In this document: in pieces, positions 1 through 64,000 of the stretch
Position numbering within the stretch: the stretch's first letter is position 1
How the letters are laid out: every line of letters begins with the position of its first letter
NCBI GenBank assembly: GCA_903922605.1
Contig: CAIXUG010000003.1
Span: forward strand, 62,001 to 126,000
DNA: 64,000 bases
Reading direction: 5' to 3'
Source: an uncultured Verrucomicrobiota bacterium
Lineage (GTDB): Bacteria > Verrucomicrobiota > Verrucomicrobiia > Limisphaerales > UBA9464
Program-made: the position numbers and the translations under genes
The notes under the pieces: generated by a model
The model's database searches: none
What the model was told of the DNA's origin: nothing
Seen by the model: only the letters and a program-made list of their open reading frames with translations

Positions 1-1
1 G

Positions 2-823
2 CTCATCGAACTGCTCGTGGTCATCGCGATTATCGCGATCCTCGCTGGGATGCTGCTGCCCGCCCTCTCCCAGGCCAAAAGCAAGGCGCAGACGATCAGC
101 TGCCTGAACGGCTTGCGCCAGTGGGGTTTGGCTGCCCATCTCTACGCCACCGACAACCGGGACGTCGTCCCCCGTGACGGCATGGATGAGAACGGACAGT
201 ATGTGGTGGATACCGGTGCCGCCACCGGTGCCGGCTCTCCCGTGGATTCGGCGGCGTGGTTTAACACCCTGCCACCCTTGATGGGAGATAAGCCGCTGTC
301 CAACTACTGGAGCGATGCCAACGCCTCGGGCAACCCCAAGGTGTCGCTGCCGTTTCCGGGGGGTAAGGGCAAGATCTGGCATTGCCCGGCGGCCAAGGCC
401 TACGCCGACGATAGTTTTGTGGAGAAAGGTGCCAATGGCGTCTTCAGTTACGGCATGAATCTGGATCTCAAACTCCAGTCCTCGATCCGTAACGGCATCG
501 CTGGCAACGTGATCCAGTATCCATCCATGCCGGCCATTGGTGCGGTTTCCGATCCCGCCGCCACGGTGCTTCTGTTGGATCAGGCGTTCAGTCCCAACCA
601 CGAACTCTACACCCCCACCCCTGCCCGCAACGGCGCGCTCCCGGCCGCGCGGAGCCAGCGTTTTGCCGCGCGCCACGGCAACGGCTCGCACGCGGGGGGC
701 AACCTCATGTTCATGGACGGCCACGCCCGCTTCTACACGCGCGCCTACGTGACGAACAGCAATGCGACGCTGGAAGAAAAGTTCAATCCGGACGTCGTCT
801 GGAACCCCAACCGCGACCGGTAA
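2..823 (+). CDS. Prepilin-type pseudopilin, 5' truncated by window edge
   Basis: The reading frame is open from base 2 and begins inside the type IV prepilin methylation/hydrophobic segment ([16 protein letters not shown]), so only the short cationic leader and the cleavage-site glycine are missing. The rest is a globular periplasmic domain of about 250 residues ending in the H-x9-DG type motif ([15 protein letters not shown]), which is typical of the large families of orphan pseudopilin-like proteins in Verrucomicrobiota and Planctomycetota. No secretion or pilus assembly genes are nearby, so the substrate or partner is unknown. Expected location: inner-membrane anchored with a periplasmic domain, or assembled into a pseudopilus. 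Function beyond the prepilin class is not established. Confidence 0.88.
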
Positions 824-958
824 AAAAGTTCCGCCCTACGGCAGGAAATGCCCTCTCGGAAAGTGAGGAAAAGGGAGCACCGTCAGGTTTTCCGGCGGTG
901 GATCAGTTTGAAGCAGAGAAGGGCTGGGCTGGCACATCGCCGGGCGGAGTGTCTTCAC

Positions 959-1076
959 GTAGGTCGGGCCGCTGGCCCGACACCGTACGGCGGGCTGCCA
1001 GCCCGCCGAGTATCGAGCGGTTGCTTTCGGCGGGCTGGCAGCCCGCCATACCTGTCAGGCTGTCAGCCTGACCTAC
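959..1076. repeat. Four-hairpin composite palindromic repeat, copy 1
   Basis: The element is bounded by the inverted heptamer GTAGGTC/GACCTAC. Inside are four short hairpins: GTCGGGCCGCTGGCCCGAC, a GCGGGCTGCCAGCCCGC unit, an 18-20 bp unpaired centre, a mirrored GCGGGCTGGCAGCCCGC unit and GTCAGGCTGTCAGCCTGAC. A second copy lies at 4492-4610. The outer right hairpin differs between copies but stays self-complementary in each, which suggests that structure is conserved. Open frames across it encode low-complexity GLPARR-type peptides and are not credible genes. Confidence 0.85.
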
Positions 1077-1089
1077 TACGGTAAGAACG

Positions 1090-2727
1090 TCACGGCGCGG
1101 CGGTGATGCTGGGCCTGAACCGGGGTGGGCGACGGGCTTTGGTGGCCTGCTCGAAGGCGTAGGCCAGGCGCAGCAAAGTTGGCTCGCTCCAGACGCGGCC
1201 GAGGAAGAAGACGCTCACCGGCAGGCCCAGAATGAAACCCGCCGGCACCGCGATGCTCGGATAGCCTGCCACCGCCGCGAGACTGATGCCGCCACCCCCC
1301 GTGTCGCGATCTCCATGGACGTAATCCAGCGCACCCGCCGGCCCGCCGCCGGAGGTGAAGATCGCGTCGAGCTGGTGCCGGTCCATCAGGGCGTCGAGGC
1401 CCTCATTGCGGGTGAGCCGCCGGCACTTGGCGAGAGCGTCGAGATAGGCCGGGTCTGTGAGCGGCCCCTTGGTCTCGGCCAGCCGCAGATTGGTCTGGTT
1501 CATCCAGGGCGTCTCCGGGGGCTGATGGCGCGCGTTGAATTCGATGATCTCCCGGAGCGTATGGACCGGCGCCGCAGGACCGAGGGCGGCAAGGTATTCG
1601 TTGAGGCCGGCTTTGAACTCATACATCAGCACCTCCCACTCGGCCGCCTCATAGCCGGAGTCGGGCGGCAGCTCGAGGGGATCGATGAGCACGGCGCCGC
1701 GGGCCTTCAACTCCGCCACGAGCCGGTCCATCAACGGCGCCACTTCCGGATGCCCGTTGAAGGTCGCGCGGGCCACGCCGATGCGCGCGCCGCGCAGGCC
1801 GTCGGCGTCGAGGAACTTCGTGTAGTCCCGCTGCGCGTGTCCCGCGCTGGCCGCGGTCGCCGGGTCACGCGGGTCTTCGCCGGCCAGCGCGCCGAGCAGG
1901 ATCGCTGCATCGGTCACAGTGCGCGCCATGGGCCCGGCGGTATCCTGCGTGCGCGAAATGGGGACGATGCCGGAACGGCTGACGAGGCCAACCGTCGGCT
2001 TCAGGCCCACGATGCCGTTGAACCGCGAGGGCGAAAGGATCGAGCCGTTCGTCTCCGTGCCGACGGCGACGGCGCAGAGATTGGCGGCCACCGCCACCGC
2101 CGAACCGGCGCTGGAGCCGGAGGTGTTGCGGTCGAGCACGTAAGGATTCCGGGCCTGCCCGCCGCGCCCGCTGAAACCGGTGGTGTGCGGGTCGCCCATG
2201 AGGCCGGCCCATTCGCTGAGGTTGGCCTTGCCGAGGATGACCACGCCGGCCGCGCGCAACCGCTCCACCAGAAAAGAGTCTCGCGGAGCGAGGCAGCCGA
2301 CCATGGCCAACGACCCCGCGGTCGTCGTCATGCGGTCATGGGTCGCGATGTTGTCCTTGATGAGGATGGGGATGCCGTGGAGCGGACCGCGCGGCCCCTT
2401 GGTCTTGCGCTCCTGATCGAGGGCCGTGGCGATGGCGAGCGCATCGGGATTCAGCTCGATCACGCTCCGGAGCGTCGGGCCGCGCCGGTCGAGTTCCGAG
2501 ATGCGGGCGAGATACTGCTTCGTGAGGGAAACAGCGGTGAGCTCGCCGGAGGCCAGGCGATGCTGCAGGTCGGAGATGGTGGCCTCCTCCAGCACAAAGG
2601 GAGGGATGCCGTCGGCTGAACCGGCTGCTGGGCGATCCAGAGTGGCGGTGGAGCAGCCCGGCGTGACCAGGGCGGCCGCTGCGCCGAGGGTGGTGAGCTG
2701 GCAAAAATCGCGGCGGGTGATTTTCAT
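1090..2727 (-). CDS. Tat-exported amidase (amidase signature family)
   Basis: The product resembles the GatA/amidase-signature hydrolases, which cleave C-N amide bonds with a Ser-cisSer-Lys triad. Visible landmarks are the Lys region (ILIKDNIATHD), the glycine/serine-rich signature (NTSGSSAGSAVAVA) and the GTETNGSI segment carrying the nucleophilic serine region. The chosen ATG at 2727 gives MKITRRDFCQLTTLGAAAA followed by a Gly-Cys pair, a twin-arginine signal that also looks like a lipobox. A longer frame starting at 2823 would bury this signal. Length of 545 residues fits exported amidases. No gatB or gatC is nearby, so a role in tRNA-dependent amidation is unlikely. The substrate is unknown. 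Confidence 0.85.
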   Translation of the reverse strand: MKITRRDFCQLTTLGAAAALVTPGCSTATLDRPAAGSADGIPPFVLEEATISDLQHRLASGELTAVSLTKQYLARISELDRRGPTLRSVIELNPDALAIATALDQERKTKGPRGPLHGIPILIKDNIATHDRMTTTAGSLAMVGCLAPRDSFLVERLRAAGVVILGKANLSEWAGLMGDPHTTGFSGRGGQARNPYVLDRNTSGSSAGSAVAVAANLCAVAVGTETNGSILSPSRFNGIVGLKPTVGLVSRSGIVPISRTQDTAGPMARTVTDAAILLGALAGEDPRDPATAASAGHAQRDYTKFLDADGLRGARIGVARATFNGHPEVAPLMDRLVAELKARGAVLIDPLELPPDSGYEAAEWEVLMYEFKAGLNEYLAALGPAAPVHTLREIIEFNARHQPPETPWMNQTNLRLAETKGPLTDPAYLDALAKCRRLTRNEGLDALMDRHQLDAIFTSGGGPAGALDYVHGDRDTGGGGISLAAVAGYPSIAVPAGFILGLPVSVFFLGRVWSEPTLLRLAYAFEQATKARRPPRFRPSITAAP

Positions 2728-2934
2728 GGCGGCTTGGTTGCGGTGATCATGTAGGACAGATATTTTCCGGTCAGCCTTTAAACTGCTTGAAGGCCGGCCG
2801 GTCAAAATACTCACCAGGCTCATGGCGCCAGGGCCCGGTGCTTGTCAGGCTGCGTTTAGGACAAGTCATATGACAACTGCCAACCACTGCCTGCGCATCA
2901 CCCTGGACCTGTACCATGGGGTAGTCCGCCGCCC

Positions 2935-3138
2935 ATGAACCTGCTGATTGTCATCGTCTCCGCCGTGGCTGACCTCGTGATGGGGATGGTCCAGGTGGCC
3001 CGTCCGAAGCGACCGGAGAAACCAAAAACCAGGAGGCAGCGCCACCAGTATCTCTGGCTGGCTGTCGCCTTGATCATTGGGGTGGTCCTTGCGCTGACCA
3101 TTTCCTGGCTCTTACACCAAGGCTGGGGCTTGCGCTGA
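2935..3138 (+). CDS. Small membrane protein, 67 aa
   Basis: A short frame with a hydrophobic N-terminus (MNLLIVIVSAVADLVMGMV), a basic linker rich in Lys, Arg and Pro, and a C-terminal membrane helix (LWLAVALIIGVVLALTISWLL). This two-helix pattern with a positively charged loop is unlikely by chance, but the gene is short and no family is recognised. It stands alone between the amidase and asd, which it precedes by about 130 bp. Function is unknown. Confidence 0.5.
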   Translation: MNLLIVIVSAVADLVMGMVQVARPKRPEKPKTRRQRHQYLWLAVALIIGVVLALTISWLLHQGWGLR

Positions 3139-3267
3139 GTCCGGCGGCAAGGCTGTCCCCGCGCAGATGGGGCTGACCGGGGTGGCACCTCTTCCGGTTC
3201 TGACGGCCAAATTCCCGAAAACTTCCCCTCGACAGTCGGCCGGCGATTCCTAGTCTCCGCCTCCCTT

Positions 3268-4272
3268 ATGAATCGCACTCCGCACGTGGCCGTTGTCGGC
3301 GCCACAGGCGCCGTCGGCGTGGAAATGATTGAAACGCTCGAGAAGCGGAACTTCCCGGTCGGGAAGCTCAAGCTGCTCGCCTCCGCCCGTTCCGTGGGCA
3401 AGAAACTCAAGTTCAAGGGCGTCGAGCACACCGTCACCGAGCTGACCAAAGACTCGTTCAAGGGCATCGACATCGCCCTGTTCAGCGCGGGCGGCAGCAT
3501 TTCCAAGGAGTTCGGCCCGATCGCCGCCGCCGCCGGCTGCGTGGTCGTGGACAATTCCTCCGCCTTCCGCATGGACCCGGACGTGCCGCTCGTGGTGCCC
3601 GAGATCAACCCGGAGGACGTGAAGCTCCACAAGGGCATCATCGCCAACCCGAACTGCACCACGATCATCACGCTCATGGCGCTGTATCCGCTGCACCAGG
3701 CCTTCGGCGTGAAGCGCGTCATCGCCTCCAGCTACCAGGCTGTGTCCGGCACCGGGGCCAAGGCCGTGGAGGAGCTCGACCAGCAGGTGCGGCAGTTCGC
3801 GGCCGGCCAGCCGATCACCAAGGAGGTCTATCCCCACCAGATTGCCTTCAACGTGATCCCGCAGGTGGATTCGTTTCTGCCAACGGGCTACACCAAGGAG
3901 GAGATGAAGATGGAGAACGAGGGCCGGAAGATCATGCACCACCCGGGCCTGCGGGCCTCGGTGACGTGCGTGCGCGTCTCCGTGTTCCGCGCCCATTCCG
4001 TGGCGGTAAGCGCTGAGTTTGAGCGCCCCGTGACGGTCGAAGCCGCCCGCGCCGTGCTGGCCAAGGCCCCCGGCCTCGACGTGGTGGATGATCCCGCCAA
4101 CAAGGTGTACCCGATGCCGCTCGACCTTTCCGGCCGCTACAACTGCGCCGTGGGCCGGCTGCGGCTCGACTGCGCCCTGGACAACGGCCTTTGCTTCTGG
4201 GTCTCCGGTGACCAGCTCCTCAAGGGCGCCGCGCTCAACGCCGTGCAGATTGCCGAGGAACTGCTGAAGTAA
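3268..4272 (+). CDS. asd: Aspartate-semialdehyde dehydrogenase
   Basis: Catalyses NADPH-dependent reduction of L-aspartyl-4-phosphate to L-aspartate-4-semialdehyde, the branch point to lysine/diaminopimelate, threonine and methionine. The 334-residue length is normal. The N-terminal dinucleotide-binding motif GATGAVG is at residues 11-17 and the catalytic cysteine (C130) lies in NPNCTTI. It is a single-gene unit followed by a clear hairpin terminator. Homoserine dehydrogenase and threonine synthase, the next enzymes toward threonine, are encoded more than 50 kb away in this window, so the pathway is scattered. Confidence 0.96.
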   Translation: MNRTPHVAVVGATGAVGVEMIETLEKRNFPVGKLKLLASARSVGKKLKFKGVEHTVTELTKDSFKGIDIALFSAGGSISKEFGPIAAAAGCVVVDNSSAFRMDPDVPLVVPEINPEDVKLHKGIIANPNCTTIITLMALYPLHQAFGVKRVIASSYQAVSGTGAKAVEELDQQVRQFAAGQPITKEVYPHQIAFNVIPQVDSFLPTGYTKEEMKMENEGRKIMHHPGLRASVTCVRVSVFRAHSVAVSAEFERPVTVEAARAVLAKAPGLDVVDDPANKVYPMPLDLSGRYNCAVGRLRLDCALDNGLCFWVSGDQLLKGAALNAVQIAEELLK

Positions 4273-4302
4273 CTGCCGTCGGCACAGCACCCGATTTCGC
4301 AT

Positions 4303-4344
4303 AAAGCCCGCCTGGTCATCACACCGGGCGGGCTTCTGCTTTTG
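4303..4344 (+). terminator. Rho-independent terminator after asd
   Basis: A 9-10 bp GC-rich stem (AAAGCCCGCC with GGGCGGGCTT) around a loop of about 13 nt, followed by a T-rich tract (CTGCTTTT), starts about 30 nt after the asd stop codon. Confidence 0.75.
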
Positions 4345-4491
4345 AAATCTTCAGGAGGCTTAAGTGGTCGGAAAGTGTCGCATGTCGTCCGCCCTGTTCG
4401 GAATTCGCCAGCCTGCGGGTGGCTATAATACCAGTTCGCTGAAAGAAACGGTACGTTGGCAAAGGATCGCGCGCGGGGCGGCGGCTCCGCC

Positions 4492-4610
4492 AGTAGGTCG
4501 GGCCGCTGGCCCGACACTGTACGACGGGCTGCCAGCCCGTCGGGTGCTGCTCTGGCTTTTCGGCGGGCTGGCAGCCCGCCGTACTTGCCGGGCTGGCAGC
4601 CCGACCTACT
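4492..4610. repeat. Four-hairpin composite palindromic repeat, copy 2
   Basis: Second copy of the element at 959-1076, here bounded by the longer terminal inverted repeat AGTAGGTCGGG/CCCGACCTACT. It has the same order: hairpin, hairpin, about 20-nt centre, mirrored hairpin, hairpin. The left hairpin is nearly identical to copy 1, whereas the outer right hairpin has a different sequence with its own pairing kept. It fills the gap between asd and a TPR gene. A TATAAT hexamer at 4424-4429 lies just upstream, without a convincing -35 box. Confidence 0.85.
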
Positions 4611-4712
4611 ATGGGACCCCACGCTATCCCGACCAACCGGTTGTCATCGGGAAATCGTCATAGACTGACCGTGCCGAGTGTGCTTGGTTCCGGTCAGATT
4701 CAGCAAAAGACC

Positions 4713-5969
4713 ATGCCGCATGCCCTTTCCATTTTAGCCGGGTTTCTCGGTGGAGTCATCCTGCTGGTACTGTTGGGAATCTTCTGCCACCGGATCGGCA
4801 AGACGAGCAGCTCGGAGGAGATGATGTCCCTGCCGGGCAAGGGGCTGTTTTCCCTCGGTGCGCTGGGGCTCATCGGCTTCGTGTTCATCTGGGCACGGCG
4901 CCACGCCGAGGAGGGCGGCGGTTGGATGGCCGTCGTGGTCACTTTGGTCGTCGGCGTGCCCCTGGGCATTCTGTGGCTGCCCCACTTCGGTTCCTTCCTG
5001 CTGACGCCGTTTCTCAATTCATTGACCGGTGGCAATGAGCAGGTGGAGCGGCGGCCCTTTTACTCGCGGGCAATCGCCCTGCGGAAGCGGGGCGACTACG
5101 CCGGTGCCGTGGCCGAAGTGCAGCGGCAGCTGGTGATGTTTCCCGGAAATCTCGAAGGGCTGATGCTGCTGGCCGAGATTCACACCGATGACCTCAAGGA
5201 TTACTCCACCGCCGTGGCCGTGCTCACCGAACTGATCAACACGCCCGGCCGGCCGGGCGGCGAAGTCTCCCTCGCGCTGAGCCGGCTGGCCTCGTTGCAG
5301 CTCAACCGGCTCAATGACCTTGCCGCCGCCCGGGCCACCTACGAGCGGCTCGCGACGGAATTCCCCAACACCGAGGCGTCGCTGACCGCCCGGCAGCAGC
5401 TCGCCCACCTGCCGGACGCGGAGCAGCTCGCCCAAAGGACGGAGCGGCCCAAACTCGTGGTCACGCACCATGAGGGAAAGCTCGGCCTGAGCGGAGATCT
5501 GGGCGCAGCCCAGCTGCCGGCGGACGACGCGGGACAGGGAGCGGAGTCGAACCGGCTGCTGGCCCACCTCGAACAGTTCCCCGACGACTGGGAAGCCCGG
5601 GAAAAACTGGCTCGCCTGTATCTGGACCATTGGAAGCGTCCCGACCTGGCGGCGGACCAGTTTGAGCGGCTCATCAGCCAGCCCAGCGCGCCCACGCGCC
5701 AGATCGTGAACTGGCTGAACGACCTCGCGGACGTGCAGCTCAATTCACCGGCGGGCGCGGCGGCGGCGCGGCTCACCCTGGAGCGCATCCTTCAGAAATA
5801 TCCCGGCAGCCACTGGGCCGACCAGGCGCGTTCCCGCATGGGTCTGCTGGGGCTCGATGCCAAGGCCAAATCCCAACCGAGAACGATCAAGCTGGGCAGC
5901 TACGAGCACAACATCGGCCTCAAGCGGGGTGATCCTTCCATCCCCGATCCGGCGGGGCCGGCGGAGTGA
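4713..5969 (+). CDS. TPR-containing inner-membrane protein
   Basis: A 418-residue protein. Two or three N-terminal membrane helices (around residues 5-25, 40-60 and 70-90) precede a soluble region of tetratricopeptide-like helical repeats, visible as YSRAIALRKRGDYAGAVAEV, later YSTAVAVL and a final repeat near the C-terminus with GSHWADQARSRM. TPR arrays mediate protein-protein contacts. Start chosen at the ATG of MPHALSILAGFLGG because the longer frame would read through part of the upstream palindromic repeat. It is monocistronic with no informative neighbours, so the partner and cellular process are unknown. Confidence 0.75.
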   Translation: MPHALSILAGFLGGVILLVLLGIFCHRIGKTSSSEEMMSLPGKGLFSLGALGLIGFVFIWARRHAEEGGGWMAVVVTLVVGVPLGILWLPHFGSFLLTPFLNSLTGGNEQVERRPFYSRAIALRKRGDYAGAVAEVQRQLVMFPGNLEGLMLLAEIHTDDLKDYSTAVAVLTELINTPGRPGGEVSLALSRLASLQLNRLNDLAAARATYERLATEFPNTEASLTARQQLAHLPDAEQLAQRTERPKLVVTHHEGKLGLSGDLGAAQLPADDAGQGAESNRLLAHLEQFPDDWEAREKLARLYLDHWKRPDLAADQFERLISQPSAPTRQIVNWLNDLADVQLNSPAGAAAARLTLERILQKYPGSHWADQARSRMGLLGLDAKAKSQPRTIKLGSYEHNIGLKRGDPSIPDPAGPAE

Positions 5970-6038
5970 TCGGGCGGAACGCCGGTCTCCGACCCGGCGT
6001 GGCGGACTGGTTGTGAGCAGAGAACGAGCCCGGCAAGC

Positions 6039-7082
6039 TCAGGACCGCTTGCCCGCCCGGTACTCGCTCGCTGTCACGCCCACGTTCCGCTTGAAGGCCA
6101 CGCTGAGATATTCGACGTGGGCGAAGCCCGTCCGGTCGGCGATGGCGGAGAGCGACAGGTCGGTCTCGCCCAGCAGCCGTTTCACCCGCTCCAGCTTCAC
6201 CCCGAGGATCTGCGCGTGCGGGGAGCGGCCCAGCAGCTTCTGGAAGCGGGTTTCCAGCACGCGCCGGGACAGCGGGGCCACCTTAAGCACGTCGGCCACG
6301 CTGATGCCTTCGCAGGCGTGTTCGCGGATGTAGCGGACAGCGGCCGAGATGTTCTTGTCCTCCACGGCAACCACGTCGGTGGATTGCCGCGTGGCGACAC
6401 CTAGGGGAGCGAAGAGCCGGCCTTCACCCCGGATCTTATCCCCGCGCATCAGCCGGGCGAGAAGGGCTGCGGCCTCGTAACCGGTACGGCGCACGTCGGG
6501 AATCACGCTCGAAAGCGGCGGGTCGGCGAGGTCGCAAAGAAGCTCATCATTGTCCACGCCCACCACTGCGACCTCATCGGCCTCGCCATCCGGCGGGCTG
6601 GAGCCCCGGCGGAGGGTTGGCTCGACGAACACCGAGCAGAGCAGCGCCTGGCCGTGCTCGGCCACCTGCGCGGCAAACGCCTCGCCCCGCCAGCGGGACC
6701 AGTTGAAGCGCGCGTCGCCGTAATAGCCGAAGCTCTGGAACCCGCGCTCCCGCAGGTGATCCGCCGCCGCCCGCGCGATGGCCCGGTCATCGGTTTCCAG
6801 CCACGGGACATCCGGCAGCTGCCGGGCCGCGCTCACATCCACGGTGGGCAGCTTCGCCGCCGCCACCGCGCGCGCGATGGCGGGCGTCTCGATGCGCGCG
6901 ATGATGCCGTCGCCCTTCCAGTCGCGCAGCCATGAGGGGGGTGCGGCGCCGCGTCCCGCCTCCGCGAGCCAGATGCTCCACGGCCCGTGCTCCCGCAGCC
7001 ACGCCCGCACGCCATGCAGCAGCTCGCGTGCGTAGGCGTTCGACGTTTCGACCAGCAGGGTGACCTTCGGGGGACGATGCAC
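6039..7082 (-). CDS. XylR-like AraC-family transcriptional regulator
   Basis: The N-terminal two thirds resemble the periplasmic-binding-protein/LacI sensor fold found in XylR-type regulators (MHRPPKVTLLVETSNAYARE, later VAVVGVDNDELLCDLADPP). The last 100 residues form an AraC double helix-turn-helix (ISVADVLKVAPLSRRVLETR, then LSLSAIADRTGFAHVEYLSV). Such proteins bind a sugar and activate catabolic promoters. Length of 347 residues is slightly short for XylR. No sugar-catabolic genes adjoin it. The divergent neighbour is a pseudopilin gene with a 180-bp shared promoter region. The ligand cannot be told from sequence alone. Confidence 0.88.
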   Translation of the reverse strand: MHRPPKVTLLVETSNAYARELLHGVRAWLREHGPWSIWLAEAGRGAAPPSWLRDWKGDGIIARIETPAIARAVAAAKLPTVDVSAARQLPDVPWLETDDRAIARAAADHLRERGFQSFGYYGDARFNWSRWRGEAFAAQVAEHGQALLCSVFVEPTLRRGSSPPDGEADEVAVVGVDNDELLCDLADPPLSSVIPDVRRTGYEAAALLARLMRGDKIRGEGRLFAPLGVATRQSTDVVAVEDKNISAAVRYIREHACEGISVADVLKVAPLSRRVLETRFQKLLGRSPHAQILGVKLERVKRLLGETDLSLSAIADRTGFAHVEYLSVAFKRNVGVTASEYRAGKRS

Positions 7083-7262
7083 GGAGGGTCTATAGCCGAG
7101 GACGGCGTGACGTTGAAGACGGCAGTTCGCGCGTGAAAAATTTCAGCAGAATTACGCGCAAGCTCATGGACGCTCAGGGGAGCCGGTGCTTCCTTGTGAG
7201 CGTAGCCCGCAAAAAGCCGACACGCCTTGGCGTGCCCACACGGGTTTGTGGTCAGATCGTTT

Positions 7263-8036
7263 ATGAATGCTCATTTTTTCCGTCCGGTCCGCCGGGGCTT
7301 CACCCTCATCGAGCTGCTCGTGGTGATCGCCATCATCGCCATCCTCGCGGGGATGCTGCTGCCGGCCCTGGCCAAGGCGAAGGCCAAGGCGCTTCAGGTC
7401 AAGTGCAACAGCAACATCCGGCAGCTGGGCATCGCCATCCGCATGTATGCGGACGACAACAAGGAGCAGTTCCCTGACTGCACTGGCGCGGTCTGGCCCT
7501 GGGATCTCCCGGCATCCGCCGCCAACGCCTTCGTGAAGAACGGCGGCCAGCGGAACATTCTCTATTGCCCCTCTTTCTATAAGCAGAACAACGATACGCT
7601 CTGGGCCTTCAGCACGGGGGTCACCAATGAGATCACCAAGGACAATGCGACCGGCTACCGCGTGATCGGCTACGCCGTGGCGTTCAAGGGTGCGGGCCGC
7701 ATTCTCGCCACCAACATCACAGAGTCGCTCAATCCCAAGGCTTGGAAAATGACGGGCGGGGCGGAATTCGACCCGGGACCATCTGCGCGCGTCGTAGCCG
7801 CTGACGGAACGCTCTCGAACTCCAACGTCCGCGACGCCAAGGGCAACAACTTCACCGAGATCATCGGCGGGTGGGCGGATGCCAAAGGAAAAAAAATACC
7901 GCATTCCTCGCCTCATGTTGACCACGGGCTGCCGATCGGTGGTAACGAACTGATGCTGGATGGCCATGCCGAGTTCGTGAAATTTCAGAAGATGGTGGTC
8001 CGCACCGATGGCAGCACCCCGCATTTCTGGTGGTGA
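7263..8036 (+). CDS. Prepilin-type pseudopilin
   Basis: Complete orphan pseudopilin of 257 residues. The short basic leader ends at the prepilin peptidase site ([21 protein letters not shown]), followed by a conserved helix with [11 protein letters not shown] and a periplasmic domain ending in the H-x9-DG-like segment ([17 protein letters not shown]). The ATG at 7263 is preferred over an upstream in-frame start because it gives a normal leader length. The N-terminal segment closely matches that of the truncated protein at the window's left edge. It is transcribed divergently from the XylR-like regulator, and co-regulation is possible but unproven. Confidence 0.9.
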
Positions 8037-8138
8037 GTGCGGTCCCGCCCGACGCCGCAACGGCAATCTTTTCCCAGTCCCGGCGAGTCGTGAATTGACC
8101 GCCGGGGCTTCTTCGTCAGTGTGAGGGACGTTCTCCAC

Positions 8139-11100
8139 ATGAAGCTGCTCCTGCCCCTGTCATCCGCCGTGCTGTTGTTCACCGTGGCTTCCGCCGCGCT
8201 GGCGCAGACGGTCCATCCCAAGTTCGGCTTTCCCATCTACACCAACGCCCCGTCGGGCAAGCAGCTCAGCGGCCAGCACAAGCCGGCGGACAATCCCGCC
8301 CTTTCGCCGGCGGACGAGCAGAAGTCCTTCGTCGTGCCGCCGGGTTTCCAGGTGCGCCTGTTCGCCAGCGAGCCGGAAGTGGTGAACCCCGTCGCGATGT
8401 CGTTCGACGAGCGCGGTCGGCTGTGGGTGCTGGAGCTTTACGAGTATCCGCTCGGCGCCAAACCCGGCGAGAAGGGCCGCGACCGCATCAAGATTCTGGA
8501 GGACACGGACGGCGACGGCGTCGCGGACAAGGTGACCGTCTTCGCCGATGGCATGTCGCTGGCCACGGGTTTGCTGGTCGGCGATGGCGGCGTGTATGTC
8601 GGTGAGGCGCCCCACCTGTGGTTCATGCGCGACACGAATGGCGATGATGTTGCGGATGAAAAGACCGAAGTGCTGACCGGCTTCGGACTCGAAGACCGGC
8701 ATGAACTGCTAAACGGCTTCACCTGGGGGCCCGACGGCGGACTTTACATGACGCATGGCGTCTTCACGGCCACCAAGGCCAAGGACCCGGGCAATCCGAA
8801 CGCGGTGCCGGTGATCGTGAGCGCCGGTGTGGCGCGGCTGGACACCAAGACGCGCAACTTCGAGGTCTGGGCCGAGGGCACGAGCAATCCGTGGGGCGTG
8901 GATTTTGACGCCAAGGGCAATGCCTTTGTGAGCGCCTGCGTGATCGACCACCTGTTTCATCTTACGCCCGGCGGCCTCTATTCCCGCCAGGCCGGCCAGC
9001 CGCCGTTCCCCTATGCCTACGGCGAGCTGCCGAGCATCGTGGATCACAAGCACCACATGGCCGCCTATGCGGGTATCGACATCTATCAGGGCGACCAGTG
9101 GCCGGCGGAATGGCAGGGTGCGGCGTTGCACGGCAACATCCATCAGAACGCCATCAACATCGACCGGCTCACGCCGAAGGGATCGAGCTTCGTCGCCAGC
9201 AAATGGACCGAGAGCGGTGACTTCATGACGACGAAGGATGGCTGGTTCATGCCCGTGAGCACGCAGACCGGCCCCGACGGTGCGGTGTGGGTGATGGACT
9301 GGTATGACAAGTATCCGTGCTACCAAAATGCCAATGCCGATCCCGCCGGCGTGGACCGTGAGCGCGGCCGCATCTGGCGCGTGGTGTGGACCGGCGATCA
9401 GGCGAACAAGCCTGTGCCCTCGCGTCCCTCGAAGGATATGGACCTCACGAAGCTTTCCAGCGACGAGCTGGCCAGGCTCCTTGCGCATCCCAACGTGTGG
9501 CAGCGCCGCATGGCCCAGCGGGTTCTGACGGCCCGGGGCTTCACCGCCTTCGGCCCGCGCCAACTGCACGCGAAGACGCCGCTGCATGATCTGTTGAAGA
9601 ACGGCACGACGATGGAGTCGCGTCTGGCCGCGCTGTGGACCCTGCACACCACCGGCCTGCTCGATGAAGACTGGCTGGAGATCGCCGCCGCGGACAAGGA
9701 ACCCGCCGTCCGCGCCTGGGTCGCCCGGCTCATCGGCGAGCGCGGTTTTCTGCTGAAGGATTCCTTCCAACTGCTCTCCAAATTGGCCGAAGACCCCGAC
9801 CTGACCGTCCGGCTTGGCGTGGCGGTGGCTGCGCGCCAGTTCGTCTCGGGTTCGTTGACCGTGGACACCGCGCCCAAGGTTCCGCTCAGCGAGGTCGTCA
9901 CCGGAGGCATCCTCAGCGGGCTGTTCCAAAGCTCCGCGAAGGGAACCGACCCGACGCTGGATTTCCTCTTCTGGATGGCGCTGGAGCCGATCATCGCGTT
10001 TGACCCGGTTCACGCCATCGGCGCGTACAAGCAGGACGGGGCGAAGAAGGAGCTGCCGTTTTCCGCCGACGTGCTGCGCAAAATCATGCGCCGGACCTGT
10101 GATCTGCGGGACGAGGACATGCTGAGCCGCGCGGTGCTGGAATTCGGCAAGATCCCCCCCGACGCCACCCCGACGCTCGTGGCGGGTTTGCAGGGGTTGC
10201 TCGAAGGCCAGCGCGGCAAGGCGCTCACGCCCAACCCTGCGGCGGTCGCGGTCGTGTCGAAGCTCGCACAATCACCCAATGGTGACATCGCGAAGACCGC
10301 GCAGCAGATCGGCTCGCTCTGGGGCGACGCCACGGCCATCAAGGCCAGCCTCGCCCGGGTTACCGATACGTCCGCCAGCGAGGCCGACCGCATCGCGGCC
10401 ATCCGCACCGCCCGCCGGCTGAAGACCGATGACACACGCGAGGCGCTGCTGACGGTGTTCCGCAGCACTGCCTCGGACAAACTCAGGGTCGAGGCCGTGC
10501 GCGGCCTGGCGGATGTGGGCGCGGACGATACCGTGAAAGGATTGCTGGAGGCGTGGGGCGGCCTGACGCCCTCCGTGCGCGCCGCCGTCGCGGAACTGTG
10601 CACCACGCGCAGCAATTGGAAGTGGCCCTTCTATCGCGCGATTGAGGCGGGTGCCGTGAAACGTGGGGACGTTCCGCCCACCGTCGTCCGGGCGCTGGCC
10701 ACCTCGCAGAATGTGAACGAGCGCGAACGCGCCGTGCAGATCTTCGGCAAGGTCCAGGCTTCGAGCGCGGAAAAGCTCAAGGTCATCGCCGCGAAGCGGA
10801 AGGTCGTGGTGAACGGGCCCGTGGATATCGCCGCCGGTCACGAGGTGGCGAAAAAGACCTGCTTCGTCTGCCACAAGCTTTATGGCGAGGGCGCGGAGAT
10901 CGGTCCCGACCTTACGGGCGTGGGCCGCAGCTCACTAGATGCGCTGCTGCACAACGTGATCAATCCGAACGAGATCATCGGCCAGGGTTACGAGCAGGTG
11001 GAGGTCGAGACCAAGGACGACCAGACCTTCAGCGGGCGCATGACCGAGAACGTGGCGACCCACGTGAAGCTGGTGATGGCCGGCCCCAGCGAGATGATCA

Positions 11101-11744
11101 TCGACAAGGCCAGGGTGAAGTCGTTGCGGGTGACGGAAAATTCCGTGATGCCCGAAGGTCTGGAGCAGATGCCGGATGGCGACTTCCGCAACCTCATCTG
11201 GTTCATCCTCGCGCCACCCGGCGACAACCAGCCGCTCACCGAGCAGCGGAAGCTGGAGCTGATCGGCACGAATCCCGACCAGGCGCTGGTCGATCCCGCC
11301 GGCTCTTCCGATGGCGAATCGGTCGCGCTGTGGAACCCGGATTGGCGCGTGGAAAGCCCGGCCTTCGAGGGTGCGCCGCGCAAGTTCCCCGAGTTTGCCG
11401 GCCAGGCGAACGTGCTGATGACGCATCCCGTGGACGAACACACGCCTGCCGCCCTGGTGAAGAAGCTGATGCTGCCGGCCGGTCGCAAGGCGACGCTACG
11501 TTTCCGCGTGGCCGCGCACGAACAGGGTGACTGGGAGCTGCGGATCAAAGCCGACGGCGAACTGCTGCATCATCAGCTCGTTACCCACGATGGGGCGCGC
11601 TGGAAGGATGTGACGCTCGATCTCAGCCAGTTCGGGGGACGGGTGGTCGTGCTACGCCTCGAAAATGCCGCCAACAACTGGCATTACGAGTTCGGTTACT
11701 GGGCCGACCTGCGGATTGAGACCGGCGAGGTGGCCGCCCGCTGA
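8139..11744 (+). CDS. PVC-type membrane-bound dehydrogenase/heme-binding protein
   Basis: A 1201-residue secreted protein with a signal peptide (MKLLLPLSSAVLLFTVASAA, cut near ALA/Q). Order of parts: an N-terminal beta-propeller-like sugar or aldose dehydrogenase region (SFDERGRLWVLELYEYP, EDTDGDGVADKVTVF), a middle HEAT-like helical region (about residues 430-880), a C-type heme site with CFVCH at residues 908-912 and the conserved IGPDLTGVGRSS that follows in this family, and a C-terminal jelly-roll-like domain ending in a tryptophan-rich stretch. Proteins of this type are massively expanded in Planctomycetota and Verrucomicrobiota and are presumed to oxidise carbohydrates in the periplasm; the exact substrate is unknown. 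A GTG at 8121 is an alternative start. Confidence 0.92.
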   Translation: MKLLLPLSSAVLLFTVASAALAQTVHPKFGFPIYTNAPSGKQLSGQHKPADNPALSPADEQKSFVVPPGFQVRLFASEPEVVNPVAMSFDERGRLWVLELYEYPLGAKPGEKGRDRIKILEDTDGDGVADKVTVFADGMSLATGLLVGDGGVYVGEAPHLWFMRDTNGDDVADEKTEVLTGFGLEDRHELLNGFTWGPDGGLYMTHGVFTATKAKDPGNPNAVPVIVSAGVARLDTKTRNFEVWAEGTSNPWGVDFDAKGNAFVSACVIDHLFHLTPGGLYSRQAGQPPFPYAYGELPSIVDHKHHMAAYAGIDIYQGDQWPAEWQGAALHGNIHQNAINIDRLTPKGSSFVASKWTESGDFMTTKDGWFMPVSTQTGPDGAVWVMDWYDKYPCYQNANADPAGVDRERGRIWRVVWTGDQANKPVPSRPSKDMDLTKLSSDELARLLAHPNVWQRRMAQRVLTARGFTAFGPRQLHAKTPLHDLLKNGTTMESRLAALWTLHTTGLLDEDWLEIAAADKEPAVRAWVARLIGERGFLLKDSFQLLSKLAEDPDLTVRLGVAVAARQFVSGSLTVDTAPKVPLSEVVTGGILSGLFQSSAKGTDPTLDFLFWMALEPIIAFDPVHAIGAYKQDGAKKELPFSADVLRKIMRRTCDLRDEDMLSRAVLEFGKIPPDATPTLVAGLQGLLEGQRGKALTPNPAAVAVVSKLAQSPNGDIAKTAQQIGSLWGDATAIKASLARVTDTSASEADRIAAIRTARRLKTDDTREALLTVFRSTASDKLRVEAVRGLADVGADDTVKGLLEAWGGLTPSVRAAVAELCTTRSNWKWPFYRAIEAGAVKRGDVPPTVVRALATSQNVNERERAVQIFGKVQASSAEKLKVIAAKRKVVVNGPVDIAAGHEVAKKTCFVCHKLYGEGAEIGPDLTGVGRSSLDALLHNVINPNEIIGQGYEQVEVETKDDQTFSGRMTENVATHVKLVMAGPSEMIIDKARVKSLRVTENSVMPEGLEQMPDGDFRNLIWFILAPPGDNQPLTEQRKLELIGTNPDQALVDPAGSSDGESVALWNPDWRVESPAFEGAPRKFPEFAGQANVLMTHPVDEHTPAALVKKLMLPAGRKATLRFRVAAHEQGDWELRIKADGELLHHQLVTHDGARWKDVTLDLSQFGGRVVVLRLENAANNWHYEFGYWADLRIETGEVAAR

Positions 11745-11786
11745 GGGCTTCGGCGGATTTGTCGGCCCGGATTCTTCTCGCGGGGC

Positions 11787-11814
11787 TTGTTGTGGCAAAT
11801 GGGTGACGCATAAT
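11787..11814 (+). promoter_or_regulatory. Candidate sigma-70-type promoter
   Basis: TTGTTG and CATAAT hexamers separated by 16 nt, placed so that transcription would start about 15 nt before the ATG of the downstream TPR gene at 11835. The match is good but not perfect and there is no independent support. Confidence 0.35.
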
Positions 11815-11834
11815 GTGTCCGGTCCTTTGCGTTC

Positions 11835-13547
11835 ATGGATGACTACGACGAAACACTGCCCTCGGTGTCCGAATTCAAGGACACCTCCAAGCGTTTTATC
11901 TGGGTGCTGGCGGTGCTGCTGGTGCTCGGCCTGATCGGCCTGATCGGCTTCTTTTCGGCCCGGCCCATCTACAAGATCGTCAAGACCAAGCGCGCCCTCG
12001 GGATGGCGGATGAGGTGGAGGCCAATCTCCAGGCCGGCAAATGGGACGAGGCGGTGCGCGGCCTGAAGGTCGTTCTGGAACTGGCCCCCACCGAGCCGCG
12101 GATCATCCGGCTCGCCGCCGAATATTGCACCCAGCGTTCCATGGTGGAGGGCATCAACTACTGGCAGATCCTGCTCGGCAAACCCGGGTCGACCCGGCAG
12201 GACCTGCTGAAATATCTGGAGCTGTGCCTGAATTTCAACCGGACCGACATCGTGGTGCCGCAGTTGGAGAGCCTGCTGGCGACAAACCACAATGATCCGG
12301 ACCTCCTGCGGCTTTACGTCCGGGCGCTGCAGGCCGGCGCACCGCCGGCAGCGGCCCTGCAGGCGGCCCGCATCTGGCTGAACAACCGCCCGGGCGACGA
12401 GGAAGCACAACTGGCGCTCGGCACCATGCTGATCGGATCCCCGCAGGCCGAGGAGCGGGGTGAGGGCCGACGGCTGCTCTGGGGGCTGGCGGTCGGGCAG
12501 GGGCCGCAGCATGCCGCCGCCGTGGATGCCCTGGTATCCTTGGCGGACCTGACCCCGGCGGAGTGCCAGCTATTGCTCAAGTCCCTGGCCGACCGGCCGG
12601 ACCGGCGGGCTGCCATCCTCAATCTCCGTCTCAAACTGGAGCCCGAACGACGGGCGGAGCTGGCGGATGAACTGGCCCGTTCCGCCAAGGCCACGGGAAC
12701 TCCGGCGGCGCTCGCCGAGGCGGCGTCCTGGTTTGCGGATCACGGCGACGTGGACCGGGTGCTGGATCTGCTGCCCGCAGAGAAAGTTGGCAAGGAGCCG
12801 GTGCTGCTGACCGCGCGGCTGCAGGCGTTGCTCGAGAAAAACCGGCTCGACGAGGTGCAGCCCTATCTCGACATGGAAAATCCGCCGGTCGAGCCCTATA
12901 TGCTCCACTGCCTGCGGGCGTTGGTGGCGCAGAAATCCGGCCACCCGCAGCTGGTGGTCGGGCACCTCCAAAACGCGCTGGCCGCCTGCACCAACAATCC
13001 CGCCAAGCTGCAGTTTGTCGCCGGCTATGCTGAGCGCACCGGCCAGCCCCGGGCGGCGATCGCGGCCTATGAGCGGCTCATGGTCTGGCCGCCGCTCACC
13101 TACAGCTCCGGGCGTGAGGTTCTTCGGCTGCTCAGCCCGCTGGACGATGCCAAGGAGAGCCGCGAGGTGCTGCGCCGATTGGAGCAGTTCATGCCCGGTG
13201 ATGAACCGATCTTCCTGGCCAGCACCTATTTCGGCTTTCTGCTGGGCGAAAAAATGCCGGAGGCGCGGGCCCTGCTGGAAAAGCGGGTGAAGGAGCAGCC
13301 CACCGACCGCCTCTACCGCTCTGTGCTCGCGCTGGGTGAACTGCGGGCCGGGAATCCCGCTCGTGCCCTGAACCTGATCGAGTCGCCGGAGGTGGATTGG
13401 AACCGCGCCGAACCGCGCCTGAAAGTGGTGTATGCCGCCGCCTTGGGCGCCAACGAGCAGCGTGAGGCCGCCCGCCAGATTGCCCGGAAGCTCGATCTCA
13501 AACAGCTCCGTACCGAGGAACGCGAGCTGATCAAGGAATGGCTCTGA
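11835..13547 (+). CDS. Membrane-anchored TPR protein
   Basis: A 570-residue protein: a short acidic cytoplasmic N-terminus, one membrane helix (RFIWVLAVLLVLGLIGLIGF, about residues 20-42), then a long soluble alpha-helical region with TPR-like repeats (ALGMADEVEANLQAGKWDEA, GYAERTGQPRAAIAAYERL, and AREL-type C-terminal repeats). The overall plan resembles solute- or protein-binding TPR scaffolds at the inner membrane. A candidate promoter lies just upstream, and a small membrane protein follows after 25 nt, so the two are probably cotranscribed. No enzymatic motif is visible and function is unknown. Confidence 0.8.
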   Translation: MDDYDETLPSVSEFKDTSKRFIWVLAVLLVLGLIGLIGFFSARPIYKIVKTKRALGMADEVEANLQAGKWDEAVRGLKVVLELAPTEPRIIRLAAEYCTQRSMVEGINYWQILLGKPGSTRQDLLKYLELCLNFNRTDIVVPQLESLLATNHNDPDLLRLYVRALQAGAPPAAALQAARIWLNNRPGDEEAQLALGTMLIGSPQAEERGEGRRLLWGLAVGQGPQHAAAVDALVSLADLTPAECQLLLKSLADRPDRRAAILNLRLKLEPERRAELADELARSAKATGTPAALAEAASWFADHGDVDRVLDLLPAEKVGKEPVLLTARLQALLEKNRLDEVQPYLDMENPPVEPYMLHCLRALVAQKSGHPQLVVGHLQNALAACTNNPAKLQFVAGYAERTGQPRAAIAAYERLMVWPPLTYSSGREVLRLLSPLDDAKESREVLRRLEQFMPGDEPIFLASTYFGFLLGEKMPEARALLEKRVKEQPTDRLYRSVLALGELRAGNPARALNLIESPEVDWNRAEPRLKVVYAAALGANEQREAARQIARKLDLKQLRTEERELIKEWL

Positions 13548-13572
13548 TAGAGACGGAAGATCTCAACACCCC

Positions 13573-13809
13573 ATGAACCCCATGATTGCCACGATTTCTG
13601 AAGGTTTCCTGTGGGCTTCCCTGGTCTGGGGCGCGGTGGGTTCGGGCTATCTGGTGTACGGCTGGCGGCAGAAGTCCCCGCCGGCCTTTTTTGCCGGCCT
13701 TGCGCTGATCGTGGTGTCCTATGTGGTGGACAGCTGGTGGGTGATGTCCCTGATCGCCGTGGCAATCATCGGCCTGACGTGGTGGCTTTACCGGCGCGGG
13801 ATTTTCTGA
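13573..13809 (+). CDS. Small membrane protein, 78 aa
   Basis: Three hydrophobic segments: SEGFLWASLVWGAVGSGYLVYG, SPPAFFAGLALIVVSY and WVMSLIAVAIIGLTWWLY, with a basic loop (WRQK) after the first. The glycine-rich first helix followed by YGWRQK resembles small uncharacterised membrane proteins that are sometimes labelled amino-acid transport proteins, a name with little experimental support. It starts 25 nt after the TPR gene, probably in the same transcript. Confidence 0.75.
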   Translation: MNPMIATISEGFLWASLVWGAVGSGYLVYGWRQKSPPAFFAGLALIVVSYVVDSWWVMSLIAVAIIGLTWWLYRRGIF

Positions 13810-13842
13810 ACAGGTCGGCCGCGCAGCTCCTGTCGCCCCCGG

Positions 13843-14064
13843 TTATTCCTTCTTCCGCGTCGGCACATGGGTGTCCCAGGTGCGGCCCGACTCCAGTGAG
13901 ATGTGGGTGAAGCCGGTGCCGGCGGGCGGATTGGGAATGCGGATCAGAACCTGGCAGCCCGGACACTGGATCTGCCGCCCGGCGAAGCACACCTCGCACT
14001 TCAGCGGCTGGTCGCAGTGCGAGCAGTAGAACTTGAACTCGGAGGTGACTGGAGTGTCGTTCAT
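13843..14064 (-). CDS. Triple-CxxC zinc-ribbon small protein, 73 aa
   Basis: The protein has three CxxC pairs at residues 14/17 (CSHC), 23/26 (CEVC) and 34/37 (CPGC), then a short proline-rich linker and a C-terminus with GRTWDTHVP. Two pairs could form one zinc ribbon, and the third pair is unusual. The start at 14064 is the only ATG giving this compact domain; the much longer open frame continuing to 16155 is an antisense artefact of the kinase gene. It is transcribed divergently from the Ser/Thr kinase across a 96-bp region containing a 10-bp inverted repeat. A role in nucleic-acid or protein binding is plausible but unproven. Confidence 0.72.
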   Translation of the reverse strand: MNDTPVTSEFKFYCSHCDQPLKCEVCFAGRQIQCPGCQVLIRIPNPPAGTGFTHISLESGRTWDTHVPTRKKE

Positions 14065-14072
14065 CGCCCCAT

Positions 14073-14150
14073 CATGCGCAAAACGGCGGCGGATCGGATC
14101 AGGAATTATTTTCAAACTGCGTGATCTCTTTCGGAGCTGCTTTGCGCATG
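14073..14150. promoter_or_regulatory. Inverted repeat in divergent promoter region
   Basis: A perfect 10-bp inverted repeat, CATGCGCAAA at 14073-14082 and TTTGCGCATG at 14141-14150, sits between the divergent zinc-ribbon and kinase genes. The 58-bp spacing is about five and a half helical turns centre to centre, compatible with two operator half-sites or with looping, but a chance match cannot be excluded. Confidence 0.35.
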
Positions 14151-14160
14151 GGAGAGCGGT

Positions 14161-16341
14161 ATGCCTTCGCCGTCCCCGATGAATCAGCCCGACTCCGACG
14201 AGACGATCTTTGCTGCCGCGCTCCAGTGGGAGACGTCTGCCCAGCGCGCCGCCTATTTGGACGAGGCCTGTGCCGGCAACGCCGGACTGCGCTCCCGCGT
14301 GGAGGGATTGCTCCGTGCGAGCGACGACGCGAAGACGTTCCTGGAACGGCCGGTCGGCCAGCCTGGGAAACTCCCCGCCGTCCCGCCGGCTACGATCAGG
14401 CTGAGTTTCACTGACGACCCGAGCGAAGCGCCTGGCGCCCGGATCGGCCGCTATAAGCTCCTCCAACAGATCGGCGAGGGCGGGTGCGGCACGGTGTTCA
14501 TGGCCGAACAGGAGGAGCCGGTCCGGCGCCGGGTCGCGCTCAAGGTCATCAAGCTGGGGATGGATACCAAGTCGGTGGTGGCCCGCTTCGAGGCGGAGCG
14601 GCAGGCACTGGCGATGATGGACCACCCGAACATCGCCAAGGTGCTCGACGCCGGCGCAACCGATTCGGGACGTCCCTACTTCGTGATGGAACTGGTTCGC
14701 GGCATTCCCATCACCCGCTACTGCGACGAGAACCGGCTCGACACCCGGCAGCGCCTGGACCTGTTCATCAAGGTCTGCCACGCGATCCAGCACGCGCACC
14801 AGAAGGGCATCATCCACCGGGACATCAAGCCGTCGAACATCCTCGTGACGCTGCACGACGGCGTGCCGGTGCCGAAGGTCATCGATTTTGGCATTGCCAA
14901 GGCGACGGAGGGACGGCTGACCAACGCGACGCTGTTTACCGCCTTTGAGCAGTTCATCGGGACGCCGGCCTACATGAGTCCGGAGCAGGCGGAGATGAGC
15001 GGGCTGGACATAGACACCCGCTCCGACATCTACGCGCTCGGGGTGCTGCTCTACGAGCTGGTCACGGGCAGGACGCCGTTCGACGCCAAGGAGCTGGTCC
15101 AGTCCGGTCTCGACGCGATGCGAAAGACCATTCGCGAGCGCGAGCCGCTGCGCCCGAGCACCTGCCTGAGCACCATGCAGGGCGACGCGCTGGCGACGAC
15201 GGCGAGCACTCACGGATCGGATGCGGTGAGGCTGCTCAGGCTGATCCGCGGCGACCTGGACTGGATCGTGATGAAGTGCCTGGAGAAGGACCGCACCCGC
15301 CGCTACGAGACCGCCAGCGGCCTGGCCGCCGACTTGAGCCGGCATCTCGGCAACGAGCCGGTCCTCGCCCGGCCGCCCAGCACGCTTTACCGGTTCCAAA
15401 AGCTGGTGCGCCGGAACCGGACGGTGGTCGCCGCAGCCGGCGTGGGCCTGATGGCGCTGGTTCTCGGTCTGCTGGTCTCGCTTTGTCTGTTCGTCCAGGC
15501 ACGGGCGGCGCTCCGGCGCGCGGTGGTGGCCGAACAGACGGAGAAGCGGCTGCGTGAGCAGGCGGAACAGGGTGTGGCGCAAAGCCGGCAAGTCGCACGG
15601 GCCGGACTGCTGCTGATGCGGGGCCAGCACGATGAGTCCGAAGAGCTGCTCCGGACGGTTCCGCCCCATGCCTCGCTCGTTCCCTTTTACAACATCTTCG
15701 GAAATGTTCACGCCCGCCGCGGAGAATGGCGGGAGGCGCTGACCAACTGGGAACTCGTCGTCAAACATGCCCCGGAAGATCATATCGGCTACCAGTATCT
15801 CGCGCCCCTGCTCCTCCAGCTGGACGATGTGGCGGGCTACCGAAATTGCCGGGCTGAAATCCTCCGGCGATTCGGGAACACCTCCGATCCGCGGATTGCC
15901 GAACGCATGGTCCACACCAGCCTGATTCTTCCACCCAATGCGGAAGAGATGGCCATCATCGCCAAAATGGCCGGAGTCGCCGCCGGCGGAGACGCTGGAA
16001 ACGACGGCTGGGGCTTCAATCTCTTTGCGGTGGGCCTGGCGCAGTATCGTCTGGGTCACTACGCCGACGCCGTGGATTTGATGCAGAAGGCCATCCCTCT
16101 GGACACTGGCTGGCATTGCCGCACCGAGGCGTATCTCGTGCTCGCCCTGGCCCAATTCAGACTCAATCAGCCGGAAGCGAGCCGTGCCTCATTCGCCCAG
16201 GCGGTGGACGCCGTGAACAACAAGCTGCCCAAGGCCGGTCATCTCGACGAATACTTTTGGAAGGACTGGATCATCATCCAGGTGCTGCTGCGGGAAGCCA
16301 CAACCCTTATTCCGTCCGCCGCTGCGCCCACGCAACCCTGA
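14161..16341 (+). CDS. Ser/Thr protein kinase with membrane helix and TPR-like tail
   Basis: Hanks-type kinase of 726 residues. After a 90-residue N-terminal extension come the glycine loop ([14 protein letters not shown], near residue 105), the ATP-binding lysine ([10 protein letters not shown]), the catalytic loop ([13 protein letters not shown], near 222), DFG (VIDFGIAKA, near 243) and the [12 protein letters not shown] activation segment. All catalytic residues are present. A single membrane helix (about residues 420-445, [19 protein letters not shown]) links it to a C-terminal TPR-like periplasmic domain. The architecture is common in Planctomycetota and Verrucomicrobiota, often beside ECF sigma genes as here. 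A GGAGAG motif 7-8 nt upstream supports the start at 14161; an in-frame ATG at 14179 is an alternative. Confidence 0.93.
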
Positions 16342-16353
16342 CTCGCGACGTTC

Positions 16354-16929
16354 ATGCCCATGATCTACAAGCTGTTCTTCCCCGTCGTCTGGGGTTCCTT
16401 CGTGGCCTATTGGTGCATCGCTGCCCTGTGGGTTCGGAAAATCAGAATTTCAGAGCCGCGCCTGATGCGGGTCGCCTACCTGGCGCTCGCAGCTGTTGCC
16501 TGGGGGATGCTTCGAGCCCGCGATTCCTGGCTGAGACGACTGGATGCGCGGCTCTGGCCGATGAATGGCACCCCCTTTTTCGTTGGCGCTGCATTCCTGC
16601 TCATTGGTCTGGGCTTCGCCGTCTGGGCGCGGGTCCATCTGGGCCAGTTCTGGAGCGCGTCGGTCGCAGTGAAGGAAGACCACCAGCTGATCCGCAGCGG
16701 TCCCTATGCGCTGGTGCGGCATCCGATATACACGGGCATCTTGACGGGCGTGCTCGGCACGGCCATTGCGGTTGGCCAAACCGGTGGCCTGGTGGCGCTG
16801 GCAGTCCTTGGCTGCGGATTTCTGTGGAAGAGCCGGCGCGAGGAGCGGTTGATGATCCAGACGTTTGGTGACAGATATGTCCGATATATCCAAGAGGTCC
16901 CGGCTCTGGTGCCGTTCCTGCACCGGTGA
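16354..16929 (+). CDS. Isoprenylcysteine carboxyl methyltransferase-family membrane protein
   Basis: A 191-residue multi-pass membrane protein. The C-terminal half carries the family hallmark: a GPYALVRHPIYTG motif, which binds S-adenosylmethionine in ICMT and related PEMT/NnrU-like enzymes, followed by EERLMIQTFGDRYVRYIQEV, matching the conserved EE...F...Y..Y pattern. Bacterial members methylate unknown lipids or proteins. It lies 12 nt after the kinase and ends at the start of the ECF sigma gene, so the three genes look like one transcription unit. Whether it takes part in the signalling is unknown. Confidence 0.85.
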   Translation: MPMIYKLFFPVVWGSFVAYWCIAALWVRKIRISEPRLMRVAYLALAAVAWGMLRARDSWLRRLDARLWPMNGTPFFVGAAFLLIGLGFAVWARVHLGQFWSASVAVKEDHQLIRSGPYALVRHPIYTGILTGVLGTAIAVGQTGGLVALAVLGCGFLWKSRREERLMIQTFGDRYVRYIQEVPALVPFLHR

Positions 16930-16931
16930 TC

Positions 16932-17495
16932 ATGAGCGACGTCACCCAGATCCTGACGGCGGTCCGCGCGGGCGACGAGGCGGCGGCCACGCGGCTGTTT
17001 GAGCTGGTCTACACCGAACTGCGGCAGGTCGCGGCGCAGAAGATGTCCCACGAGTCCGCCGGCCACACGCTCCAGCCCACGGCGCTCGTTCACGAGGCCT
17101 GGCTAAGGCTCGGCGCGGACGCGCAGCCGCACTGGCAGAACCGCGCGCACTTTTTTGCCGCCGCTGCCGAGGCCATGCGGCGCATCCTCGTGGACCGGGC
17201 GCGTCGCAAGCTGGCGCAACGGCGGGGCGCCGGGGCCGAACATCTGGAACTGGACGGGATCGAATTTGCCGCGCCGATGGACGACGACCAGCTGGTGGCG
17301 CTCAGCGAAGCGCTGGACCGGTTCGCCGTGTTGGATTCACAGAAGGCCGAGCTGGTGAAACTGCGGTACTTTGTCGGCCTGACCATCGAGCAGGTGGCCA
17401 AAGTGATGAACATCTCGGAGCCGACGGCGAAGCGCTGGTGGGCCTACGCGAAGGCGTGGCTCTTCCGTGAGATAAAGGGCTCAAATTCTGCCTAG
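16932..17495 (+). CDS. ECF-type sigma factor, planctomycete-like (Sig-70_X6 group)
   Basis: A 187-residue sigma factor. Region 2 is at about residues 15-80 (LFELVYTELRQVAAQKMS ... FFAAAAEAMRRILVDRAR) and region 4 at 125-180 (LRYFVGLTIEQVAKVMNISE and TAKRWWAYAKAWLFREI). The phrase LQPTALVHEAWLRL and the RRILVDRAR motif are hallmarks of the ECF group frequently encoded with Ser/Thr kinases in PVC bacteria. The ATG at 16932 is chosen; a GTG at 16926 overlaps the end of the ICMT-like gene. No classical anti-sigma gene is next to it, so the linked kinase is a candidate regulator. Confidence 0.92.
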   Translation: MSDVTQILTAVRAGDEAAATRLFELVYTELRQVAAQKMSHESAGHTLQPTALVHEAWLRLGADAQPHWQNRAHFFAAAAEAMRRILVDRARRKLAQRRGAGAEHLELDGIEFAAPMDDDQLVALSEALDRFAVLDSQKAELVKLRYFVGLTIEQVAKVMNISEPTAKRWWAYAKAWLFREIKGSNSA

Positions 17496-17499
17496 GATG

Positions 17500-19068
17500 T
17501 TACCAGACCCAGTCGCCCTGCTCGTCGAACAACGTTTTGCCGGACACGCCGCCGTCGTCCTTCTCATCCCAGCCGACGGAATAGAGCACGAACTGGGCGT
17601 CGGCGACACGGCGATACCGGTAGGGTTCGCCCGTGAGTGCGTCCTTGGGCAACTGGGCCACGAAGCGGGGCACGAGCGCCTCGAGCTTCTCGGGGAACCG
17701 GCCATCGGCGAGCCGGCACCGTTCCAACGCGCAGGCGAGTGCGGCCTGATCCAACGTGGCCTGGGCCGACGCCGCCTTGAACGGAAATTTGGCGAGTCCG
17801 GGCTGCATGAGCGCGGCGAGGACCTGGTGGTGGAGGAGGGCATTCAGTTCCTTCCCCAGGCCCCCGCCGGAGATCTGCCGTTGCAGCTCCTGGGCGTCGC
17901 TGGCAAGCAGATGCGGCGAAATCCGCTTCTGGGCCGGATCGAAGGCCCCGGGTGATTGGTTCTGATAGAACCGGCAGAGGTTCACCTGCTCCAGATAATA
18001 CCAGCCGTGGGGCGCGATCCGCCCGAGCAGGTTGACAAAATCCCCTCCCCACAAAGACGGGGATAAGCCGGACTGGGGCTCGGCCAGATCGCTCAGCCGG
18101 TATTTTTGCCGATAAAGCAGGTCGGCGGTCAGAATGGTGGCGGCGCGCTCGGCCGCGCGCGGTCGGTCCAGGTCTTTCAGAAGATCAAGCCGCTGAAGCC
18201 GCGCCTCCAGATCCTCAAGCTGCGCCGCCGACCAGCGATGTTCGGACAGGCCTTCCCAGATCGGCTGGATGGCGAGCTGCAGGCAGGCAATGCGTACCAG
18301 ATAGGAGATCAGGAACGGCTCCTCCTTCACGGAATCGGCCATGTAAAACAACAGCTTCAAATCCTCCAGCGCCTGATCGGACTGACCGGCGGCCAGCTCG
18401 GCACTCGCCTTGAGGCGCAGGCGGTTGCAGGTGGTTTTGATCTGGGCCAGGTGCGGCAACAGGATTCCCCAGGGGTTTTCCAAATTATAAACCACCGGAT
18501 ATCGGATGTGAGGCCGCAGGCTGGCGGCCCGGAGCTCCTGGAAAATCGCCTCGTCGCCCTGCAATCCTGCCAGCACGGCCGGGGCGGCCTGGGCGCGGGA
18601 CTCCGCATCGAGTTTTCCCGTGTCGGTGTACCGGTACGAATTGATCGTGCCGCCTTCGACGGCCTTCAGGGCCGCACCCCAGGCAACGAGATCCGTGAAC
18701 TGTCGCCGGCTTTGATCCTGGCCCGGAAGCTTGGCATCTGCCTTCGAAAAACTGTCCTCCCAAGTGTGTCCTTTGGGGAACCACGACTCGACAAAGGGCG
18801 TGGCGGCAAAGTTCTGCTCGTCCGGGATCGGCGGAGGAATGAAAGCCTGCAGGTCCAGTTGCGCACCCGTCGCCTCCAATTCCTGCCGGTAAGTGTTCCA
18901 GGTGCGGCGTCCCCGCCAGTTCTCCTCGCCGTAGAGCAGCGCGATGAGCGTCACCACCCAGGCCAGGACGATCAGTGTATGTCGCACGGTCTGCCAGCGG
19001 AAAAGCCAGCGGAAGAAGCGGCGGGTGGTGGTACGTTCCCAGGCGGTCGGCGGAGTGGGTGTGTCCAT
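17500..19068 (-). CDS. Uncharacterised membrane protein, third gene of an ECF operon
   Basis: A 522-residue protein with an N-terminal membrane helix (HTLIVLAWVVTLIALLYGEE) directly followed by WRGRRTW. The remaining 460 residues are predicted periplasmic and mostly helical, with a short C-terminal segment (LTGEPYRYRRVADAQFVLYS) reminiscent of the end of pseudopilin-like domains. No enzyme family is recognised. It starts 3 nt after the 142-residue gene and so belongs to the ECF sigma operon that reads leftwards; its 3' end is only 4 nt from the oppositely oriented ECF gene at 16932-17495, with no terminator between. Probably part of the envelope stress or sensing output of this operon. Confidence 0.75.
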   Translation of the reverse strand: MDTPTPPTAWERTTTRRFFRWLFRWQTVRHTLIVLAWVVTLIALLYGEENWRGRRTWNTYRQELEATGAQLDLQAFIPPPIPDEQNFAATPFVESWFPKGHTWEDSFSKADAKLPGQDQSRRQFTDLVAWGAALKAVEGGTINSYRYTDTGKLDAESRAQAAPAVLAGLQGDEAIFQELRAASLRPHIRYPVVYNLENPWGILLPHLAQIKTTCNRLRLKASAELAAGQSDQALEDLKLLFYMADSVKEEPFLISYLVRIACLQLAIQPIWEGLSEHRWSAAQLEDLEARLQRLDLLKDLDRPRAAERAATILTADLLYRQKYRLSDLAEPQSGLSPSLWGGDFVNLLGRIAPHGWYYLEQVNLCRFYQNQSPGAFDPAQKRISPHLLASDAQELQRQISGGGLGKELNALLHHQVLAALMQPGLAKFPFKAASAQATLDQAALACALERCRLADGRFPEKLEALVPRFVAQLPKDALTGEPYRYRRVADAQFVLYSVGWDEKDDGGVSGKTLFDEQGDWVW

Positions 19069-19071
19069 AAG

Positions 19072-19500
19072 TCAGGCAATGATGGTTGAGGGGGCGGGAT
19101 CGCTCCGGCGCGGCGGTGCAAACGCGTGCGGCACAGTCGGGGTGGGCGCGACCGGTGGCTGGAGCAGTTCCCACAATTGCCGCCGGTGTTCCCGAAACGC
19201 CATCAGGAGCTGGCGTGGGGGCGGTGTGCCTTGCAGGGCAAGGGTAGGCACCATGGGCGATTTCGGCTCGGAATTCAAAACGACCACGAGGAGCCAGGCC
19301 GCACTCAGCCCGGACAGATGCCAGCGGAACGGCCGGAGAAACGCCCGGAACGACCACCGGATTTCGGATTGGTCTCCGGCATGGAGTGGCGTCGGGACCG
19401 GCACCTCTGGCAGATCCGCCAACACTTCCTGCCGGAGGGCATCCAGTCTGGCTTGGGCGTCGTGGTGACGGGCGAACAGAACTTCACGCGGGGTCTTCAT
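19072..19500 (-). CDS. Putative anti-sigma-like membrane protein
   Basis: A 142-residue protein with one membrane helix (HLSGLSAAWLLVVVLNSEP, about residues 61-79), a soluble, charged N-terminus and a proline-rich C-terminus. Its start codon overlaps the stop codon of the upstream ECF sigma gene (ATGA), indicating translational coupling. A cytoplasmic N-terminal domain plus one helix, encoded right after an ECF sigma factor, fits an anti-sigma factor, but no zinc-binding HxxxCxxC motif is present, so the role rests on context. Confidence 0.7.
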   Translation of the reverse strand: MKTPREVLFARHHDAQARLDALRQEVLADLPEVPVPTPLHAGDQSEIRWSFRAFLRPFRWHLSGLSAAWLLVVVLNSEPKSPMVPTLALQGTPPPRQLLMAFREHRRQLWELLQPPVAPTPTVPHAFAPPRRSDPAPSTIIA

Positions 19501-20048
19501 GGGGTTTCCTCCACCAGTTTGCGCAGGGTCTTCCGGGCGTAATGCAGCCGCGACTTCACCGTGCCGGGTTGCGTGGCGGTGATGGCGGCGATCTCGTCGA
19601 GCGAAAAATCCTCCAGGTAATGCAACAGCAGCACGGATCGTTGCGACGGCGGGAGCTGTTGGAGCAGTCTCATGAATTCGGCCTCCTGTTCCTGCCGGAT
19701 GAGCAGCTCGTCTGGGCCGTCTTCGAACTCCGGTGAACCCCCGGTGAACTCTTCGCGCAGGAGGTCCTCGCGGCCCTGCTTGCGCCAGCGCTGGATGCAC
19801 TTCTGATGCGCGATGCCGAAGAGCCAGCTTCCGAACTTGGCGTCCTCCCGCAGGCTGCCGAGGTGCCGGACCGCATTGATGAAAGTCTCCTGGACGATAT
19901 CGAGGCTGACCTGCTCGTGATGGACCAATTCGAAGACATAGACGTAGAGCGGAAGCTGGTAGCGACGGAAGAGCGCATCCCAGGCCTCCGGTGATCCGGA
20001 CCTGGCTTGCCGCACGGGCAGTTGTTCGCACTCGGCCACTTCCAGCAT
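19497..20048 (-). CDS. ECF-type sigma-70 factor
   Basis: Region 2 (YQLPLYVYVFELVHHEQVSL, DIVQETFINAVRHL, then FGSWLFGIAHQKCIQRWRK) and region 4 (PPSQRSVLLLHYLEDFSLDE, IAAITATQPGTVKSRLHYAR) are both clear; the protein has about 183 residues. The start at 20048 removes a poorly conserved extension read from a TTG further upstream. The gene leads a three-gene operon with the 142-residue and 522-residue membrane proteins. The likely role is control of an envelope-related regulon, with the coupled membrane protein as the probable antagonist. Confidence 0.92.
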   Translation of the reverse strand: MLEVAECEQLPVRQARSGSPEAWDALFRRYQLPLYVYVFELVHHEQVSLDIVQETFINAVRHLGSLREDAKFGSWLFGIAHQKCIQRWRKQGREDLLREEFTGGSPEFEDGPDELLIRQEQEAEFMRLLQQLPPSQRSVLLLHYLEDFSLDEIAAITATQPGTVKSRLHYARKTLRKLVEETP

Positions 20049-20211
20049 TTGTATCCAGTGGAATGCGGCGGGCGAGCAAAGGTTCAATGGGAACGTGATT
20101 TCCGGTTGGGGCGGGTCTCGCTCGGGTTAGCACGGACGGTAATGGTTATTCTTAACCAATTGCGACAGAGCATGATAGTGAGACGTTTTGAAGGGGGCTG
20201 CTGCATCCTTG

Positions 20212-20239
20212 TTGACAATCAAACGCCCCGGACATACCA
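20212..20239 (+). promoter_or_regulatory. Candidate promoter for the riboswitch transcript
   Basis: A perfect TTGACA at 20212-20217 is followed 16 nt later by ATACCA, a weak -10. Transcription would begin about 20 nt before the first riboswitch helix. The -10 is poor, so the call rests mainly on position and the consensus -35. Confidence 0.35.
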
Positions 20240-20262
20240 GCGACCCGTCTGTAGCAGCCTAA

Positions 20263-20396
20263 GCCGGTTTGCCTTCCTGCAAGCCGGCGCGGGGGAACCA
20301 AATTCCCCGACGCAAGTCGGGGAGGGGGCGCACGGCACCGGGTAACCGGGGCCAAGGTCACTTCCAAGACCAAGCCCGTCAGCTAACTCCGTCGGC
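20263..20396 (+). promoter_or_regulatory. ydaO-yuaA (cyclic di-AMP) riboswitch
   Basis: The RNA sense strand carries the landmarks of this class in order: a 5' GCCGG that can pair with UCGGC at the 3' end (P1), then the conserved GGGGGAACCAAA (compare GGAGGAACC in known members), a GGGG-containing internal arm, and the highly conserved 3' core CCCGUCAGCUAACUCCGUCG. Order and spacing match the Thermoanaerobacter ydaO aptamer as remembered. The class binds cyclic di-AMP, usually turning expression off, and typically controls cell-wall, osmolyte and potassium genes. The first downstream gene starts about 135 nt later. No obvious terminator stem was found, so control may act on translation or by another hairpin. 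Confidence 0.85.
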
Positions 20397-20530
20397 ACCT
20401 GGAAGGGCGATCCTCTGGGATCCTGCGTGTGCGGGTTCCCCATGTTCACCCCGTCTGAAACCGCGTGGCGGCCTCGTGCTGACGCGCACCGACGCGCCGT
20501 GCCCCTGGGGCGTGGCGCAGGGCTGACCCT

Positions 20531-20779
20531 ATGAGTGAACCAGTACCAGTACCTCGCGATCCGCGCGCCTGCCCCGAGTGCGGCGCGCAATCCCTGTATC
20601 AAACCACGGCCACCTTCCGCGACGGGCATGGCCGCTTCCTGCTGCCGGGGCTCGGAACTTTGTTCCGCAGCGCCGAAGTCCAGATCCGGGTCTGCGCCGA
20701 TTGTGGCCTGACCCGCTCCTACGCCATGCCGGACGCCCGTGCGAAGCTCCGCACCTCGGTCCGTTGGCAACCGCTGTGA
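20531..20779 (+). CDS. Small zinc-ribbon protein, 82 aa
   Basis: The first gene after the cyclic-di-AMP riboswitch. Two CxxC pairs, CPEC (residues 14-17) and CADC (55-58), are separated by about 37 residues, as in zinc-ribbon proteins, with FRDGHGRFLLPGLGTLF between. The gene is 36 nt upstream of the SPFH gene and probably in the same transcript. The role is unknown; a regulatory or adaptor function for the SPFH protein is an inference from context. Confidence 0.75.
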   Translation: MSEPVPVPRDPRACPECGAQSLYQTTATFRDGHGRFLLPGLGTLFRSAEVQIRVCADCGLTRSYAMPDARAKLRTSVRWQPL

Positions 20780-20815
20780 ATCCAATCTGAACCCCCTTTT
20801 GAAAGAAACCCTGTC

Positions 20816-22594
20816 ATGAATGCTACCATCACTCTCGTCGGCGTCGGTATCACCGCTGGCTCGCTCCTCGTCGGCCTGGTCCTCCTGCACTTGCTGGTGG
20901 GCGCGGTGCTCATCGATGAGCGCCAGGTCGGCGTGGTCATCAAGCGCTTCGGCTCGCGTTCGCTGCCCCCCGGCCGGCTGCTCGCCCTCAACGGCGAGGC
21001 CGGCTACCAGGCCGACACGCTCGCGCCCGGCCTGCACTTCGGCTACTGGCGCTGGCAATATCAGGTGCTCAAGATGCCCGTCACCGAGGTCGCACCGGGC
21101 GAGATCGCCCTCGTGGTCGCGGCCGATGGCGCACCCATCCCCGCCGAACGCATCCTCGGCCGCGTCGTGGACTGCGACAGCTTCCAGGACGCGCGGAAAT
21201 TCCTCGTGGGCGGCGGTGAGCGTGGCCGGCAGCTCGGCATCATCACCGCCGGCACCTACCGCATCAATACGGCGCTCTTCAACGTCATCACCGCCGCGCA
21301 GGCGCCCGCATTTGGCATGGAGACCGGCGCGCTGTTCGTCCAACGCGTGGAGCCGGACCAGGTCGGCATTGTCACCACACTCGACGGCTGTCCGATCGAG
21401 GGCGGCGAGATTGCCGGCCCGACCATCGCGCACCACGACAACTTTCAGGACGCCCAGGCGTTCATCACGGGCGGCGGACGGCGCGGCCTGCAGGAGCAGG
21501 TGCTGCTCAGCGGCAGCTGGAACCTCAACCCCTGGTTTGCGCAGGTCGAACAGGTGCCAATGGTCGAGGTGCCCATCGGTTCCGTGGGCGTCGTGATTTC
21601 CTTCGTGGGTGCAGCCCACGAGGACGTGAGCGGCACGGACTTCAAGCACGGCGACCTGGTGAACGTCGGTCACAAGGGCGTCTGGGTTACGCCGCTCTAT
21701 CCGGGCAAGCACCCGCTCAACACCCGCGTGATGCGGGTCGAGCGTGTGCCCACCACCAACATCGTCCTCAACTGGGCCTCACGCACCGAGTCGCACAATT
21801 TCGACGCGAAGCTCAGCTCGATCACCGTGCGTTCGCGCGACGGCTTCGCCTTCAACCTCGACGTGTCGCAGATCATCCACGTGGGTGCGCTCGACGCCCC
21901 CAAGGTCATCTCGCGTATTGGTTCCATGCAGAACCTGGTGGACCACGCGCTCCAGCCGATTGTCGGCAACTACTTCCGCAACTCCGCGCAGTCCTGCACG
22001 GTGCTCGATTTCCTGAGCGCGCGCAGCCAGCGGCAGACGGAGGCGACCGAGCATATCCGCGCCGCCATCGGTGCGTATGACGTGCAGGCCATCGACACGC
22101 TCATCGGAGACATCCACCCGCCGGCCGAGCTGATGCAGACGCAGACCGACCGCAAGATCGCGGAGGAGCAGCGCAAGACCTACGAGGTGCAGGAGGCCGC
22201 GCAGAAGCAGCGCCAGCAGCTCGTCCGCGAGACGGCGGTGGCGGACATCCAGTCCCAGGTCGTCGGGGCCGAGCAGGGCGTGAACATCGCCGAGCTGAAG
22301 TCCGACGCCCACATCAAGCAGGCCACCGGCGAGGCCGAAGGCGTGCGCCTCCGCGCGCTCGGCGAGGCCGAGGCCATCCGCGCCACCGGCAGTGCCAAGG
22401 CGCAGGCCTACCGCGCCGGTGTCGAGGCGCTCGGAGCGCAGGGCTACACGCTCATGCAGCTGATGCAGATCGTGGGCGAACAGCACGTCCGTATCGTGCC
22501 CGATGTGGCCGTGAATGGCACCGGCGCCAACGCCGGCCTGGTCGAGGGCCTGCTCGGCACCATGCTGAAAAAGGAAACCGCATTGGCGGCCTGA
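20816..22594 (+). CDS. SPFH/band-7 (flotillin-like) membrane protein with internal duplication
   Basis: A 592-residue protein: one N-terminal membrane helix (residues 8-32), beta-rich segments, the SPFH domain (about residues 260-420, with ITVRSRDGFAFNLDVSQIIH) and a long Glu/Ala/Gln-rich coiled coil (about 430-560, with EAEGVRLRALGEAEAIRATG), as in flotillins. SPFH proteins oligomerise into membrane microdomain scaffolds. Before the SPFH domain there is an internal tandem repeat of about 65 residues: FQDARKFLVGGGERG at 123-137 and FQDAQAFITGGGRRG at 210-224. It is the main gene of the riboswitch-controlled operon. Confidence 0.92.
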   Translation: MNATITLVGVGITAGSLLVGLVLLHLLVGAVLIDERQVGVVIKRFGSRSLPPGRLLALNGEAGYQADTLAPGLHFGYWRWQYQVLKMPVTEVAPGEIALVVAADGAPIPAERILGRVVDCDSFQDARKFLVGGGERGRQLGIITAGTYRINTALFNVITAAQAPAFGMETGALFVQRVEPDQVGIVTTLDGCPIEGGEIAGPTIAHHDNFQDAQAFITGGGRRGLQEQVLLSGSWNLNPWFAQVEQVPMVEVPIGSVGVVISFVGAAHEDVSGTDFKHGDLVNVGHKGVWVTPLYPGKHPLNTRVMRVERVPTTNIVLNWASRTESHNFDAKLSSITVRSRDGFAFNLDVSQIIHVGALDAPKVISRIGSMQNLVDHALQPIVGNYFRNSAQSCTVLDFLSARSQRQTEATEHIRAAIGAYDVQAIDTLIGDIHPPAELMQTQTDRKIAEEQRKTYEVQEAAQKQRQQLVRETAVADIQSQVVGAEQGVNIAELKSDAHIKQATGEAEGVRLRALGEAEAIRATGSAKAQAYRAGVEALGAQGYTLMQLMQIVGEQHVRIVPDVAVNGTGANAGLVEGLLGTMLKKETALAA

Positions 22595-22615
22595 AACGCG
22601 TGGGAGGAAAAGCAA

Positions 22616-22658
22616 AACGCCCCGGAAGTCACCTTCCGGGGCGTTCTTTTTGAAGCGG
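22616..22658. terminator. Bidirectional terminator, copy 1 of an exact 43-bp repeat
   Basis: A strong stem (CGCCCCGGAAG with CTTCCGGGGCG, TCAC loop) is followed by TTCTTTTT on the plus strand; on the minus strand it ends in GTTTTGCTTTT. It lies between the convergent SPFH and LamG genes and can terminate both. The same 43 bp recur exactly at 23786-23828. Confidence 0.88.
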
Positions 22659-22716
22659 ATATCCTATTTACAGTCTCTCCGCTAAGGGGCCGTCTGGTCC
22701 GCCTTCCCATCAGCCC

Positions 22717-23673
22717 TCATGGTTTCACCAGGCGGAAAAAGCCGGCGGACAAGCTTCCGGGAGGCTTCGTGAAGAGGGTATATCCCGTGCGCTCTATTCC
22801 AGGCGAAAGCGGATCCCAGGTCTGCAAATCTGCCGAAGCTTCCACCGTCCAGTCCGCGAACAAGGCGGGCCATGCGAGACTGATTGCCCCACTTTCCCGC
22901 GCAATTGCCAGTTGGGGCGCCACCGAGGCCTGCTGGTACAGTGCCTGGATTTCCGTCTGGCTCAGGGCACGATCGAACAGTTGCGGCTCATCCAGCACCC
23001 CGCTGAAGCGTCCGTTGTAGGACTCCTCCGAAGATCCGAAAACCATCGGCTGGCTGCCGCACTGGACCGGGAAGGCCGCCGGTGACGTGCCTTCCAACAT
23101 TCCGTCCACGTAGAGGCGCACGTGGCTGCCATCAGCCGTGGCCGCCACGAAGTAGAACCGGTTGGTTTCCACGATCGTCACCCCGGGAGTCACCACCTGG
23201 TTCGCCGTGCCGGGGCCATTCGCGATGACGATCTTGAACCGGTCGGCGCCGGTCAGCCGGTCCTTGACGAGGGCAAAGCCCTCAAAGCCGCTGTTCGCCG
23301 GCCGTCGCTTGAACATCAGGTACTGCAGACCCGGAGTCGCCGCCCCGGGCGTGAGCAGCTCGTTGAACTTCACCCAGCAGGCGACCGTGATCTGGGTGGG
23401 ATGCTGGCTCGGATCGTCCGGCACCGACACGACATTGCTCCGGCCGTCAAAACTGAATCCTTTGCCAAAGACCGCCCCGGCATAGCCGCCGCCAGCGCCG
23501 AGAACCGCCGAATTGGTCCCTGCCAGATTAACCGTGCTGCCATCACCCGGCCACCAGCCCACTGGCACGGGCAGGTCGCCGGCCTGGAGAACCACTGCAA
23601 GACGGAAAAATCCCACGAACCAAAGCATCGCGAAGCGGTGTGGATTCCAAGTCCTCGGGCGTTGGCGCAGCAT
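22717..23673 (-). CDS. Secreted LamG/concanavalin-like domain protein
   Basis: A 318-residue protein. A basic N-terminus and hydrophobic stretch (MLWFVGFFRLAVVLQAG) form a signal peptide; a LamG-like jelly roll follows (about residues 40-235), with GWWPGDGSTVNLAG, the ITVACWVKF core and SGVLDEPQLFDRALSQTEIQ. A C-terminal module (WTVEASADLQTWDPL and a terminal FFRLVKP) resembles the end of the protein at 60644-62041. LamG-like domains bind carbohydrates or proteins. Start at 23673 or 23628; both keep the signal peptide. The gene lies between two identical terminator copies, suggesting insertion or duplication. Confidence 0.85.
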   Translation of the reverse strand: MLRQRPRTWNPHRFAMLWFVGFFRLAVVLQAGDLPVPVGWWPGDGSTVNLAGTNSAVLGAGGGYAGAVFGKGFSFDGRSNVVSVPDDPSQHPTQITVACWVKFNELLTPGAATPGLQYLMFKRRPANSGFEGFALVKDRLTGADRFKIVIANGPGTANQVVTPGVTIVETNRFYFVAATADGSHVRLYVDGMLEGTSPAAFPVQCGSQPMVFGSSEESYNGRFSGVLDEPQLFDRALSQTEIQALYQQASVAPQLAIARESGAISLAWPALFADWTVEASADLQTWDPLSPGIERTGYTLFTKPPGSLSAGFFRLVKP

Positions 23674-23785
23674 CGCTATGCACTCGCTGGCCGGGCAGCC
23701 GCTGTCAACCTCTACCCCACTGATTCAACGAAGCGGCATTTCGCGTTTCGCAGCGGCGCCTGGATCGCCAGCGGCAGAAAATAAT

Positions 23786-23828
23786 AACGCCCCGGAAGTC
23801 ACCTTCCGGGGCGTTCTTTTTGAAGCGG
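23786..23828. terminator. Bidirectional terminator, copy 2 of an exact 43-bp repeat
   Basis: Identical over 43 bp to 22616-22658. Here it lies just after the enolase stop codon; read on the minus strand the stem is followed by TTATTATTTT, giving a good enolase terminator. On the other side it is upstream of the LamG gene start. Confidence 0.88.
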
Positions 23829-23832
23829 TGAC

Positions 23833-25254
<1,422 letters not shown>

Positions 25255-25309
25255 CTACCCGGCCCTGCGCCTGCTTGGCTGTGCGCCCGCCGGACCGTCG
25301 GCAACACGT

Positions 25310-26308
25310 ATGTCCAATTCGTCCCCGGAACTGAACACGCAGCTCAAGGCTGCCGCCGAACACCTCGCCCTTGTCCGCACCGAGGTCGGCAAGGTCATCG
25401 TCGGCCAGCGCGAACTGATCCACCGCCTGCTGGTATCGCTGGTCGCGCGCGGCCACGTGCTGCTGGAGGGGCTGCCCGGCCTGGCCAAGACCGCCAGCGT
25501 CAGTGCGCTCGCGCAGGCCACCCACTGCCAGTTCTCGCGCATCCAGTTCACACCCGACCTGCTGCCCGGCGACATCACCGGTTCGCTCATTTACGACCCG
25601 TTGAAGGGCACGTATTCGACGCGGCAGGGTCCCATCTTCGCCAACCTCGTCCTGGCCGACGAAATCAACCGCGCACCGAGCAAGGTGCAGTCGGCCCTGC
25701 TCGAGGCGATGCAGGAGCGGCAGGTGACCATCGGCGACCAGACGTGGCCGCTGCCCAAGCCCTTTCTGGTTCTCGCGACCCAGAACCCTATTGAGCAGGA
25801 AGGCACCTATCCGCTGCCCGAGGCGCAGATGGACCGCTTCATGTTGAAAGTCATCGTCGGCTACCCGAGCGCGGCGGAGGAACTGGTCATCCTGGACCGC
25901 ATGGCCTCGACGTCCCCGAACCTTTCCCTCAATGCCGTCGTATCACCGGAAGAGATCCTTGGCTACCAGTCGCTGGTGAACCAGATCCACGTGGATGCGC
26001 TGGTGAAGGACTACGTCGTGCGCCTGGTCATCGCCACCCGGGAGGCTGCGACCGGTCAGGGCGTCGCCCCGGAGCTGAAGCGCCTCGTGCGCATTGGCGC
26101 CAGCCCGCGCGCCACGATCAATCTTACCCTGGCCGCCCGCGCCTGCGCGCTGCTCGAAGGTCGCGACCACGTCACGCCTGATGACATCAAGCTCATCGCG
26201 CCCGACGTGCTCCGTCACCGCATCCTGCTCACCTACGAGGCCGAGGCCGAGGAAGTCACCACCGCCAGCATCGTCCAGACGCTGCTGGGCAAGGTGAAGG
26301 TGCCGTGA
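25310..26308 (+). CDS. MoxR-family AAA+ ATPase
   Basis: A 332-residue AAA+ protein with P-loop EGLPGLAKT (residues 53-61), Walker B (LVLADEINR, near 113-121), sensor region (ATQNPIEQEGTYPLPEAQMDR) and a C-terminal lid. MoxR proteins work with DUF58 and VWA partners as chaperones for protein complex maturation or envelope stress. It leads the operon that continues with the 153-residue protein and the DUF58, DUF4381, VWA, VWA and TPR genes. The start shown is supported by homology at KVIVGQREL. Confidence 0.95.
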   Translation: MSNSSPELNTQLKAAAEHLALVRTEVGKVIVGQRELIHRLLVSLVARGHVLLEGLPGLAKTASVSALAQATHCQFSRIQFTPDLLPGDITGSLIYDPLKGTYSTRQGPIFANLVLADEINRAPSKVQSALLEAMQERQVTIGDQTWPLPKPFLVLATQNPIEQEGTYPLPEAQMDRFMLKVIVGYPSAAEELVILDRMASTSPNLSLNAVVSPEEILGYQSLVNQIHVDALVKDYVVRLVIATREAATGQGVAPELKRLVRIGASPRATINLTLAARACALLEGRDHVTPDDIKLIAPDVLRHRILLTYEAEAEEVTTASIVQTLLGKVKVP

Positions 26309-26348
26309 TGGGGCTGGTTTCCCCGATTACCCGAAAACGAAGCGCGCC

Positions 26349-26810
26349 ATGAGCCTACGCAACAAGATCCGCGTCACCGTCGTCGCGCTCGCCCTCCTCG
26401 TGGCGGGGCTTACCTACTACACGATGCGGGAGCCGTGCCGGTACGATCCCGCCAAAGTGTCGGCGGATTTGCAGGGATTGCAGGAACCTTACCGCAAGGT
26501 CTCGATCGACTACTACGTGGCCGAGGGCGGGGCGATCGGCATCGCTCTGACGGATGCGAAGGGGACGGAGAAAAAGTTCCTGCTGCCGAAATCCGCTTCG
26601 GGCCATTACGACCAGATCCTCGCCGGTGTCCAGTATGTGAAGGAGGCGGGAGGCGTGCCGGTGCCCGACCCAGACCAGAGCCGCCGGATGCTCACCGACA
26701 TCGTCGTCCGCTACGGGGATGGCGGCCCGGATGCCGACATGGCCCTGCTGGCCCTGCGCGGCCACCCGGTGGACCGCCTGCGCGTGTGGATTCGCCGGAA
26801 GATGGAGTGA
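26349..26810 (+). CDS. Uncharacterised membrane-anchored protein, 153 aa
   Basis: The N-terminus (KIRVTVVALALLVAGLTYYTM) is an uncleaved signal anchor; a soluble domain of about 125 residues follows, without a recognised motif. It sits 40 nt after moxR, and 3 nt before the remnant of a DUF58 gene, so it was once the second gene of a compact operon. Its position suggests a role with the MoxR/DUF58 complex, but this is inferred only from context. Confidence 0.7.
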   Translation: MSLRNKIRVTVVALALLVAGLTYYTMREPCRYDPAKVSADLQGLQEPYRKVSIDYYVAEGGAIGIALTDAKGTEKKFLLPKSASGHYDQILAGVQYVKEAGGVPVPDPDQSRRMLTDIVVRYGDGGPDADMALLALRGHPVDRLRVWIRRKME

Positions 26811-26813
26811 TCG

Positions 26814-26910
26814 ATGCTCCCCCCCGACTACCTCAAACGCCTCCGGCAGGTCGAAGTCCGCGCAAGGATCGTGAGCGAGCAGCTCATGGGCGGGCGGTTA
26901 GCCAGCCTCT
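26814..26910 (+). pseudogene. 5' remnant of a DUF58 gene
   Basis: The first 28 or so codons are identical at the protein level to the intact DUF58 gene at 27307 (MLPPDYLKRLRQVEVRARIV then SEQLMGGRL), then the similarity ends and an unrelated frame follows. Over the first 84 nt there are six differences, all of them synonymous, including one Arg codon changed at two positions. This is therefore not a fresh tandem copy. It lies 3 nt after the 153-residue gene, the position expected for the original DUF58 start. Unlikely to be functional. Confidence 0.75.
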
Positions 26911-26996
26911 TCAGGTGGTGCGCGATGTGGGCATCGTGTCTACAAATTCTGAGGCTCGTTTTTTCCCCGTGGCCTGCCATTGGGCACCTGGAGCGT

Positions 26997-27072
26997 GGTG
27001 GGGCGAGTGTCCTCACGAGCCGGGCCACCCCTGCGCCGGGCCGCCGCAGCTCGCGAGGACGCTCGCCCCACC
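26997..27072. repeat. 24-bp imperfect inverted repeat with GC-rich centre
   Basis: Arms at 26997-27020 and 27049-27072 pair at 22 of 24 positions (GGTGGGGCGAGTGTCCTC with its complement), the two exceptions being wobble-type. The 28-nt centre is GC-rich and contains GCCGGGCC-like stems. Only one copy is in this window. It lies between the DUF58 remnant and a small open frame, at the presumed rearrangement site. Confidence 0.7.
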
Positions 27073-27134
27073 GGCTTTTCTTTCATGCGCCAGTCGTATG
27101 TTCTTCATGAAAGCTAACTATCCGGAACACCAAA

Positions 27135-27305
27135 ATGAACCGCAAAACTACCATCGGTGTTTTAATGATATGTTGGGGATCCATTTTTCGCGGCCTCGAG
27201 ACGCCCGTTCGAATCGGTTGGGGAGTGCTGGCTGTTCTGGGCGGGGTTCTGGCGTTGTGGGGACTTCGTGACCAGCGACGTTCGAAATCAAAACCGCCCT
27301 TATAG
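27135..27305 (+). CDS. Small membrane protein, 56 aa, before intact DUF58 gene
   Basis: A complete short frame read directly from the sequence: ATG at 27135 to TAG at 27303-27305, ending one base before the ATG of DUF58. The translation has a basic start (MNRKTTIGVLMICWG), then RIGWGVLAVLGGVLALWGL, a glycine-rich membrane helix, and a basic C-terminus (RDQRRSKSKPPL). The TAG-G-ATG junction suggests translational coupling to DUF58. It has lower GC than the surroundings. The family is not recognised. Confidence 0.5.
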   Translation: MNRKTTIGVLMICWGSIFRGLETPVRIGWGVLAVLGGVLALWGLRDQRRSKSKPPL

Positions 27306-27306
27306 G

Positions 27307-28224
27307 ATGCTCCCCCCCGACTATCTCAAGCGCCTCCGGCAGGTTGAAGTCCGCGCGCGAATCGTGAGCGAGCAGCTCATGGGCGGGCGGCTCACCAGTG
27401 TGTTCAAGGGGCGCGGGATGGATTTTGCCGACGTGCGCGAATACGTGCCTGGCGATGACGTGCGACGCATTGACTGGAATGTCACTGCCCGGCTGCGGAA
27501 GCCCTACATCAAGCGCCACATCGAGGAGCGCGAGCTGGTGGTCATGCTGCTGGTGGATGTCTCGGCCAGCGGCCACTTCGGCACCGCGCCCGGCGGCGAT
27601 GCGCAGGCGGAGACCAAGCGCGAACTCGCCGCCGTGCTCGCCGGTGCGCTCGCCTTCAGCGCCATTCGCGACGGCGATCGCGTCGGCATGATCCTGTTCA
27701 GCGACCGCATCGAACGCTTCGTGCCGCCCAAGAAGTCGCGTGCGCACGTTACGCGGCTGCTGCACGAACTCCTCTTCACCGAGCCGAAATCTTCAGGCAC
27801 CTCGCTCAACGCCGCGCTGAATTTCCTGAACAACCTGCTGCACCGTTCCGCGCTGGTGTTCGTGCTGTCCGACTTCCACGACCATGACGAGGCCGCGTGG
27901 AGGCGGGCGCTGCGGGCCAGCAACCAGCGGCACGAGATGATCGCGCTTCGCACCGTGGATCAACGCGAGCTGGAGCTGCCCGATGTCGGGCTCGCGCTCG
28001 TGCAGGACTCCGAGACGGGCGAGGTGATCGAGCTGGACACCAGCGATCCCGATGTGCGCGCCGCCTATGCTGCCGCCGGCGAAGAGCGGCTGGCGGAGCT
28101 GAAGGTTTTCTGCCGTCTTAGCGGCGTGCCAGAACTCGATCTCCGCACCGACACTCGCGAATCCGCGTGGCCCCAGCGGCTGCAGAAGTTTCTCGATCAG
28201 GCGGCGAAGCGGCGCGTGGCATGA
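27307..28224 (+). CDS. DUF58 (von Willebrand-like) protein
   Basis: A 305-residue protein with the DUF58 hallmark near residues 38-60 (GRGMDFADVREYVPGDDVRR, then IDWNVTARLRKPYIK) followed by a VWA-like fold with a degenerate metal site (LLVDVSASGHFG). Members usually pair with MoxR and VWA proteins in envelope-related operons. An upstream start would read through the small gene, so the ATG at 27307 is preferred. It overlaps the next gene by 4 nt. Confidence 0.92.
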   Translation: MLPPDYLKRLRQVEVRARIVSEQLMGGRLTSVFKGRGMDFADVREYVPGDDVRRIDWNVTARLRKPYIKRHIEERELVVMLLVDVSASGHFGTAPGGDAQAETKRELAAVLAGALAFSAIRDGDRVGMILFSDRIERFVPPKKSRAHVTRLLHELLFTEPKSSGTSLNAALNFLNNLLHRSALVFVLSDFHDHDEAAWRRALRASNQRHEMIALRTVDQRELELPDVGLALVQDSETGEVIELDTSDPDVRAAYAAAGEERLAELKVFCRLSGVPELDLRTDTRESAWPQRLQKFLDQAAKRRVA

Positions 28225-28748
28225 ACCGCACGAACCTCATCGACGACCTGACGCTCGTGCCGCTGCCGCCTTGGTGGCAGTCACCCGGAGGTGTCGCGGT
28301 CACTGTTCTGGCGCTGGCGGCGCTCGTTTTTCTGATCTGGTTGCTGCGCCGGCTGCTGCATCGCGAGGTTGTGGTGCTGACTCCGCCGCCGCTGCAGCCG
28401 GACCTGCATCCGGAGTTTTTGCGGCGTCTGGCCGAACTGCGCGCCCGCCGAGCGCAGCTCTCCGCCTACGAGCTGGCGGTGGGCTGTTCTGATATTCTAC
28501 GTGATTATCTGGAATGGCGTTTCCAGCTGGCGATCCGCTTTCAGACCACGCGGGAATTTTTGGAATCTTCGCGACAGAACTCGGCCCTGGCGGAGACGCA
28601 ACGCACGGCGCTCGGCGCCTTTCTCAGTTTCTGTGACCTCGTGAAGTTTGCCCGGCGCGGGGCCGACCAGGCGGAGCAGGATCATCTGCTGGATGCGGCC
28701 GAGGCGTTCATCCGGCAGGGCACAACCCAGAAAGGAGCTGCGGCATGA
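28221..28748 (+). CDS. DUF4381-type membrane protein
   Basis: A 175-residue protein. A short N-terminus (LIDDLTLVPLPPWWQSPGG) leads into one membrane helix (GVAVTVLALAALVFLIWLL), then a cytoplasmic helical domain with RRLAELRARR and REFLESSRQNSALAETQ. This is the usual pattern of the DUF4381 gene between DUF58 and the VWA genes in Bat-type operons. Start and stop overlap the neighbours by 4 nt (ATGA), which indicates tight translational coupling. Confidence 0.85.
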   Translation: MNRTNLIDDLTLVPLPPWWQSPGGVAVTVLALAALVFLIWLLRRLLHREVVVLTPPPLQPDLHPEFLRRLAELRARRAQLSAYELAVGCSDILRDYLEWRFQLAIRFQTTREFLESSRQNSALAETQRTALGAFLSFCDLVKFARRGADQAEQDHLLDAAEAFIRQGTTQKGAAA

Positions 28749-29710
28749 TGCTGTCGTTCGCGCTCCCCGGCGGATTGGAGTTCCTGAATCCGTGGGTTCT
28801 CCTCGGATTGCTGCTCCTGCCCGTGCTCGCGTGGCAATTAGGGAAACGTGGGCCGTTGCCATCCGTACCGGTGCCGACGTTGCGGGGGATCGCGCAGTTG
28901 GGGACGCCGGCGCGCCGGCATTCCGGGGCTTGGCGGTGGTTCTGGGTGCTGCTGCCGCTGGCACTTATCTTTGTGGGGCTGGCGCGGCCAAGGTTGCCCC
29001 GGGGCGATATCCCGGACCCGAGCAAGGGCATCGACATCATGCTGGCGCTGGATTACTCGCGCTCCATGGCGGAGACCGATTTCCGGCTGAACGGCCACCG
29101 CGTCAGCCGCAAGGATGCACTCGTCCATGTCACCACGGATTTTGTGAAGGGCCGGGTGAATGACCGCATCGGCATCGTGTGTTTTGCGCGCACACCGTGG
29201 CTGGTCAGTCCGCTCACGCTGGATCATGACTGGGCGATGAACGCGATGAAGGAGGCTGAGCTGGCGACCGGCACGGGCATCGGCTGGGCGATCAACGCCA
29301 GCACGACCTTCCTCAAGAAGAGCAGCAACCGCAGCAAGGTCATCATCCTCATCACCGATGGCGAAAACTCATCCGGCCCGCGTCCCATGGAGATGGCGCC
29401 GATGCCGCTCCATGAACACATCAAGGTATACACGATCCTGATCGGGCCCGAAATGGTCACCCCCACTGCGGCGGCGAACCACGAGCTGAACAAGGTCGCG
29501 CGCCTGACCGGCGGGCAGTTCTTCCAGGCCAACGACGCGCGGGCCCTCACCGGCATCTACCAGCTCATCGACCAGTTGGAGAAACGCGAGCTGGTGCAGA
29601 AGCGCTATGTGTCGTGGCGCGAGCTGTTCCCGTGGTTCGTGGGCGCGGCGGCTGCGGTATGGCTGGCCGGTTTGCTGGGCACCCAGCTGCTGCGAAGGAG
29701 GCTGCCATGA
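28745..29710 (+). CDS. VWA-domain membrane protein (BatA-like)
   Basis: A 321-residue protein: two N-terminal membrane helices (about residues 17-34 and 56-76), a VWA domain with an intact MIDAS motif (LALDYSRSM, DxSxS pattern, with the later Thr/Asp at LITDGENSSG) and a C-terminal membrane helix (WFVGAAAAVWLAGLLGTQLL). Such BatA/BatB pairs are placed in the inner membrane with the metal-binding VWA domain in the periplasm or cytoplasm depending on topology. The second VWA gene follows after a heptad repeat element. Confidence 0.9.
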   Translation: MMLSFALPGGLEFLNPWVLLGLLLLPVLAWQLGKRGPLPSVPVPTLRGIAQLGTPARRHSGAWRWFWVLLPLALIFVGLARPRLPRGDIPDPSKGIDIMLALDYSRSMAETDFRLNGHRVSRKDALVHVTTDFVKGRVNDRIGIVCFARTPWLVSPLTLDHDWAMNAMKEAELATGTGIGWAINASTTFLKKSSNRSKVIILITDGENSSGPRPMEMAPMPLHEHIKVYTILIGPEMVTPTAAANHELNKVARLTGGQFFQANDARALTGIYQLIDQLEKRELVQKRYVSWRELFPWFVGAAAAVWLAGLLGTQLLRRRLP

Positions 29711-29713
29711 GGG

Positions 29714-29846
29714 AAATTCAAAATTCAAAATTCAAAGTTCAAAGGGGATTTCCGAAGAACGAGGACAACGGACTTGCTTCATCCGGCAGGCCTTGCGTTG
29801 GCGGTTTGACGTCTGTCCCAGGGAGTTATTCCGGAGCTTTGAGCTT
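29714..29846. repeat. Inverted-arm heptad element E1
   Basis: The left arm is four head-to-tail heptads of the form AAnnTCA (29714-29741); a 91-nt unique centre follows; the right arm is two heptads that are the reverse complement type, (T/G)GAGCTT (29833-29846). It separates the two VWA genes and ends 18 nt before the second one's ATG, so it forms most of the leader of that gene. Related elements: 30914-31077 and 36396-36472. Confidence 0.85.
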
Positions 29847-29864
29847 CCGCCTCTCTTCCACGCC

Positions 29865-30908
29865 ATGAGGTTCGCCCATCCCATCCTCCTCTATCTGACC
29901 CCACTGGTCGTGGGTGTCCTATGGCTTGGGCTGACGTTGGCGCGGCGGCGGCAGACGCGGCTGGTGGCCACCTTTGCCGGCGGCACGGGCCGGGCCTGGG
30001 CCAAGCCGAATTTCTCCACCTCGCGACGCCGGCTGGATTTGCTGCTCACCCTGCTTGGCCTGGCCCTGTTCGGCCTGACGCTCGCGCGGCCACTGGTTTA
30101 CCGTCGCACCGAGGCGAGCGAGTTGGAAGGCGTGCCCTATCTTGTGGCGCTGGACGCCTCGCGCTCGATGATGGCCACGGATGTGCGTCCCAGCCGTTGG
30201 GCGGTGGCGACCAACTCGCTCGACCGGTTTCTGGAAAACACCAAGGCCGACCGGATTGGCCTGATCAGCTTCAGCGGCGTGGCCTACCTGAACGCGCCGC
30301 TCACCTTCGACACCACGGCGCTGCGGACGACGCTGCGCTATCTCGATCCCAACGTGCTCGAAGACCCGGGCAGTTCGCTCGCCTCGGCGCTCGAGCGCGC
30401 CAGCCGGTATTTCGTGAGCAATCAGGTTTCGCCCCGGCTCGTCATCATCGTCTCGGACGGCGAGGACCTGGTGGGCAATCCGGTGGATGTCGCGCGGCGC
30501 ATCCATCGGCAGCAGCAGGTCCGCATCTGCACCGTGGGTGTGGGCACGCCGGGCGGCGCGCGGGTGCCGGTGAACCGCTACTACGGCGGCGTCGCCAAGA
30601 ACACTTTCGGCCAGGAGGTCACCTCGCGGCTGAACGAGAGCAACCTGCAACGGCTCGCCGCCGCCGCCGGGGGCAGCTACTACCGGCTCGACGAGGCGGG
30701 CGAAGCACTGGAGAAACTGCGGTCGGAGATACTAACGCCGATGGCCGAAGCGGCGGCGCACGAGGATCTGAAAAATTACGCCGAGCTGTATCAGGTGCCG
30801 CTCGCCCTTGCACTTCTGTGCCTGCTGGCGAAGGTGCTGCTGGGGTCGGACCGTTTTGCGACGGCCCGGAAACTGCCGGCAATTGCGGCGCGGTCGACGG
30901 CGGAGTAA
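29865..30908 (+). CDS. VWA-domain membrane protein (BatB-like)
   Basis: A 347-residue protein starting MRFAHPILLYLTPLVVGVLW. Two N-terminal membrane helices precede a VWA domain with an intact MIDAS (LVALDASRSMMATD) and a conserved IIVSDGEDLVG. A C-terminal helix (YQVPLALALLCLLAKVLLG) anchors the other end. The ATG at 29865 is chosen because the longer frame passes through the repeat element E1. It pairs with the preceding VWA protein; the TPR gene follows after a second heptad element. Confidence 0.9.
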   Translation: MRFAHPILLYLTPLVVGVLWLGLTLARRRQTRLVATFAGGTGRAWAKPNFSTSRRRLDLLLTLLGLALFGLTLARPLVYRRTEASELEGVPYLVALDASRSMMATDVRPSRWAVATNSLDRFLENTKADRIGLISFSGVAYLNAPLTFDTTALRTTLRYLDPNVLEDPGSSLASALERASRYFVSNQVSPRLVIIVSDGEDLVGNPVDVARRIHRQQQVRICTVGVGTPGGARVPVNRYYGGVAKNTFGQEVTSRLNESNLQRLAAAAGGSYYRLDEAGEALEKLRSEILTPMAEAAAHEDLKNYAELYQVPLALALLCLLAKVLLGSDRFATARKLPAIAARSTAE

Positions 30909-30913
30909 CTTGG

Positions 30914-31077
30914 AATTTCAAAGCTCAAAGTTCAAAATTCAAATGAACAGGCCAAGAAATCCCACGCCCCCACCTCGGCGTTCCTCAGAAAAGGAGCGAA
31001 GTGCGTCTTATCAGGTCGTGCGTCAGGGCCTGCTGCTCGGGGCTTCCCTGGTCATTGGAGCTTTGAGCTTTGAGCTT
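30914..31077. repeat. Inverted-arm heptad element E2, partly coding
   Basis: Left arm of four AAnnTCA heptads (30914-30941), then a centre of 115 nt, then three (T/G)GAGCTT heptads (31057-31077). The start codon of the TPR protein abuts the left arm, and the right arm is translated as GALSFEL in that protein's signal peptide. Same architecture as E1 and E3. Confidence 0.85.
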
Positions 31078-32565
31078 ACCCACGCTGCACCGCTCGACAT
31101 CGTGCCGCTGCAAAACCTGGTCAGCTCGGGGAAGGCCGAAGAGGCGGCGGACCAGCTTTCGGCGGCGCTGGAGAAGGATCCCGACAACGCGCGGCTGCTT
31201 TATGATCACGGCGTGGCCGCCTACGCGGCGGGCCGTTACGACGACGCGCTGCTCTCGCTGGACCGCGCCGAGTCGCTCGGCAAACCGGCGCTCGCCCGGC
31301 GGGCGAAATTCCAGAAGGGCAATGCGGAGTTCCGGGTCGGCCTCGCCGCCAAGTCGGCCAATCTCGACGATACGATCTCGCATTGGAAGGAATCCGTCCG
31401 TCTCTACGCCGAGTCGCTGAAGACCGGTGACGACGCCAACACGTCGGCCAATTTCGACTTCGTGCGGAAGCAGCTCCTTACCCTGCTCCTCGACGACGCG
31501 AAGAAGAACCTGCAGGCCGGCCTGCAGACCAACCAAGCGCCTGCCAACGCGATCGAGAAGCTGCGCAACGCCTTCGACAAATACACCGATGCCAAGGAGG
31601 TCGCGCCGGAAAACCAGGATGCGTCCGGCGGTGAGGCACAATCCCGCGACGCCCTGGCGCAGGCCCTGGCCAAGGAAGGCACCCGCAAGTCGCAGACGCA
31701 GCAACTGGTTGGCCCCAAGCCCTACGAGGCACCGATCCCGCATCCGGACTTCAAGCAGATCGAGGAGGGTGTCGCCATGCTGGAAGACGCGCACACGCTG
31801 GAACCGCAGGACAAGCCCATCGAGAAGGCCCTCGAGGAGGCGCGCCGCCGCATGGCCGATGCCTTTGAACGCCACGCGCGCGAGCTGATGGCACAGGAGG
31901 AGCGGCTGCCCTGGCCCAGTGAAAAGCTGGCCGTGCTGCGCATGGCCAAGGAACAGGTCGAGAAGGCGCTCGACAAGGTGCCCGACCACCAACAGGCGAA
32001 AGAAACATTGGCCGAGATAAACCGCCGTCTCGCTGCGGTCATGGAGGATCGGGCGGATGAGCTGGTGCAGCAGAGCCAGCAGGCCAATCTGGAGCAGCAG
32101 GCCCAGAATCTCAGCCAGTCACTCGATTTCTACCAGCAGGCGACCGAGCTGCAACCGAAGGAGGCGCGCCTGCCCCAAAAGGCCGCCAAGACCCAGGAAC
32201 AGCTCGAGAAGGTCCTCGACAAGCTGGCGGATAAGCTGATGCAGGATCCGAAAGGCCAGGAGTCGCTCGAAGCCCAGGCCGCCCGGCTCGAAGGGGCGGA
32301 GCAGGCGCTCGACGAACTGCAGTCCCTGAGTCCCTCCGAAAAGACCTCCGAAAAGGCGGAGCAGGTGGGCAAGAAGCTCGACGGCGTGCGCCAGAAGCTG
32401 GCCGACCAGGCCCAGAAATCCGGTCAGCAGCCCGGCGGCCAGCAGCCGGGCCAGATGCAGCCGCAGTTTCAGGGGCCGCCAATCGACGCCCCGCCCCGCA
32501 TCAACACACCGGGACAGAAGGGGCAGTACAGCTCGCCCATCATGAACAAAAAGCAGGATTACTGA
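30943..32565 (+). CDS. TPR protein of the Bat-type operon (BatC-like), Gln-rich tail
   Basis: A 540-residue exported protein. The signal peptide (GLLLGASLVIGALSFEL, cleavage near THA/AP) is largely encoded by repeat element E2. TPR-like helices follow (about residues 55-130, SSGKAEEAADQLSAALEKDP; YDHGVAAYAAGRYDDALLSL). The C-terminal half is a long charged helical region ending in a Gln/Pro/Gly-rich low-complexity tail. It is the last gene of the operon; no BatD-like gene follows. A GTG at 31018 would shorten the protein to a more normal signal peptide. Confidence 0.8.
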   Translation: MNRPRNPTPPPRRSSEKERSASYQVVRQGLLLGASLVIGALSFELTHAAPLDIVPLQNLVSSGKAEEAADQLSAALEKDPDNARLLYDHGVAAYAAGRYDDALLSLDRAESLGKPALARRAKFQKGNAEFRVGLAAKSANLDDTISHWKESVRLYAESLKTGDDANTSANFDFVRKQLLTLLLDDAKKNLQAGLQTNQAPANAIEKLRNAFDKYTDAKEVAPENQDASGGEAQSRDALAQALAKEGTRKSQTQQLVGPKPYEAPIPHPDFKQIEEGVAMLEDAHTLEPQDKPIEKALEEARRRMADAFERHARELMAQEERLPWPSEKLAVLRMAKEQVEKALDKVPDHQQAKETLAEINRRLAAVMEDRADELVQQSQQANLEQQAQNLSQSLDFYQQATELQPKEARLPQKAAKTQEQLEKVLDKLADKLMQDPKGQESLEAQAARLEGAEQALDELQSLSPSEKTSEKAEQVGKKLDGVRQKLADQAQKSGQQPGGQQPGQMQPQFQGPPIDAPPRINTPGQKGQYSSPIMNKKQDY

Positions 32566-32578
32566 TGGAGACCCCATC

Positions 32579-32648
32579 TTGCTCCTGCTCCTGCTCTTGC
32601 TCCTCCAAACAAGACGGGGCGGCAGAGCAAGAGCATGAGCATGAGCAG
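32579..32648. repeat. Inverted-arm hexad element E5
   Basis: The left arm is four hexads of the form (T/C)TGCTC (32579-32602), the centre is 22 nt, and the right arm is four hexads GAGCAN (32625-32648), the inverted form. It follows the TPR stop codon by 14 nt, in the convergent gap before feoB. Same layout as the heptad and octad elements but with a 6-nt unit. It could fold into a hairpin of over 20 bp. Confidence 0.85.
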
Positions 32649-32741
32649 GAAAAGCGAGGGGTAGGGCGATGCCGAGAGTGGGAGTGCCCAAAGCGTGCAG
32701 CAGCAACGAAACGTTCCGACCGAGAACCCTGAACCGGAAGC

Positions 32742-35129
32742 TCAGAACCCGAGCAGGCGTCCGCCCAGATGGCAGAGGAGTGCCAGTACCCATGCGAGTC
32801 CCGTCATGTAGGCAAACTGGAACGCCGGCCACTTCCACGAGTTCGTCTCCCGCCGCACGATGGCCACGGTGCTGACGCACTGCATGGCGAAGACGTAGAA
32901 GACCATCAGCGTGATGCCGGTGAGCGCCGTGTAAACCGGAGTGCCGTCATCGCGGCGCTCCTGTTGCATCACGCTGGCTAGGTTCGCGGTGGCGGTCGAG
33001 TCGCCGGCATCGAGCTCACCAACGTTATAGACGACCGACATCGTGCTCACGAACACCTCACGCGCCGCAAACGAGGCCACGATGCCGATGCCGATCTTCC
33101 AGTCAAAGCCGAGCGGCCGGATCACGGGTTCGATCGCATGACCGAGCCGGCCGGCAAAACTGTGGCGGAGCTGTTCGCCGGCCTGCTGCTTGTCCAGTTC
33201 CTCCAGCCGGGCATTCAGCGCGAAGTGCGCCGGCGAGTTGGTTTCCGCTCCGGGCTTGGCCAGGACCGACTCCAGTTCCGCCCGCATTTCTGACTCTTTC
33301 CAGAGATTGGTGCGTGTCGGGAAAAATTGTGCGACCGCCTGCTGCCTGGCCGCAATAACCTGGGCATCGGCCGAATGATTTTTCGGATACGCCACCAGGA
33401 ACCACAGCAGGATGTTGATGCCGAGGATCACGGTGCCCGCACGCCGCAGGAACAGCTTCGAGCGGTCCCACATGTGGCGCAGCACGACCTTCAAGACCGG
33501 GCGTTTGTAGGGCGGAAGTTCCAGGATGAGCGGTGGCGGCTCGCCCTTCAGCAGGGTGCGCTTGAAGAGCCACGCCATGCCCAGCGCCCCTACGATGCCG
33601 AGCAGGTACATCGCGGTCATCGTCAGCCCGCGTCGCAATGCACCACCACCGATGGTCGCCGCGATGAGCACCGTGTAAACCGGCAGGCGTGCGGAGCAGC
33701 TCATCAGCGGCGCGATGAGGATCGTCACCAGCCGGTCCTTCGGTGACTCGATGGTGCGCGTGGCCATGATGCCGGGGATTGCGCACGCGAAGGACGAGAG
33801 CATCGGGATGAAGCTCTTGCCGTGCAGCCCCACGCGTGACATCAGGCGGTCCATCAGGAACGCGGCGCGGGCCATGTAGCCCGTGTCCTCTAGCAGCGAG
33901 ATGAACATGAACAGCAGGCAGATCTGCGGCAGGAAAACCACGACCGCCCCGACGCCCTTGATGATGCCATTGGCCACCAGATCCTGCAGATCGCCCTGGC
34001 CGAGGGCGGCGCTGACGTGCCCGGCGAGCCAGCCCACGGCGGCATCGAGCGCATCCATCGGCAGCTGAGCGAAGAAGAAGATGGAGACGAACATCGTCAC
34101 CATGATGCCGATGAAGATGAGCAGGCCCCACACGCGGTGGGTGAGAATGCGGTCGAGCCGGTCCGAAAAGTTTTCGCCCTCGACAACCGTCTCGGTGGTG
34201 ACGTGCTGGGCGATGGCGAACACGCGGGCGTAACGCGCCTCAATTGCCGCGCTGCGCCAGTCCACTCCCGCCGCCTCCAATCGCGCACGCGCGGCCGTGA
34301 CCGCTTCGCGGATCGCGACCGGATACAGATCCGGCTGCGCGTTCAGCACCTTGTCGTCGCTCAGAATGAGCAGCGCCTCGGCGGAGGCGAGGCGTTCGCG
34401 GTGCGGGAAGAACTTCTCCAGCATCTCCTCGATGGCCTGCGCCTCGTGGCCGAAGTTTTCGGGCAATTCCTGAAAGGAGCGCGCGTCAGCCAGTGAGCCA
34501 GTAGGCCAGTGAGCCAGTGGGTCAGAGGCGCTGGATTCCAAGTCTGGCCCGCTGGCTTTCTGGCTTTCTGGCTTACTCCCCGCCTGGCTTACTGGCTTAC
34601 TTGCGAAACGGTTCACTGCCGCCTTCAGCTCCGTGATGCCCTCGCTCTCGCTGGCGACGAGGGGAAATACGGGAACACCCAGGGCGGCGGACAGCCCTTC
34701 GAGGTCGATCTCATGGCCGTTGGCGCGAGCCACATCGACCATGTTCAGCGCGAGGAACGTCGGGTGGCCGAGTTCGATGACCTGCGTGGCGTAGTAAAGA
34801 TTGCGCTGCAGGTTCGAGGCGTCCACGACCACGATGACGAGGCTGGGCTCGGGGACGTCCGGCAGGCGCTGGAACAGCACGTCGCGCGCAATCTGCTCAT
34901 CGAGCGACTGAGGGCTGAGCGAGTAGGTGCCCGGCAGATCGAGCATCGTGACCGGATGCGCCGCGTCCGCGCCGAGCATCGCCCCCTCCTTGCGCTCGAC
35001 GGTGACGCCCGCGTAGTTGCCGACCCGGGCGCGCAACCCGGTGAGTGCGTTGAAGAGCGTGGTCTTCCCGCAATTCGGGTTGCCGGTGAGGACGGCGGTG
35101 AAGGTGGAGACGGTGGTGGCCATGCTCAT
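32742..35129 (-). CDS. feoB: Ferrous iron transporter FeoB with a repeat-derived insertion
   Basis: A 795-residue GTP-driven Fe(II) transporter in the inner membrane. The N-terminal G domain has G1 (GNPNCGKTT, residues 16-24), G3 (DLPGTYSL) and G4 (NMVD); a GDI helical domain and about ten membrane helices with two gate regions follow. Between the G and GDI domains (about residues 177-215) lies a Ser/Pro/Gln-rich stretch encoded by an octad repeat element, absent from typical FeoB. It is the last gene of the reverse-strand feo cluster, separated from the feoA genes by a transposase. Confidence 0.95.
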   Translation of the reverse strand: MSMATTVSTFTAVLTGNPNCGKTTLFNALTGLRARVGNYAGVTVERKEGAMLGADAAHPVTMLDLPGTYSLSPQSLDEQIARDVLFQRLPDVPEPSLVIVVVDASNLQRNLYYATQVIELGHPTFLALNMVDVARANGHEIDLEGLSAALGVPVFPLVASESEGITELKAAVNRFASKPVSQAGSKPESQKASGPDLESSASDPLAHWPTGSLADARSFQELPENFGHEAQAIEEMLEKFFPHRERLASAEALLILSDDKVLNAQPDLYPVAIREAVTAARARLEAAGVDWRSAAIEARYARVFAIAQHVTTETVVEGENFSDRLDRILTHRVWGLLIFIGIMVTMFVSIFFFAQLPMDALDAAVGWLAGHVSAALGQGDLQDLVANGIIKGVGAVVVFLPQICLLFMFISLLEDTGYMARAAFLMDRLMSRVGLHGKSFIPMLSSFACAIPGIMATRTIESPKDRLVTILIAPLMSCSARLPVYTVLIAATIGGGALRRGLTMTAMYLLGIVGALGMAWLFKRTLLKGEPPPLILELPPYKRPVLKVVLRHMWDRSKLFLRRAGTVILGINILLWFLVAYPKNHSADAQVIAARQQAVAQFFPTRTNLWKESEMRAELESVLAKPGAETNSPAHFALNARLEELDKQQAGEQLRHSFAGRLGHAIEPVIRPLGFDWKIGIGIVASFAAREVFVSTMSVVYNVGELDAGDSTATANLASVMQQERRDDGTPVYTALTGITLMVFYVFAMQCVSTVAIVRRETNSWKWPAFQFAYMTGLAWVLALLCHLGGRLLGF
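34486..34601. repeat. Inverted-arm octad element E4, in frame inside feoB
   Basis: On the plus strand the left arm is five octads with consensus TGAGCCAG (34486-34525), the centre is about 25 nt, and the right arm is inverted octads, CTGGCTTT/CTGGCTTA type (34551-34601), with one 9-nt break. The element is translated as a low-complexity segment (SKPVSQAGSKPESQKAS) in FeoB. Its length keeps the frame. Confidence 0.85.
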
Positions 35130-35275
35130 CGATTTTTAAACAAAGCCACGGCCACAGCGTGTTTCACAACGACGCCAGGCAGGCAAGGTCCGGGCTGTAA
35201 GCCCGCCCGAGTAATGCCTGGGCTGGAGCGAGCACCGCGAGCGAAGGCCCAGGTACCCGGCCTCAATATGTTGGC

Positions 35276-35783
35276 AAGGGCTGAAGGCCCGTCCGAAATG
35301 GCCAGATCATTCCCAGGCATAGCGTTCATCCAGTTTGATTCCGTTCTTCTGGCTCAGGCGACGAACCTCATCCTGGAAGCTAATTGTCTCATGATGCTTC
35401 TGCTGACCTCGAATGTAACGGCGCAGCGGTCCGACATGCGTTTGGCTCACGCTGAAAGCCCAGTAACCAGTCTGCCACTGGAAGTCCGAATACCAGCCGG
35501 CCTGCTCCTTGAGCCAGCCGGAGGAGAGGCCTTTGACCAGTTCGATCGCTTTCGCCAAGGCGAGGTTTTTGCTTAGCACGAAAAGGACATGGGCATGGTC
35601 GGTCACCGAATTGATTTCCAACGGCTGGCAATCGTGATTCTTGAGGATGCCGCCCATGTTGGCGTGGAGTGCTTCGCGCTCTGTTCCGCGCAACAGTGGC
35701 CGGCGCACCTTGGTCGAGAAGACCAGATGGATCAGGTTGTTGGCGAGGGACTGGGACATCGTTCGGGCGGGCCTTCAGCCCTT
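35276..35783 (-). mobile_element. IS200/RAYT-like transposase unit with flanking inverted repeats
   Basis: A transposase gene is framed by a 21-bp inverted repeat, 35276-35296 and 35763-35783, matching at 20 of 21 positions and containing the palindromic core GGGCTGAAGGCCC. The repeats start about 10 nt after the stop codon and 4 nt before the start codon. Further palindromes lie outside on both sides. This layout fits a REP-associated tyrosine transposase with its REP sequences, or a small IS200-type element. It lies between the 94-residue gene and feoB, so the operon is interrupted. Confidence 0.75.
35307..35759 (-). CDS. IS200/IS605-type (Y1, HUH) transposase
   Basis: A 150-residue protein of the Y1 transposase family. 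The HUH motif is HAH at residues 55-57 (VTDHAHVLFVL) and the catalytic tyrosine is Y115 in RYIRGQQKHH. It starts MSQSLANNLIHLVFSTKVRR, as in many IS200-like and RAYT proteins. These enzymes cut and rejoin single-stranded DNA at hairpins. Its length is complete, and all catalytic residues are present, so it may be active. Confidence 0.92.
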   Translation of the reverse strand: MSQSLANNLIHLVFSTKVRRPLLRGTEREALHANMGGILKNHDCQPLEINSVTDHAHVLFVLSKNLALAKAIELVKGLSSGWLKEQAGWYSDFQWQTGYWAFSVSQTHVGPLRRYIRGQQKHHETISFQDEVRRLSQKNGIKLDERYAWE

Positions 35784-35790
35784 GAGGCGT

Positions 35791-35824
35791 TTTCCGGGCC
35801 GGAAACCTGGGGCTTCACCCCAGG
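35791..35824. repeat. REP-like palindromes next to the transposase
   Basis: Two adjacent palindromes, TTTCCGGGCCGGAAA (35791-35805) and CCTGGGGCTTCACCCCAGG (35806-35824), lie just upstream of the transposase gene. On its other side are CGGGCTGTAAGCCCG (35191-35205) and an inverted CCTGGGC/GCCCAGG pair (35217-35253). They look like REP units that RAYT transposases recognise, although recognition here is not shown. Confidence 0.65.
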
Positions 35825-35867
35825 CAATATTCGGACACGCTTTCAGCGCTTGGAAGATAGCCATGCG

Positions 35868-36152
35868 TCATTTCTCCATCAGGAAAAGGCGCGTTCCCAC
35901 TGGCACAGCGTCTTTCTGAACGCCTCGAAGTTGTACGACCCATTCCCAAAGCCCCGGCAGGGCCCCTCGGTTGAAATGTGTCAGGCCAATGTGTGCAGAT
36001 GTCTCAACGGTAGAGTTATCCGGACGCTCCAAACGGACTTGCACGTCGATGGCACCTCGATAAGACGCGAGGCTAGGTGTCAGGACAATGCCACGCCCTT
36101 CAATGTTGAAGGTATCGGTTACGACCAATAACGGCTCATCGGCCATTGTCAT
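35868..36152 (-). CDS. Stand-alone EF-Tu domain II-like small protein
   Basis: A 94-residue protein. The sequence VTDTFNIEGRGIVLTP near the start and VVQLRGVQKDAVPVGTRLFL near the end match the pattern of domain II of EF-Tu-like translation GTPases (F-x-I-x-GRG...LRG...G..L), with no GTPase domain attached. The gene overlaps the end of feoA by 4 nt (ATGA), so it is translationally coupled to iron uptake. Its role is unknown; a beta-barrel adaptor function is an inference. Confidence 0.65.
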   Translation of the reverse strand: MTMADEPLLVVTDTFNIEGRGIVLTPSLASYRGAIDVQVRLERPDNSTVETSAHIGLTHFNRGALPGLWEWVVQLRGVQKDAVPVGTRLFLMEK

Positions 36153-36388
36153 ATGGCTGCCCTCACCATCACCTGCTCCGCCTCGTGCTTCCTTAGCGAA
36201 AGATTGTACCCACGGATTTTGATCTCGACCGGGTCACCCATTGGCGCGAAGCGCACCAGCTCCACCGTGGTGCCGACCAGCAGGCCCATTTCCAGCAGCC
36301 GGCCGCGGTGCTCCACCGGCACGCGGATTTCGGTCACGACGGCCTTTGTGCCGGGGGTGAGGGAGGAAAGCGGGAGGGGGGTGTTCAT
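36149..36388 (-). CDS. feoA: FeoA-domain protein
   Basis: A 79-residue SH3-like FeoA protein, MNTPLPLSSLTPGTKAVVTE through the conserved LLEMGLLVGTTVELVRFAPM and GDPVEIKIRGYNLSLRK segments. FeoA assists FeoB-driven Fe(II) uptake. The ATG at 36388 is chosen because an upstream TTG start would lie in the heptad element E3, only 7 nt away. It is the middle gene of the reverse-strand feo cluster. Confidence 0.93.
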   Translation of the reverse strand: MNTPLPLSSLTPGTKAVVTEIRVPVEHRGRLLEMGLLVGTTVELVRFAPMGDPVEIKIRGYNLSLRKHEAEQVMVRAAI

Positions 36389-36395
36389 GGGAACG

Positions 36396-36472
36396 AAGCT
36401 CAAAGTTCAAACCGGAATCGATCAGGCTTATTCAATCGGAGCTTTGAGCTTTGAGCTTTGAATTTTGAACTT
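36396..36472. repeat. Inverted-arm heptad element E3
   Basis: Left arm of two AAnnTCA heptads (36396-36409), 28-nt centre, right arm of five TGAnnTT-type heptads (36438-36472). It fills the gap between the two feoA genes and ends 7 nt from the downstream feoA start codon, so it forms its leader. Same family as E1 and E2. Confidence 0.85.
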
Positions 36473-36480
36473 CCCCGTCT

Positions 36481-36777
36481 TCACGCCGCCAGCCGCATCG
36501 GCGCGACCGGTTGCACGAGGATGTTCTCCGCCAGCTTCGCGCTGAGACCGAGGCGGGCGTTGCAGACCTGGCAGAGGACGTTGTTCTGGAGCGTGATGAC
36601 CTTGATGCGCTGCTCCTCGCCGAAACCCATCTCCCGGAGACGCTGGTTCACCTCGTGGTCCGCCGTGAGCTGCTTGACGATGACCACGCATCCGGCGCGG
36701 ACACGGCTGAGCGGCGACAACCCCGAGGCGGGGGGCGTCGTGGCAGGCGGAACCGGCACTGGAACAGGCTTGCTCAA
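36481..36777 (-). CDS. FeoA-domain protein, second copy
   Basis: A 98-residue FeoA-like protein with a Pro/Val-rich N-terminal extension (MSKPVPVPVPPATTPPASGL) and a normal core (VNQRLREMGFGEEQRIKVIT; QVCNARLGLSAKLAENILVQ). It is the first gene of the cluster; the 170 bp before it show no clear Fur box. Two FeoA genes before FeoB are a common arrangement. Confidence 0.88.
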   Translation of the reverse strand: MSKPVPVPVPPATTPPASGLSPLSRVRAGCVVIVKQLTADHEVNQRLREMGFGEEQRIKVITLQNNVLCQVCNARLGLSAKLAENILVQPVAPMRLAA

Positions 36778-36963
36778 GTGCCCGGAACCTAGGTCATACC
36801 ACCCCGGTCAGGCAAGAAAGCCGGTTGTCGGTGGATTGCGCTCGGCTGTCGGTTGGTTGTCGCCAGCGGAGGAACCGGTTCCGTAGAACCCCGTACTTGC
36901 CGCTTGGCTGGTATCAGGTATCTTTATGGGCGTTCGTCACACTCACAATTACCTCCCACGATT

Positions 36964-37587
36964 ATGGCTTTTGAACTCGCACCCCTCCCTTACGCCCAGG
37001 ACGCCCTCGAACCGCACATCGACACGGCCACGATGGGCATCCACTACGGCAAGCATCATGCCGCCTACGTCACCAACCTGAACAAGGCCATCGCCGGCAC
37101 GCCGCTCGAGGCGAAGTCGCTCGAAGCCATCATCAGTGATCTGGCCAATGTGCCCGATGCGATCCGTGGACCCGTCCGCAACAACGGCGGCGGCCACTGG
37201 AACCACACGTTCTTCTGGAACATCCTTTCGCCGAAGGGCGGCGGCGCCCCGACGGGCGACCTCGCGGCGGCGATCACCGCCAGCTTCGGCAGCTTCGACG
37301 CGTTCAAGGAGAAGTTTGAGGCCGCCGGTGTGGGCCGCTTCGGCTCCGGCTGGGCGTGGCTCGTCGTCAACGGCGGCAAGCTCGAAGTCGTCTCGACCGC
37401 CAACCAGGACAATCCGCTCATGGGCAAGGCCGTCGCCGGTGTCGAAGGCAAGGCCATCCTTGGCATCGATGTCTGGGAGCACGCTTATTACCTGAAGTAC
37501 CAGAACCTCCGCGCCGCCTACCTCAAGGCAGTCTGGAACGTGGTGGACTGGACCAAGGTCGCCGCGCTCTACGCCGCCGCGAAGTAA
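36964..37587 (+). CDS. sodA: Superoxide dismutase, Mn-type
   Basis: Dismutates superoxide to oxygen and hydrogen peroxide. Length of 207 residues is usual. Metal ligands are H27, H81, D169 and H173 ([13 protein letters not shown]). [11 protein letters not shown] and the [10 protein letters not shown] region with Q148 point to a Mn or cambialistic enzyme and not a strict Fe one. The ATG at 36964 is preceded by weak promoter-like sequence, and a strong terminator follows. It is cytoplasmic, with no signal peptide. Confidence 0.95.
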
Positions 37588-37617
37588 GCGTCGCCGCTCC
37601 CGATTTTTTCTAAGCAC

Positions 37618-37654
37618 AACCCGCGTCCGATCTCTCGGACGCGGGTTTGTTTTT
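37618..37654 (+). terminator. Rho-independent terminator after superoxide dismutase
   Basis: A 13-bp perfect stem (AACCCGCGTCCGA with TCGGACGCGGGTT), TCTC loop, then TGTTTTT, placed about 30 nt after the sod stop codon and before kdsA. Confidence 0.92.
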
Positions 37655-37693
37655 GCCGTCGCCGCCAGCGCCATCTTCCCGCAATCTCCAGCC

Positions 37694-38524
37694 GTGCTTG
37701 ATTCATCCGCCAACCTCTGGCGTGCGCTCAATGACCGCCGCCATCTGTTTCTCATCGCCGGCCCGTGCGTGATCGAGAGCGAGGCGCTGTGCCTCCAAAT
37801 CGCCCGCAAGCTGAAGGCCACCTGCGCCAAACTCGGCATCACCTACGTCTTCAAGGCCAGCTACGACAAGGCGAACCGCTCTTCCGGCAAATCGTTTCGC
37901 GGGCCGGGCATCGCGGAGGGGTTGGCCACGCTGGCGTGCATCCGGGAAAAGGTCGGCGTACCGGTCCTCACGGACATCCACAACGAGGAGCAGGCCATTG
38001 CGGCCGCCAAGGCGGTGGACATCCTGCAAATCCCCGCGTTTCTCTGCCGGCAGACCGATCTCATCCACACCGCCGTGGCGACGGGTGCGATCGTCAACAT
38101 CAAGAAGGGCCAGTTCCTCGCGCCGCAGGACATGGGCAACGTGGTCAAAAAGGCCGCCGAATCCGCGCCCGATGGCAAGCCGAAGCTGCTCCTCACGGAG
38201 CGCGGCACCACCTTTGGATACCACAACCTCGTGGCCGACATGCGCTCGCTGCCGATCATGGGCGCGCTCGGCTATCCGGTGGTGTTCGATGCGACGCATT
38301 CGGTGCAATTGCCCGGCGGGGCAGGGGACAAATCCGGAGGGCAGCGGGAATTTGCGCCTGTCCTCGCGCGTTGCGCCATCGTCGCCGGGGCCAACGGGCT
38401 GTTCATCGAGACGCATCCGAATCCGGACGAGGCCATGAGCGATGGCCCGAACATGATCCCGCTGGCGGACATGCCCAAGCTGCTCGCGCAGTTCTTAAGG
38501 CTTCAGGCGGCACTGAAGGGATGA
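37694..38524 (+). CDS. kdsA: 2-dehydro-3-deoxyphosphooctonate aldolase (KDO8P synthase)
   Basis: Condenses phosphoenolpyruvate and arabinose-5-phosphate to Kdo-8-phosphate, for lipopolysaccharide inner-core synthesis; its presence implies a Gram-negative outer membrane. Landmarks in the 276-residue protein are [49 protein letters not shown] and [12 protein letters not shown]. The start is a GTG at 37694. A small gene follows after 12 nt, perhaps in the same transcript. Confidence 0.96.
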
Positions 38525-38536
38525 GCAAGCTCGGGA

Positions 38537-39154
38537 ATGAAGCTGCCCGGCATCATCTTCGAAGGTCCTCCGGTTGATCCGGCAGGCCTGACCGGACTGC
38601 CTCAAGCTTACCGGGCTTTACTGGCTCGACTCAACGGGTTCATCGCTTTTCGGGGAGGCTTGCATGTGCGGGGCGTCTGCGCCGGGCCGGCCTGGCACTC
38701 GTTGGCGGCCATCCAGTCTGGCGAGGATGCCCTCCACAAACTGTTTCCAGCCATCCGGCCGGATGACGTCTGCTTCGGACAGGATTGTCTCGGTGATCAG
38801 TTTTTCCTGCGCACCCGTTTCCTGCGCGACCCGGTAGTGTACCGGCTTTTCGGCGAGAGTGGAGAGCTCAAAAACCTGAAGCTGAATTTCGACGATTTCC
38901 TGCGAAAGGCTGTCGAATCGCCGGTTGAGTTTCTGGGACTCCAACCTTTGTTGCGGTTTGAGGCCGAAGGTGGGCGATTGTCGCCGGACCAATTGCTGAG
39001 CGCTTACCCACCATTCGTTTTCAACGAAAGCGGACAGGGAGTTTTGTTGCGGGCCATACCAAAGTTGGAGCGGATTGGATTCTTGGCGTGCATGGCCCGT
39101 CAATTGGCCGATGTTCCGGATGGCGGATCTGTCCGAATCGTTATCAAAGACTGA
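38537..39154 (+). CDS. SMI1/KNR4 (SUKH)-like protein
   Basis: A 205-residue soluble protein. The N-terminal LPQAYRALLARLNGFIAFRG and LHVRG pattern resembles SMI1/KNR4 (SUKH) folds, which serve as immunity proteins or regulatory adaptors. The C-terminus (RLSPDQLLSAYPPF, LERIGFLACMARQLADVPDG) is consistent but not diagnostic. It starts 12 nt after kdsA, likely cotranscribed. No toxin gene is adjacent, so an immunity role is unlikely here. Confidence 0.55.
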   Translation: MKLPGIIFEGPPVDPAGLTGLPQAYRALLARLNGFIAFRGGLHVRGVCAGPAWHSLAAIQSGEDALHKLFPAIRPDDVCFGQDCLGDQFFLRTRFLRDPVVYRLFGESGELKNLKLNFDDFLRKAVESPVEFLGLQPLLRFEAEGGRLSPDQLLSAYPPFVFNESGQGVLLRAIPKLERIGFLACMARQLADVPDGGSVRIVIKD

Positions 39155-39259
39155 GCGGAACAGCGTTCATTGAAGAGGTCTGAATGGATTCGGCTTGAAT
39201 CGTCTGCCCGGTTGCCGCGTCTTGCTCTTTCACCCGACGCTCGTCACAAAGCAATATCC

Positions 39260-40096
39260 ATGAACCGGTCGTTTGCCCTTCTTTTTGCGCTGCTGGCCTT
39301 CGTATCGCTGGCCCGTGCCGCCGATGCCACCAACGAGGTGTCCATCTTCGCGGACAAGCGGCTGGAGGACGCGGTGCGGCAGCAGGTTTTTGCCAAGCGC
39401 CAGACCAATTCGCCGCTGACCGCCGCCGATGTGGTCAACGTCTCGACCTTCAACGCCAACGGGCGCGGCATCACGAACCTCGCCGGCCTCGAGCATTGCA
39501 AAGCCCTGGCCTCGGCCGATCTCGCGGGCAACCAGATCACCGACCTCGCCCCGCTCAAGGGCTTGCGCCAGCTCCAGTTCCTTAACCTGGCCACGAACCG
39601 GATCAGCGATCTCGCGCCGTTGGCATCCGTGCCGGCCCTGCAGTACCTGGAACTGTCGCGCAACCAGGTTACCGACCTTGGTCCGCTGGGCGGGCTGACC
39701 AACCTCACGAGCCTCTACGTCGGCAACAACCAGATCGCCTCGATCGTGTCGCTTGGCTGTCTGCCGCGACTGGTCACGTTGCACGCCGAGTACAACGAGA
39801 TCGACTCCTTGGCCGCGATCGGGGGCTGCCGTGGACTTGGCATCCTGTCCGTGTCGCATAACCGCATCTCCGATCTTACGCCCGTCACCGGGCTGCGGGC
39901 GCCGACCTTCCTCTTTTTCGACGACAACCGGATCAAGGACCTGTCGCCGCTAAACCAGGCGCTGACCAATGATCTGGCCGGGCCGAACAACTTTGCCCCG
40001 TTCGTGAATCTCTATCTCCACGGCAACCCCTACTCCTCAGCCAGCAAGAAGCTGATTTCCGGCTGGAAGAAGCTCGGTTTGCACGTGAATGACTGA
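39260..40096 (+). CDS. Secreted leucine-rich-repeat protein
   Basis: A 278-residue protein with a signal peptide (MNRSFALLFALLAFVSLARA, cleaved near ARA/AD) and about eight 22-residue leucine-rich repeats of the bacterial internalin-like type (NQITDLAPLKGLRQLQFLNL, NRISDLAPLASVPALQYLEL, NQVTDLGPLGGLTNLTSLYV). The ATG at 39260 is preferred over the upstream in-frame ATG because it gives a clean signal peptide. The likely role is protein or ligand binding in the periplasm or at the surface. Confidence 0.88.
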   Translation: MNRSFALLFALLAFVSLARAADATNEVSIFADKRLEDAVRQQVFAKRQTNSPLTAADVVNVSTFNANGRGITNLAGLEHCKALASADLAGNQITDLAPLKGLRQLQFLNLATNRISDLAPLASVPALQYLELSRNQVTDLGPLGGLTNLTSLYVGNNQIASIVSLGCLPRLVTLHAEYNEIDSLAAIGGCRGLGILSVSHNRISDLTPVTGLRAPTFLFFDDNRIKDLSPLNQALTNDLAGPNNFAPFVNLYLHGNPYSSASKKLISGWKKLGLHVND

Positions 40097-40110
40097 CAGT
40101 TTCAGCCGAT

Positions 40111-40138
40111 TTGACAGCTCTGTCCACTTGGTCATATT
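40111..40138 (+). promoter_or_regulatory. Candidate promoter of glutathione peroxidase gene
   Basis: A perfect TTGACA at 40111-40116 and CATATT at 40133-40138, 16 nt apart. Transcription would begin only a few bases before the ATG at 40148, so the transcript would be almost leaderless. Confidence 0.4.
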
Positions 40139-40147
40139 CCCACCCGC

Positions 40148-40699
40148 ATGAAGCCCCTCAAACCGCTCCTGATCTCATTGGTTCTGGCCATGACTGCCCT
40201 TGCTGCCACCGCCCCGACCATCCGGGACATCCCCCTGAAAGACATTGATGGCAAGGCGACCTCGCTGAAGGCCTACAACGGCAAGGTCGTGCTCGTCGTC
40301 AACGTCGCCTCCAAGTGCGGCCTCACCCCGCAATACGAGGCGCTCGAAGCCACCTACACGAAGTACGCGAAGCAGGGCTTCGTCATCGTCGGCTTCCCCT
40401 GCAACGACTTTGCGGGGCAGGAACCCGGCACCGCCGCCGAGATCAAGACCTTCTGCTCGACCAAATACAACGTGACCTTCCCGCTCATGGAGAAGCTCCA
40501 CGTGAAGGGCGCGGAACAGCATCCCCTCTACGCGGCGCTGACCGGCCCGGAGGCAAAGTTCCCCGGCGACATCGAATGGAACTTCGGTAAGTTCCTCGTC
40601 GGCAAGGATGGCACGGTGCTCCAACGCTTCAGCCCCAAGACCAAGCCCGACGCGCCTGAGGTCATCGCGGCCATCGAGGCGGCGCTGAAGGCGAATTAA
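40148..40699 (+). CDS. Glutathione peroxidase family protein, exported
   Basis: A 183-residue thiol peroxidase. The signal peptide (MKPLKPLLISLVLAMTALAA) indicates periplasmic location. The catalytic cysteine C57 is in NVASKCGLTPQY; the conserved FPCNDFAGQEPG and EWNFGKFLV motifs give the Gln, Trp and Asn of the catalytic tetrad. Cysteine replaces selenocysteine, and reduction by thioredoxin-like proteins is usual in bacteria. It is followed by a terminator. Confidence 0.93.
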   Translation: MKPLKPLLISLVLAMTALAATAPTIRDIPLKDIDGKATSLKAYNGKVVLVVNVASKCGLTPQYEALEATYTKYAKQGFVIVGFPCNDFAGQEPGTAAEIKTFCSTKYNVTFPLMEKLHVKGAEQHPLYAALTGPEAKFPGDIEWNFGKFLVGKDGTVLQRFSPKTKPDAPEVIAAIEAALKAN

Positions 40700-40722
40700 G
40701 CCGCCTGCGCTTTATTTTTCCT

Positions 40723-40756
40723 GACCCGGTGCGCTATCCAGCCGCCGGGTCTTTTT
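40723..40756 (+). terminator. Rho-independent terminator after glutathione peroxidase
   Basis: Seven-bp stem GACCCGG/CCGGGTC with a 15-nt loop, then CTTTTT-type tract, about 24 nt after the stop codon. Confidence 0.78.
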
Positions 40757-40766
40757 CTTGGGGGTA

Positions 40767-42755
40767 TCAGCTCCGGGCCACGAGCAATTCCGGTGGCCGG
40801 AGGGTGGTCAGCGGTTCGCCGAGGGGGGCGGTGATCCGCCGCACCCGGGCCGTCCCATCATCCCTGTAGAACGTGATGGCGACGTGCCGGTTCTCGCGGA
40901 TGCACTCCTTGATCGCCTCGGAGTCCTTCTCGCAGTGCAGCAGCGTCTTCCACGACTCGATGTGCTTGGGTTTGTGGAAGTCGCTGTTCGCCAAAAACGG
41001 CAGGCGCTTGTGGCCGACCGGGGTGAAGATGTCGTTGCGGTTCGCGATTTCCCAGGCGTCGATGAGCGGGGCGAACTCGGTCTGGTTTTCCCAGAGGTAG
41101 AGCGTGTTCTTTCCCCACTCGCTTTTCATCACGTGGGGATGCGACGCCACGGCGAGGCCGCCCTGCGTGTGGATCTGCGCGATGGTCTCCGGCAGGTCGA
41201 GGGCGGGATTGATGGGCGAGCGCAGGTCGATGCCCAGCAGGTGCGCGGAGGATTTCGAGGTGAGCCCGTCCTTGTTGAACTCGATGCCGGCCATCAGGAG
41301 CATGGAATACTTGCGCCACGCGCGCCGGCGCTCGCGTTCGAGCACGTCGAAGTACTCCGGCAGCTGATCGGGGGCGAGCGTCAGGTTGGTGAGGCGGACG
41401 AGCTTGCCCAGCAGCCGGCGCGGGTCGGCGAGATGATCGGTCACGCACAGGCAGTCGAAGCCGCGGCGCCCGTAAAAATCCACAAGGTCGGGCACCGACA
41501 GCTTGCCGTCGGAATAGTTGGTGTGCGTGTGGAAGTCGCACAGGAGCATCTTCGGCTCGCCCGAGACAACGGCGGCCGAACCGTTCACCGGACTGCGGTC
41601 GTGGCCGTCGCCAAAGAGCGGGATGGTCTTGCGCGGGCGTTCGCCGGAGTCGCAGAAATCGAGCACGAGCTTCGCGAGCTGCAGGGCGGCGTCCGGCTTG
41701 GAAAGCTTCGAGATGTTCTGTCGCCATTCGCGCCAGCGGCGGCCCTGATACTTGAAGGCATCCTCCACCAGTTCCGCGATCTCACGCCGGTATTCAGCGA
41801 TTGCACCGAGGCCATACTCGGTGACGAGCCGGGCGTTGCCCTCCTCCTGGCCGGGCAGGATGTGGTTCAGGATAAGGGGGCAACGAGCGGCGACCGCTTC
41901 CTGCACCGTGGCGCCACCGGCCTTGGTCACGACCAGGTGCGAATCCACCAGCAGGCGCGGCATCACGTTCGTCCAGCCGAGCAGGGTCACGCGGTCAGCG
42001 ACTTTGCGGGTGCGCTCGGCAAGTTTCGCCTTCAGCTCGGCGTCGCGGCCGACCGTGACGGTCAGGTGCGTGTCGGGGATTTCGAGCAGCTCATCCACGG
42101 TGCGAGCGGCCTTCTTTTTGTTGTGGTTGACGATGACGAGAATGCGCCGCGTCGTGCCCGCGTCGGGCGGCAGCACCTCGATATCCGTCAGCTCGGCGAA
42201 GCGCGGGCTCACGGGGAAGCCCAGCGCCTTCACTTTGTCCGCGGGCACGCCACCCGCTCGCAGCACCTCGGCGGTGGCCTCGTTGCTCACGATCCAGGCG
42301 TCGCTCGGGGCGCGCCACCAGATCGAGTTGGCGGTGATCGAGTCGGTCACCACCGAGATGAGCCGGAAAGGGCGCTCCGAATGGTCGCGGTAAAGTTGCT
42401 GGATGAGCGGGGCGTAAATCGGGTAGGTCGTGACCACGACATCCGGCTCCGTGGCGCGCAGCACGTCGGCGAGATGCTGCCGCAGGCGGGCCAGGCCGAC
42501 CTGCCCCTCGGGATTGGGCCACGACGAGGAATTGAGCCAGCCGTAGATGCCGTTCCACACGAACGGCGCGTAATCGATGACCTTGAGGTAGGTGCTTTTG
42601 ACGATCGTGTTGATGCGCCCGTACGCGCTCTCGATCAGGTCGAGAATCTCGACCTTCACCTCGTCCGACTCGAGTTCGAGCGCGTCGCGCAGGTTGCGGG
42701 CGGCGGCATTGTGGCCTTCGCCGAAACCGGCTGTCAGGATGAGCACTTTTTTCAT
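40767..42755 (-). CDS. Glycosyltransferase (MGDG-synthase family)-PHP phosphoesterase fusion
   Basis: A 662-residue protein. Residues 1-370 match the family of monogalactosyldiacylglycerol synthase/diacylglycerol glucosyltransferases: MKKVLILTAGFGEGHNAAAR, the domain joining VNHNKKKAARTVDEL and the nucleotide-sugar region TKAGGATVQEAVAARCPLIL. From about residue 405 there is a PHP metallophosphoesterase domain, DFHTHTNYSDGKLSVPDLVD, with later CVTDHLADP, GIEFNKDG and SHPH motifs. A fusion of a lipid or cell-wall glycosyltransferase with a PHP hydrolase is unusual; the substrate is unknown. Confidence 0.88.
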   Translation of the reverse strand: MKKVLILTAGFGEGHNAAARNLRDALELESDEVKVEILDLIESAYGRINTIVKSTYLKVIDYAPFVWNGIYGWLNSSSWPNPEGQVGLARLRQHLADVLRATEPDVVVTTYPIYAPLIQQLYRDHSERPFRLISVVTDSITANSIWWRAPSDAWIVSNEATAEVLRAGGVPADKVKALGFPVSPRFAELTDIEVLPPDAGTTRRILVIVNHNKKKAARTVDELLEIPDTHLTVTVGRDAELKAKLAERTRKVADRVTLLGWTNVMPRLLVDSHLVVTKAGGATVQEAVAARCPLILNHILPGQEEGNARLVTEYGLGAIAEYRREIAELVEDAFKYQGRRWREWRQNISKLSKPDAALQLAKLVLDFCDSGERPRKTIPLFGDGHDRSPVNGSAAVVSGEPKMLLCDFHTHTNYSDGKLSVPDLVDFYGRRGFDCLCVTDHLADPRRLLGKLVRLTNLTLAPDQLPEYFDVLERERRRAWRKYSMLLMAGIEFNKDGLTSKSSAHLLGIDLRSPINPALDLPETIAQIHTQGGLAVASHPHVMKSEWGKNTLYLWENQTEFAPLIDAWEIANRNDIFTPVGHKRLPFLANSDFHKPKHIESWKTLLHCEKDSEAIKECIRENRHVAITFYRDDGTARVRRITAPLGEPLTTLRPPELLVARS

Positions 42756-42953
42756 CGCCTAGCTCCGAAGTTGCGACGGGTCAGTGACGTCCTAATGGCG
42801 ATGTGGTAAAGAGTTGTTCACAAAGTGCCCCGTTTGGGCGGTGAATAACCTTCTGCAGGCGCTCGGCGGCGGCGAACCGCAGGAATCAGCCCGCCTTCGA
42901 TTGCCAATCCGCTTCCTGCTCCTCGCGAAACCGGATTTCCGGTTCGTGGCTTT

Positions 42954-43328
42954 TCAGGAAGCCTTTTTCGCCGCGCCCTTCGCCTGCTCGATCAGTTCCC
43001 AGAACTTGGGGTTGTCCTGCAGCTTGGCGTCCTCGCCGTTGCCGTCGAGGTTCGAGCGGAAGAGGAAATCCTTCAGCGTGTGCTTGCTGAGGATGCGGTG
43101 GACGACCACGCCGAGGGGATGCCGCTCGAAATAGACCCGGGAGTCGCCCAGCCGGTAGCGCGTGAGCGTGCGCTGCGCACGGGTGAGATGGCCGAAATCC
43201 GCGCCGTCACCCTGGAGCTCGCGGGGCAATCCCCGGAACTCACCGAGCACGTGGAGCTGGAGATCCTTGGGCAGCTTTGCCAGCTCGGCGGCGCTGGTGG
43301 GATTGAAGATGATCTGGAACGGCGACAT
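42954..43328 (-). CDS. RelE/ParE-like stand-alone protein
   Basis: A 124-residue protein whose first 90 residues follow the RelE/ParE toxin pattern: FNPTSAAELAKLPKDLQLHV, LTRAQRTLTRYRLGDSRVYF and VVVHRILSKHTLKDFLFR. A C-terminal tail of 30 residues is extra. No antitoxin-like gene is adjacent on either side, so it may be a domesticated or orphan toxin-fold protein. Confidence 0.65.
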   Translation of the reverse strand: MSPFQIIFNPTSAAELAKLPKDLQLHVLGEFRGLPRELQGDGADFGHLTRAQRTLTRYRLGDSRVYFERHPLGVVVHRILSKHTLKDFLFRSNLDGNGEDAKLQDNPKFWELIEQAKGAAKKAS

Positions 43329-43411
43329 CGGGGCGGAAAACTAGAAGGGGCGGCCAAGTTTCACAAGCACCAGCCCATCGACAGTCCCACGAACCGTCCA
43401 ACCGCACCCGC

Positions 43412-44272
43412 TTACTTCGGGTCCTGGTTCAGCTTCAGCTGTTCCGGCGTGACGGTCGATTCGACGCCGCCGCCCGGGATCTCGCCCTTGGCGATCCAGA
43501 CGAGGGCGTTCAGCACGAGCTTGCGGAAGTTGTCGTCGCCCCAGTTCGAATGGAAGTGGCCGCCGGTGAAGCCAAAGCCACGGCCGCCGCCCGGACGGTC
43601 AAAGGCCCACATGAGGGTCTGCTCCTCGCCCCGCTCGACTTCGGAGCGCACGAAGGGGTTGCCGCTGTGCATGCCATTCGGGCCGACCGTGCTCTTGGGC
43701 GGCACGGCGCTGAGGATGGGCGTGACGCCCTTCATCTCGGGCGCGAAGCGCATGTGGTAATACCACTCGTCGTTGATCGCGAAGGGCCGCACGCCCCGGG
43801 TGATCGGGTGCGACGGCAGGCCGGTGAAATCCGCCTTCCACGTCGGGTTGATGCTCCAGTACGCCTCAAAGTAGCCGCCGGTCCAGTGCAGCATCGCGAA
43901 GCCCGGAATGCCCGCCGGGACTTCCACGCCGTAATGCGCGGCGCCGATGCCGACGCCCTTGGAGGCCAGTTCGTCAAGGAGCTTGAGCCGGTCGGGCTTG
44001 ATCGCGGGATGGCCGTCGCCGCCATCCGCGTAGAGCAGGATGGCGTTCGCCGAGCGGAGGATGGAAACATCATCCGGCCAGCCGTTGCTGACCACGGTGG
44101 AGTGGATGCCGGGAACCTTGTTCAGGCAGTCGGCCAGCAGCAGGCAGCCCGCGCGGAACTCGTGCTCACCCTTGCCATGGCTCGGGGTGCCGGCGATCAG
44201 CACGATGGATTTGTCAGCCCGGACGGGGAAAACGGCCAGGGCGGCCAGCAGCAGGGCGAGAATGTGTTTCAT
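43412..44272 (-). CDS. ThuA-domain (trehalose utilisation-like) secreted protein
   Basis: A 286-residue protein with a signal peptide (MKHILALLLAALAVFPVRA) and a ThuA-like glutamine-amidotransferase fold: LIAGTPSHGKGEHEFRAG, ILLYADGGDGHPAIKPDRL and WAFDRPGGGRGFGFTGGHFH. ThuA domains are expanded in PVC bacteria and linked to carbohydrate use. The ATG at 44272 is chosen for the clean signal peptide. Confidence 0.9.
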   Translation of the reverse strand: MKHILALLLAALAVFPVRADKSIVLIAGTPSHGKGEHEFRAGCLLLADCLNKVPGIHSTVVSNGWPDDVSILRSANAILLYADGGDGHPAIKPDRLKLLDELASKGVGIGAAHYGVEVPAGIPGFAMLHWTGGYFEAYWSINPTWKADFTGLPSHPITRGVRPFAINDEWYYHMRFAPEMKGVTPILSAVPPKSTVGPNGMHSGNPFVRSEVERGEEQTLMWAFDRPGGGRGFGFTGGHFHSNWGDDNFRKLVLNALVWIAKGEIPGGGVESTVTPEQLKLNQDPK

Positions 44273-44331
44273 GGATGCGTTCAGTCTGAACCACACCGAC
44301 TCGCTGTGAAACTGGTTTCTTCAAACCGGCT

Positions 44332-45285
44332 TCAGTTTGGCAGGCGCTCCGCCGGCGTGTTCGTCGCCACCAGAGAGGGTCCGGTCCGGCGCAGGGGCAG
44401 CGGCGGCGGCGGCAGGGGCGGGCGCAGGGCATTCTGCACGAGGTTGCGCCAGGCCTTGCGCTCGTCGGCGGACATGGCCTGCCATTTGGCGGCGTTGCCG
44501 AGAAACTCCGCCCGTTCCTCCGCCGACAGGGTGGCCAACCGGTGAAAGGCATGCAGGTAGCGCTCGCGCTGCTCGGCAGGCAGGCCGGCAAAACGGGCGA
44601 GCGCGACCTCCATCTGCCGGCGCTCGGCGTCGGGCAGCCGGTTCAGGGTGCGGTTGCGCTCGCTTTCACTGAGGTCAAAGAAGCGCTGGAAATTGGCCGT
44701 CTTGCGGGCGCGTTCCTCGGCGGGCAGGGCGCTCCAGCGGGCGAACTGGGCTTCGACTTCCGGTCGCGCGGGCGCGGGAACCTTGGTCAGCACGGCGGAA
44801 AGCTGCTGGGGATCGGCGCTTTCCTGGCGGACGAAGTGAGAAAGCGATTTCTCGCTGTCCAGAATGTCCTGGCGCACTTCCGGGGCGAGCGTGTCCCAGG
44901 CCTTCAGCCGCTCCTCGAGCAGGGGGCGATCCTGGGCGGGGACGCGGCTCAGGAGATTGGTGCGGGCCGCCGGTTCCGCCCGGAGCAACGGCGACAGGTA
45001 AAACTGGAGCTGGGCGACCTGCAGGCGCACCTCGCGTTCGGCCGACGAGAGGGTCTCAAACTCCTTGAGCTTGGCCGTGATCACCACGCGGGCCTCGGGG
45101 GTCCGGCTGGCGAGCAGCCGTTGGCGTTCCGCCGGGTTGGCGGCGAGCAGCGCGCGAAACTGTTCCGCTAGCGACCTGGCCGGGGGCGGCAGCGGCGGCT
45201 GAGGCGTGGGCGAGGCCGGTTCCGCCAGGGCCAGCCGGCCGGCGGCCAGGAGGAGTGGAAACAGGGTTCGCCAACGGAGGTTCAT
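44332..45285 (-). CDS. DUF3106-type secreted helical protein
   Basis: A 317-residue protein with a signal peptide (MNLRWRTLFPLLLAAGRLAL) and repetitive helical units such as LPAEERARKTANFQRFFDLS, LPAEQRERYLHAFHRLATLS and MSADERKAWRNLVQNALRPP, typical of DUF3106. It ends in a Pro-rich tail. It is the third gene of the ECF sigma/anti-sigma operon, so probably an envelope component that senses or responds to the regulon signal. Confidence 0.8.
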   Translation of the reverse strand: MNLRWRTLFPLLLAAGRLALAEPASPTPQPPLPPPARSLAEQFRALLAANPAERQRLLASRTPEARVVITAKLKEFETLSSAEREVRLQVAQLQFYLSPLLRAEPAARTNLLSRVPAQDRPLLEERLKAWDTLAPEVRQDILDSEKSLSHFVRQESADPQQLSAVLTKVPAPARPEVEAQFARWSALPAEERARKTANFQRFFDLSESERNRTLNRLPDAERRQMEVALARFAGLPAEQRERYLHAFHRLATLSAEERAEFLGNAAKWQAMSADERKAWRNLVQNALRPPLPPPPLPLRRTGPSLVATNTPAERLPN

Positions 45286-45308
45286 GGTCGCCAGTGGGGT
45301 TTCGCCGC

Positions 45309-45809
45309 TTACTGCTGGGCCAGGGCGCTCATCAGATCCACGTCACTGGCCTTGGGCGCGGTTCGCAGGGCCTGAATCGCCTCGAAATCGCGCAACAGAT
45401 CGACATCGGGAACCGTCTGCGCCAGTTCGGCCGCATTGGCGGCGAGCACCGAATGCTCGTGGAGCTGGATCTGCCACCAGCCACCCGCGACCGCGACCAT
45501 GAGAGTGGCAAAACCGACCAGCCGGGCCGGTCGCAGGCTGCCGAGCCAGCCCAGCCAGCCAGTTGGGCGACGGCGGGCGGCACGTTCGTCACGGTCAATA
45601 TCAGCCCAGACGCGGGCGGCAAAATTAGTGGGGGTGGGTGGTGCCGGCAGCGCCTCCAGCGCGGCGTTGAGGGCCAGTTCCTCGGCCAGCCGGGCGCGTT
45701 CGCGCGGACGGTTTTCGAGGCGGCGACGCAGCGCCTCGGCCTCGGCCGGCGTGAGCCGGCGGCTTTCGATGGCGTCGAGCCAGTCGGCATTGGGATCGGG
45801 CGTGTTCAT
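45309..45809 (-). CDS. Putative anti-sigma membrane protein
   Basis: A 166-residue protein. A cytoplasmic N-terminal helical region (WLDAIESRRLTPAEAEALRR) resembles the anti-sigma domain without the zinc motif; one membrane helix follows (LVGFATLMVAVAGGWWQIQL, about residues 97-116), with a periplasmic C-terminus. It lies 49 nt after the ECF sigma gene and 23 nt before DUF3106. The role is inferred from operon position and topology. Confidence 0.72.
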   Translation of the reverse strand: MNTPDPNADWLDAIESRRLTPAEAEALRRRLENRPRERARLAEELALNAALEALPAPPTPTNFAARVWADIDRDERAARRRPTGWLGWLGSLRPARLVGFATLMVAVAGGWWQIQLHEHSVLAANAAELAQTVPDVDLLRDFEAIQALRTAPKASDVDLMSALAQQ

Positions 45810-45858
45810 GCGAGCCTCCTGTCAAAAACCGGGGTGGGGGAAAAGTTGCTGCGGGGTG

Positions 45859-46458
45859 TCATGACCATTCTCCGGTGCGCAGGTACGGCTTGAGCCGCGC
45901 CTTGAGGGTTTCCCGGCCGCGGTGGATGAGCGACTTGGTGGCCTGGAGCGAAGTGCCGAGCAGGTCGGCGATCTCCTCGTAGCTCAGTTCGCCCTCGCGG
46001 CAGAGGACAATAGCGGTGCGCTGCTTTTCGGGGAGCGCGTCGAGGGCCTCCTGCACCTTGGTGACGAGTTCGGCGCTCTGGGTCGCGTCGCTGGCGGAGG
46101 CTTCCCGGCGGTCTTCGATCTGGCGGTAGGGATGCGCCTCGTCGTCCGGGGGCGCCTCGTCGAGCGAATCGGCCGGATGCCGGGCGCGACGGCGGAGTTC
46201 GTTGAGGCACAGGTTGCGCGCAATGGTGAAGAGGAAGGTGCTGAACCGGGCCGAAACCTCGTAGCGGCCGGCGCTTTTCCACAGCTGCACAAACACCGCC
46301 TGCGAAAGGTCCTCCGCCTCGTCCGCGTCGGGCAGGGTGCGGTAAACGAAGCTGATCACCGGCTGCTGCCAGCGCTGCATGAGCGCGTCAAACGCCTCCC
46401 GGTCACCGCGTTTTACACGCAGCATCAGGTCGGCATCGGCATCCGGCGGGGCGGGCAT
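45859..46458 (-). CDS. ECF-type sigma-70 factor
   Basis: A 199-residue sigma factor: region 2 (RWQQPVISFVYRTLPDADEA and EDLSQAVFVQLWKSAGRYE, RFSTFLFTIARNLCLNELRR) and region 4 (ALPEKQRTAIVLCREGELSY, EEIADLLGTSLQATKSLIHR). The linker between is acidic. The ATG at 46458 is chosen since upstream codons add an odd Cys-rich leader. It leads the anti-sigma and DUF3106 operon. Confidence 0.93.
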   Translation of the reverse strand: MPAPPDADADLMLRVKRGDREAFDALMQRWQQPVISFVYRTLPDADEAEDLSQAVFVQLWKSAGRYEVSARFSTFLFTIARNLCLNELRRRARHPADSLDEAPPDDEAHPYRQIEDRREASASDATQSAELVTKVQEALDALPEKQRTAIVLCREGELSYEEIADLLGTSLQATKSLIHRGRETLKARLKPYLRTGEWS

Positions 46459-46630
46459 CTCCAGGTAGCGTTGTGGAAAACCGGAGAGGCAACAAGGTTG
46501 CAACCGTTGAGGTGAAAGGCAGTGGGTCCGGCTTTTTGAGAATCCGGGCAGGCTCCAGGGTTCGATCTGCCTTCTGAGTACATTCGCAGGAGGCAGGGCA
46601 GTTCCGGGCTTTGCCGCGACCGCAGTTTCT

Positions 46631-47470
46631 TTACTGCGTCGGTCCGGTCGGGCCGTACGTGGCGCGGGCGGTGAGCCAGTTCAAGTCCACCTTCCCATCT
46701 TTTGGGGCTCCGCCCACCGGATTGCTCAAGAGAAGGGTGGGATCTCTCCAGTGTTTGATTTCCACATGGCCGTCCGCGAAGGAAAGGCTGCTGCCCTGGT
46801 CGTGGTAGGTGGCGGGGTAGTCAATCCAAGTGGAGGAATTGGGGTCGCAGATGAGCCAACCGTCGTTGATGGAATTTGGATTCTCATCGATGGTGACCCA
46901 GGTCGCTGAGGGGCGAAGGATGCTGCTGATCCCGCGGAAACTGGTCACTTTTTGGGAGTCGGGAGCCCATGGATTGATGGGGTTTATCCAGCAGTTCATG
47001 GAAATGCTGCGGAGCGAGGGAAGCTGGGCTACACCATGCGTTATCTTTGCGCGGCCGGTCCAACCGGACGTATCTGAGGGGCAGCGGTAGGGCGCCAGGG
47101 AGCCCACATATTTGTAGAGCAAAGAATCCATGATCAGCTGGCGGTTGGTGGCCACCGAGATGGTGTCCAGCGAGCCCATGCACCACTGATTGAGGCGGTA
47201 GTTCTTGGTGGGACTGACGACTGATACCAAGCTGTCCTCACCGGCGGTCCGGACCAGGGTGCCGTTATTGGCATCCGCATAGAGTTGCCAGGCATGCGCC
47301 AGCTGGGCCTCGTTGTTCAGGCAGGTCGTGGTATGGCTCTGAGTCCGGGTGCTGGCGAGGGCGGGGAGCAGCATCCCGGCAAGGACCGCGATGGTCGCGC
47401 CCACCACCAAGAGCTCGATCAGGGTGAAACCGGCGCGGCGTTGGCGCTTTATCGTCAGGTGGAGGTGCAT
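46631..47470 (-). CDS. Prepilin-type pseudopilin, third copy
   Basis: A 279-residue orphan pseudopilin. The leader ends at [22 protein letters not shown], in which the usual AIIAI core is replaced by GATIA. A periplasmic domain with a C-terminal H-x9-DG-like segment follows (YHDQGSSLSFADGHVEIKHW). It is transcribed divergently from glnD, with three xCATATGx palindromes in the 160-bp gap. Confidence 0.88.
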   Translation of the reverse strand: MHLHLTIKRQRRAGFTLIELLVVGATIAVLAGMLLPALASTRTQSHTTTCLNNEAQLAHAWQLYADANNGTLVRTAGEDSLVSVVSPTKNYRLNQWCMGSLDTISVATNRQLIMDSLLYKYVGSLAPYRCPSDTSGWTGRAKITHGVAQLPSLRSISMNCWINPINPWAPDSQKVTSFRGISSILRPSATWVTIDENPNSINDGWLICDPNSSTWIDYPATYHDQGSSLSFADGHVEIKHWRDPTLLLSNPVGGAPKDGKVDLNWLTARATYGPTGPTQ

Positions 47471-47513
47471 GGCGGGGTATATTGGAAAGGGGGGATTCTG
47501 CTTGTTACTGAAA

Positions 47514-47581
47514 TCATATGACAGAACTGCGGGCAGTTATCCAGCAGAACTATTAGCATATGCGGAATTATCAGCATATGC
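47514..47581. promoter_or_regulatory. Three CATATG-core palindromes in divergent promoter
   Basis: TCATATGA at 47514-47521 and two exact GCATATGC at 47556-47563 and 47574-47581, the last two 18 bp apart. They lie between the divergent pseudopilin and glnD genes. The arrangement suggests binding sites for a dimeric regulator, but nothing else supports it. Confidence 0.35.
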
Positions 47582-47631
47582 CGTGCCTCCTTTCCTCGCC
47601 TTGCCCGGCGCCGTCCCTCCCCTGAGAGAAT

Positions 47632-50478
47632 ATGTTTCCGGCCGGAGATCCCATCACCCCCGCACTTGAACCCGACCGGCGAAACCCCCACCTTCCGCCG
47701 CGCGTGAAGGCACTGCTCGCCAAGATTGAGGCCAACGCCGACAAGCGCCTGCCGGTTCCGCCGGGCCGCAAGCCGGCGGAGGAACTCGCGCGCTACAAGG
47801 GGTTTCTCAAGGAGGAATCCCACCGCCTGAAGTTCCTCCATCGCGGCGGCGAGAGCGGCCTGGCGGTCTGCCGCGCCCGGGCGGCGGTCATGGATGTGAT
47901 GATCCGGCACATCTTCGAGACCCTGCAGCGGGCCTTTCCCGCCCAGGGCAAGCCGCCGCGCATCGCCCTGGTCGCCTTTGGCGGCTACGGCCGGGGAGAG
48001 CTGAACCCCTGCAGCGACATCGACCTGATGTTTCTGCACGCCGGCGGGATCGATCCGGGCAAGAAAACCCAGACGACCCTGGGGGAGTGGACCAGCGGCC
48101 TGCTTTACACCCTCTGGGACATGGGCCTGAAGGTCGGCCACGCGGTCCGCACCGTCGAGGACTGCATCGCCGTGGCGAACACGGACATGCAGTCCAAGAC
48201 CTCGCTGCTGGAGGCCCGGCTGATCACCGGCGACGAGAAGCTGTTCAAGGAGATGCAGACGAAGTTCGTGGCCAAGTGCGTGCACGGCCACGAGGACGAA
48301 TACATCCGGCTGCGCCTCGCCGACCAGAAGACGCGCCGGGCCAAGCACGGCGATTCGGCCGCCATGCAGGAGCCGAACATCAAGAACGGCTGCGGCGGCC
48401 TGCGCGACTACCAGAACCTGCTCTGGATGACCTTTTTCAAGCTGGGGCTGCGCACGACCGCCGAATTGCAGGCCGCCGAGCAGATCGGTGCGGCGGAGCG
48501 CAAGCAGCTGGAGGCCGCCTACGACTACCTGCTGCGCACGCGCAACGAGCTGCACTACGTCACCGAACGTCCGGTGGACGTGCTGGCCGCCAATGTGAAG
48601 CCCGCCGTGGCGTCGGGGCTGGGTTACTCCGCACGTTCCCCGCGGCTCCGGGTGGAGGAGTTCATGCGCGACTACTACACGCACGCGCGCAATCTCTATC
48701 TCATCACCCGCACCCTGGAGCAGCGCCTGGCGCTGGTGCCGTCACCGGTCCGGGGGCTGCGCCGGTTTGTCGGCCGCCGGGCCGCGCCAGCGGTGGCCGC
48801 CACCGAGCTGGATGGCTTCCGGGTCGTTGGCACCCAGCTGCTCGCGGGCTCCCGTGGTGTGTTCCGGGAGGATCCGCACCGGCTGATGCGGGCCTTCCTC
48901 TACGTGCAGCAGCGCGGCCTGACGCTGCATCCGGACCTGGCGCAGCTGATGCGGCAGTCGGTGGCGTCCGGCCTGGTGGACCGGAGCTTCATGATGACCC
49001 GCCACGTGCGGGACACCTTCATCGAGATCCTGAACGCGCGCGGGAATGTCGCCCCGGCGCTGCGGGCGATGCACGAGGTGGGCTTTCTCGGCAAATACAT
49101 GCCCGAGTTCGGCAAGCTCACGAATCTCGTCCAGCACGAGTTCTACCACCAGTACGCGGTGGATGAGCATACCCTGGTCTGCCTGACCAAGCTCGACGAG
49201 GTCTGGGAGGCCGCCACGACCCCGGCCAGCGGCTACACGGAAATCTTCCAGCGGCTGGAGCGGCCCTACGTGCTATACCTGGCACTGCTGCTGCACGATT
49301 CGGGCAAGGCCATTCCGGGCGAGCGGCACGAGATTGTCGGTGGCCGCCTGGCCATCCGCGCGTCCAACCGGCTGCATCTCGACGCCGCCACGACCGCGAC
49401 CCTGCGCCTGCTCATTGAGCAGCATCTCGCGATGGTGCAGGTCAGCCAGCGACGCGATCTGGAAGATCCCGAGGTCATCCAACAGTTCGCGCGCCAGATC
49501 AAAAACCAGGAGACCCTCGACCTGCTGACGCTGCACACCTTCGCCGATTCGATGGGCACCAGCGACACGCTCTGGAACGGCTTCAAGGACTCGCTGCTCT
49601 GGCAGCTCTGGCGCAAGACCCGCGACCTGCTGAGCGGCAGCACCGAATTCATCCGGGCCGAGCGCCGCCAGCTCGAGCTGCTGCGCGAGGAGGTCCGCGA
49701 CGTGCTGCCGAAGACCTTTTCCGACGAGGAGATCGACGCCCATTTCACCGGGCTGCCGCCGCGTTATTTCCAGATTCACAACGCCCGGGCCGTGGCCCGC
49801 GACCTCACGCTGGCGCACCGGTTCATGCACCTGCAGTTCACCGAGGACGACCGGGCGCTGGAACCGGTCTTCGTCTGGCACGACGAACCGGACCGGGGCT
49901 ACACGGGCCTGCACATCTGCACCTGGGATCGCAGCGGCCTCTTTGCCAAGCTCACCGGTGCCCTCGCCGCCGCCGGCCTGAACATCATGGCCGCGCAGAT
50001 TTACACGCGGGCCGACGGCGTCGTGCTCGACGATTTCTTCGTGGTGGACGCGCGCTCCGGCAAGCTGCCCGTCGCCGCCGTGCGCGAGCGCTTCGAGAAG
50101 ATCGCGCTGGATGTGCTGGTGCGGGATGCCGACCCCGCGCGGCTGCTGGGCAAGGGCACCGGCTATCAGCCGCTGTATCGCGCGGTGGGCGGCGAATCGC
50201 TGGGCACCGTCATCCGCTTCGACAACTCCACCTCGCTCAACCGCACCATCATCGACATCGAGACGGAGGACCGGGTCGGCCTCCTCTTCGCCGTCTCGAC
50301 GGAGTTCAGCGAGCTTGGTCTCGATCTGGCCCTGGCCAAGATCGTCACAGAAAAGGGCGCGGCCATCGACAGCTTCTACGTCACGGAATCGGGCGACGGA
50401 CGCATCACCGATCCCGTCCGGCAGAAGGAGATTGAACTGCGCCTGATGGCGGCGATCTCGCGGTTGGCGCCGGCCTGA
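47632..50478 (+). CDS. glnD: Bifunctional uridylyltransferase/uridylyl-removing enzyme GlnD
   Basis: A 948-residue sensor of glutamine that uridylylates and de-uridylylates PII proteins and so controls nitrogen assimilation. Order of domains: nucleotidyltransferase (GGYGRGELNPCSDIDL, residues 117-132), HD hydrolase (LLHDSGKAIPGERHEIVGG, near residue 553), and two ACT domains at the C-terminus (LHICTWDRSGLFAKLTGALA; IDIETEDRVGLLFAVSTEFS). All signature residues are present. No glnB or glnA is in the window. Confidence 0.95.
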   Translation: MFPAGDPITPALEPDRRNPHLPPRVKALLAKIEANADKRLPVPPGRKPAEELARYKGFLKEESHRLKFLHRGGESGLAVCRARAAVMDVMIRHIFETLQRAFPAQGKPPRIALVAFGGYGRGELNPCSDIDLMFLHAGGIDPGKKTQTTLGEWTSGLLYTLWDMGLKVGHAVRTVEDCIAVANTDMQSKTSLLEARLITGDEKLFKEMQTKFVAKCVHGHEDEYIRLRLADQKTRRAKHGDSAAMQEPNIKNGCGGLRDYQNLLWMTFFKLGLRTTAELQAAEQIGAAERKQLEAAYDYLLRTRNELHYVTERPVDVLAANVKPAVASGLGYSARSPRLRVEEFMRDYYTHARNLYLITRTLEQRLALVPSPVRGLRRFVGRRAAPAVAATELDGFRVVGTQLLAGSRGVFREDPHRLMRAFLYVQQRGLTLHPDLAQLMRQSVASGLVDRSFMMTRHVRDTFIEILNARGNVAPALRAMHEVGFLGKYMPEFGKLTNLVQHEFYHQYAVDEHTLVCLTKLDEVWEAATTPASGYTEIFQRLERPYVLYLALLLHDSGKAIPGERHEIVGGRLAIRASNRLHLDAATTATLRLLIEQHLAMVQVSQRRDLEDPEVIQQFARQIKNQETLDLLTLHTFADSMGTSDTLWNGFKDSLLWQLWRKTRDLLSGSTEFIRAERRQLELLREEVRDVLPKTFSDEEIDAHFTGLPPRYFQIHNARAVARDLTLAHRFMHLQFTEDDRALEPVFVWHDEPDRGYTGLHICTWDRSGLFAKLTGALAAAGLNIMAAQIYTRADGVVLDDFFVVDARSGKLPVAAVRERFEKIALDVLVRDADPARLLGKGTGYQPLYRAVGGESLGTVIRFDNSTSLNRTIIDIETEDRVGLLFAVSTEFSELGLDLALAKIVTEKGAAIDSFYVTESGDGRITDPVRQKEIELRLMAAISRLAPA

Positions 50479-50536
50479 GCGCACTTTTTGCTTCCGCCGC
50501 TGGCGTTCTGGCCGCCGCGCCGTTATATCCTGAGCC

Positions 50537-52207
50537 GTGCTCCGTTTTGCCGCCCTGATGGGTCTTGTCATCGCGCTGGCCACCCGCGCCTTTGCCGGGG
50601 CCGATGACGACTTCATCGTCGTTTACAACCTGATCCAGCAGGCGGACACCTCGCGTGACACCGGCCAGGTCAGCGTGGCGCGCCGGGGCTATGCCGAAGC
50701 GCAGCAGAAGCTGGCCGAACTGCGCCGCAGCTACCCGACGTGGAACGAGCGGGTCATCGCCTACCGCCTGCGGTACGTGGCTGAAAAGCTGGCCTCACTG
50801 CCGCCCGATCCCAACGCCGCTGAACCCTCAAAAGATCCCGCACCGCCGGCCGCACCCGGAGTTCCGGCCAGTGAGCTGGCCCCCAGTGGCGAGGTCATCA
50901 GCCAGTTCAACGCGCTGAACGCCCAGATCTCCCAGTTGGCGGGCGACAAGAAGCTGCTGGAGTCCAAACTGCGCGAGGCGCTTTCCGCGCAGCCCGCCCC
51001 GGTGGACCCGAAGGAGTTTCAACAGGCGGTCGAGCGCATCAGCACCCTTCAGGAAACGAACAAGGTGCTGCTGGCCACGCTGGAGCAGCAGCAGGCCGAG
51101 CGGAAAAACCTCGTGGACAAGGTCGTCGCCGAGGAGGCGCAGTCCGCGCTGAACGAGGCGAACCGCCAACTGCTCGACCAGAAGCTTGGGGCCAACGCGC
51201 TGGCCAAGGAGAAGGCCGCCTTGGAAGCCGAGCTGAAACGGCTTCAGGACGGCGAGCTCAAGCAGCTCAAGGGTGAAAACCGCACGCTGAAATCGCAGGT
51301 CGGCGAATTGAAAACCGACACGGAACGGGGCAAGCAGATTGCCGACCTGTCCGCCCGGCTGACGAAACTCCAGGCCAAGCTGGATGAAACCTCCCAGCAA
51401 AATGAGCAGCTCATCCTCGACAAGGGCAAGCTGGAGAAGCAGGTGAACGACCTGCGCGCGCGCCAGAGCGAGGAAAGCATCGTGCGCATGAACAAGCTGG
51501 AGACCGACCTGGCCGTGGCCCGGGCCGACGCCAGCCGCATCAACGCCCACGCCGAGGAGGTCGCCGTCCAGCTGCAGAAGGAGAAGGGCGTCCGCACCCG
51601 GTTGGAGGAGGACAACAAGTCACTGACCGCTCGCGTCACCGCACTCACGGACCAGCTCGCCGCCGCCAAACAAGTCGAGACCGCGCTGGCCGCCGAGAAG
51701 GCCGAGCGGACGGAACTGGAAGCCCAACTGAAGCTGGCCGAGGAACGCCTGGCCGCCACCAAACTTGCTGGGCCGCCGCCCACGGACAAAAACGGCGCCA
51801 CCGCGGCGGCATCCGACCCGACGTTGGTGGCGCAATTGAAACTCCTCGAAACCGAGGCGTTGCGCCTGCGGGATTCCGTGCGCGAAAGCTTCGCACGCGA
51901 AAGCGAGCTGAAAACCCTGCTGACCGAGTCGGACGGTCAGCGCCTCCGCCTGGAACAGGAGAAGACGGACCTCCTGCAACGGCTGAAGACCGCCGAACAG
52001 GCCGCCGCCGCCACACCGCGCGCCACTGACACCCGTGCCATCCGCTCGCTGGAGGCCAAGGTGCATGATCTGGAAAAGCAGCGCGACCAGCTTGCAAAAA
52101 AACTGGCTGCCGCCAGCCAGCAGGCCACGGATGCCCAGGATGCCGTCCGCAAATACCGCCTCGGTTCCCCGCGCGACCGTGCCGTCGAGTTCCGGCAGGG
52201 GCGGTAG
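50537..52207 (+). CDS. Secreted coiled-coil protein
   Basis: A 556-residue protein starting at a GTG. A signal peptide (MLRFAALMGLVIALATRAFA, cut near AFA/GA) precedes a short helical domain (residues 25-85, YNLIQQADTSRDTGQVSVAR), a Pro/Ala linker, and a very long charged coiled coil (about residues 125-535) with heptad periodicity. No enzyme motif. The location suggests an envelope scaffold. It ends 60 nt before pyruvate carboxylase. Confidence 0.8.
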   Translation: MLRFAALMGLVIALATRAFAGADDDFIVVYNLIQQADTSRDTGQVSVARRGYAEAQQKLAELRRSYPTWNERVIAYRLRYVAEKLASLPPDPNAAEPSKDPAPPAAPGVPASELAPSGEVISQFNALNAQISQLAGDKKLLESKLREALSAQPAPVDPKEFQQAVERISTLQETNKVLLATLEQQQAERKNLVDKVVAEEAQSALNEANRQLLDQKLGANALAKEKAALEAELKRLQDGELKQLKGENRTLKSQVGELKTDTERGKQIADLSARLTKLQAKLDETSQQNEQLILDKGKLEKQVNDLRARQSEESIVRMNKLETDLAVARADASRINAHAEEVAVQLQKEKGVRTRLEEDNKSLTARVTALTDQLAAAKQVETALAAEKAERTELEAQLKLAEERLAATKLAGPPPTDKNGATAAASDPTLVAQLKLLETEALRLRDSVRESFARESELKTLLTESDGQRLRLEQEKTDLLQRLKTAEQAAAATPRATDTRAIRSLEAKVHDLEKQRDQLAKKLAAASQQATDAQDAVRKYRLGSPRDRAVEFRQGR

Positions 52208-52267
52208 TTGACGCGTTTCTTTCCCTTCCCCAACGGGGTCGGGTTTTGTCAGGTTTGGCGCGCCGAT

Positions 52268-55200
52268 ATGCCGAACCTTTCCGCCTCCACCGCTCCCTCC
52301 GGTCGCCGTGAGTTCAAGAAGCTCATGGCGGCGAACCGTTCCGAGATCGCCGTCCGCATTTTCCGCGCGGGCACCGAACTGGGGCTCCGCACCGTCGCGA
52401 TCTATGCGCAGGAGGACCGCTTCTGCCTGCACCGGTTCAAGGCCGACGAATCCTACCTCATCGGTCAGGGCAAGGGCCCGGTCGCCGCGTACCTCGACAT
52501 CGATTCCATCGTCGCCACCGCGAAGGAGAAGGGTGTCGATGCCATTCATCCCGGCTACGGCTTCCTGAGCGAGAACCCCGCTTTCGCCCGCGCATGCATC
52601 AAGGCCGGCATCACCTTCATCGGGCCGCGCCCCGAGCTGCTGGAGATGATGGGCGACAAGACGGCCGCGCGGGCGCTCGCCCAGCGCATCAATGTGCCCG
52701 TGCTGCCCGGCACGGAGGAACCCATCTCTGACCGCAAGGAGGCGCTCAAGACGGCCAAGCAGATCGGCTTCCCGCTGATCATCAAGGCGGCCTTCGGCGG
52801 CGGCGGACGCGGCATGCGCGTCGTCAAGCAGGAGGCGGATCTTGCCGGCCTCCTCGACGAGGCGCAGGGCGAGGCGGCCCGGGCCTTTGGCAATGGGGCG
52901 GTCTTCCTCGAGAAATACATCCCGCGCGCTAAACACATCGAGGTGCAGATCCTCGGCGACAAGCACGGCAACGTCATCCACCTCTACGAGCGCGACTGCT
53001 CGGTGCAGCGCCGCCATCAGAAAGTCATCGAGGTCGCGCCGTCCTTCGGCCTGCCGGAACACGTCATCAGGGAGCTGTGCGACGCCGCCGCACGCATGGC
53101 CCGCGAGGTGAAGTACGACAACGCCGGCACAATCGAGTTCCTCTACGACCTCGAGAAGCACGAGTGGTTCTTCATCGAGATGAACCCGCGCATCCAGGTC
53201 GAGCACACGGTCACGGAAGTGATCACCGGGCTGGATCTTGTACGCGCCCAGATCCTCATCGCACAGGGGCACGCGCTGCATTCCAAGGAGGTGGGCATGC
53301 CGGTGCAGAACCAGGTTCAGCGCAACGGCTACGCCATCCAATCGCGCGTCACCACCGAGGACCCGGAGAACAAGTTCATGCCGGACTACGGCAAGATCCT
53401 CGCCTACCGCTCGCCCGGCGGCTTCGGCATCCGGCTCGATGGCGCGATGGGTTACACCGGCGCGGTCATCACGCCCTTCTACGACTCGATGCTCGTGAAG
53501 GTCATCGCCTCGGGCCAGACCTACCAGATCGCGATGGACCGCATGTCGCGGGCGCTCTCGGAGTTCCGCATCCGCGGCCTGAAGACGAACATCCCCTTCG
53601 TCGAGAACGTCATCCGCCACGAGCAGTTCCGCAGCGGCCAGGCCACGACCACCCTGATCGACACCTCGCCGGAGCTCTTCACCTTCAAGACCCGCCGTGA
53701 CCGCGCCACCAAGCTGCTGAACTTCCTCGGCAACGTGATCGTGAACGGCAACCCGCACGCCAAGGGCTACAGGCCGGCGAAGGTGGTCGATGCGCCGGTG
53801 CCGCCGAAAGCTTCCGCCATCCGGCCAGGAGGCCATCCGGAACCGGTGCCGAAGGGCACACGCGACCTGCTGCTGGAACTGGGGCCGAAGAAATTCGCCG
53901 AATGGACGCTCCGCCAAAAGCGCCTGTTGGTCACCGACACTACTTTCCGTGATGCCCATCAGTCGCTCATGGCCACGCGCGTCCGCAGCTACGACATGCT
54001 GGCCTGCGCCGATGCCGTGGCGCACCGCCTCGGAGACGCGAAGACCGGCCTGTTCTCGCTGGAGATGTGGGGCGGCGCGACGTTTGACACGACGATGCGC
54101 TTCCTCAACGAGGACCCATGGGAGCGTCTCCGCCAGTTGCGCGCCAAGATCCCGAACATCTGCTTCCAGATGCTCTTCCGCGGCAGCAACGCGGTCGGCT
54201 ACTCGAACTATCCCGATAACGTCGTCGCCGGCTTCGTGAAGCACGCCGCCGAGTCAGGCATGGATATCTTCCGTATCTTCGACTCGCTGAATTACCTGCC
54301 GAATCTGCGCGTGGCGATGAACGCCGTGCAGGACACGCATGCGATCTGCGAAGCGGCCATCTGCTACACCGGCGACATCCTCGACGAGAAGCGCGACAAG
54401 TTCTCGCTGAAGTACTACGTGAAGCTCGCCCAGGAATTGGAAAAAATGGGCGCGCACACGCTCGCGATCAAGGACATGGCCGGCCTGTGCCGCCCCTTGG
54501 CCGCGAAGAAGCTCGTGAAGACGCTGCGCGAGGAGATCGGTCTGCCGATCCACTTCCACACGCACGACACCTCGGGCGTGCAGGCCGCGTCAATCCTCCA
54601 GGCCAGTGAGGCGGGCGTGAACATCGTCGATCTCGCCATGGCCAGCATGTCCGGCAGCACCTCGCAGCCGAACCTGAATTCGGTGGCCGAGGCGCTCCGG
54701 CATTCGTCCCGCGACACGAAGCTGGACACGGAGACGCTTCAGGAATTCTCCGACTACTGGGAGAAGGTCCGCGAGGTCTATGCGCCGTTCGACACCGCGC
54801 CGAAGACCGGCAGTGCCGAGGTCTATCTGCACGAGATGCCCGGCGGCCAGTACACCAACCTGAAGGAGCAGGCCGCCAGCATGGGCGTCTCTCACCGATG
54901 GCCCGAGATCGCGCGCACCTACGCCGAGGTCAACCAGCTCTTCGGTGACATCGTGAAGGTGACGCCCTCGAGCAAGGTCGTCGGCGACATGGCGCTCTTC
55001 CTCTTCAGCAAGGGCATCAAGACGGCCGACGTCGGCAACCTGGAGCCCGGCGCGACCCCGTTCCCCGACAGCGTGAAGGACATGCTCAGCGGCGGTCTCG
55101 GCTGGCCGGAAGGCGGCTGGCCCGTGGATGTGCAGAAAGTCGTGCTCGGCGAGAAACGCGCGGCCGAGGCGCGAAAGAATTTCGAGAAGGGCGTCGTGCC

Positions 55201-55807
55201 CGGCGCGGTCGCCACGCCGGCGAACTTCGACAAGCTGCGGAAGGAGCTTTCGGAAAAGCTCAAGCGTGAGGCGACCGACGACGAGCTGTGGAGCTACCTG
55301 ATGTACCCGCAGGTGTTCCTTGACTACGCCAAGCATGAGCGCGAGTTCAGCGACGTGAGCGTGCTGCCAACGCACGCCTTTTTCTACGGCCTGCGCCGGG
55401 GGGAGGAGATCAGCGTCGAGATCGAACCGGGCAAGACCCTGGTCATCCGTCTCATTACGGTGGGCGAGCCGGATAAGGACGGCCGCCGCACCGTGGCCTA
55501 TGAGCTGAACGGCATGACGCGCGAGGCCTACATCACCGACAAGAAAGTGTCGCCGCAGACCAAGACCCGGCCCAAGGCCGATCTCGCCGACGCCCTGCAG
55601 ATTGGTGCGCCGATCCCGGGTCTCGTGAGCAGCATCGCCGTGACCGTCGGCCAGAAGATCGCCAAGGGCGACAAGCTCCTGATGATGGAGGCGATGAAGA
55701 TGCAGACCACTGTCACGGCCCCGGTGGATGGGGTCGTGGCGGAGATCTTCGCGCAAGTCGGCGAGACGGTGGAGAGCAAGGACCTGCTGATGAAATTGCG
55801 GGCGTAA
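52268..55807 (+). CDS. pyc: Pyruvate carboxylase
   Basis: A 1179-residue single-chain enzyme that makes oxaloacetate from pyruvate, bicarbonate and ATP, an anaplerotic reaction. Domains in order: biotin carboxylase (residues 15-480, with IHPGYGFLSENPAFARAC and the ATP-grasp KAAFGGGGRGMR), carboxyltransferase (about 550-850, LVTDTTFRDAHQSLMATR, with KDMAGL metal site), PC-type allosteric/central domain, and C-terminal biotinyl domain with the biotin lysine in MMEAMKMQT (near residue 1144). Start at ATG 52268; an upstream TTG adds a short leader. It is a stand-alone gene. Confidence 0.97.
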   Translation: MPNLSASTAPSGRREFKKLMAANRSEIAVRIFRAGTELGLRTVAIYAQEDRFCLHRFKADESYLIGQGKGPVAAYLDIDSIVATAKEKGVDAIHPGYGFLSENPAFARACIKAGITFIGPRPELLEMMGDKTAARALAQRINVPVLPGTEEPISDRKEALKTAKQIGFPLIIKAAFGGGGRGMRVVKQEADLAGLLDEAQGEAARAFGNGAVFLEKYIPRAKHIEVQILGDKHGNVIHLYERDCSVQRRHQKVIEVAPSFGLPEHVIRELCDAAARMAREVKYDNAGTIEFLYDLEKHEWFFIEMNPRIQVEHTVTEVITGLDLVRAQILIAQGHALHSKEVGMPVQNQVQRNGYAIQSRVTTEDPENKFMPDYGKILAYRSPGGFGIRLDGAMGYTGAVITPFYDSMLVKVIASGQTYQIAMDRMSRALSEFRIRGLKTNIPFVENVIRHEQFRSGQATTTLIDTSPELFTFKTRRDRATKLLNFLGNVIVNGNPHAKGYRPAKVVDAPVPPKASAIRPGGHPEPVPKGTRDLLLELGPKKFAEWTLRQKRLLVTDTTFRDAHQSLMATRVRSYDMLACADAVAHRLGDAKTGLFSLEMWGGATFDTTMRFLNEDPWERLRQLRAKIPNICFQMLFRGSNAVGYSNYPDNVVAGFVKHAAESGMDIFRIFDSLNYLPNLRVAMNAVQDTHAICEAAICYTGDILDEKRDKFSLKYYVKLAQELEKMGAHTLAIKDMAGLCRPLAAKKLVKTLREEIGLPIHFHTHDTSGVQAASILQASEAGVNIVDLAMASMSGSTSQPNLNSVAEALRHSSRDTKLDTETLQEFSDYWEKVREVYAPFDTAPKTGSAEVYLHEMPGGQYTNLKEQAASMGVSHRWPEIARTYAEVNQLFGDIVKVTPSSKVVGDMALFLFSKGIKTADVGNLEPGATPFPDSVKDMLSGGLGWPEGGWPVDVQKVVLGEKRAAEARKNFEKGVVPGAVATPANFDKLRKELSEKLKREATDDELWSYLMYPQVFLDYAKHEREFSDVSVLPTHAFFYGLRRGEEISVEIEPGKTLVIRLITVGEPDKDGRRTVAYELNGMTREAYITDKKVSPQTKTRPKADLADALQIGAPIPGLVSSIAVTVGQKIAKGDKLLMMEAMKMQTTVTAPVDGVVAEIFAQVGETVESKDLLMKLRA

Positions 55808-55858
55808 GTGCCGGCCGGCAATCCATGGCCCGATCGCCTTTCGGGGTGCGGGAACTAT

Positions 55859-56154
55859 CCCGAGGCGCTGGTGGGGCAACGCTGCCGCGTTGCCCATTAT
55901 TTCCGCCCCGACCAGCGTCAGCGCCGTCGGGGCGGCCCCTGGCACGGGGGCTCCGGGTCACGGGGACGGAGGAGAAATAGCAAAGGTGCCGCGGTGCGAA
56001 GGAATCGCACGACCACGCCCTGAGGCCGGAGCCGTGACGTCCTCGCAGAACAGGTGAGCCTTTTGGCCTTGGCTGGCCGGCCGCCGGCATCGCTGCGCTC
56101 GCGAGACGGCGAAATCAGGGTAAAACAGCAGTTTTACCCCACCAGCGCCTCGGG
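55859..56154. repeat. Palindrome-rich intergenic region with an 18-bp inverted repeat
   Basis: A perfect 18-bp inverted repeat, CCCGAGGCGCTGGTGGGG at 55859-55876 and its complement at 56137-56154, bounds about 260 bp. Next to the left arm is a GGGGCAACG/CGTTGCCC hairpin, and next to the right arm GGGTAAAAC/GTTTTACCC. No credible gene is inside. The region follows pyc. It may be a miniature mobile element or a structured RNA. Confidence 0.7.
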
Positions 56155-56206
56155 TGAGCCCTCGCCCCGCAAACGGTGATCAAACCATCGGCAGCGGGAA
56201 CGGCTC

Positions 56207-56296
56207 GCCCGTCCTCTGACTGTCCTTACCGAAGTCTGGTGCGTCAGTGCTTTCTTGGCATGAATGCGCTGGAAGCGAAGAGATCAGAGGACGGGC
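56207..56296. repeat. 13-bp inverted repeat
   Basis: GCCCGTCCTCTGA at 56207-56219 and TCAGAGGACGGGC at 56284-56296, a perfect 13-bp inverted pair with 64 nt between. It lies in the same 530-bp gene-free stretch, between the 18-bp repeat and the end of thrC. Confidence 0.65.
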
Positions 56297-56340
56297 CAGC
56301 GGCATCGTCCTACTTGATGGCTAGAATTTACATCGCCCGA

Positions 56341-57414
56341 TCAGAGCCCGATCGCTTCGAGCACCGCGTTCTTCTCCGCGACCACCGTCTGCGGCGTCAC
56401 CCCGGAAACCTTGATCGCGGTGTCGGGGTCTTTCAGGCCGTGGCCGGTGATGGTCACGGTGATCAGGCTGCCGGCGGGAATCCGGCCGGCGGCAATGCAT
56501 TTCATCAGTCCGGCGAGCGGGGCGACGCTGGCGGGTTCCGCCATCACGCCCTCGGTCTGCGCGAGCAGCTTGTAGGCGTGGAGGATTTCATCGTCCGTCA
56601 CGCTTTCAATCGCGCCTTCCGATTCGGCGACGGCTTCCGTGGCACCCTGCCAGCTGGCGGGGTTGCCGATCCGGATCGCCGTGGCCACGGTTTCGGGATG
56701 TTCGACCGGGTGGCCGAGCACGATCGGGGCGGCGCCGGCGGCCTGCCAGCCCATCATTTTGGGCAGCGTGTCGGACAGTCCGGCGGCGTGGTATTCTTTG
56801 AAACCGCGCCAGTAGGCGGTGATGTTGCCGGCGTTGCCGACCGGCAGGAAATGGAAGTCCGGCGCGTCCCCCAGCGTATCGCAGATTTCGAAGGCCGCCG
56901 TCTTCTGGCCCTCGATGCGCACGGGATTGATGCTGTTTACCACCTCGACCAGGCCGGTTTCGCCCAGCTCGCGGATGATCCGCAGCGCCTCGTCAAAGTT
57001 ACCCTCGATGGAGATGGTGGTCGCACCGTGCATGAGCGCCTGGGCGAGCTTGCCAAAGGCGATCTTGCCCTTGGGCAGCAGCACCGCACAGCGCAGGCCC
57101 GCGCGCGCGGCGTAGGCGGCCGCACTGGCGCTGGTGTTGCCGGTGCTCGCGCACACGACCACCTTGGCCCCGCGTTCCTTGGCCTTCGTCACGGCGAGCG
57201 TCATGCCTCGGTCCTTGAAGGAGCAGGTCGGGTTCAGAGCCTCGTACTTCAGGAAAAGGTCGAACTTCCCGCCGATCGCATCGACAAAGCGGGGCACGGG
57301 AATCAGCGGCGTGTTTCCCTCCAGCAGGGTCACAACCGGCGTCGCTTCGGTGACGGGCAAAAACTGGGCGTAGCGTCGGATGACGCCAGGCCATGGCTGT
57401 GCGGACGAACTCAT
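56341..57414 (-). CDS. thrC: Threonine synthase
   Basis: Converts O-phosphohomoserine to threonine with pyridoxal phosphate. Length of 357 residues matches the short, bacterial/archaeal class. The PLP lysine is K67 in [11 protein letters not shown], with [18 protein letters not shown] as phosphate-binding loop and [15 protein letters not shown] in the C-terminal half. The gene is alone on its strand here; homoserine dehydrogenase is 1.8 kb away. Confidence 0.96.
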
Positions 57415-57756
57415 GCGTTAATACCCTCGTTGCCGGAATCCCGGCGAATCGGGGGTGAGGTAGAATGAAAAACGGCGGCCCCGCACACAAGCGGCAAGTC
57501 AGTTCGATCTGGGGAGGGAGCAGTTCCACCCGCGCCCACTATTCCTCTCCGCCGGACGCATTGAAAATCTGACCCGTGAAGCGCCCCACGGCATAATCCA
57601 TGCATGCTTGGCGCGAAGGAATTTACGGTGCCGGTGGAACCGCGCCCTCCCGGTTCTCGTGGTATGACCATCGGGTTGCTTGAAATCCATCGGCTGGCTT
57701 CCGCTTGCAGACTTTCCCGCGCTTCCTCCTTAATCCCCGGACAGCAGCATCTCACT
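57415..57756. other. Gene-free divergent region, no recognised element
   Basis: About 340 bp between the starts of thrC and the isomerase-like gene. No convincing open frame, repeat or hairpin was found. A CATAAT hexamer at 57592-57597 lacks a correctly spaced -35 box. Presumably it holds both promoters. Confidence 0.5.
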
Positions 57757-58581
57757 ATGAACACACTTCTTCGTCGTCTTACGGGCCTGGCCTCCGTGCT
57801 GGTCCTTTTCACCGCGGTACAGGCGGCCGATCTCAGCGACCAGCTGGCGATCCAGACTTGGACCCTGCGCAACCTCAGCTTCGACCAGGTCATCGACTTC
57901 GCCAAGAAGCACGGGATCAAGGAACTCCAGCTCATCCCCAACCACATCGACTATAAGAAGGAGTCCGTGCAGGACATGGCGGCCAAGAAAGCCAAGCTCG
58001 AATCGAACGGGCTCCACGCCTACACCTACGGTGTGGCCGGCACCTCGCTCGACAAGGAGGAGAACCGCAAGCTGTTCGAGTTCGCCAAGTTCATGGGCAT
58101 GAAGCTCCTCATCGTGGAGCCCGGTGATTTCAAGATCTGGGACAACCTCGAGGAACTGGCCAAGGAGTACGACATCAAGGTCGCCGTGCATAACCACGGC
58201 ATCAAGTCCACCTACGGCAACCCGGCCACCGTGCGGAACATCCTGCTCCATCGCGACGCCCATCTCGGCGTGTGCATGGATATCGGTTGGGTCACTTCCG
58301 CCAACTTCGACGCGGCGAAGGTGTACAAAGAATACAACGGCCGCGTGTTCGACCTCCACCTCAAGGACAAGCGCATCGAGAAGGTGAAGGAGGGTGACGA
58401 CGTCTCCATGGACACGCACATCGGCGAGGGCCAGGCCAATCTCAAGGGCCTGTTCAAAGTGCTCAAGGAAACCGGCTACACCGGCATGCTCGCCATCGAG
58501 ACCGACAGCCCCGACTTCGCCAAGGCGCCGGATGCGTTCGTCGACAAGGCCAAGCAGTTCGTGAGCGAGAACGGGAAGTGA
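57757..58581 (+). CDS. Secreted sugar phosphate isomerase/epimerase-like protein
   Basis: A 274-residue TIM-barrel protein of the xylose isomerase-like family, with a signal peptide (MNTLLRRLTGLASVLVLFTA) not usual in cytosolic isomerases. Family features: QTWTLRNLSFDQVIDFAKKH near the start, VAVHNHGIKST, VCMDIGWVTSAN and LHLKDK as metal-binding strand ends, and IETDSPDFAKAP near the end. Exported members of the family are common in PVC bacteria. The substrate is unknown. Confidence 0.88.
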   Translation: MNTLLRRLTGLASVLVLFTAVQAADLSDQLAIQTWTLRNLSFDQVIDFAKKHGIKELQLIPNHIDYKKESVQDMAAKKAKLESNGLHAYTYGVAGTSLDKEENRKLFEFAKFMGMKLLIVEPGDFKIWDNLEELAKEYDIKVAVHNHGIKSTYGNPATVRNILLHRDAHLGVCMDIGWVTSANFDAAKVYKEYNGRVFDLHLKDKRIEKVKEGDDVSMDTHIGEGQANLKGLFKVLKETGYTGMLAIETDSPDFAKAPDAFVDKAKQFVSENGK

Positions 58582-58612
58582 CCCGCTCTGTAGGCGAAGT
58601 CCATGGATACAG

Positions 58613-58643
58613 AAACGGCGCGACGAGTGGTCGCGCCGTTTTC
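58613..58643. terminator. Bidirectional terminator, isomerase-like gene and toxin gene
   Basis: Stem AACGGCGCGAC/GTCGCGCCGTT with a 5-nt loop and T-rich ends on both strands (TTTTC on plus), between convergent genes and abutting the toxin stop codon at 58645. Confidence 0.8.
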
Positions 58644-58644
58644 G

Positions 58645-58962
58645 TCAAAGGCTCAGCCAATTCCGCAGTTGTTGATCAACCACAGCCCGGTCACGGGCTG
58701 TGAGCTTGCCTAGGCGCTGACGGACGAGACGGTCATCGATCGTCGCGAGCTGGGCCTTCACACCGCTTGGCACATTGAGGCCGGATGCCTGCCAGTCAGA
58801 CAGAGGGAGATCCCAGTCGGCGGTTTGGGAAGTGATCGGGATGACGAACAAATCTCCCGGAAACGAACCGTGGCCGATGACAATGGCGGGCCTGACTTTG
58901 CTGCTGTTCAAGTCCGTGAACGGGATCGGCAGCAGGACCACGTCATCCCTTGAGCAGTTCAT
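58645..58962 (-). CDS. MazF/PemK-type toxin
   Basis: A 105-residue mRNA interferase-like protein. The start DDVVLLPIPFTDLNSSKVRP, then AIVIGHGSF, FVIPITSQ and VKAQLATIDDRL correspond to the MazF/PemK barrel. It overlaps the antitoxin gene by 20 nt. This class cuts mRNA and is neutralised by the cognate antitoxin. Confidence 0.9.
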   Translation of the reverse strand: MNCSRDDVVLLPIPFTDLNSSKVRPAIVIGHGSFPGDLFVIPITSQTADWDLPLSDWQASGLNVPSGVKAQLATIDDRLVRQRLGKLTARDRAVVDQQLRNWLSL

Positions 58963-59158
58963 TGTAGATGTCGTCGGCCGGATTATCCCAAGCCTTCAGG
59001 AGCATGCGTTCTGATTGGGCCAGCCATTCCTGCCGACCAATGTCGTCAGAAAGCTCCGAGGTCACCGTCACCTGTACGCGGGTGTGTTCGGGCAGGACCA
59101 GCGGTGTCAGAGGCTTCAACCAGCCCTGCTCATAAACGGCATCCACCACAGTTGTCAT
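58943..59158 (-). CDS. DUF104-type antitoxin
   Basis: A 71-residue protein of the DUF104/AF2212-like group: VVDAVYEQGWLKPLTPLVLP and EHTRVQVTVT near the start, a pattern seen in antitoxins paired with PIN or MazF toxins. It is upstream of, and overlaps, the MazF-like gene, as usual for the operon. It lies between two metabolic genes with no other mobile signs. Confidence 0.82.
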   Translation of the reverse strand: MTTVVDAVYEQGWLKPLTPLVLPEHTRVQVTVTSELSDDIGRQEWLAQSERMLLKAWDNPADDIYNELLKG

Positions 59159-59247
59159 ACCGGCAGGCTACCGGAAACCCCGCCATGGACAAGGAGTAGG
59201 TTTGGTCAGGGACAGGGCAAACTGGTCGCGTGCAAAACTTGGTGACC

Positions 59248-60576
59248 TCACTCGAACGGCTCCACCCGGATCATCACCGGCGCGTCCTTAACGGCGCTGA
59301 GCTTCGCGATCTGGCCGAGGGCGCGCTTCATCGCGGCATTCGGTGCGTCGTGGATCATCAGGATTACCGGCACGGTCTCGCCGGCGTGACCTTCCGGCTG
59401 GATGATCGAGGAGATGCCAATCTTGGCCTTGGCCAGCACGTTCGCGATGCGGGCGAAGACGCCGGGCTGATCCGCCACGGTCAGGCGCACGTAGTAGCGC
59501 GAGACCACCTCGTCCATCGGCACCACGCAGCCGTCGCCCGAGTGGGCGACGAAGCAGGGCACGCGGTTGTGCGAACCGTGCTTCAGATCAAGCGCGGCGT
59601 CGGCCAGGTCGCTGAGCACCGAACTGGCCGTCGGCTCCGCGCCGGCACCGCGCCCGTAGAAAAGCGTGTCGCCGACCACATCGCCCCGGACGGAGATGGC
59701 GTTAAAGGCGTAGTTGACCGAGGCCAGCACATGGGTATCGGGCACCAAGGCCGGATAGACTGCCACCTGGATGGGCGGGCAGCCTTCCGAACGTTTCGGT
59801 TTCTTGCCCGTGATCTGTTTTACCACGCCGAGAAGCTTGATCGTGTACCCGAGCCGAGCCGCGAACTGGATGTCCAGCTTGCTGATGCTCCGGATACCCT
59901 CGGTGTGAATCTGGCCGGGCTTTACCCAGAAGCCGTGCGCGAGAGAGGCAAGAATGCCCGTCTTGTGGGCCGCGTCGTGGCCGTCCACGTCGAGCGAGGG
60001 CTCGGCCTCGGCGTAACCCAGCCGTTGGGCATCGGCGAGCACGTCCGCGAATTCGGCGCCCTCCAGCTTCATCCGCGTGAGGATGTAATTACAGGTGCCA
60101 TTGACGATGCCGTGCAAGGACGTGACCCGGTTTCCGACGAGCGACTCACGGAGCACCTTGATGACCGGAATGCCCCCGGCGACCGAGGCCTCGTAGTAGA
60201 GGTTCGCGCCGTGCTTCGCCGCGGTGGCGAACAGCTCCGGGCCGTGCGCGGAGAGCAGCGCCTTGTTCGCGGTGACGACCGGCTTGCCGAGCTTCAGAGC
60301 AGCCAGCACGACCTCCTTCGCCGTCGTCGTCCCGCCCATGAGCTCGACCACCACCTGCACCGCCGGATCATTGACCAGGGTGCGCCAGTCGGTGGTGAGG
60401 AGCGCGGCGGGAATGGTGGCGGCGCGGGCCTTCTTGAGATCGCGCACGGCTATGCCGGCCACGCGCACGCCGAGTCCGAGCCGTGAAGCCATGAGCGCGC
60501 CGTTGCGCTGCAGCGCCTGATAGACGCCGCCGCCCACGGTGCCGCCGCCGATGAGGCCGAAGGTGACCTGTTGCAT
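59248..60576 (-). CDS. hom: Homoserine dehydrogenase
   Basis: Reduces aspartate semialdehyde to homoserine, the second step toward threonine and methionine. The 442-residue protein begins with the NAD(P)-binding motif GLIGGGTVGGGVYQAL (residues 6-21). KPVVTANKALLS and GIVNGTCNYILTRM with GYAEAEPSLDVDGHDAAHKT are signature regions. A C-terminal ACT domain (about residues 355-440, YYVRLTVADQPGVFARIANV) indicates feedback inhibition by threonine. Start at 60576 chosen at the ATG before the Rossmann motif. Confidence 0.96.
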   Translation of the reverse strand: MQQVTFGLIGGGTVGGGVYQALQRNGALMASRLGLGVRVAGIAVRDLKKARAATIPAALLTTDWRTLVNDPAVQVVVELMGGTTTAKEVVLAALKLGKPVVTANKALLSAHGPELFATAAKHGANLYYEASVAGGIPVIKVLRESLVGNRVTSLHGIVNGTCNYILTRMKLEGAEFADVLADAQRLGYAEAEPSLDVDGHDAAHKTGILASLAHGFWVKPGQIHTEGIRSISKLDIQFAARLGYTIKLLGVVKQITGKKPKRSEGCPPIQVAVYPALVPDTHVLASVNYAFNAISVRGDVVGDTLFYGRGAGAEPTASSVLSDLADAALDLKHGSHNRVPCFVAHSGDGCVVPMDEVVSRYYVRLTVADQPGVFARIANVLAKAKIGISSIIQPEGHAGETVPVILMIHDAPNAAMKRALGQIAKLSAVKDAPVMIRVEPFE

Positions 60577-60643
60577 ACGAAGGCGCGGAGGGTGGCGGGC
60601 GCACACCTCGCGGACAACGCCATTCTGCAACCGCGACCAATCC

Positions 60644-62041
60644 CTATAGGACGACCAGACGGAAGAATTGCGCCGTGGGCTCCCCCGGCAGCACGGCGAC
60701 CTGTTCATCGCCATCCGTGACGGTGTTGACGGTGACATTGGACCAGGCGGCCTGCTCGCCCACGGCGTCCGAGGATTGGACCAGGCATCCGGTCAGGTCG
60801 TTGGGCCACCGCAGTTCCAGCATTCCATTGGCCCGACGGACATGGAGCGCGGAAGTTGTGGGGGGCCGGATCTGGAACGAGGCAAATCCGCTGGTGATAC
60901 CGGGCAACGTGCCAAGGCCGGGGTTTGGACCCAGGGCTCCGACCTGGCAGGGAAACTCGGCCGAAAGGCCGATCTTTGCCCCTTGGACAACGGCGGTCGC
61001 GTAACTTGGCCCGGCGGCCCGGGGCCAGCACCGGAGCTGCAAGGTGATGGTTTTTCCCGCCCACGCCGCGGGCAGGCCGACCAGCCCGCCATCCACCCAG
61101 CCGGCGCGCGCGCCTTTGCCGAAGGGCATGACGGCGCTGAGCGGCACCAGGTGAACCCCGTCAAGGCGGCCCCAAAGCTGAGCCAGATGGTCGTAATCCA
61201 GCGGCGTGATGCCATCCGTGTCGAAAACCCGGCTGGAAATCGGACCAGCCCCGTAGGTGAAGAAATCGAGGAGGGCTTCCGTTTCGGGGGGCACGGCGGC
61301 CGGTGACACGTCATACACATCGTACACGTTATCCGGAGGAACGTTGGGGACCGTGTCGATGATCAGGATCTGGGTCCAGTCGGAGGCGGGTTTGTGGCCC
61401 ACCCAGAGGCCTTCCCCGACGAGGGGCACCGGGGCCTTCGGGTGCCAGCTGCCGTCGAAGTCATACCGGTCAAAAGTCTGGGTGCCCGGTTGCAGGCGGT
61501 AAATTTCGTCGCCCGCTTTTATCGGAAAGTTCTGCTCGGCGCCGTCCAGCGGCTGCTGGTTGTAGGGGCCCATGGGGGCGGCCAGTGAATCGCCGGCGGG
61601 CAGATGGCACGTGTTGGTTCCGACGAGGACCCGTCCGACGGCGACCAAGGTGGTCGTTTCGGGGGTGAAGACAAAGAATCCCTCACCCGGCATCAGGGTG
61701 AAATCAGGCTGATCCAAGCCAGCGAGGCAGTTGTTCACCTCCCAGCCTTGCGGACCGGGTTTGAGCAGCACGGTTCCATCCATGGCCAGTTTCATCAGCG
61801 GCGAGGTGCCGGCATGGTTGCCCGCCTGGTCATCCAGCGGGTTCCCCAGCAGGTTCCAGCCGGCGGTGACCTCGATATTGGCATAGCCCACCAGGTTCGG
61901 GCTGCCGGCTTTTGCAATGGGGTGGCCGGGTGGATATCCCCAATGAAACTCGTTGCCGTGAGCCCGACTGATCAGGGCTGGCAACGACGAGGTGATGAGA
62001 GTGAGGAGAAGGGTGCGGGAGATCTGAGACGAACAACTCAT
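60644..62041 (-). CDS. Uncharacterised secreted protein with FFRL-type C-terminus
   Basis: A 465-residue protein with a signal peptide (RTLLLTLITSSLPALISRAH). The first 250 residues are beta-rich with GYANIEVTAGWNLLGNPL, seen in many Verrucomicrobiota secreted proteins; an extra region follows with YDVYDVSPAA. The C-terminus (LELRWPNDLTGCLVQSSD, then WSNVTV and FFRLVVL) is like the last 60 residues of the LamG protein at 22717-23673, suggesting a shared terminal module. Function unknown. Confidence 0.75.
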   Translation of the reverse strand: MSCSSQISRTLLLTLITSSLPALISRAHGNEFHWGYPPGHPIAKAGSPNLVGYANIEVTAGWNLLGNPLDDQAGNHAGTSPLMKLAMDGTVLLKPGPQGWEVNNCLAGLDQPDFTLMPGEGFFVFTPETTTLVAVGRVLVGTNTCHLPAGDSLAAPMGPYNQQPLDGAEQNFPIKAGDEIYRLQPGTQTFDRYDFDGSWHPKAPVPLVGEGLWVGHKPASDWTQILIIDTVPNVPPDNVYDVYDVSPAAVPPETEALLDFFTYGAGPISSRVFDTDGITPLDYDHLAQLWGRLDGVHLVPLSAVMPFGKGARAGWVDGGLVGLPAAWAGKTITLQLRCWPRAAGPSYATAVVQGAKIGLSAEFPCQVGALGPNPGLGTLPGITSGFASFQIRPPTTSALHVRRANGMLELRWPNDLTGCLVQSSDAVGEQAAWSNVTVNTVTDGDEQVAVLPGEPTAQFFRLVVL

Positions 62042-62188
62042 GTCATGTTAAGGGGAATTGCGCCAAAAATGCGAAGAGCAGAGGGCGTTCCAATTTCAAA
62101 GGCGCGGAAACCGGTCCGGTCGGGCGCGGCGACGCGGCGTCCTCCGGCATTGCGTGGCCCCGTTGCTGCCCGCTAGCTTCGCCGTCCT

Positions 62189-63883
62189 GTGACCGTGAAG
62201 AAAAACTCCGCCGCCGCCCCGCGCCCCCGCCGGGTCGGCCTGATATCCTTGGGCTGCGCCAAAAATCTGGTGGACGCCGAGATCATGCTGGGCTCGCTGC
62301 TGAAGGGTGGCGTCGAGATCGTGAACGATCCCGCGCAGGCCGATGCGGTGATCGTGAACACCTGTTCGTTCATCGACTCCGCGCAGGAGGAGAGTGTGGA
62401 TACGATCTTCGAATCCACGGAGTTCCGCTCGCAGACTCGCCCTGGCCAGGCCGTGATCGTGTCCGGCTGCATGCCGCAGCGCTTCCGCGAGGAACTGCCC
62501 AAGCTCATGCCCGAGGTGGATGTGTTCATGGGCATCGACCAGGTCGAGCAGGTCGGGCAATTGGTCGAGCAGGCGATTGCCAGCCGCCAGGCGAAGCTGC
62601 AAGCGACGCCCACGGAACGCACACCCTCAAAGAAGGCGCTCCAGGCCAAGCTGGCCGAACTCGAGAAGGCCAAGGGTCAGCACTCGCACGATCACGAAGA
62701 GTCCCTCCGGGGTTCGGCGAAGTTCGGCAAGACCAAGCAGGTCATCGCGCTGACGGCCACCCCTTCGGCGCCGCTGGTGGATGTCACGTCGCGCCCGCTG
62801 TACATCCCGCAGTTTGAGACGCCGCGGTTCCGGCTCACGCCGAAGCATTTTGCCTATCTGAAGATTGCCGAGGGCTGCAACCATCCGTGCAGCTTCTGCA
62901 TCATCCCTCGGATGCGCGGCTCCCACCGCAGCCGCACCCAGGCCGATGTCGTCGCCGAGGCGAAGGCGCTCATTAAGGACGGCGTGAAGGAGATCAACCT
63001 GATCTCGCAGGACTCGACCTACTACGGCCTCGACCTGCGCCCGAACCATTCGCGGGCCATCGCCTCGCCCGAGAAGTTTACCGCGGCCACGAAGGCGCTC
63101 GCGGCCGATGCCACGACGCTCAGCTCGCTGCTGCGCGAGCTGAACGCACTCAAGGGCGACTTCTGGATCCGTCTGCTTTACACGCATCCGGCGCATTGGA
63201 CCGACGAGCTGATCGCCACCATCGCCGCGTGCAAAAAGGTCGCGCGCTACGTGGATATGCCGCTCCAGCACATCCACGACGACCTGCTCAACCGGATGCG
63301 TCGTGAGACCAGCGGCCAGTATATCCGCGACCTCATCGCGAAGATCCGCGCCGGCATTCCCGGCATCGCGCTCAGGACGACCTTCATCGTGGGCTTCCCG
63401 GGTGAGACCGACGCGCACTTCCGCACCCTCCTCGACTTCATTGCGGAGACGAAGTTCGAGCGCCTCGGCGTGTTCGCCTACTCGCAAGAAGACGGCACCG
63501 TCGCCGGCAAGATGGCCGATCAGCTCACGTCCAAGCAGCGCCAGAAGCGCCGCGAAAAGTCGATGGCGGCACAGCACAAGGTCGCCGTGGCCGTGGCGGA
63601 ATCCTTTATGGGACGGACACTCAAGGTGCTCGTCGAAGGCGAAGCCAAGGCCAAGGACTTGGAAAAGGCGAACGTCAGCTCCTGGGAGCACGGCCTCATC
63701 CGCGGCGATGAAACTCACACTTCGAAACTCGGCACCCGCACTTATCTCGTGGCCCGGGGTGAAGCGGACGCACCGGACATTGATGGGCGCGTTTACATCC
63801 GGGGCAAGCTGCCTGTGGGCCAGTTCGCCCAGGTGAAAATCGTCGGTCATACTGACTACGACCTGATCGCGGAACCGGCCTGA
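62189..63883 (+). CDS. rimO: Ribosomal protein S12 methylthiotransferase RimO, with insertion
   Basis: A 564-residue radical SAM methylthiotransferase that modifies an Asp of ribosomal protein S12. N-terminal cluster cysteines are C23, C59 and C94 (SLGCAKN, VNTCSFIDSA, VSGCMPQR); the radical SAM cysteines are C230, C234 and C237 (CNHPCSFCIIP). The TRAM domain is at the end. About 120 residues longer than usual, mainly because of a Lys/His-rich segment at residues 132-205 and a second insertion near 290-325. Start is GTG. Confidence 0.92.
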   Translation: MTVKKNSAAAPRPRRVGLISLGCAKNLVDAEIMLGSLLKGGVEIVNDPAQADAVIVNTCSFIDSAQEESVDTIFESTEFRSQTRPGQAVIVSGCMPQRFREELPKLMPEVDVFMGIDQVEQVGQLVEQAIASRQAKLQATPTERTPSKKALQAKLAELEKAKGQHSHDHEESLRGSAKFGKTKQVIALTATPSAPLVDVTSRPLYIPQFETPRFRLTPKHFAYLKIAEGCNHPCSFCIIPRMRGSHRSRTQADVVAEAKALIKDGVKEINLISQDSTYYGLDLRPNHSRAIASPEKFTAATKALAADATTLSSLLRELNALKGDFWIRLLYTHPAHWTDELIATIAACKKVARYVDMPLQHIHDDLLNRMRRETSGQYIRDLIAKIRAGIPGIALRTTFIVGFPGETDAHFRTLLDFIAETKFERLGVFAYSQEDGTVAGKMADQLTSKQRQKRREKSMAAQHKVAVAVAESFMGRTLKVLVEGEAKAKDLEKANVSSWEHGLIRGDETHTSKLGTRTYLVARGEADAPDIDGRVYIRGKLPVGQFAQVKIVGHTDYDLIAEPA

Positions 63884-63889
63884 CCGGCT

Positions 63890-64000
63890 ATGAAATTACG
63901 GATGCTGGTCAACGTTCTTCTGGGGATGGGCGTCCTCCTCATCGCCGGCATTTTGTTCCTACGTTTGCTCCTGACCGAACCGCAGCTTCCGCCCACGGCA
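63890..64000 (+). CDS. Membrane protein, 3' truncated by window edge
   Basis: Open from an ATG 7 nt after the rimO stop to the end of the window. The 37 visible residues are a signal anchor (LVNVLLGMGVLLIAGILFLR) followed by LLLTEPQLPPTA. Likely cotranscribed with rimO. Too little remains to name it. Confidence 0.6.
   Translation, partial: MKLRMLVNVLLGMGVLLIAGILFLRLLLTEPQLPPTA

Follow-up and report, generated by a model that had tools for sequence, protein, structure and literature searches.

Inverted arrays of short tandem words recur as hairpin-like elements in a Verrucomicrobiota genome and its relatives

Short elements built of a tandem array of 6–8-nt words, a central segment and a second array of the same words inverted occur in a window of 64,000 nucleotides (the whole stretch of DNA analysed) from an uncultured Verrucomicrobiota bacterium. 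Across the genome the plan takes various unit lengths and words, and a scan finds it far above chance relative to shuffles. We are slightly inclined to regard the elements of the window, E1 to E5, as several families of short, non-coding, dispersed, non-autonomous hairpins that are MITE- or REPIN-like in behavior and have repeat-built stems.

Results

The preliminary description had listed five inverted-arm elements in the window, of which E2 to E5 are borne out, both by scanning and by folding below shuffles. An unbiased scan for paired arrays of equal period recovered E2, E4 and E5, and E3 was recovered only after the scan let the second arm be shorter; 10 dinucleotide shuffles of the window yielded no paired arrays. 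The E1 pair falls below the scan threshold, with a best inverted match of its left arm of 10 nt (score 7). The arms, the E1 flanks and the host gene of E4 are as follows.

29704..29712: E1 left flank, GCCATGAGG, first of two direct 9-bp copies; contains the upstream gene's stop
29714..29744: E1 left arm, heptads AAATTCA/AAGTTCA; strong array
29833..29846: E1 right arm (weak), two heptads GGAGCTT TGAGCTT; by-eye reading, under the scan threshold
29862..29870: E1 right flank, GCCATGAGG, right copy of the direct repeat; includes the start of the downstream gene
30918..30943: E2 left arm, period 7, heptads TCAAAGC/TCAAAGT/TCAAAAT; from the scan
31058..31077: E2 right arm, period 7, heptads GAGCTTT, in the signal-peptide region of a TPR gene; from the scan
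32580..32602: E5 left arm, period 6, hexads TGCTCN; from the scan
32624..32647: E5 right arm, period 6, hexads NGAGCA; from the scan
32742..35129, minus strand: feoB, host gene of E4, with FeoB_N, Gate and FeoB_C
34488..34519: E4 left arm, period 8, octads AGCCAGTG, inside feoB; from the scan
34552..34601: E4 right arm, two blocks (34552-34574 and 34584-34601) of octads CTGGCTTT/CTGGCTTA, inside feoB
36396..36411: E3 left arm, two heptads; from the scan with a shorter second arm allowed
36439..36472: E3 right arm, heptads GAGCTTT/GAATTTT; the paired scan gives 36439-36469 and the array extends to 36472

Relative to 200 shuffles, RNA folding of the plus and minus strands gave z-scores of -3.6 and -2.6 for E2, -3.7 and -2.3 for E3, -7.9 and -3.7 for E4, and -5.7 and -4.0 for E5, while E1 (+0.6 and +1.4) folded no better than shuffled sequence. 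With Rfam 15, no match in positions 28000-38000 reached its gathering score; 16 of the 17 matches up to E 1 were microRNA families. E4 is in frame inside feoB, where it falls in a linker, and because E2 spans the start of the TPR gene, its right arm codes for signal-peptide residues. The clustering of the elements near the Bat and feo genes and a Y1 transposase is a real feature of the window.

A genome-wide scan against shuffled DNA had been set beforehand as the refuting test. It returned 44 inverted tandem-arm elements, E1 not among them, in 896,701 b (0.90 Mb) of the window's own genome (G000) and 31 in 672,722 b of its sister species (G004, ~90% identity), compared with none in the shuffled sets. 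The scans covered words of non-composite period with at least three different letters. Since the G000 sample was largely picked around heptad matches, its density is biased; less biased densities were 60 per Mb in C3 and 23 per Mb in ten other stretches. Unit lengths in the G000 sample were 6, 7, 8 and, once, 10. At score 12, an inverted partner accompanied 49 of 138 arrays, so that most arrays had none at this score, and a direct partner accompanied 8 of 138.

Most of the G000 elements (38/44) are intergenic and 6/44 lie inside gene calls, which come from a simple codon model; for 26 of the 38, a predicted gene start or stop is no more than 20 nt away. The intergenic spaces that hold them are co-directional in 24, convergent in 6 and divergent in 8 cases, compared with 234, 67 and 104 of all 405 spaces of at least 60 bp, and these raw counts show no evident preference for gene orientation.

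The arms of a given word type always had the same orientation (54/54 scorable of 75 elements in two species; 21/75 were not scorable). Within words, some letters are fixed and others free. The hexad GAKYAN, in a frame selected to favor G1, A2 and A5, had G in 130/132, A in 132/132, T or G in 130/132, T or C in 126/132 and A in 130/132 units, with the last base free. Free letters were mirrored outside-in between arms in 112/215 cases, with 104.5 expected. This absence of mirroring speaks against copying of one arm from the other, and templating between arms was rejected for the outside-in register. The heptad TTTGARY had 61 matches in G000 and its reversed control 1; in G004 it showed no excess (6 matches, reversed control 11). 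Such counts include overlapping registers and therefore exceed element numbers.

Ten chosen heptad copies from G004, a set that excludes the one-armed array L296, align as one dispersed hairpin family over ~50 nt of each stem, with a consensus extending well beyond the word. In two relatives of the same order, G374 and the genus g22, hexad arms sit within longer conserved, MITE-like dispersed repeats; the g22 repeat has the ends ATTGAATTAAGC/GCCTTAATTCAAT, and in G374 elements at non-homologous sites agree in both words and loop. Shared terminal inverted repeats were thus seen in G374, in g22 and, as shared stems, in the ten G004 copies. In G000 neither a consensus nor a shared terminal repeat was seen beyond the words, and centers did not match between sites, embedded arrays and short stretches aside. 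Leaving out nine of the 44 elements (inherited, nested or genic) gave 35, of which 17 have a center of at least 38 nt; none of these 17 centers had a second source in G000 (E 0.001), embedded arrays excepted. We therefore rejected whole-element copying in G000, because the centers are unlike each other. The preliminary description had proposed one generating process rather than descent. Within a word, the polarity of 54/54, the ten-copy G004 consensus and the hexads inside conserved dispersed repeats instead favor descent; between words, the comparisons showed no common descent, and that part of the proposal may hold.

The hexad pattern also occurs in an isolate, Chthoniobacter flavus Ellin428, which bears hexad, heptad and decad versions. 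GATTAN hexads were found across phyla, and records with the hexad type, mostly metagenome assemblies, were named Verrucomicrobia, Planctomycetota, Desulfobacteraceae and Ignavibacteria, among others. Among 288 genomes of the phylum, in which G000 is the sole listed genome of its order, the heptad pattern appeared only in G000 and in one low-complexity case.

Variation in presence between relatives had likewise been set as a test, and sites do differ between G000 and related genomes. Five of the 44 G000 elements have no counterpart region in G004, 13 fall within one alignment and 26 have both flanks. Across the 183 of 223 spaces that are at least 60 bp long, 21/33 with a G000 element could not be aligned to G004, compared with 40/150 without one. 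The alignable fraction was 98% in element-free spaces (median, n = 144) and 26% in spaces with an element in G000 only (n = 20). Some G004 counterparts bear another word (by eye, for example, at L016:349, L018:4734, L020:1427 and C3:132545) and a few are empty. An element was present in both species in 13 spaces, in G000 only in 20, in G004 only in 6 and in neither in 144 (Fisher p 3e-7); among non-alignable junctions, shared presence was not significant (4/17/3/37, p 0.22). Unaligned G004 counterparts of G000-element spaces showed no clear excess of hairpin-like sequence over other non-alignable spaces (7/18 vs 4/26, p 0.09); the same comparison gave p 0.24 for inverted-repeat excess and p 0.046 for periodicity.

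Inherited copies with conserved arms occur in the two species. Stem identity exceeded center identity in 11 of 13 pairs, with the reverse in 2/13. In the seven pairs with an alignable center, stems were 87%, centers 80% and flanks 91% identical. Repeat alignment biases stem identity upward, and better conservation of stems than of centers is suggestive. The G004 word TTGGNNC stands, by eye, at junctions with a G000 TTTGARY element in 5 of its 14 places (E2, L011, L014, L015, L038). Among the other nine, L295 has a G000 heptad element, L296 lies in aligned DNA, and the rest have none in G000 or are unplaceable. Because these nine mostly lack the pattern, a switch from TTTGARY to TTGGNNC at shared sites was rejected as a general rule and kept as a minority pattern. 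The junction L041:9011 resembles the five, without an exact threefold match.

Association with Y1 transposases, suggested by the window, did not generalize: of more than 100 Y1 matches, 30 loci of ~1.9–3.4 kb (93 kb together) were scanned, and 2 of them held an inverted tandem element, not above the background of 8–60 per Mb. With no linkage at these 30 loci, a Y1 transposase was rejected as the mover, and a search covering Y1_Tnp found no mover. The Y1 gene of the window lies among E3 to E5, but bears palindromes of a different kind.

Flanking duplication was not constant at three near-clean sites (9 bp at E1, 0–2 bp at L036, none at L032). At the E1 junction, G004 has a single GCCGTGAG and the window two copies of GCCATGAGG. 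G004 and, by projection, G005 carry no sequence there, and G002 and G003 carry other sequence, in G003 a direct TGTTCAG array. These other sequences weaken the view that E1 inserted cleanly and recently and duplicated 9 bp of its target, and it is uncertain that its repeat is a target duplication.

Discussion

Each stem is a run of tandem 6–8-nt words in which a core is fixed and other letters are free; the second stem repeats the core of the first in the opposite direction, and the loop between them probably changes fast. The elements lie mostly between genes (E4 in frame in a gene), and entire junctions differ between sister species. On the favored reading, copies within one family share descent. 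The copies would be spread by an enzyme that is supplied in trans and acts on hairpin DNA, slippage would change the number of words, and the stem may be the part that is recognized.

The elements might instead be functional RNA hairpins, such as transcript ends or processing or protection signals, that are selected and immobile, their words drifting under structural constraint. This is unlikely, though by no means negligible. The intergenic position of 38/44 elements, 26/38 of them near a gene boundary, the folding of 4/5 window elements below shuffles, stems above centers in 11/13 pairs and presence shared between species (p 3e-7) are all in keeping with it; on the other side, gene orientation shows no evident preference in raw counts, 6/44 elements lie within gene calls, and sharing at non-alignable junctions is not significant. 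Less probable still is a local process, slippage with fold-back template switching, that makes the arms de novo at each site and so gives each site its own word. The several unit lengths of a single genome (6, 7, 8 and, in one case, 10), the dissimilar centers of G000 and the different words seen by eye at some sister-species junctions would suit such a process. It is countered by the uniform polarity, by words that recur at many sites (TTTGARY in G000) and across phyla (GATTAN), by unmirrored free letters, by the family consensus in G004, and by the same words and loop at non-homologous sites in G374. Chance, low complexity or metagenome assembly artefact is hardly credible. The words are short and simple and the named hits come mostly from metagenome assemblies, yet shuffles gave no elements, inverted pairing exceeds direct pairing (49 vs 8 arrays), two species share inherited copies with conserved arms, and an isolate carries the pattern; the shuffle and cross-species results refute this explanation.

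MITEs are non-coding, dispersed and have inverted ends. The g22 hexads, within a repeat with defined ends, resemble them; the G000 elements differ in having neither a shared terminal repeat beyond the words nor a constant flanking duplication. Cyanobacterial STRRs are short, mostly intergenic heptad arrays. TAACTGA heptads of Beggiatoaceae, Cyanobacteria and Bacteroidetes also form short, mostly intergenic arrays; in one genome 169 sets are direct and one is inverted (PMC4679880). Of the present arrays, 49/138 are inverted-paired and 8 direct-paired at score 12, most having no inverted partner at this score.

The plan is not wholly new, and the statement of the preliminary description that no class with mirrored arms had been described does not hold: inverted pairs of a degenerate heptad are published for Xanthomonas. 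This unit, GGGAATC or (GGGANTN)n, is dispersed, with positions 1–4 and 6 conserved and others free; 89–93% of the heptads are intergenic, a mean of 28 nt from the 5' neighboring ORF, and two genomes have 70 and 75 inverted convergent pairs, possible stem-loops (PMC4692102). Like the present elements (GAKYAN, for example), these arrays combine a tandem degenerate unit of fixed and free positions with inverted convergent pairs, mainly between genes. In the accessible portion of the article they are one word of G-quadruplex type and one length, with no description found of a genome that combines several words and lengths, as here (PMC4692102); GGGANTN is absent from the unit lists of the G000 and G004 samples, which hold other words. 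No description of the range of words and unit lengths together was found in the searched open-access literature.

REPINs and REP palindromes have inverted conserved arms around a less conserved spacer, form hairpins and are extragenic and dispersed; GTAG REPs, with stems of 5–13 bp, are reported from Verrucomicrobia (O. terrae), and in a Pseudomonas genome each REPIN type has a cluster beside a RAYT gene (PMC3116915, PMC3733652). To judge from the available parts of these reports, the present elements share the inverted arms, variable spacer, hairpin and extragenic dispersal, and differ in showing no Y1 link (2/30 loci). Foldback and Galileo of Drosophila have long (~18–1250 bp), internally repetitive inverted ends whose repeat number differs between the ends of a copy, and a P-type transposase (PMC3573991). 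These are eukaryotic, and from the accessible text their likeness is limited to plan.

A wider proposition, which we consider doubtful, is that the elements belong to a broad unnamed class of mobile tandem-word hairpins with lineage "dialects" (TTTGARY in G000, TTGGNNC in G004, GAKYAN in several phyla), in which a trans-acting factor would read the core and rewrite or replace elements at persistent intergenic sites. The elements mark junctions that have changed between the sister species. If they are mobile, some agent yet to be named moves them; if they are functional, a code of core plus free letters gets read.

Tandem-stem hairpins in the window

Tandem-stem hairpins, each an arm of short words, a unique centre and the arm inverted, are real, abundant and of wider occurrence than the preliminary description reported. 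Scanning the window without a preset word, for arrays of period 5–12 and then for equal-period pairs with reverse-complement words, recovered E2, E4 and E5; E3 was detected once its shorter arm was allowed to be weaker. Ten dinucleotide shuffles of the window yielded no array pairs.

Elements in the window, with fold z on the + / - strand
E1, 29714-29846: strong left arm, right arm of two heptads only; +0.6 / +1.4
E2, 30918-31077: -3.6 / -2.6
E5, 32580-32647: -5.7 / -4.0
E4, 34488-34601, inside feoB: -7.9 / -3.7
E3, 36396-36472: -3.7 / -2.3

E2 to E5 of the five elements originally proposed stand, while E1, with its two-heptad right arm, folds no better than shuffled DNA. The neighbouring genes are a DUF58 gene, two VWA genes, a TPR gene, feoB, a Y1 transposase gene and two feoA genes, and Rfam returned no family at gathering score over 28000-38000.

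The Y1 transposase gene has palindromic-looking repeats on both sides (35192-35254 and 35812-35850), and dozens of further places in this genome (G000) and in its sister species (G004) match them partially; one flank (35806-35850) weakly matches Acido-Lenti-1 (21.9 bits vs gathering 37).

Abundance and placement in the genome

The window covers positions 62001-126000 of contig C3 in G000, a genome of 5.3 Mb. In that genome, rows of the TTTGARY heptad (TTTGARYTTTGARYTTTGA) gave 61 matches, overlapping ones counted, and the reversed control 1. In a sample of 794,701 b, inverted rows numbered 25, E4 being counted twice, and one row was direct; three shuffles of it held neither. Of 138 arrays, 49 could be paired at score 12 with an inverted array no more than 200 nt away and 8 with a direct one; a single shuffle of this sequence yielded 1 array. 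Once contig C3 was completed, the count reached 44 elements in 896,701 b, of period 6 (8), 7 (28), 8 (7) and 10 (1), against none in shuffles, an excess of inverted arms that bears out the preliminary description on this point. G004 held 31 elements in 672,722 b. Less biased densities per Mb were 60 for C3, 23 for ten other stretches, 46 for G004 contig C46, and 20, 8 and 25 for the further relatives G007, G005 and G002, with 0 elements in one shuffle of each.

By our own gene model, 38/44 elements were intergenic, and 26 of these 38 had a predicted gene boundary no more than 20 nt away. The split into co-directional, convergent and divergent spaces (24/6/8 at elements vs 234/67/104 for all spaces) looked alike at sight. 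At two places (L018:5422-5574 and L020:9770-9908, in sampled stretches of G000) an octad or half heptad element was nested within the centre of an element of another word.

Words and their spread over lineages

The hexad word in G000 and G004 arms was GAKYAN, in a frame chosen to favour positions 1, 2 and 5 (G 130/132, A 132/132, T or G 130/132, T or C 126/132, A 130/132; last base G 36, A 60, C 15, T 21). Read from the outside in, this free base was not mirrored between arms (112/215 vs 104.5 expected in named genomes, 6/21 vs 5.7 in G000, 13/27 vs 10.8 in G004). Within the common hexad, heptad and octad words, arm polarity was the same in 31/31 scorable elements of G000 and 23/23 of G004, a count that left out 21/75 elements with other words. 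Even when reversed as a control, the heptad pattern was frequent in the whole genomes of some relatives (G025, with 17 and 24, G030 and G055), perhaps as another word.

Copies sharing a word probably share descent. Ten chosen TTGG-heptad elements of G004 align as a single hairpin family with ~50 nt per stem and a variable loop; its TTGGNNC pattern (TTGGNNCTTGGNNCTTGG) matched 20 times in G004, once in G000 and 0-13 times in six other genomes. The inverted hexad pattern occurred in 28/146 genomes of the order (reversed control 0), with 44, 36 and 177 matches per strand, overlapping registers counted, in G000, G004 and the relative G374. The G374 places listed share one centre with minor variations. 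The hexads of five G374 copies, and of two from a named assembly, number 2 to ~11 per arm and are embedded in a longer conserved repeat; those of eleven copies from genus g22 lie within a repeat with its own inverted ends, incomplete in some copies. A stricter hexad pattern matched at least 118 stretches of named genomes. Among the 80 matches listed were records titled Desulfobacteraceae, Planctomycetota, Verrucomicrobia, Kiritimatiellales, Lentisphaerae, Ignavibacteria and others, and the isolate Chthoniobacter flavus Ellin428; these 80 hexad-picked loci also contain 17 heptad, 2 octad, 1 nonad and 2 decad elements.

When 17 G000 centres of at least 38 nt were searched against their own genome (96% complete), all 17 matched themselves, and the 17 further matches all fell within embedded arrays of other words. 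Such arrays aside, G000 centres matched only their own G004 counterpart or short stretches of 16-30 nt.

Junctions in relatives

G004 is colinear with part of C3, at 84-95% identity in most blocks. Element-free spaces were alignable to G004 at a median of 98% (n = 144), those with an element in both species at 93% (n = 13), in G000 only at 26% (n = 20) and in G004 only at 53% (n = 6); 21/33 spaces with a G000 element were non-alignable vs 40/150 without. Shared presence exceeded chance overall (13/20/6/144, p 3e-7), but not significantly among the non-alignable junctions (4/17/3/37, p 0.22). There, the G004 sequence was only weakly more repeat-like (7/18 vs 4/26, p 0.09; p 0.046 for periodicity and p 0.24 for inverted repeats). 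By eye, at least 9 junctions hold another word in G004, such as octad AGCCAGTG vs heptad CTCCCAA at L016:349 and hexad GATTAN vs octad GGAAARCA at L020:1427. G004 counterparts were near-empty at L036 (-2), L032 (2), L040:19310 (26), L037 (34) and E1 (-8). These sites, together with elements found in one of the two species only, support differences in element presence between relatives.

The E1 junction is insert-free in G004 and, by projection, in G005; G002 and G003 carry other inserts, and the one in G003 includes a direct TGTTCAG array. Both gain and loss of E1 fit these junctions, and its 9-bp repeat may partly reflect constraint to keep a stop and a start. The E3 site holds, by eye, a similar weaker element in G004, below scan detection, and a 59-60-bp spacer without an element in G002 and G003. 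E4 occupies the FeoB linker; the element is present in G004, and the linker is similar but diverged in G002 and G003 and short in G001, G006 and G007. The right arm of E2 codes signal peptide, GALSFEL in G000 and, by our reading, GAWPLEL in G004.

In 11/13 pairs with one alignment across the element, arms were conserved above the centre. Both exceptions lie within gene calls; E4 and L047 do so too, but their arms were conserved above the centre. Identity in the seven pairs with an alignable centre was 340/390 in arms, 351/441 in centres and 1723/1890 in flanks. Because repeat alignment favours arms, this comparison is only suggestive that stems are better conserved than centres.

Other differences from G004 were seen. 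Window 38524-39214 spans 689 bases in G000 vs 15 in G004 and contains a 205-aa reading frame (38537-39154). Opposite C3:138717-138725, G004 C46 has a 449-bp insertion (ends GGCGGTGTCC/GGACACCGCC, 9-bp direct repeat TATCCGTTG) resembling an ordinary transposon-derived element. The G004 counterparts of L027:9611 and L046:14119 carry larger hairpin-like inserts of GGGAGAGGG...GGTGAGGG type, and a 5-bp direct repeat, ATGAA, accompanies one of them.

Known relatives and mechanism

The preliminary description knew of no described class with mirrored arms and variable unit length. Its statement is answered by Xanthomonas, in which (GGGANTN)n heptads pair up in inverted convergent orientation in 70 and 75 cases (PMC4692102); these dispersed, degenerate heptads, 89-93% intergenic, resemble the elements described here. 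TAACTGA arrays, in contrast to our inverted arms, are almost all direct (PMC4679880). In REPINs the arms are conserved and the spacer less so, but the elements are tied to their own RAYT (PMC3116915; PMC3733652), whereas no Y1 link was found here: an element occurred in 2/30 fetched Y1 loci, about the background rate, and the Y1 transposase was rejected as the mover on this count. Galileo of Drosophila shares internally repetitive inverted ends (PMC3573991).

Flanking duplications vary between sites. On balance, the data lean slightly toward dispersed hairpins, a reading tempered by the weak outcome at non-alignable junctions. Such hairpins would spread as whole units and be kept by their stems, within which unequal word numbers point to probable slippage.
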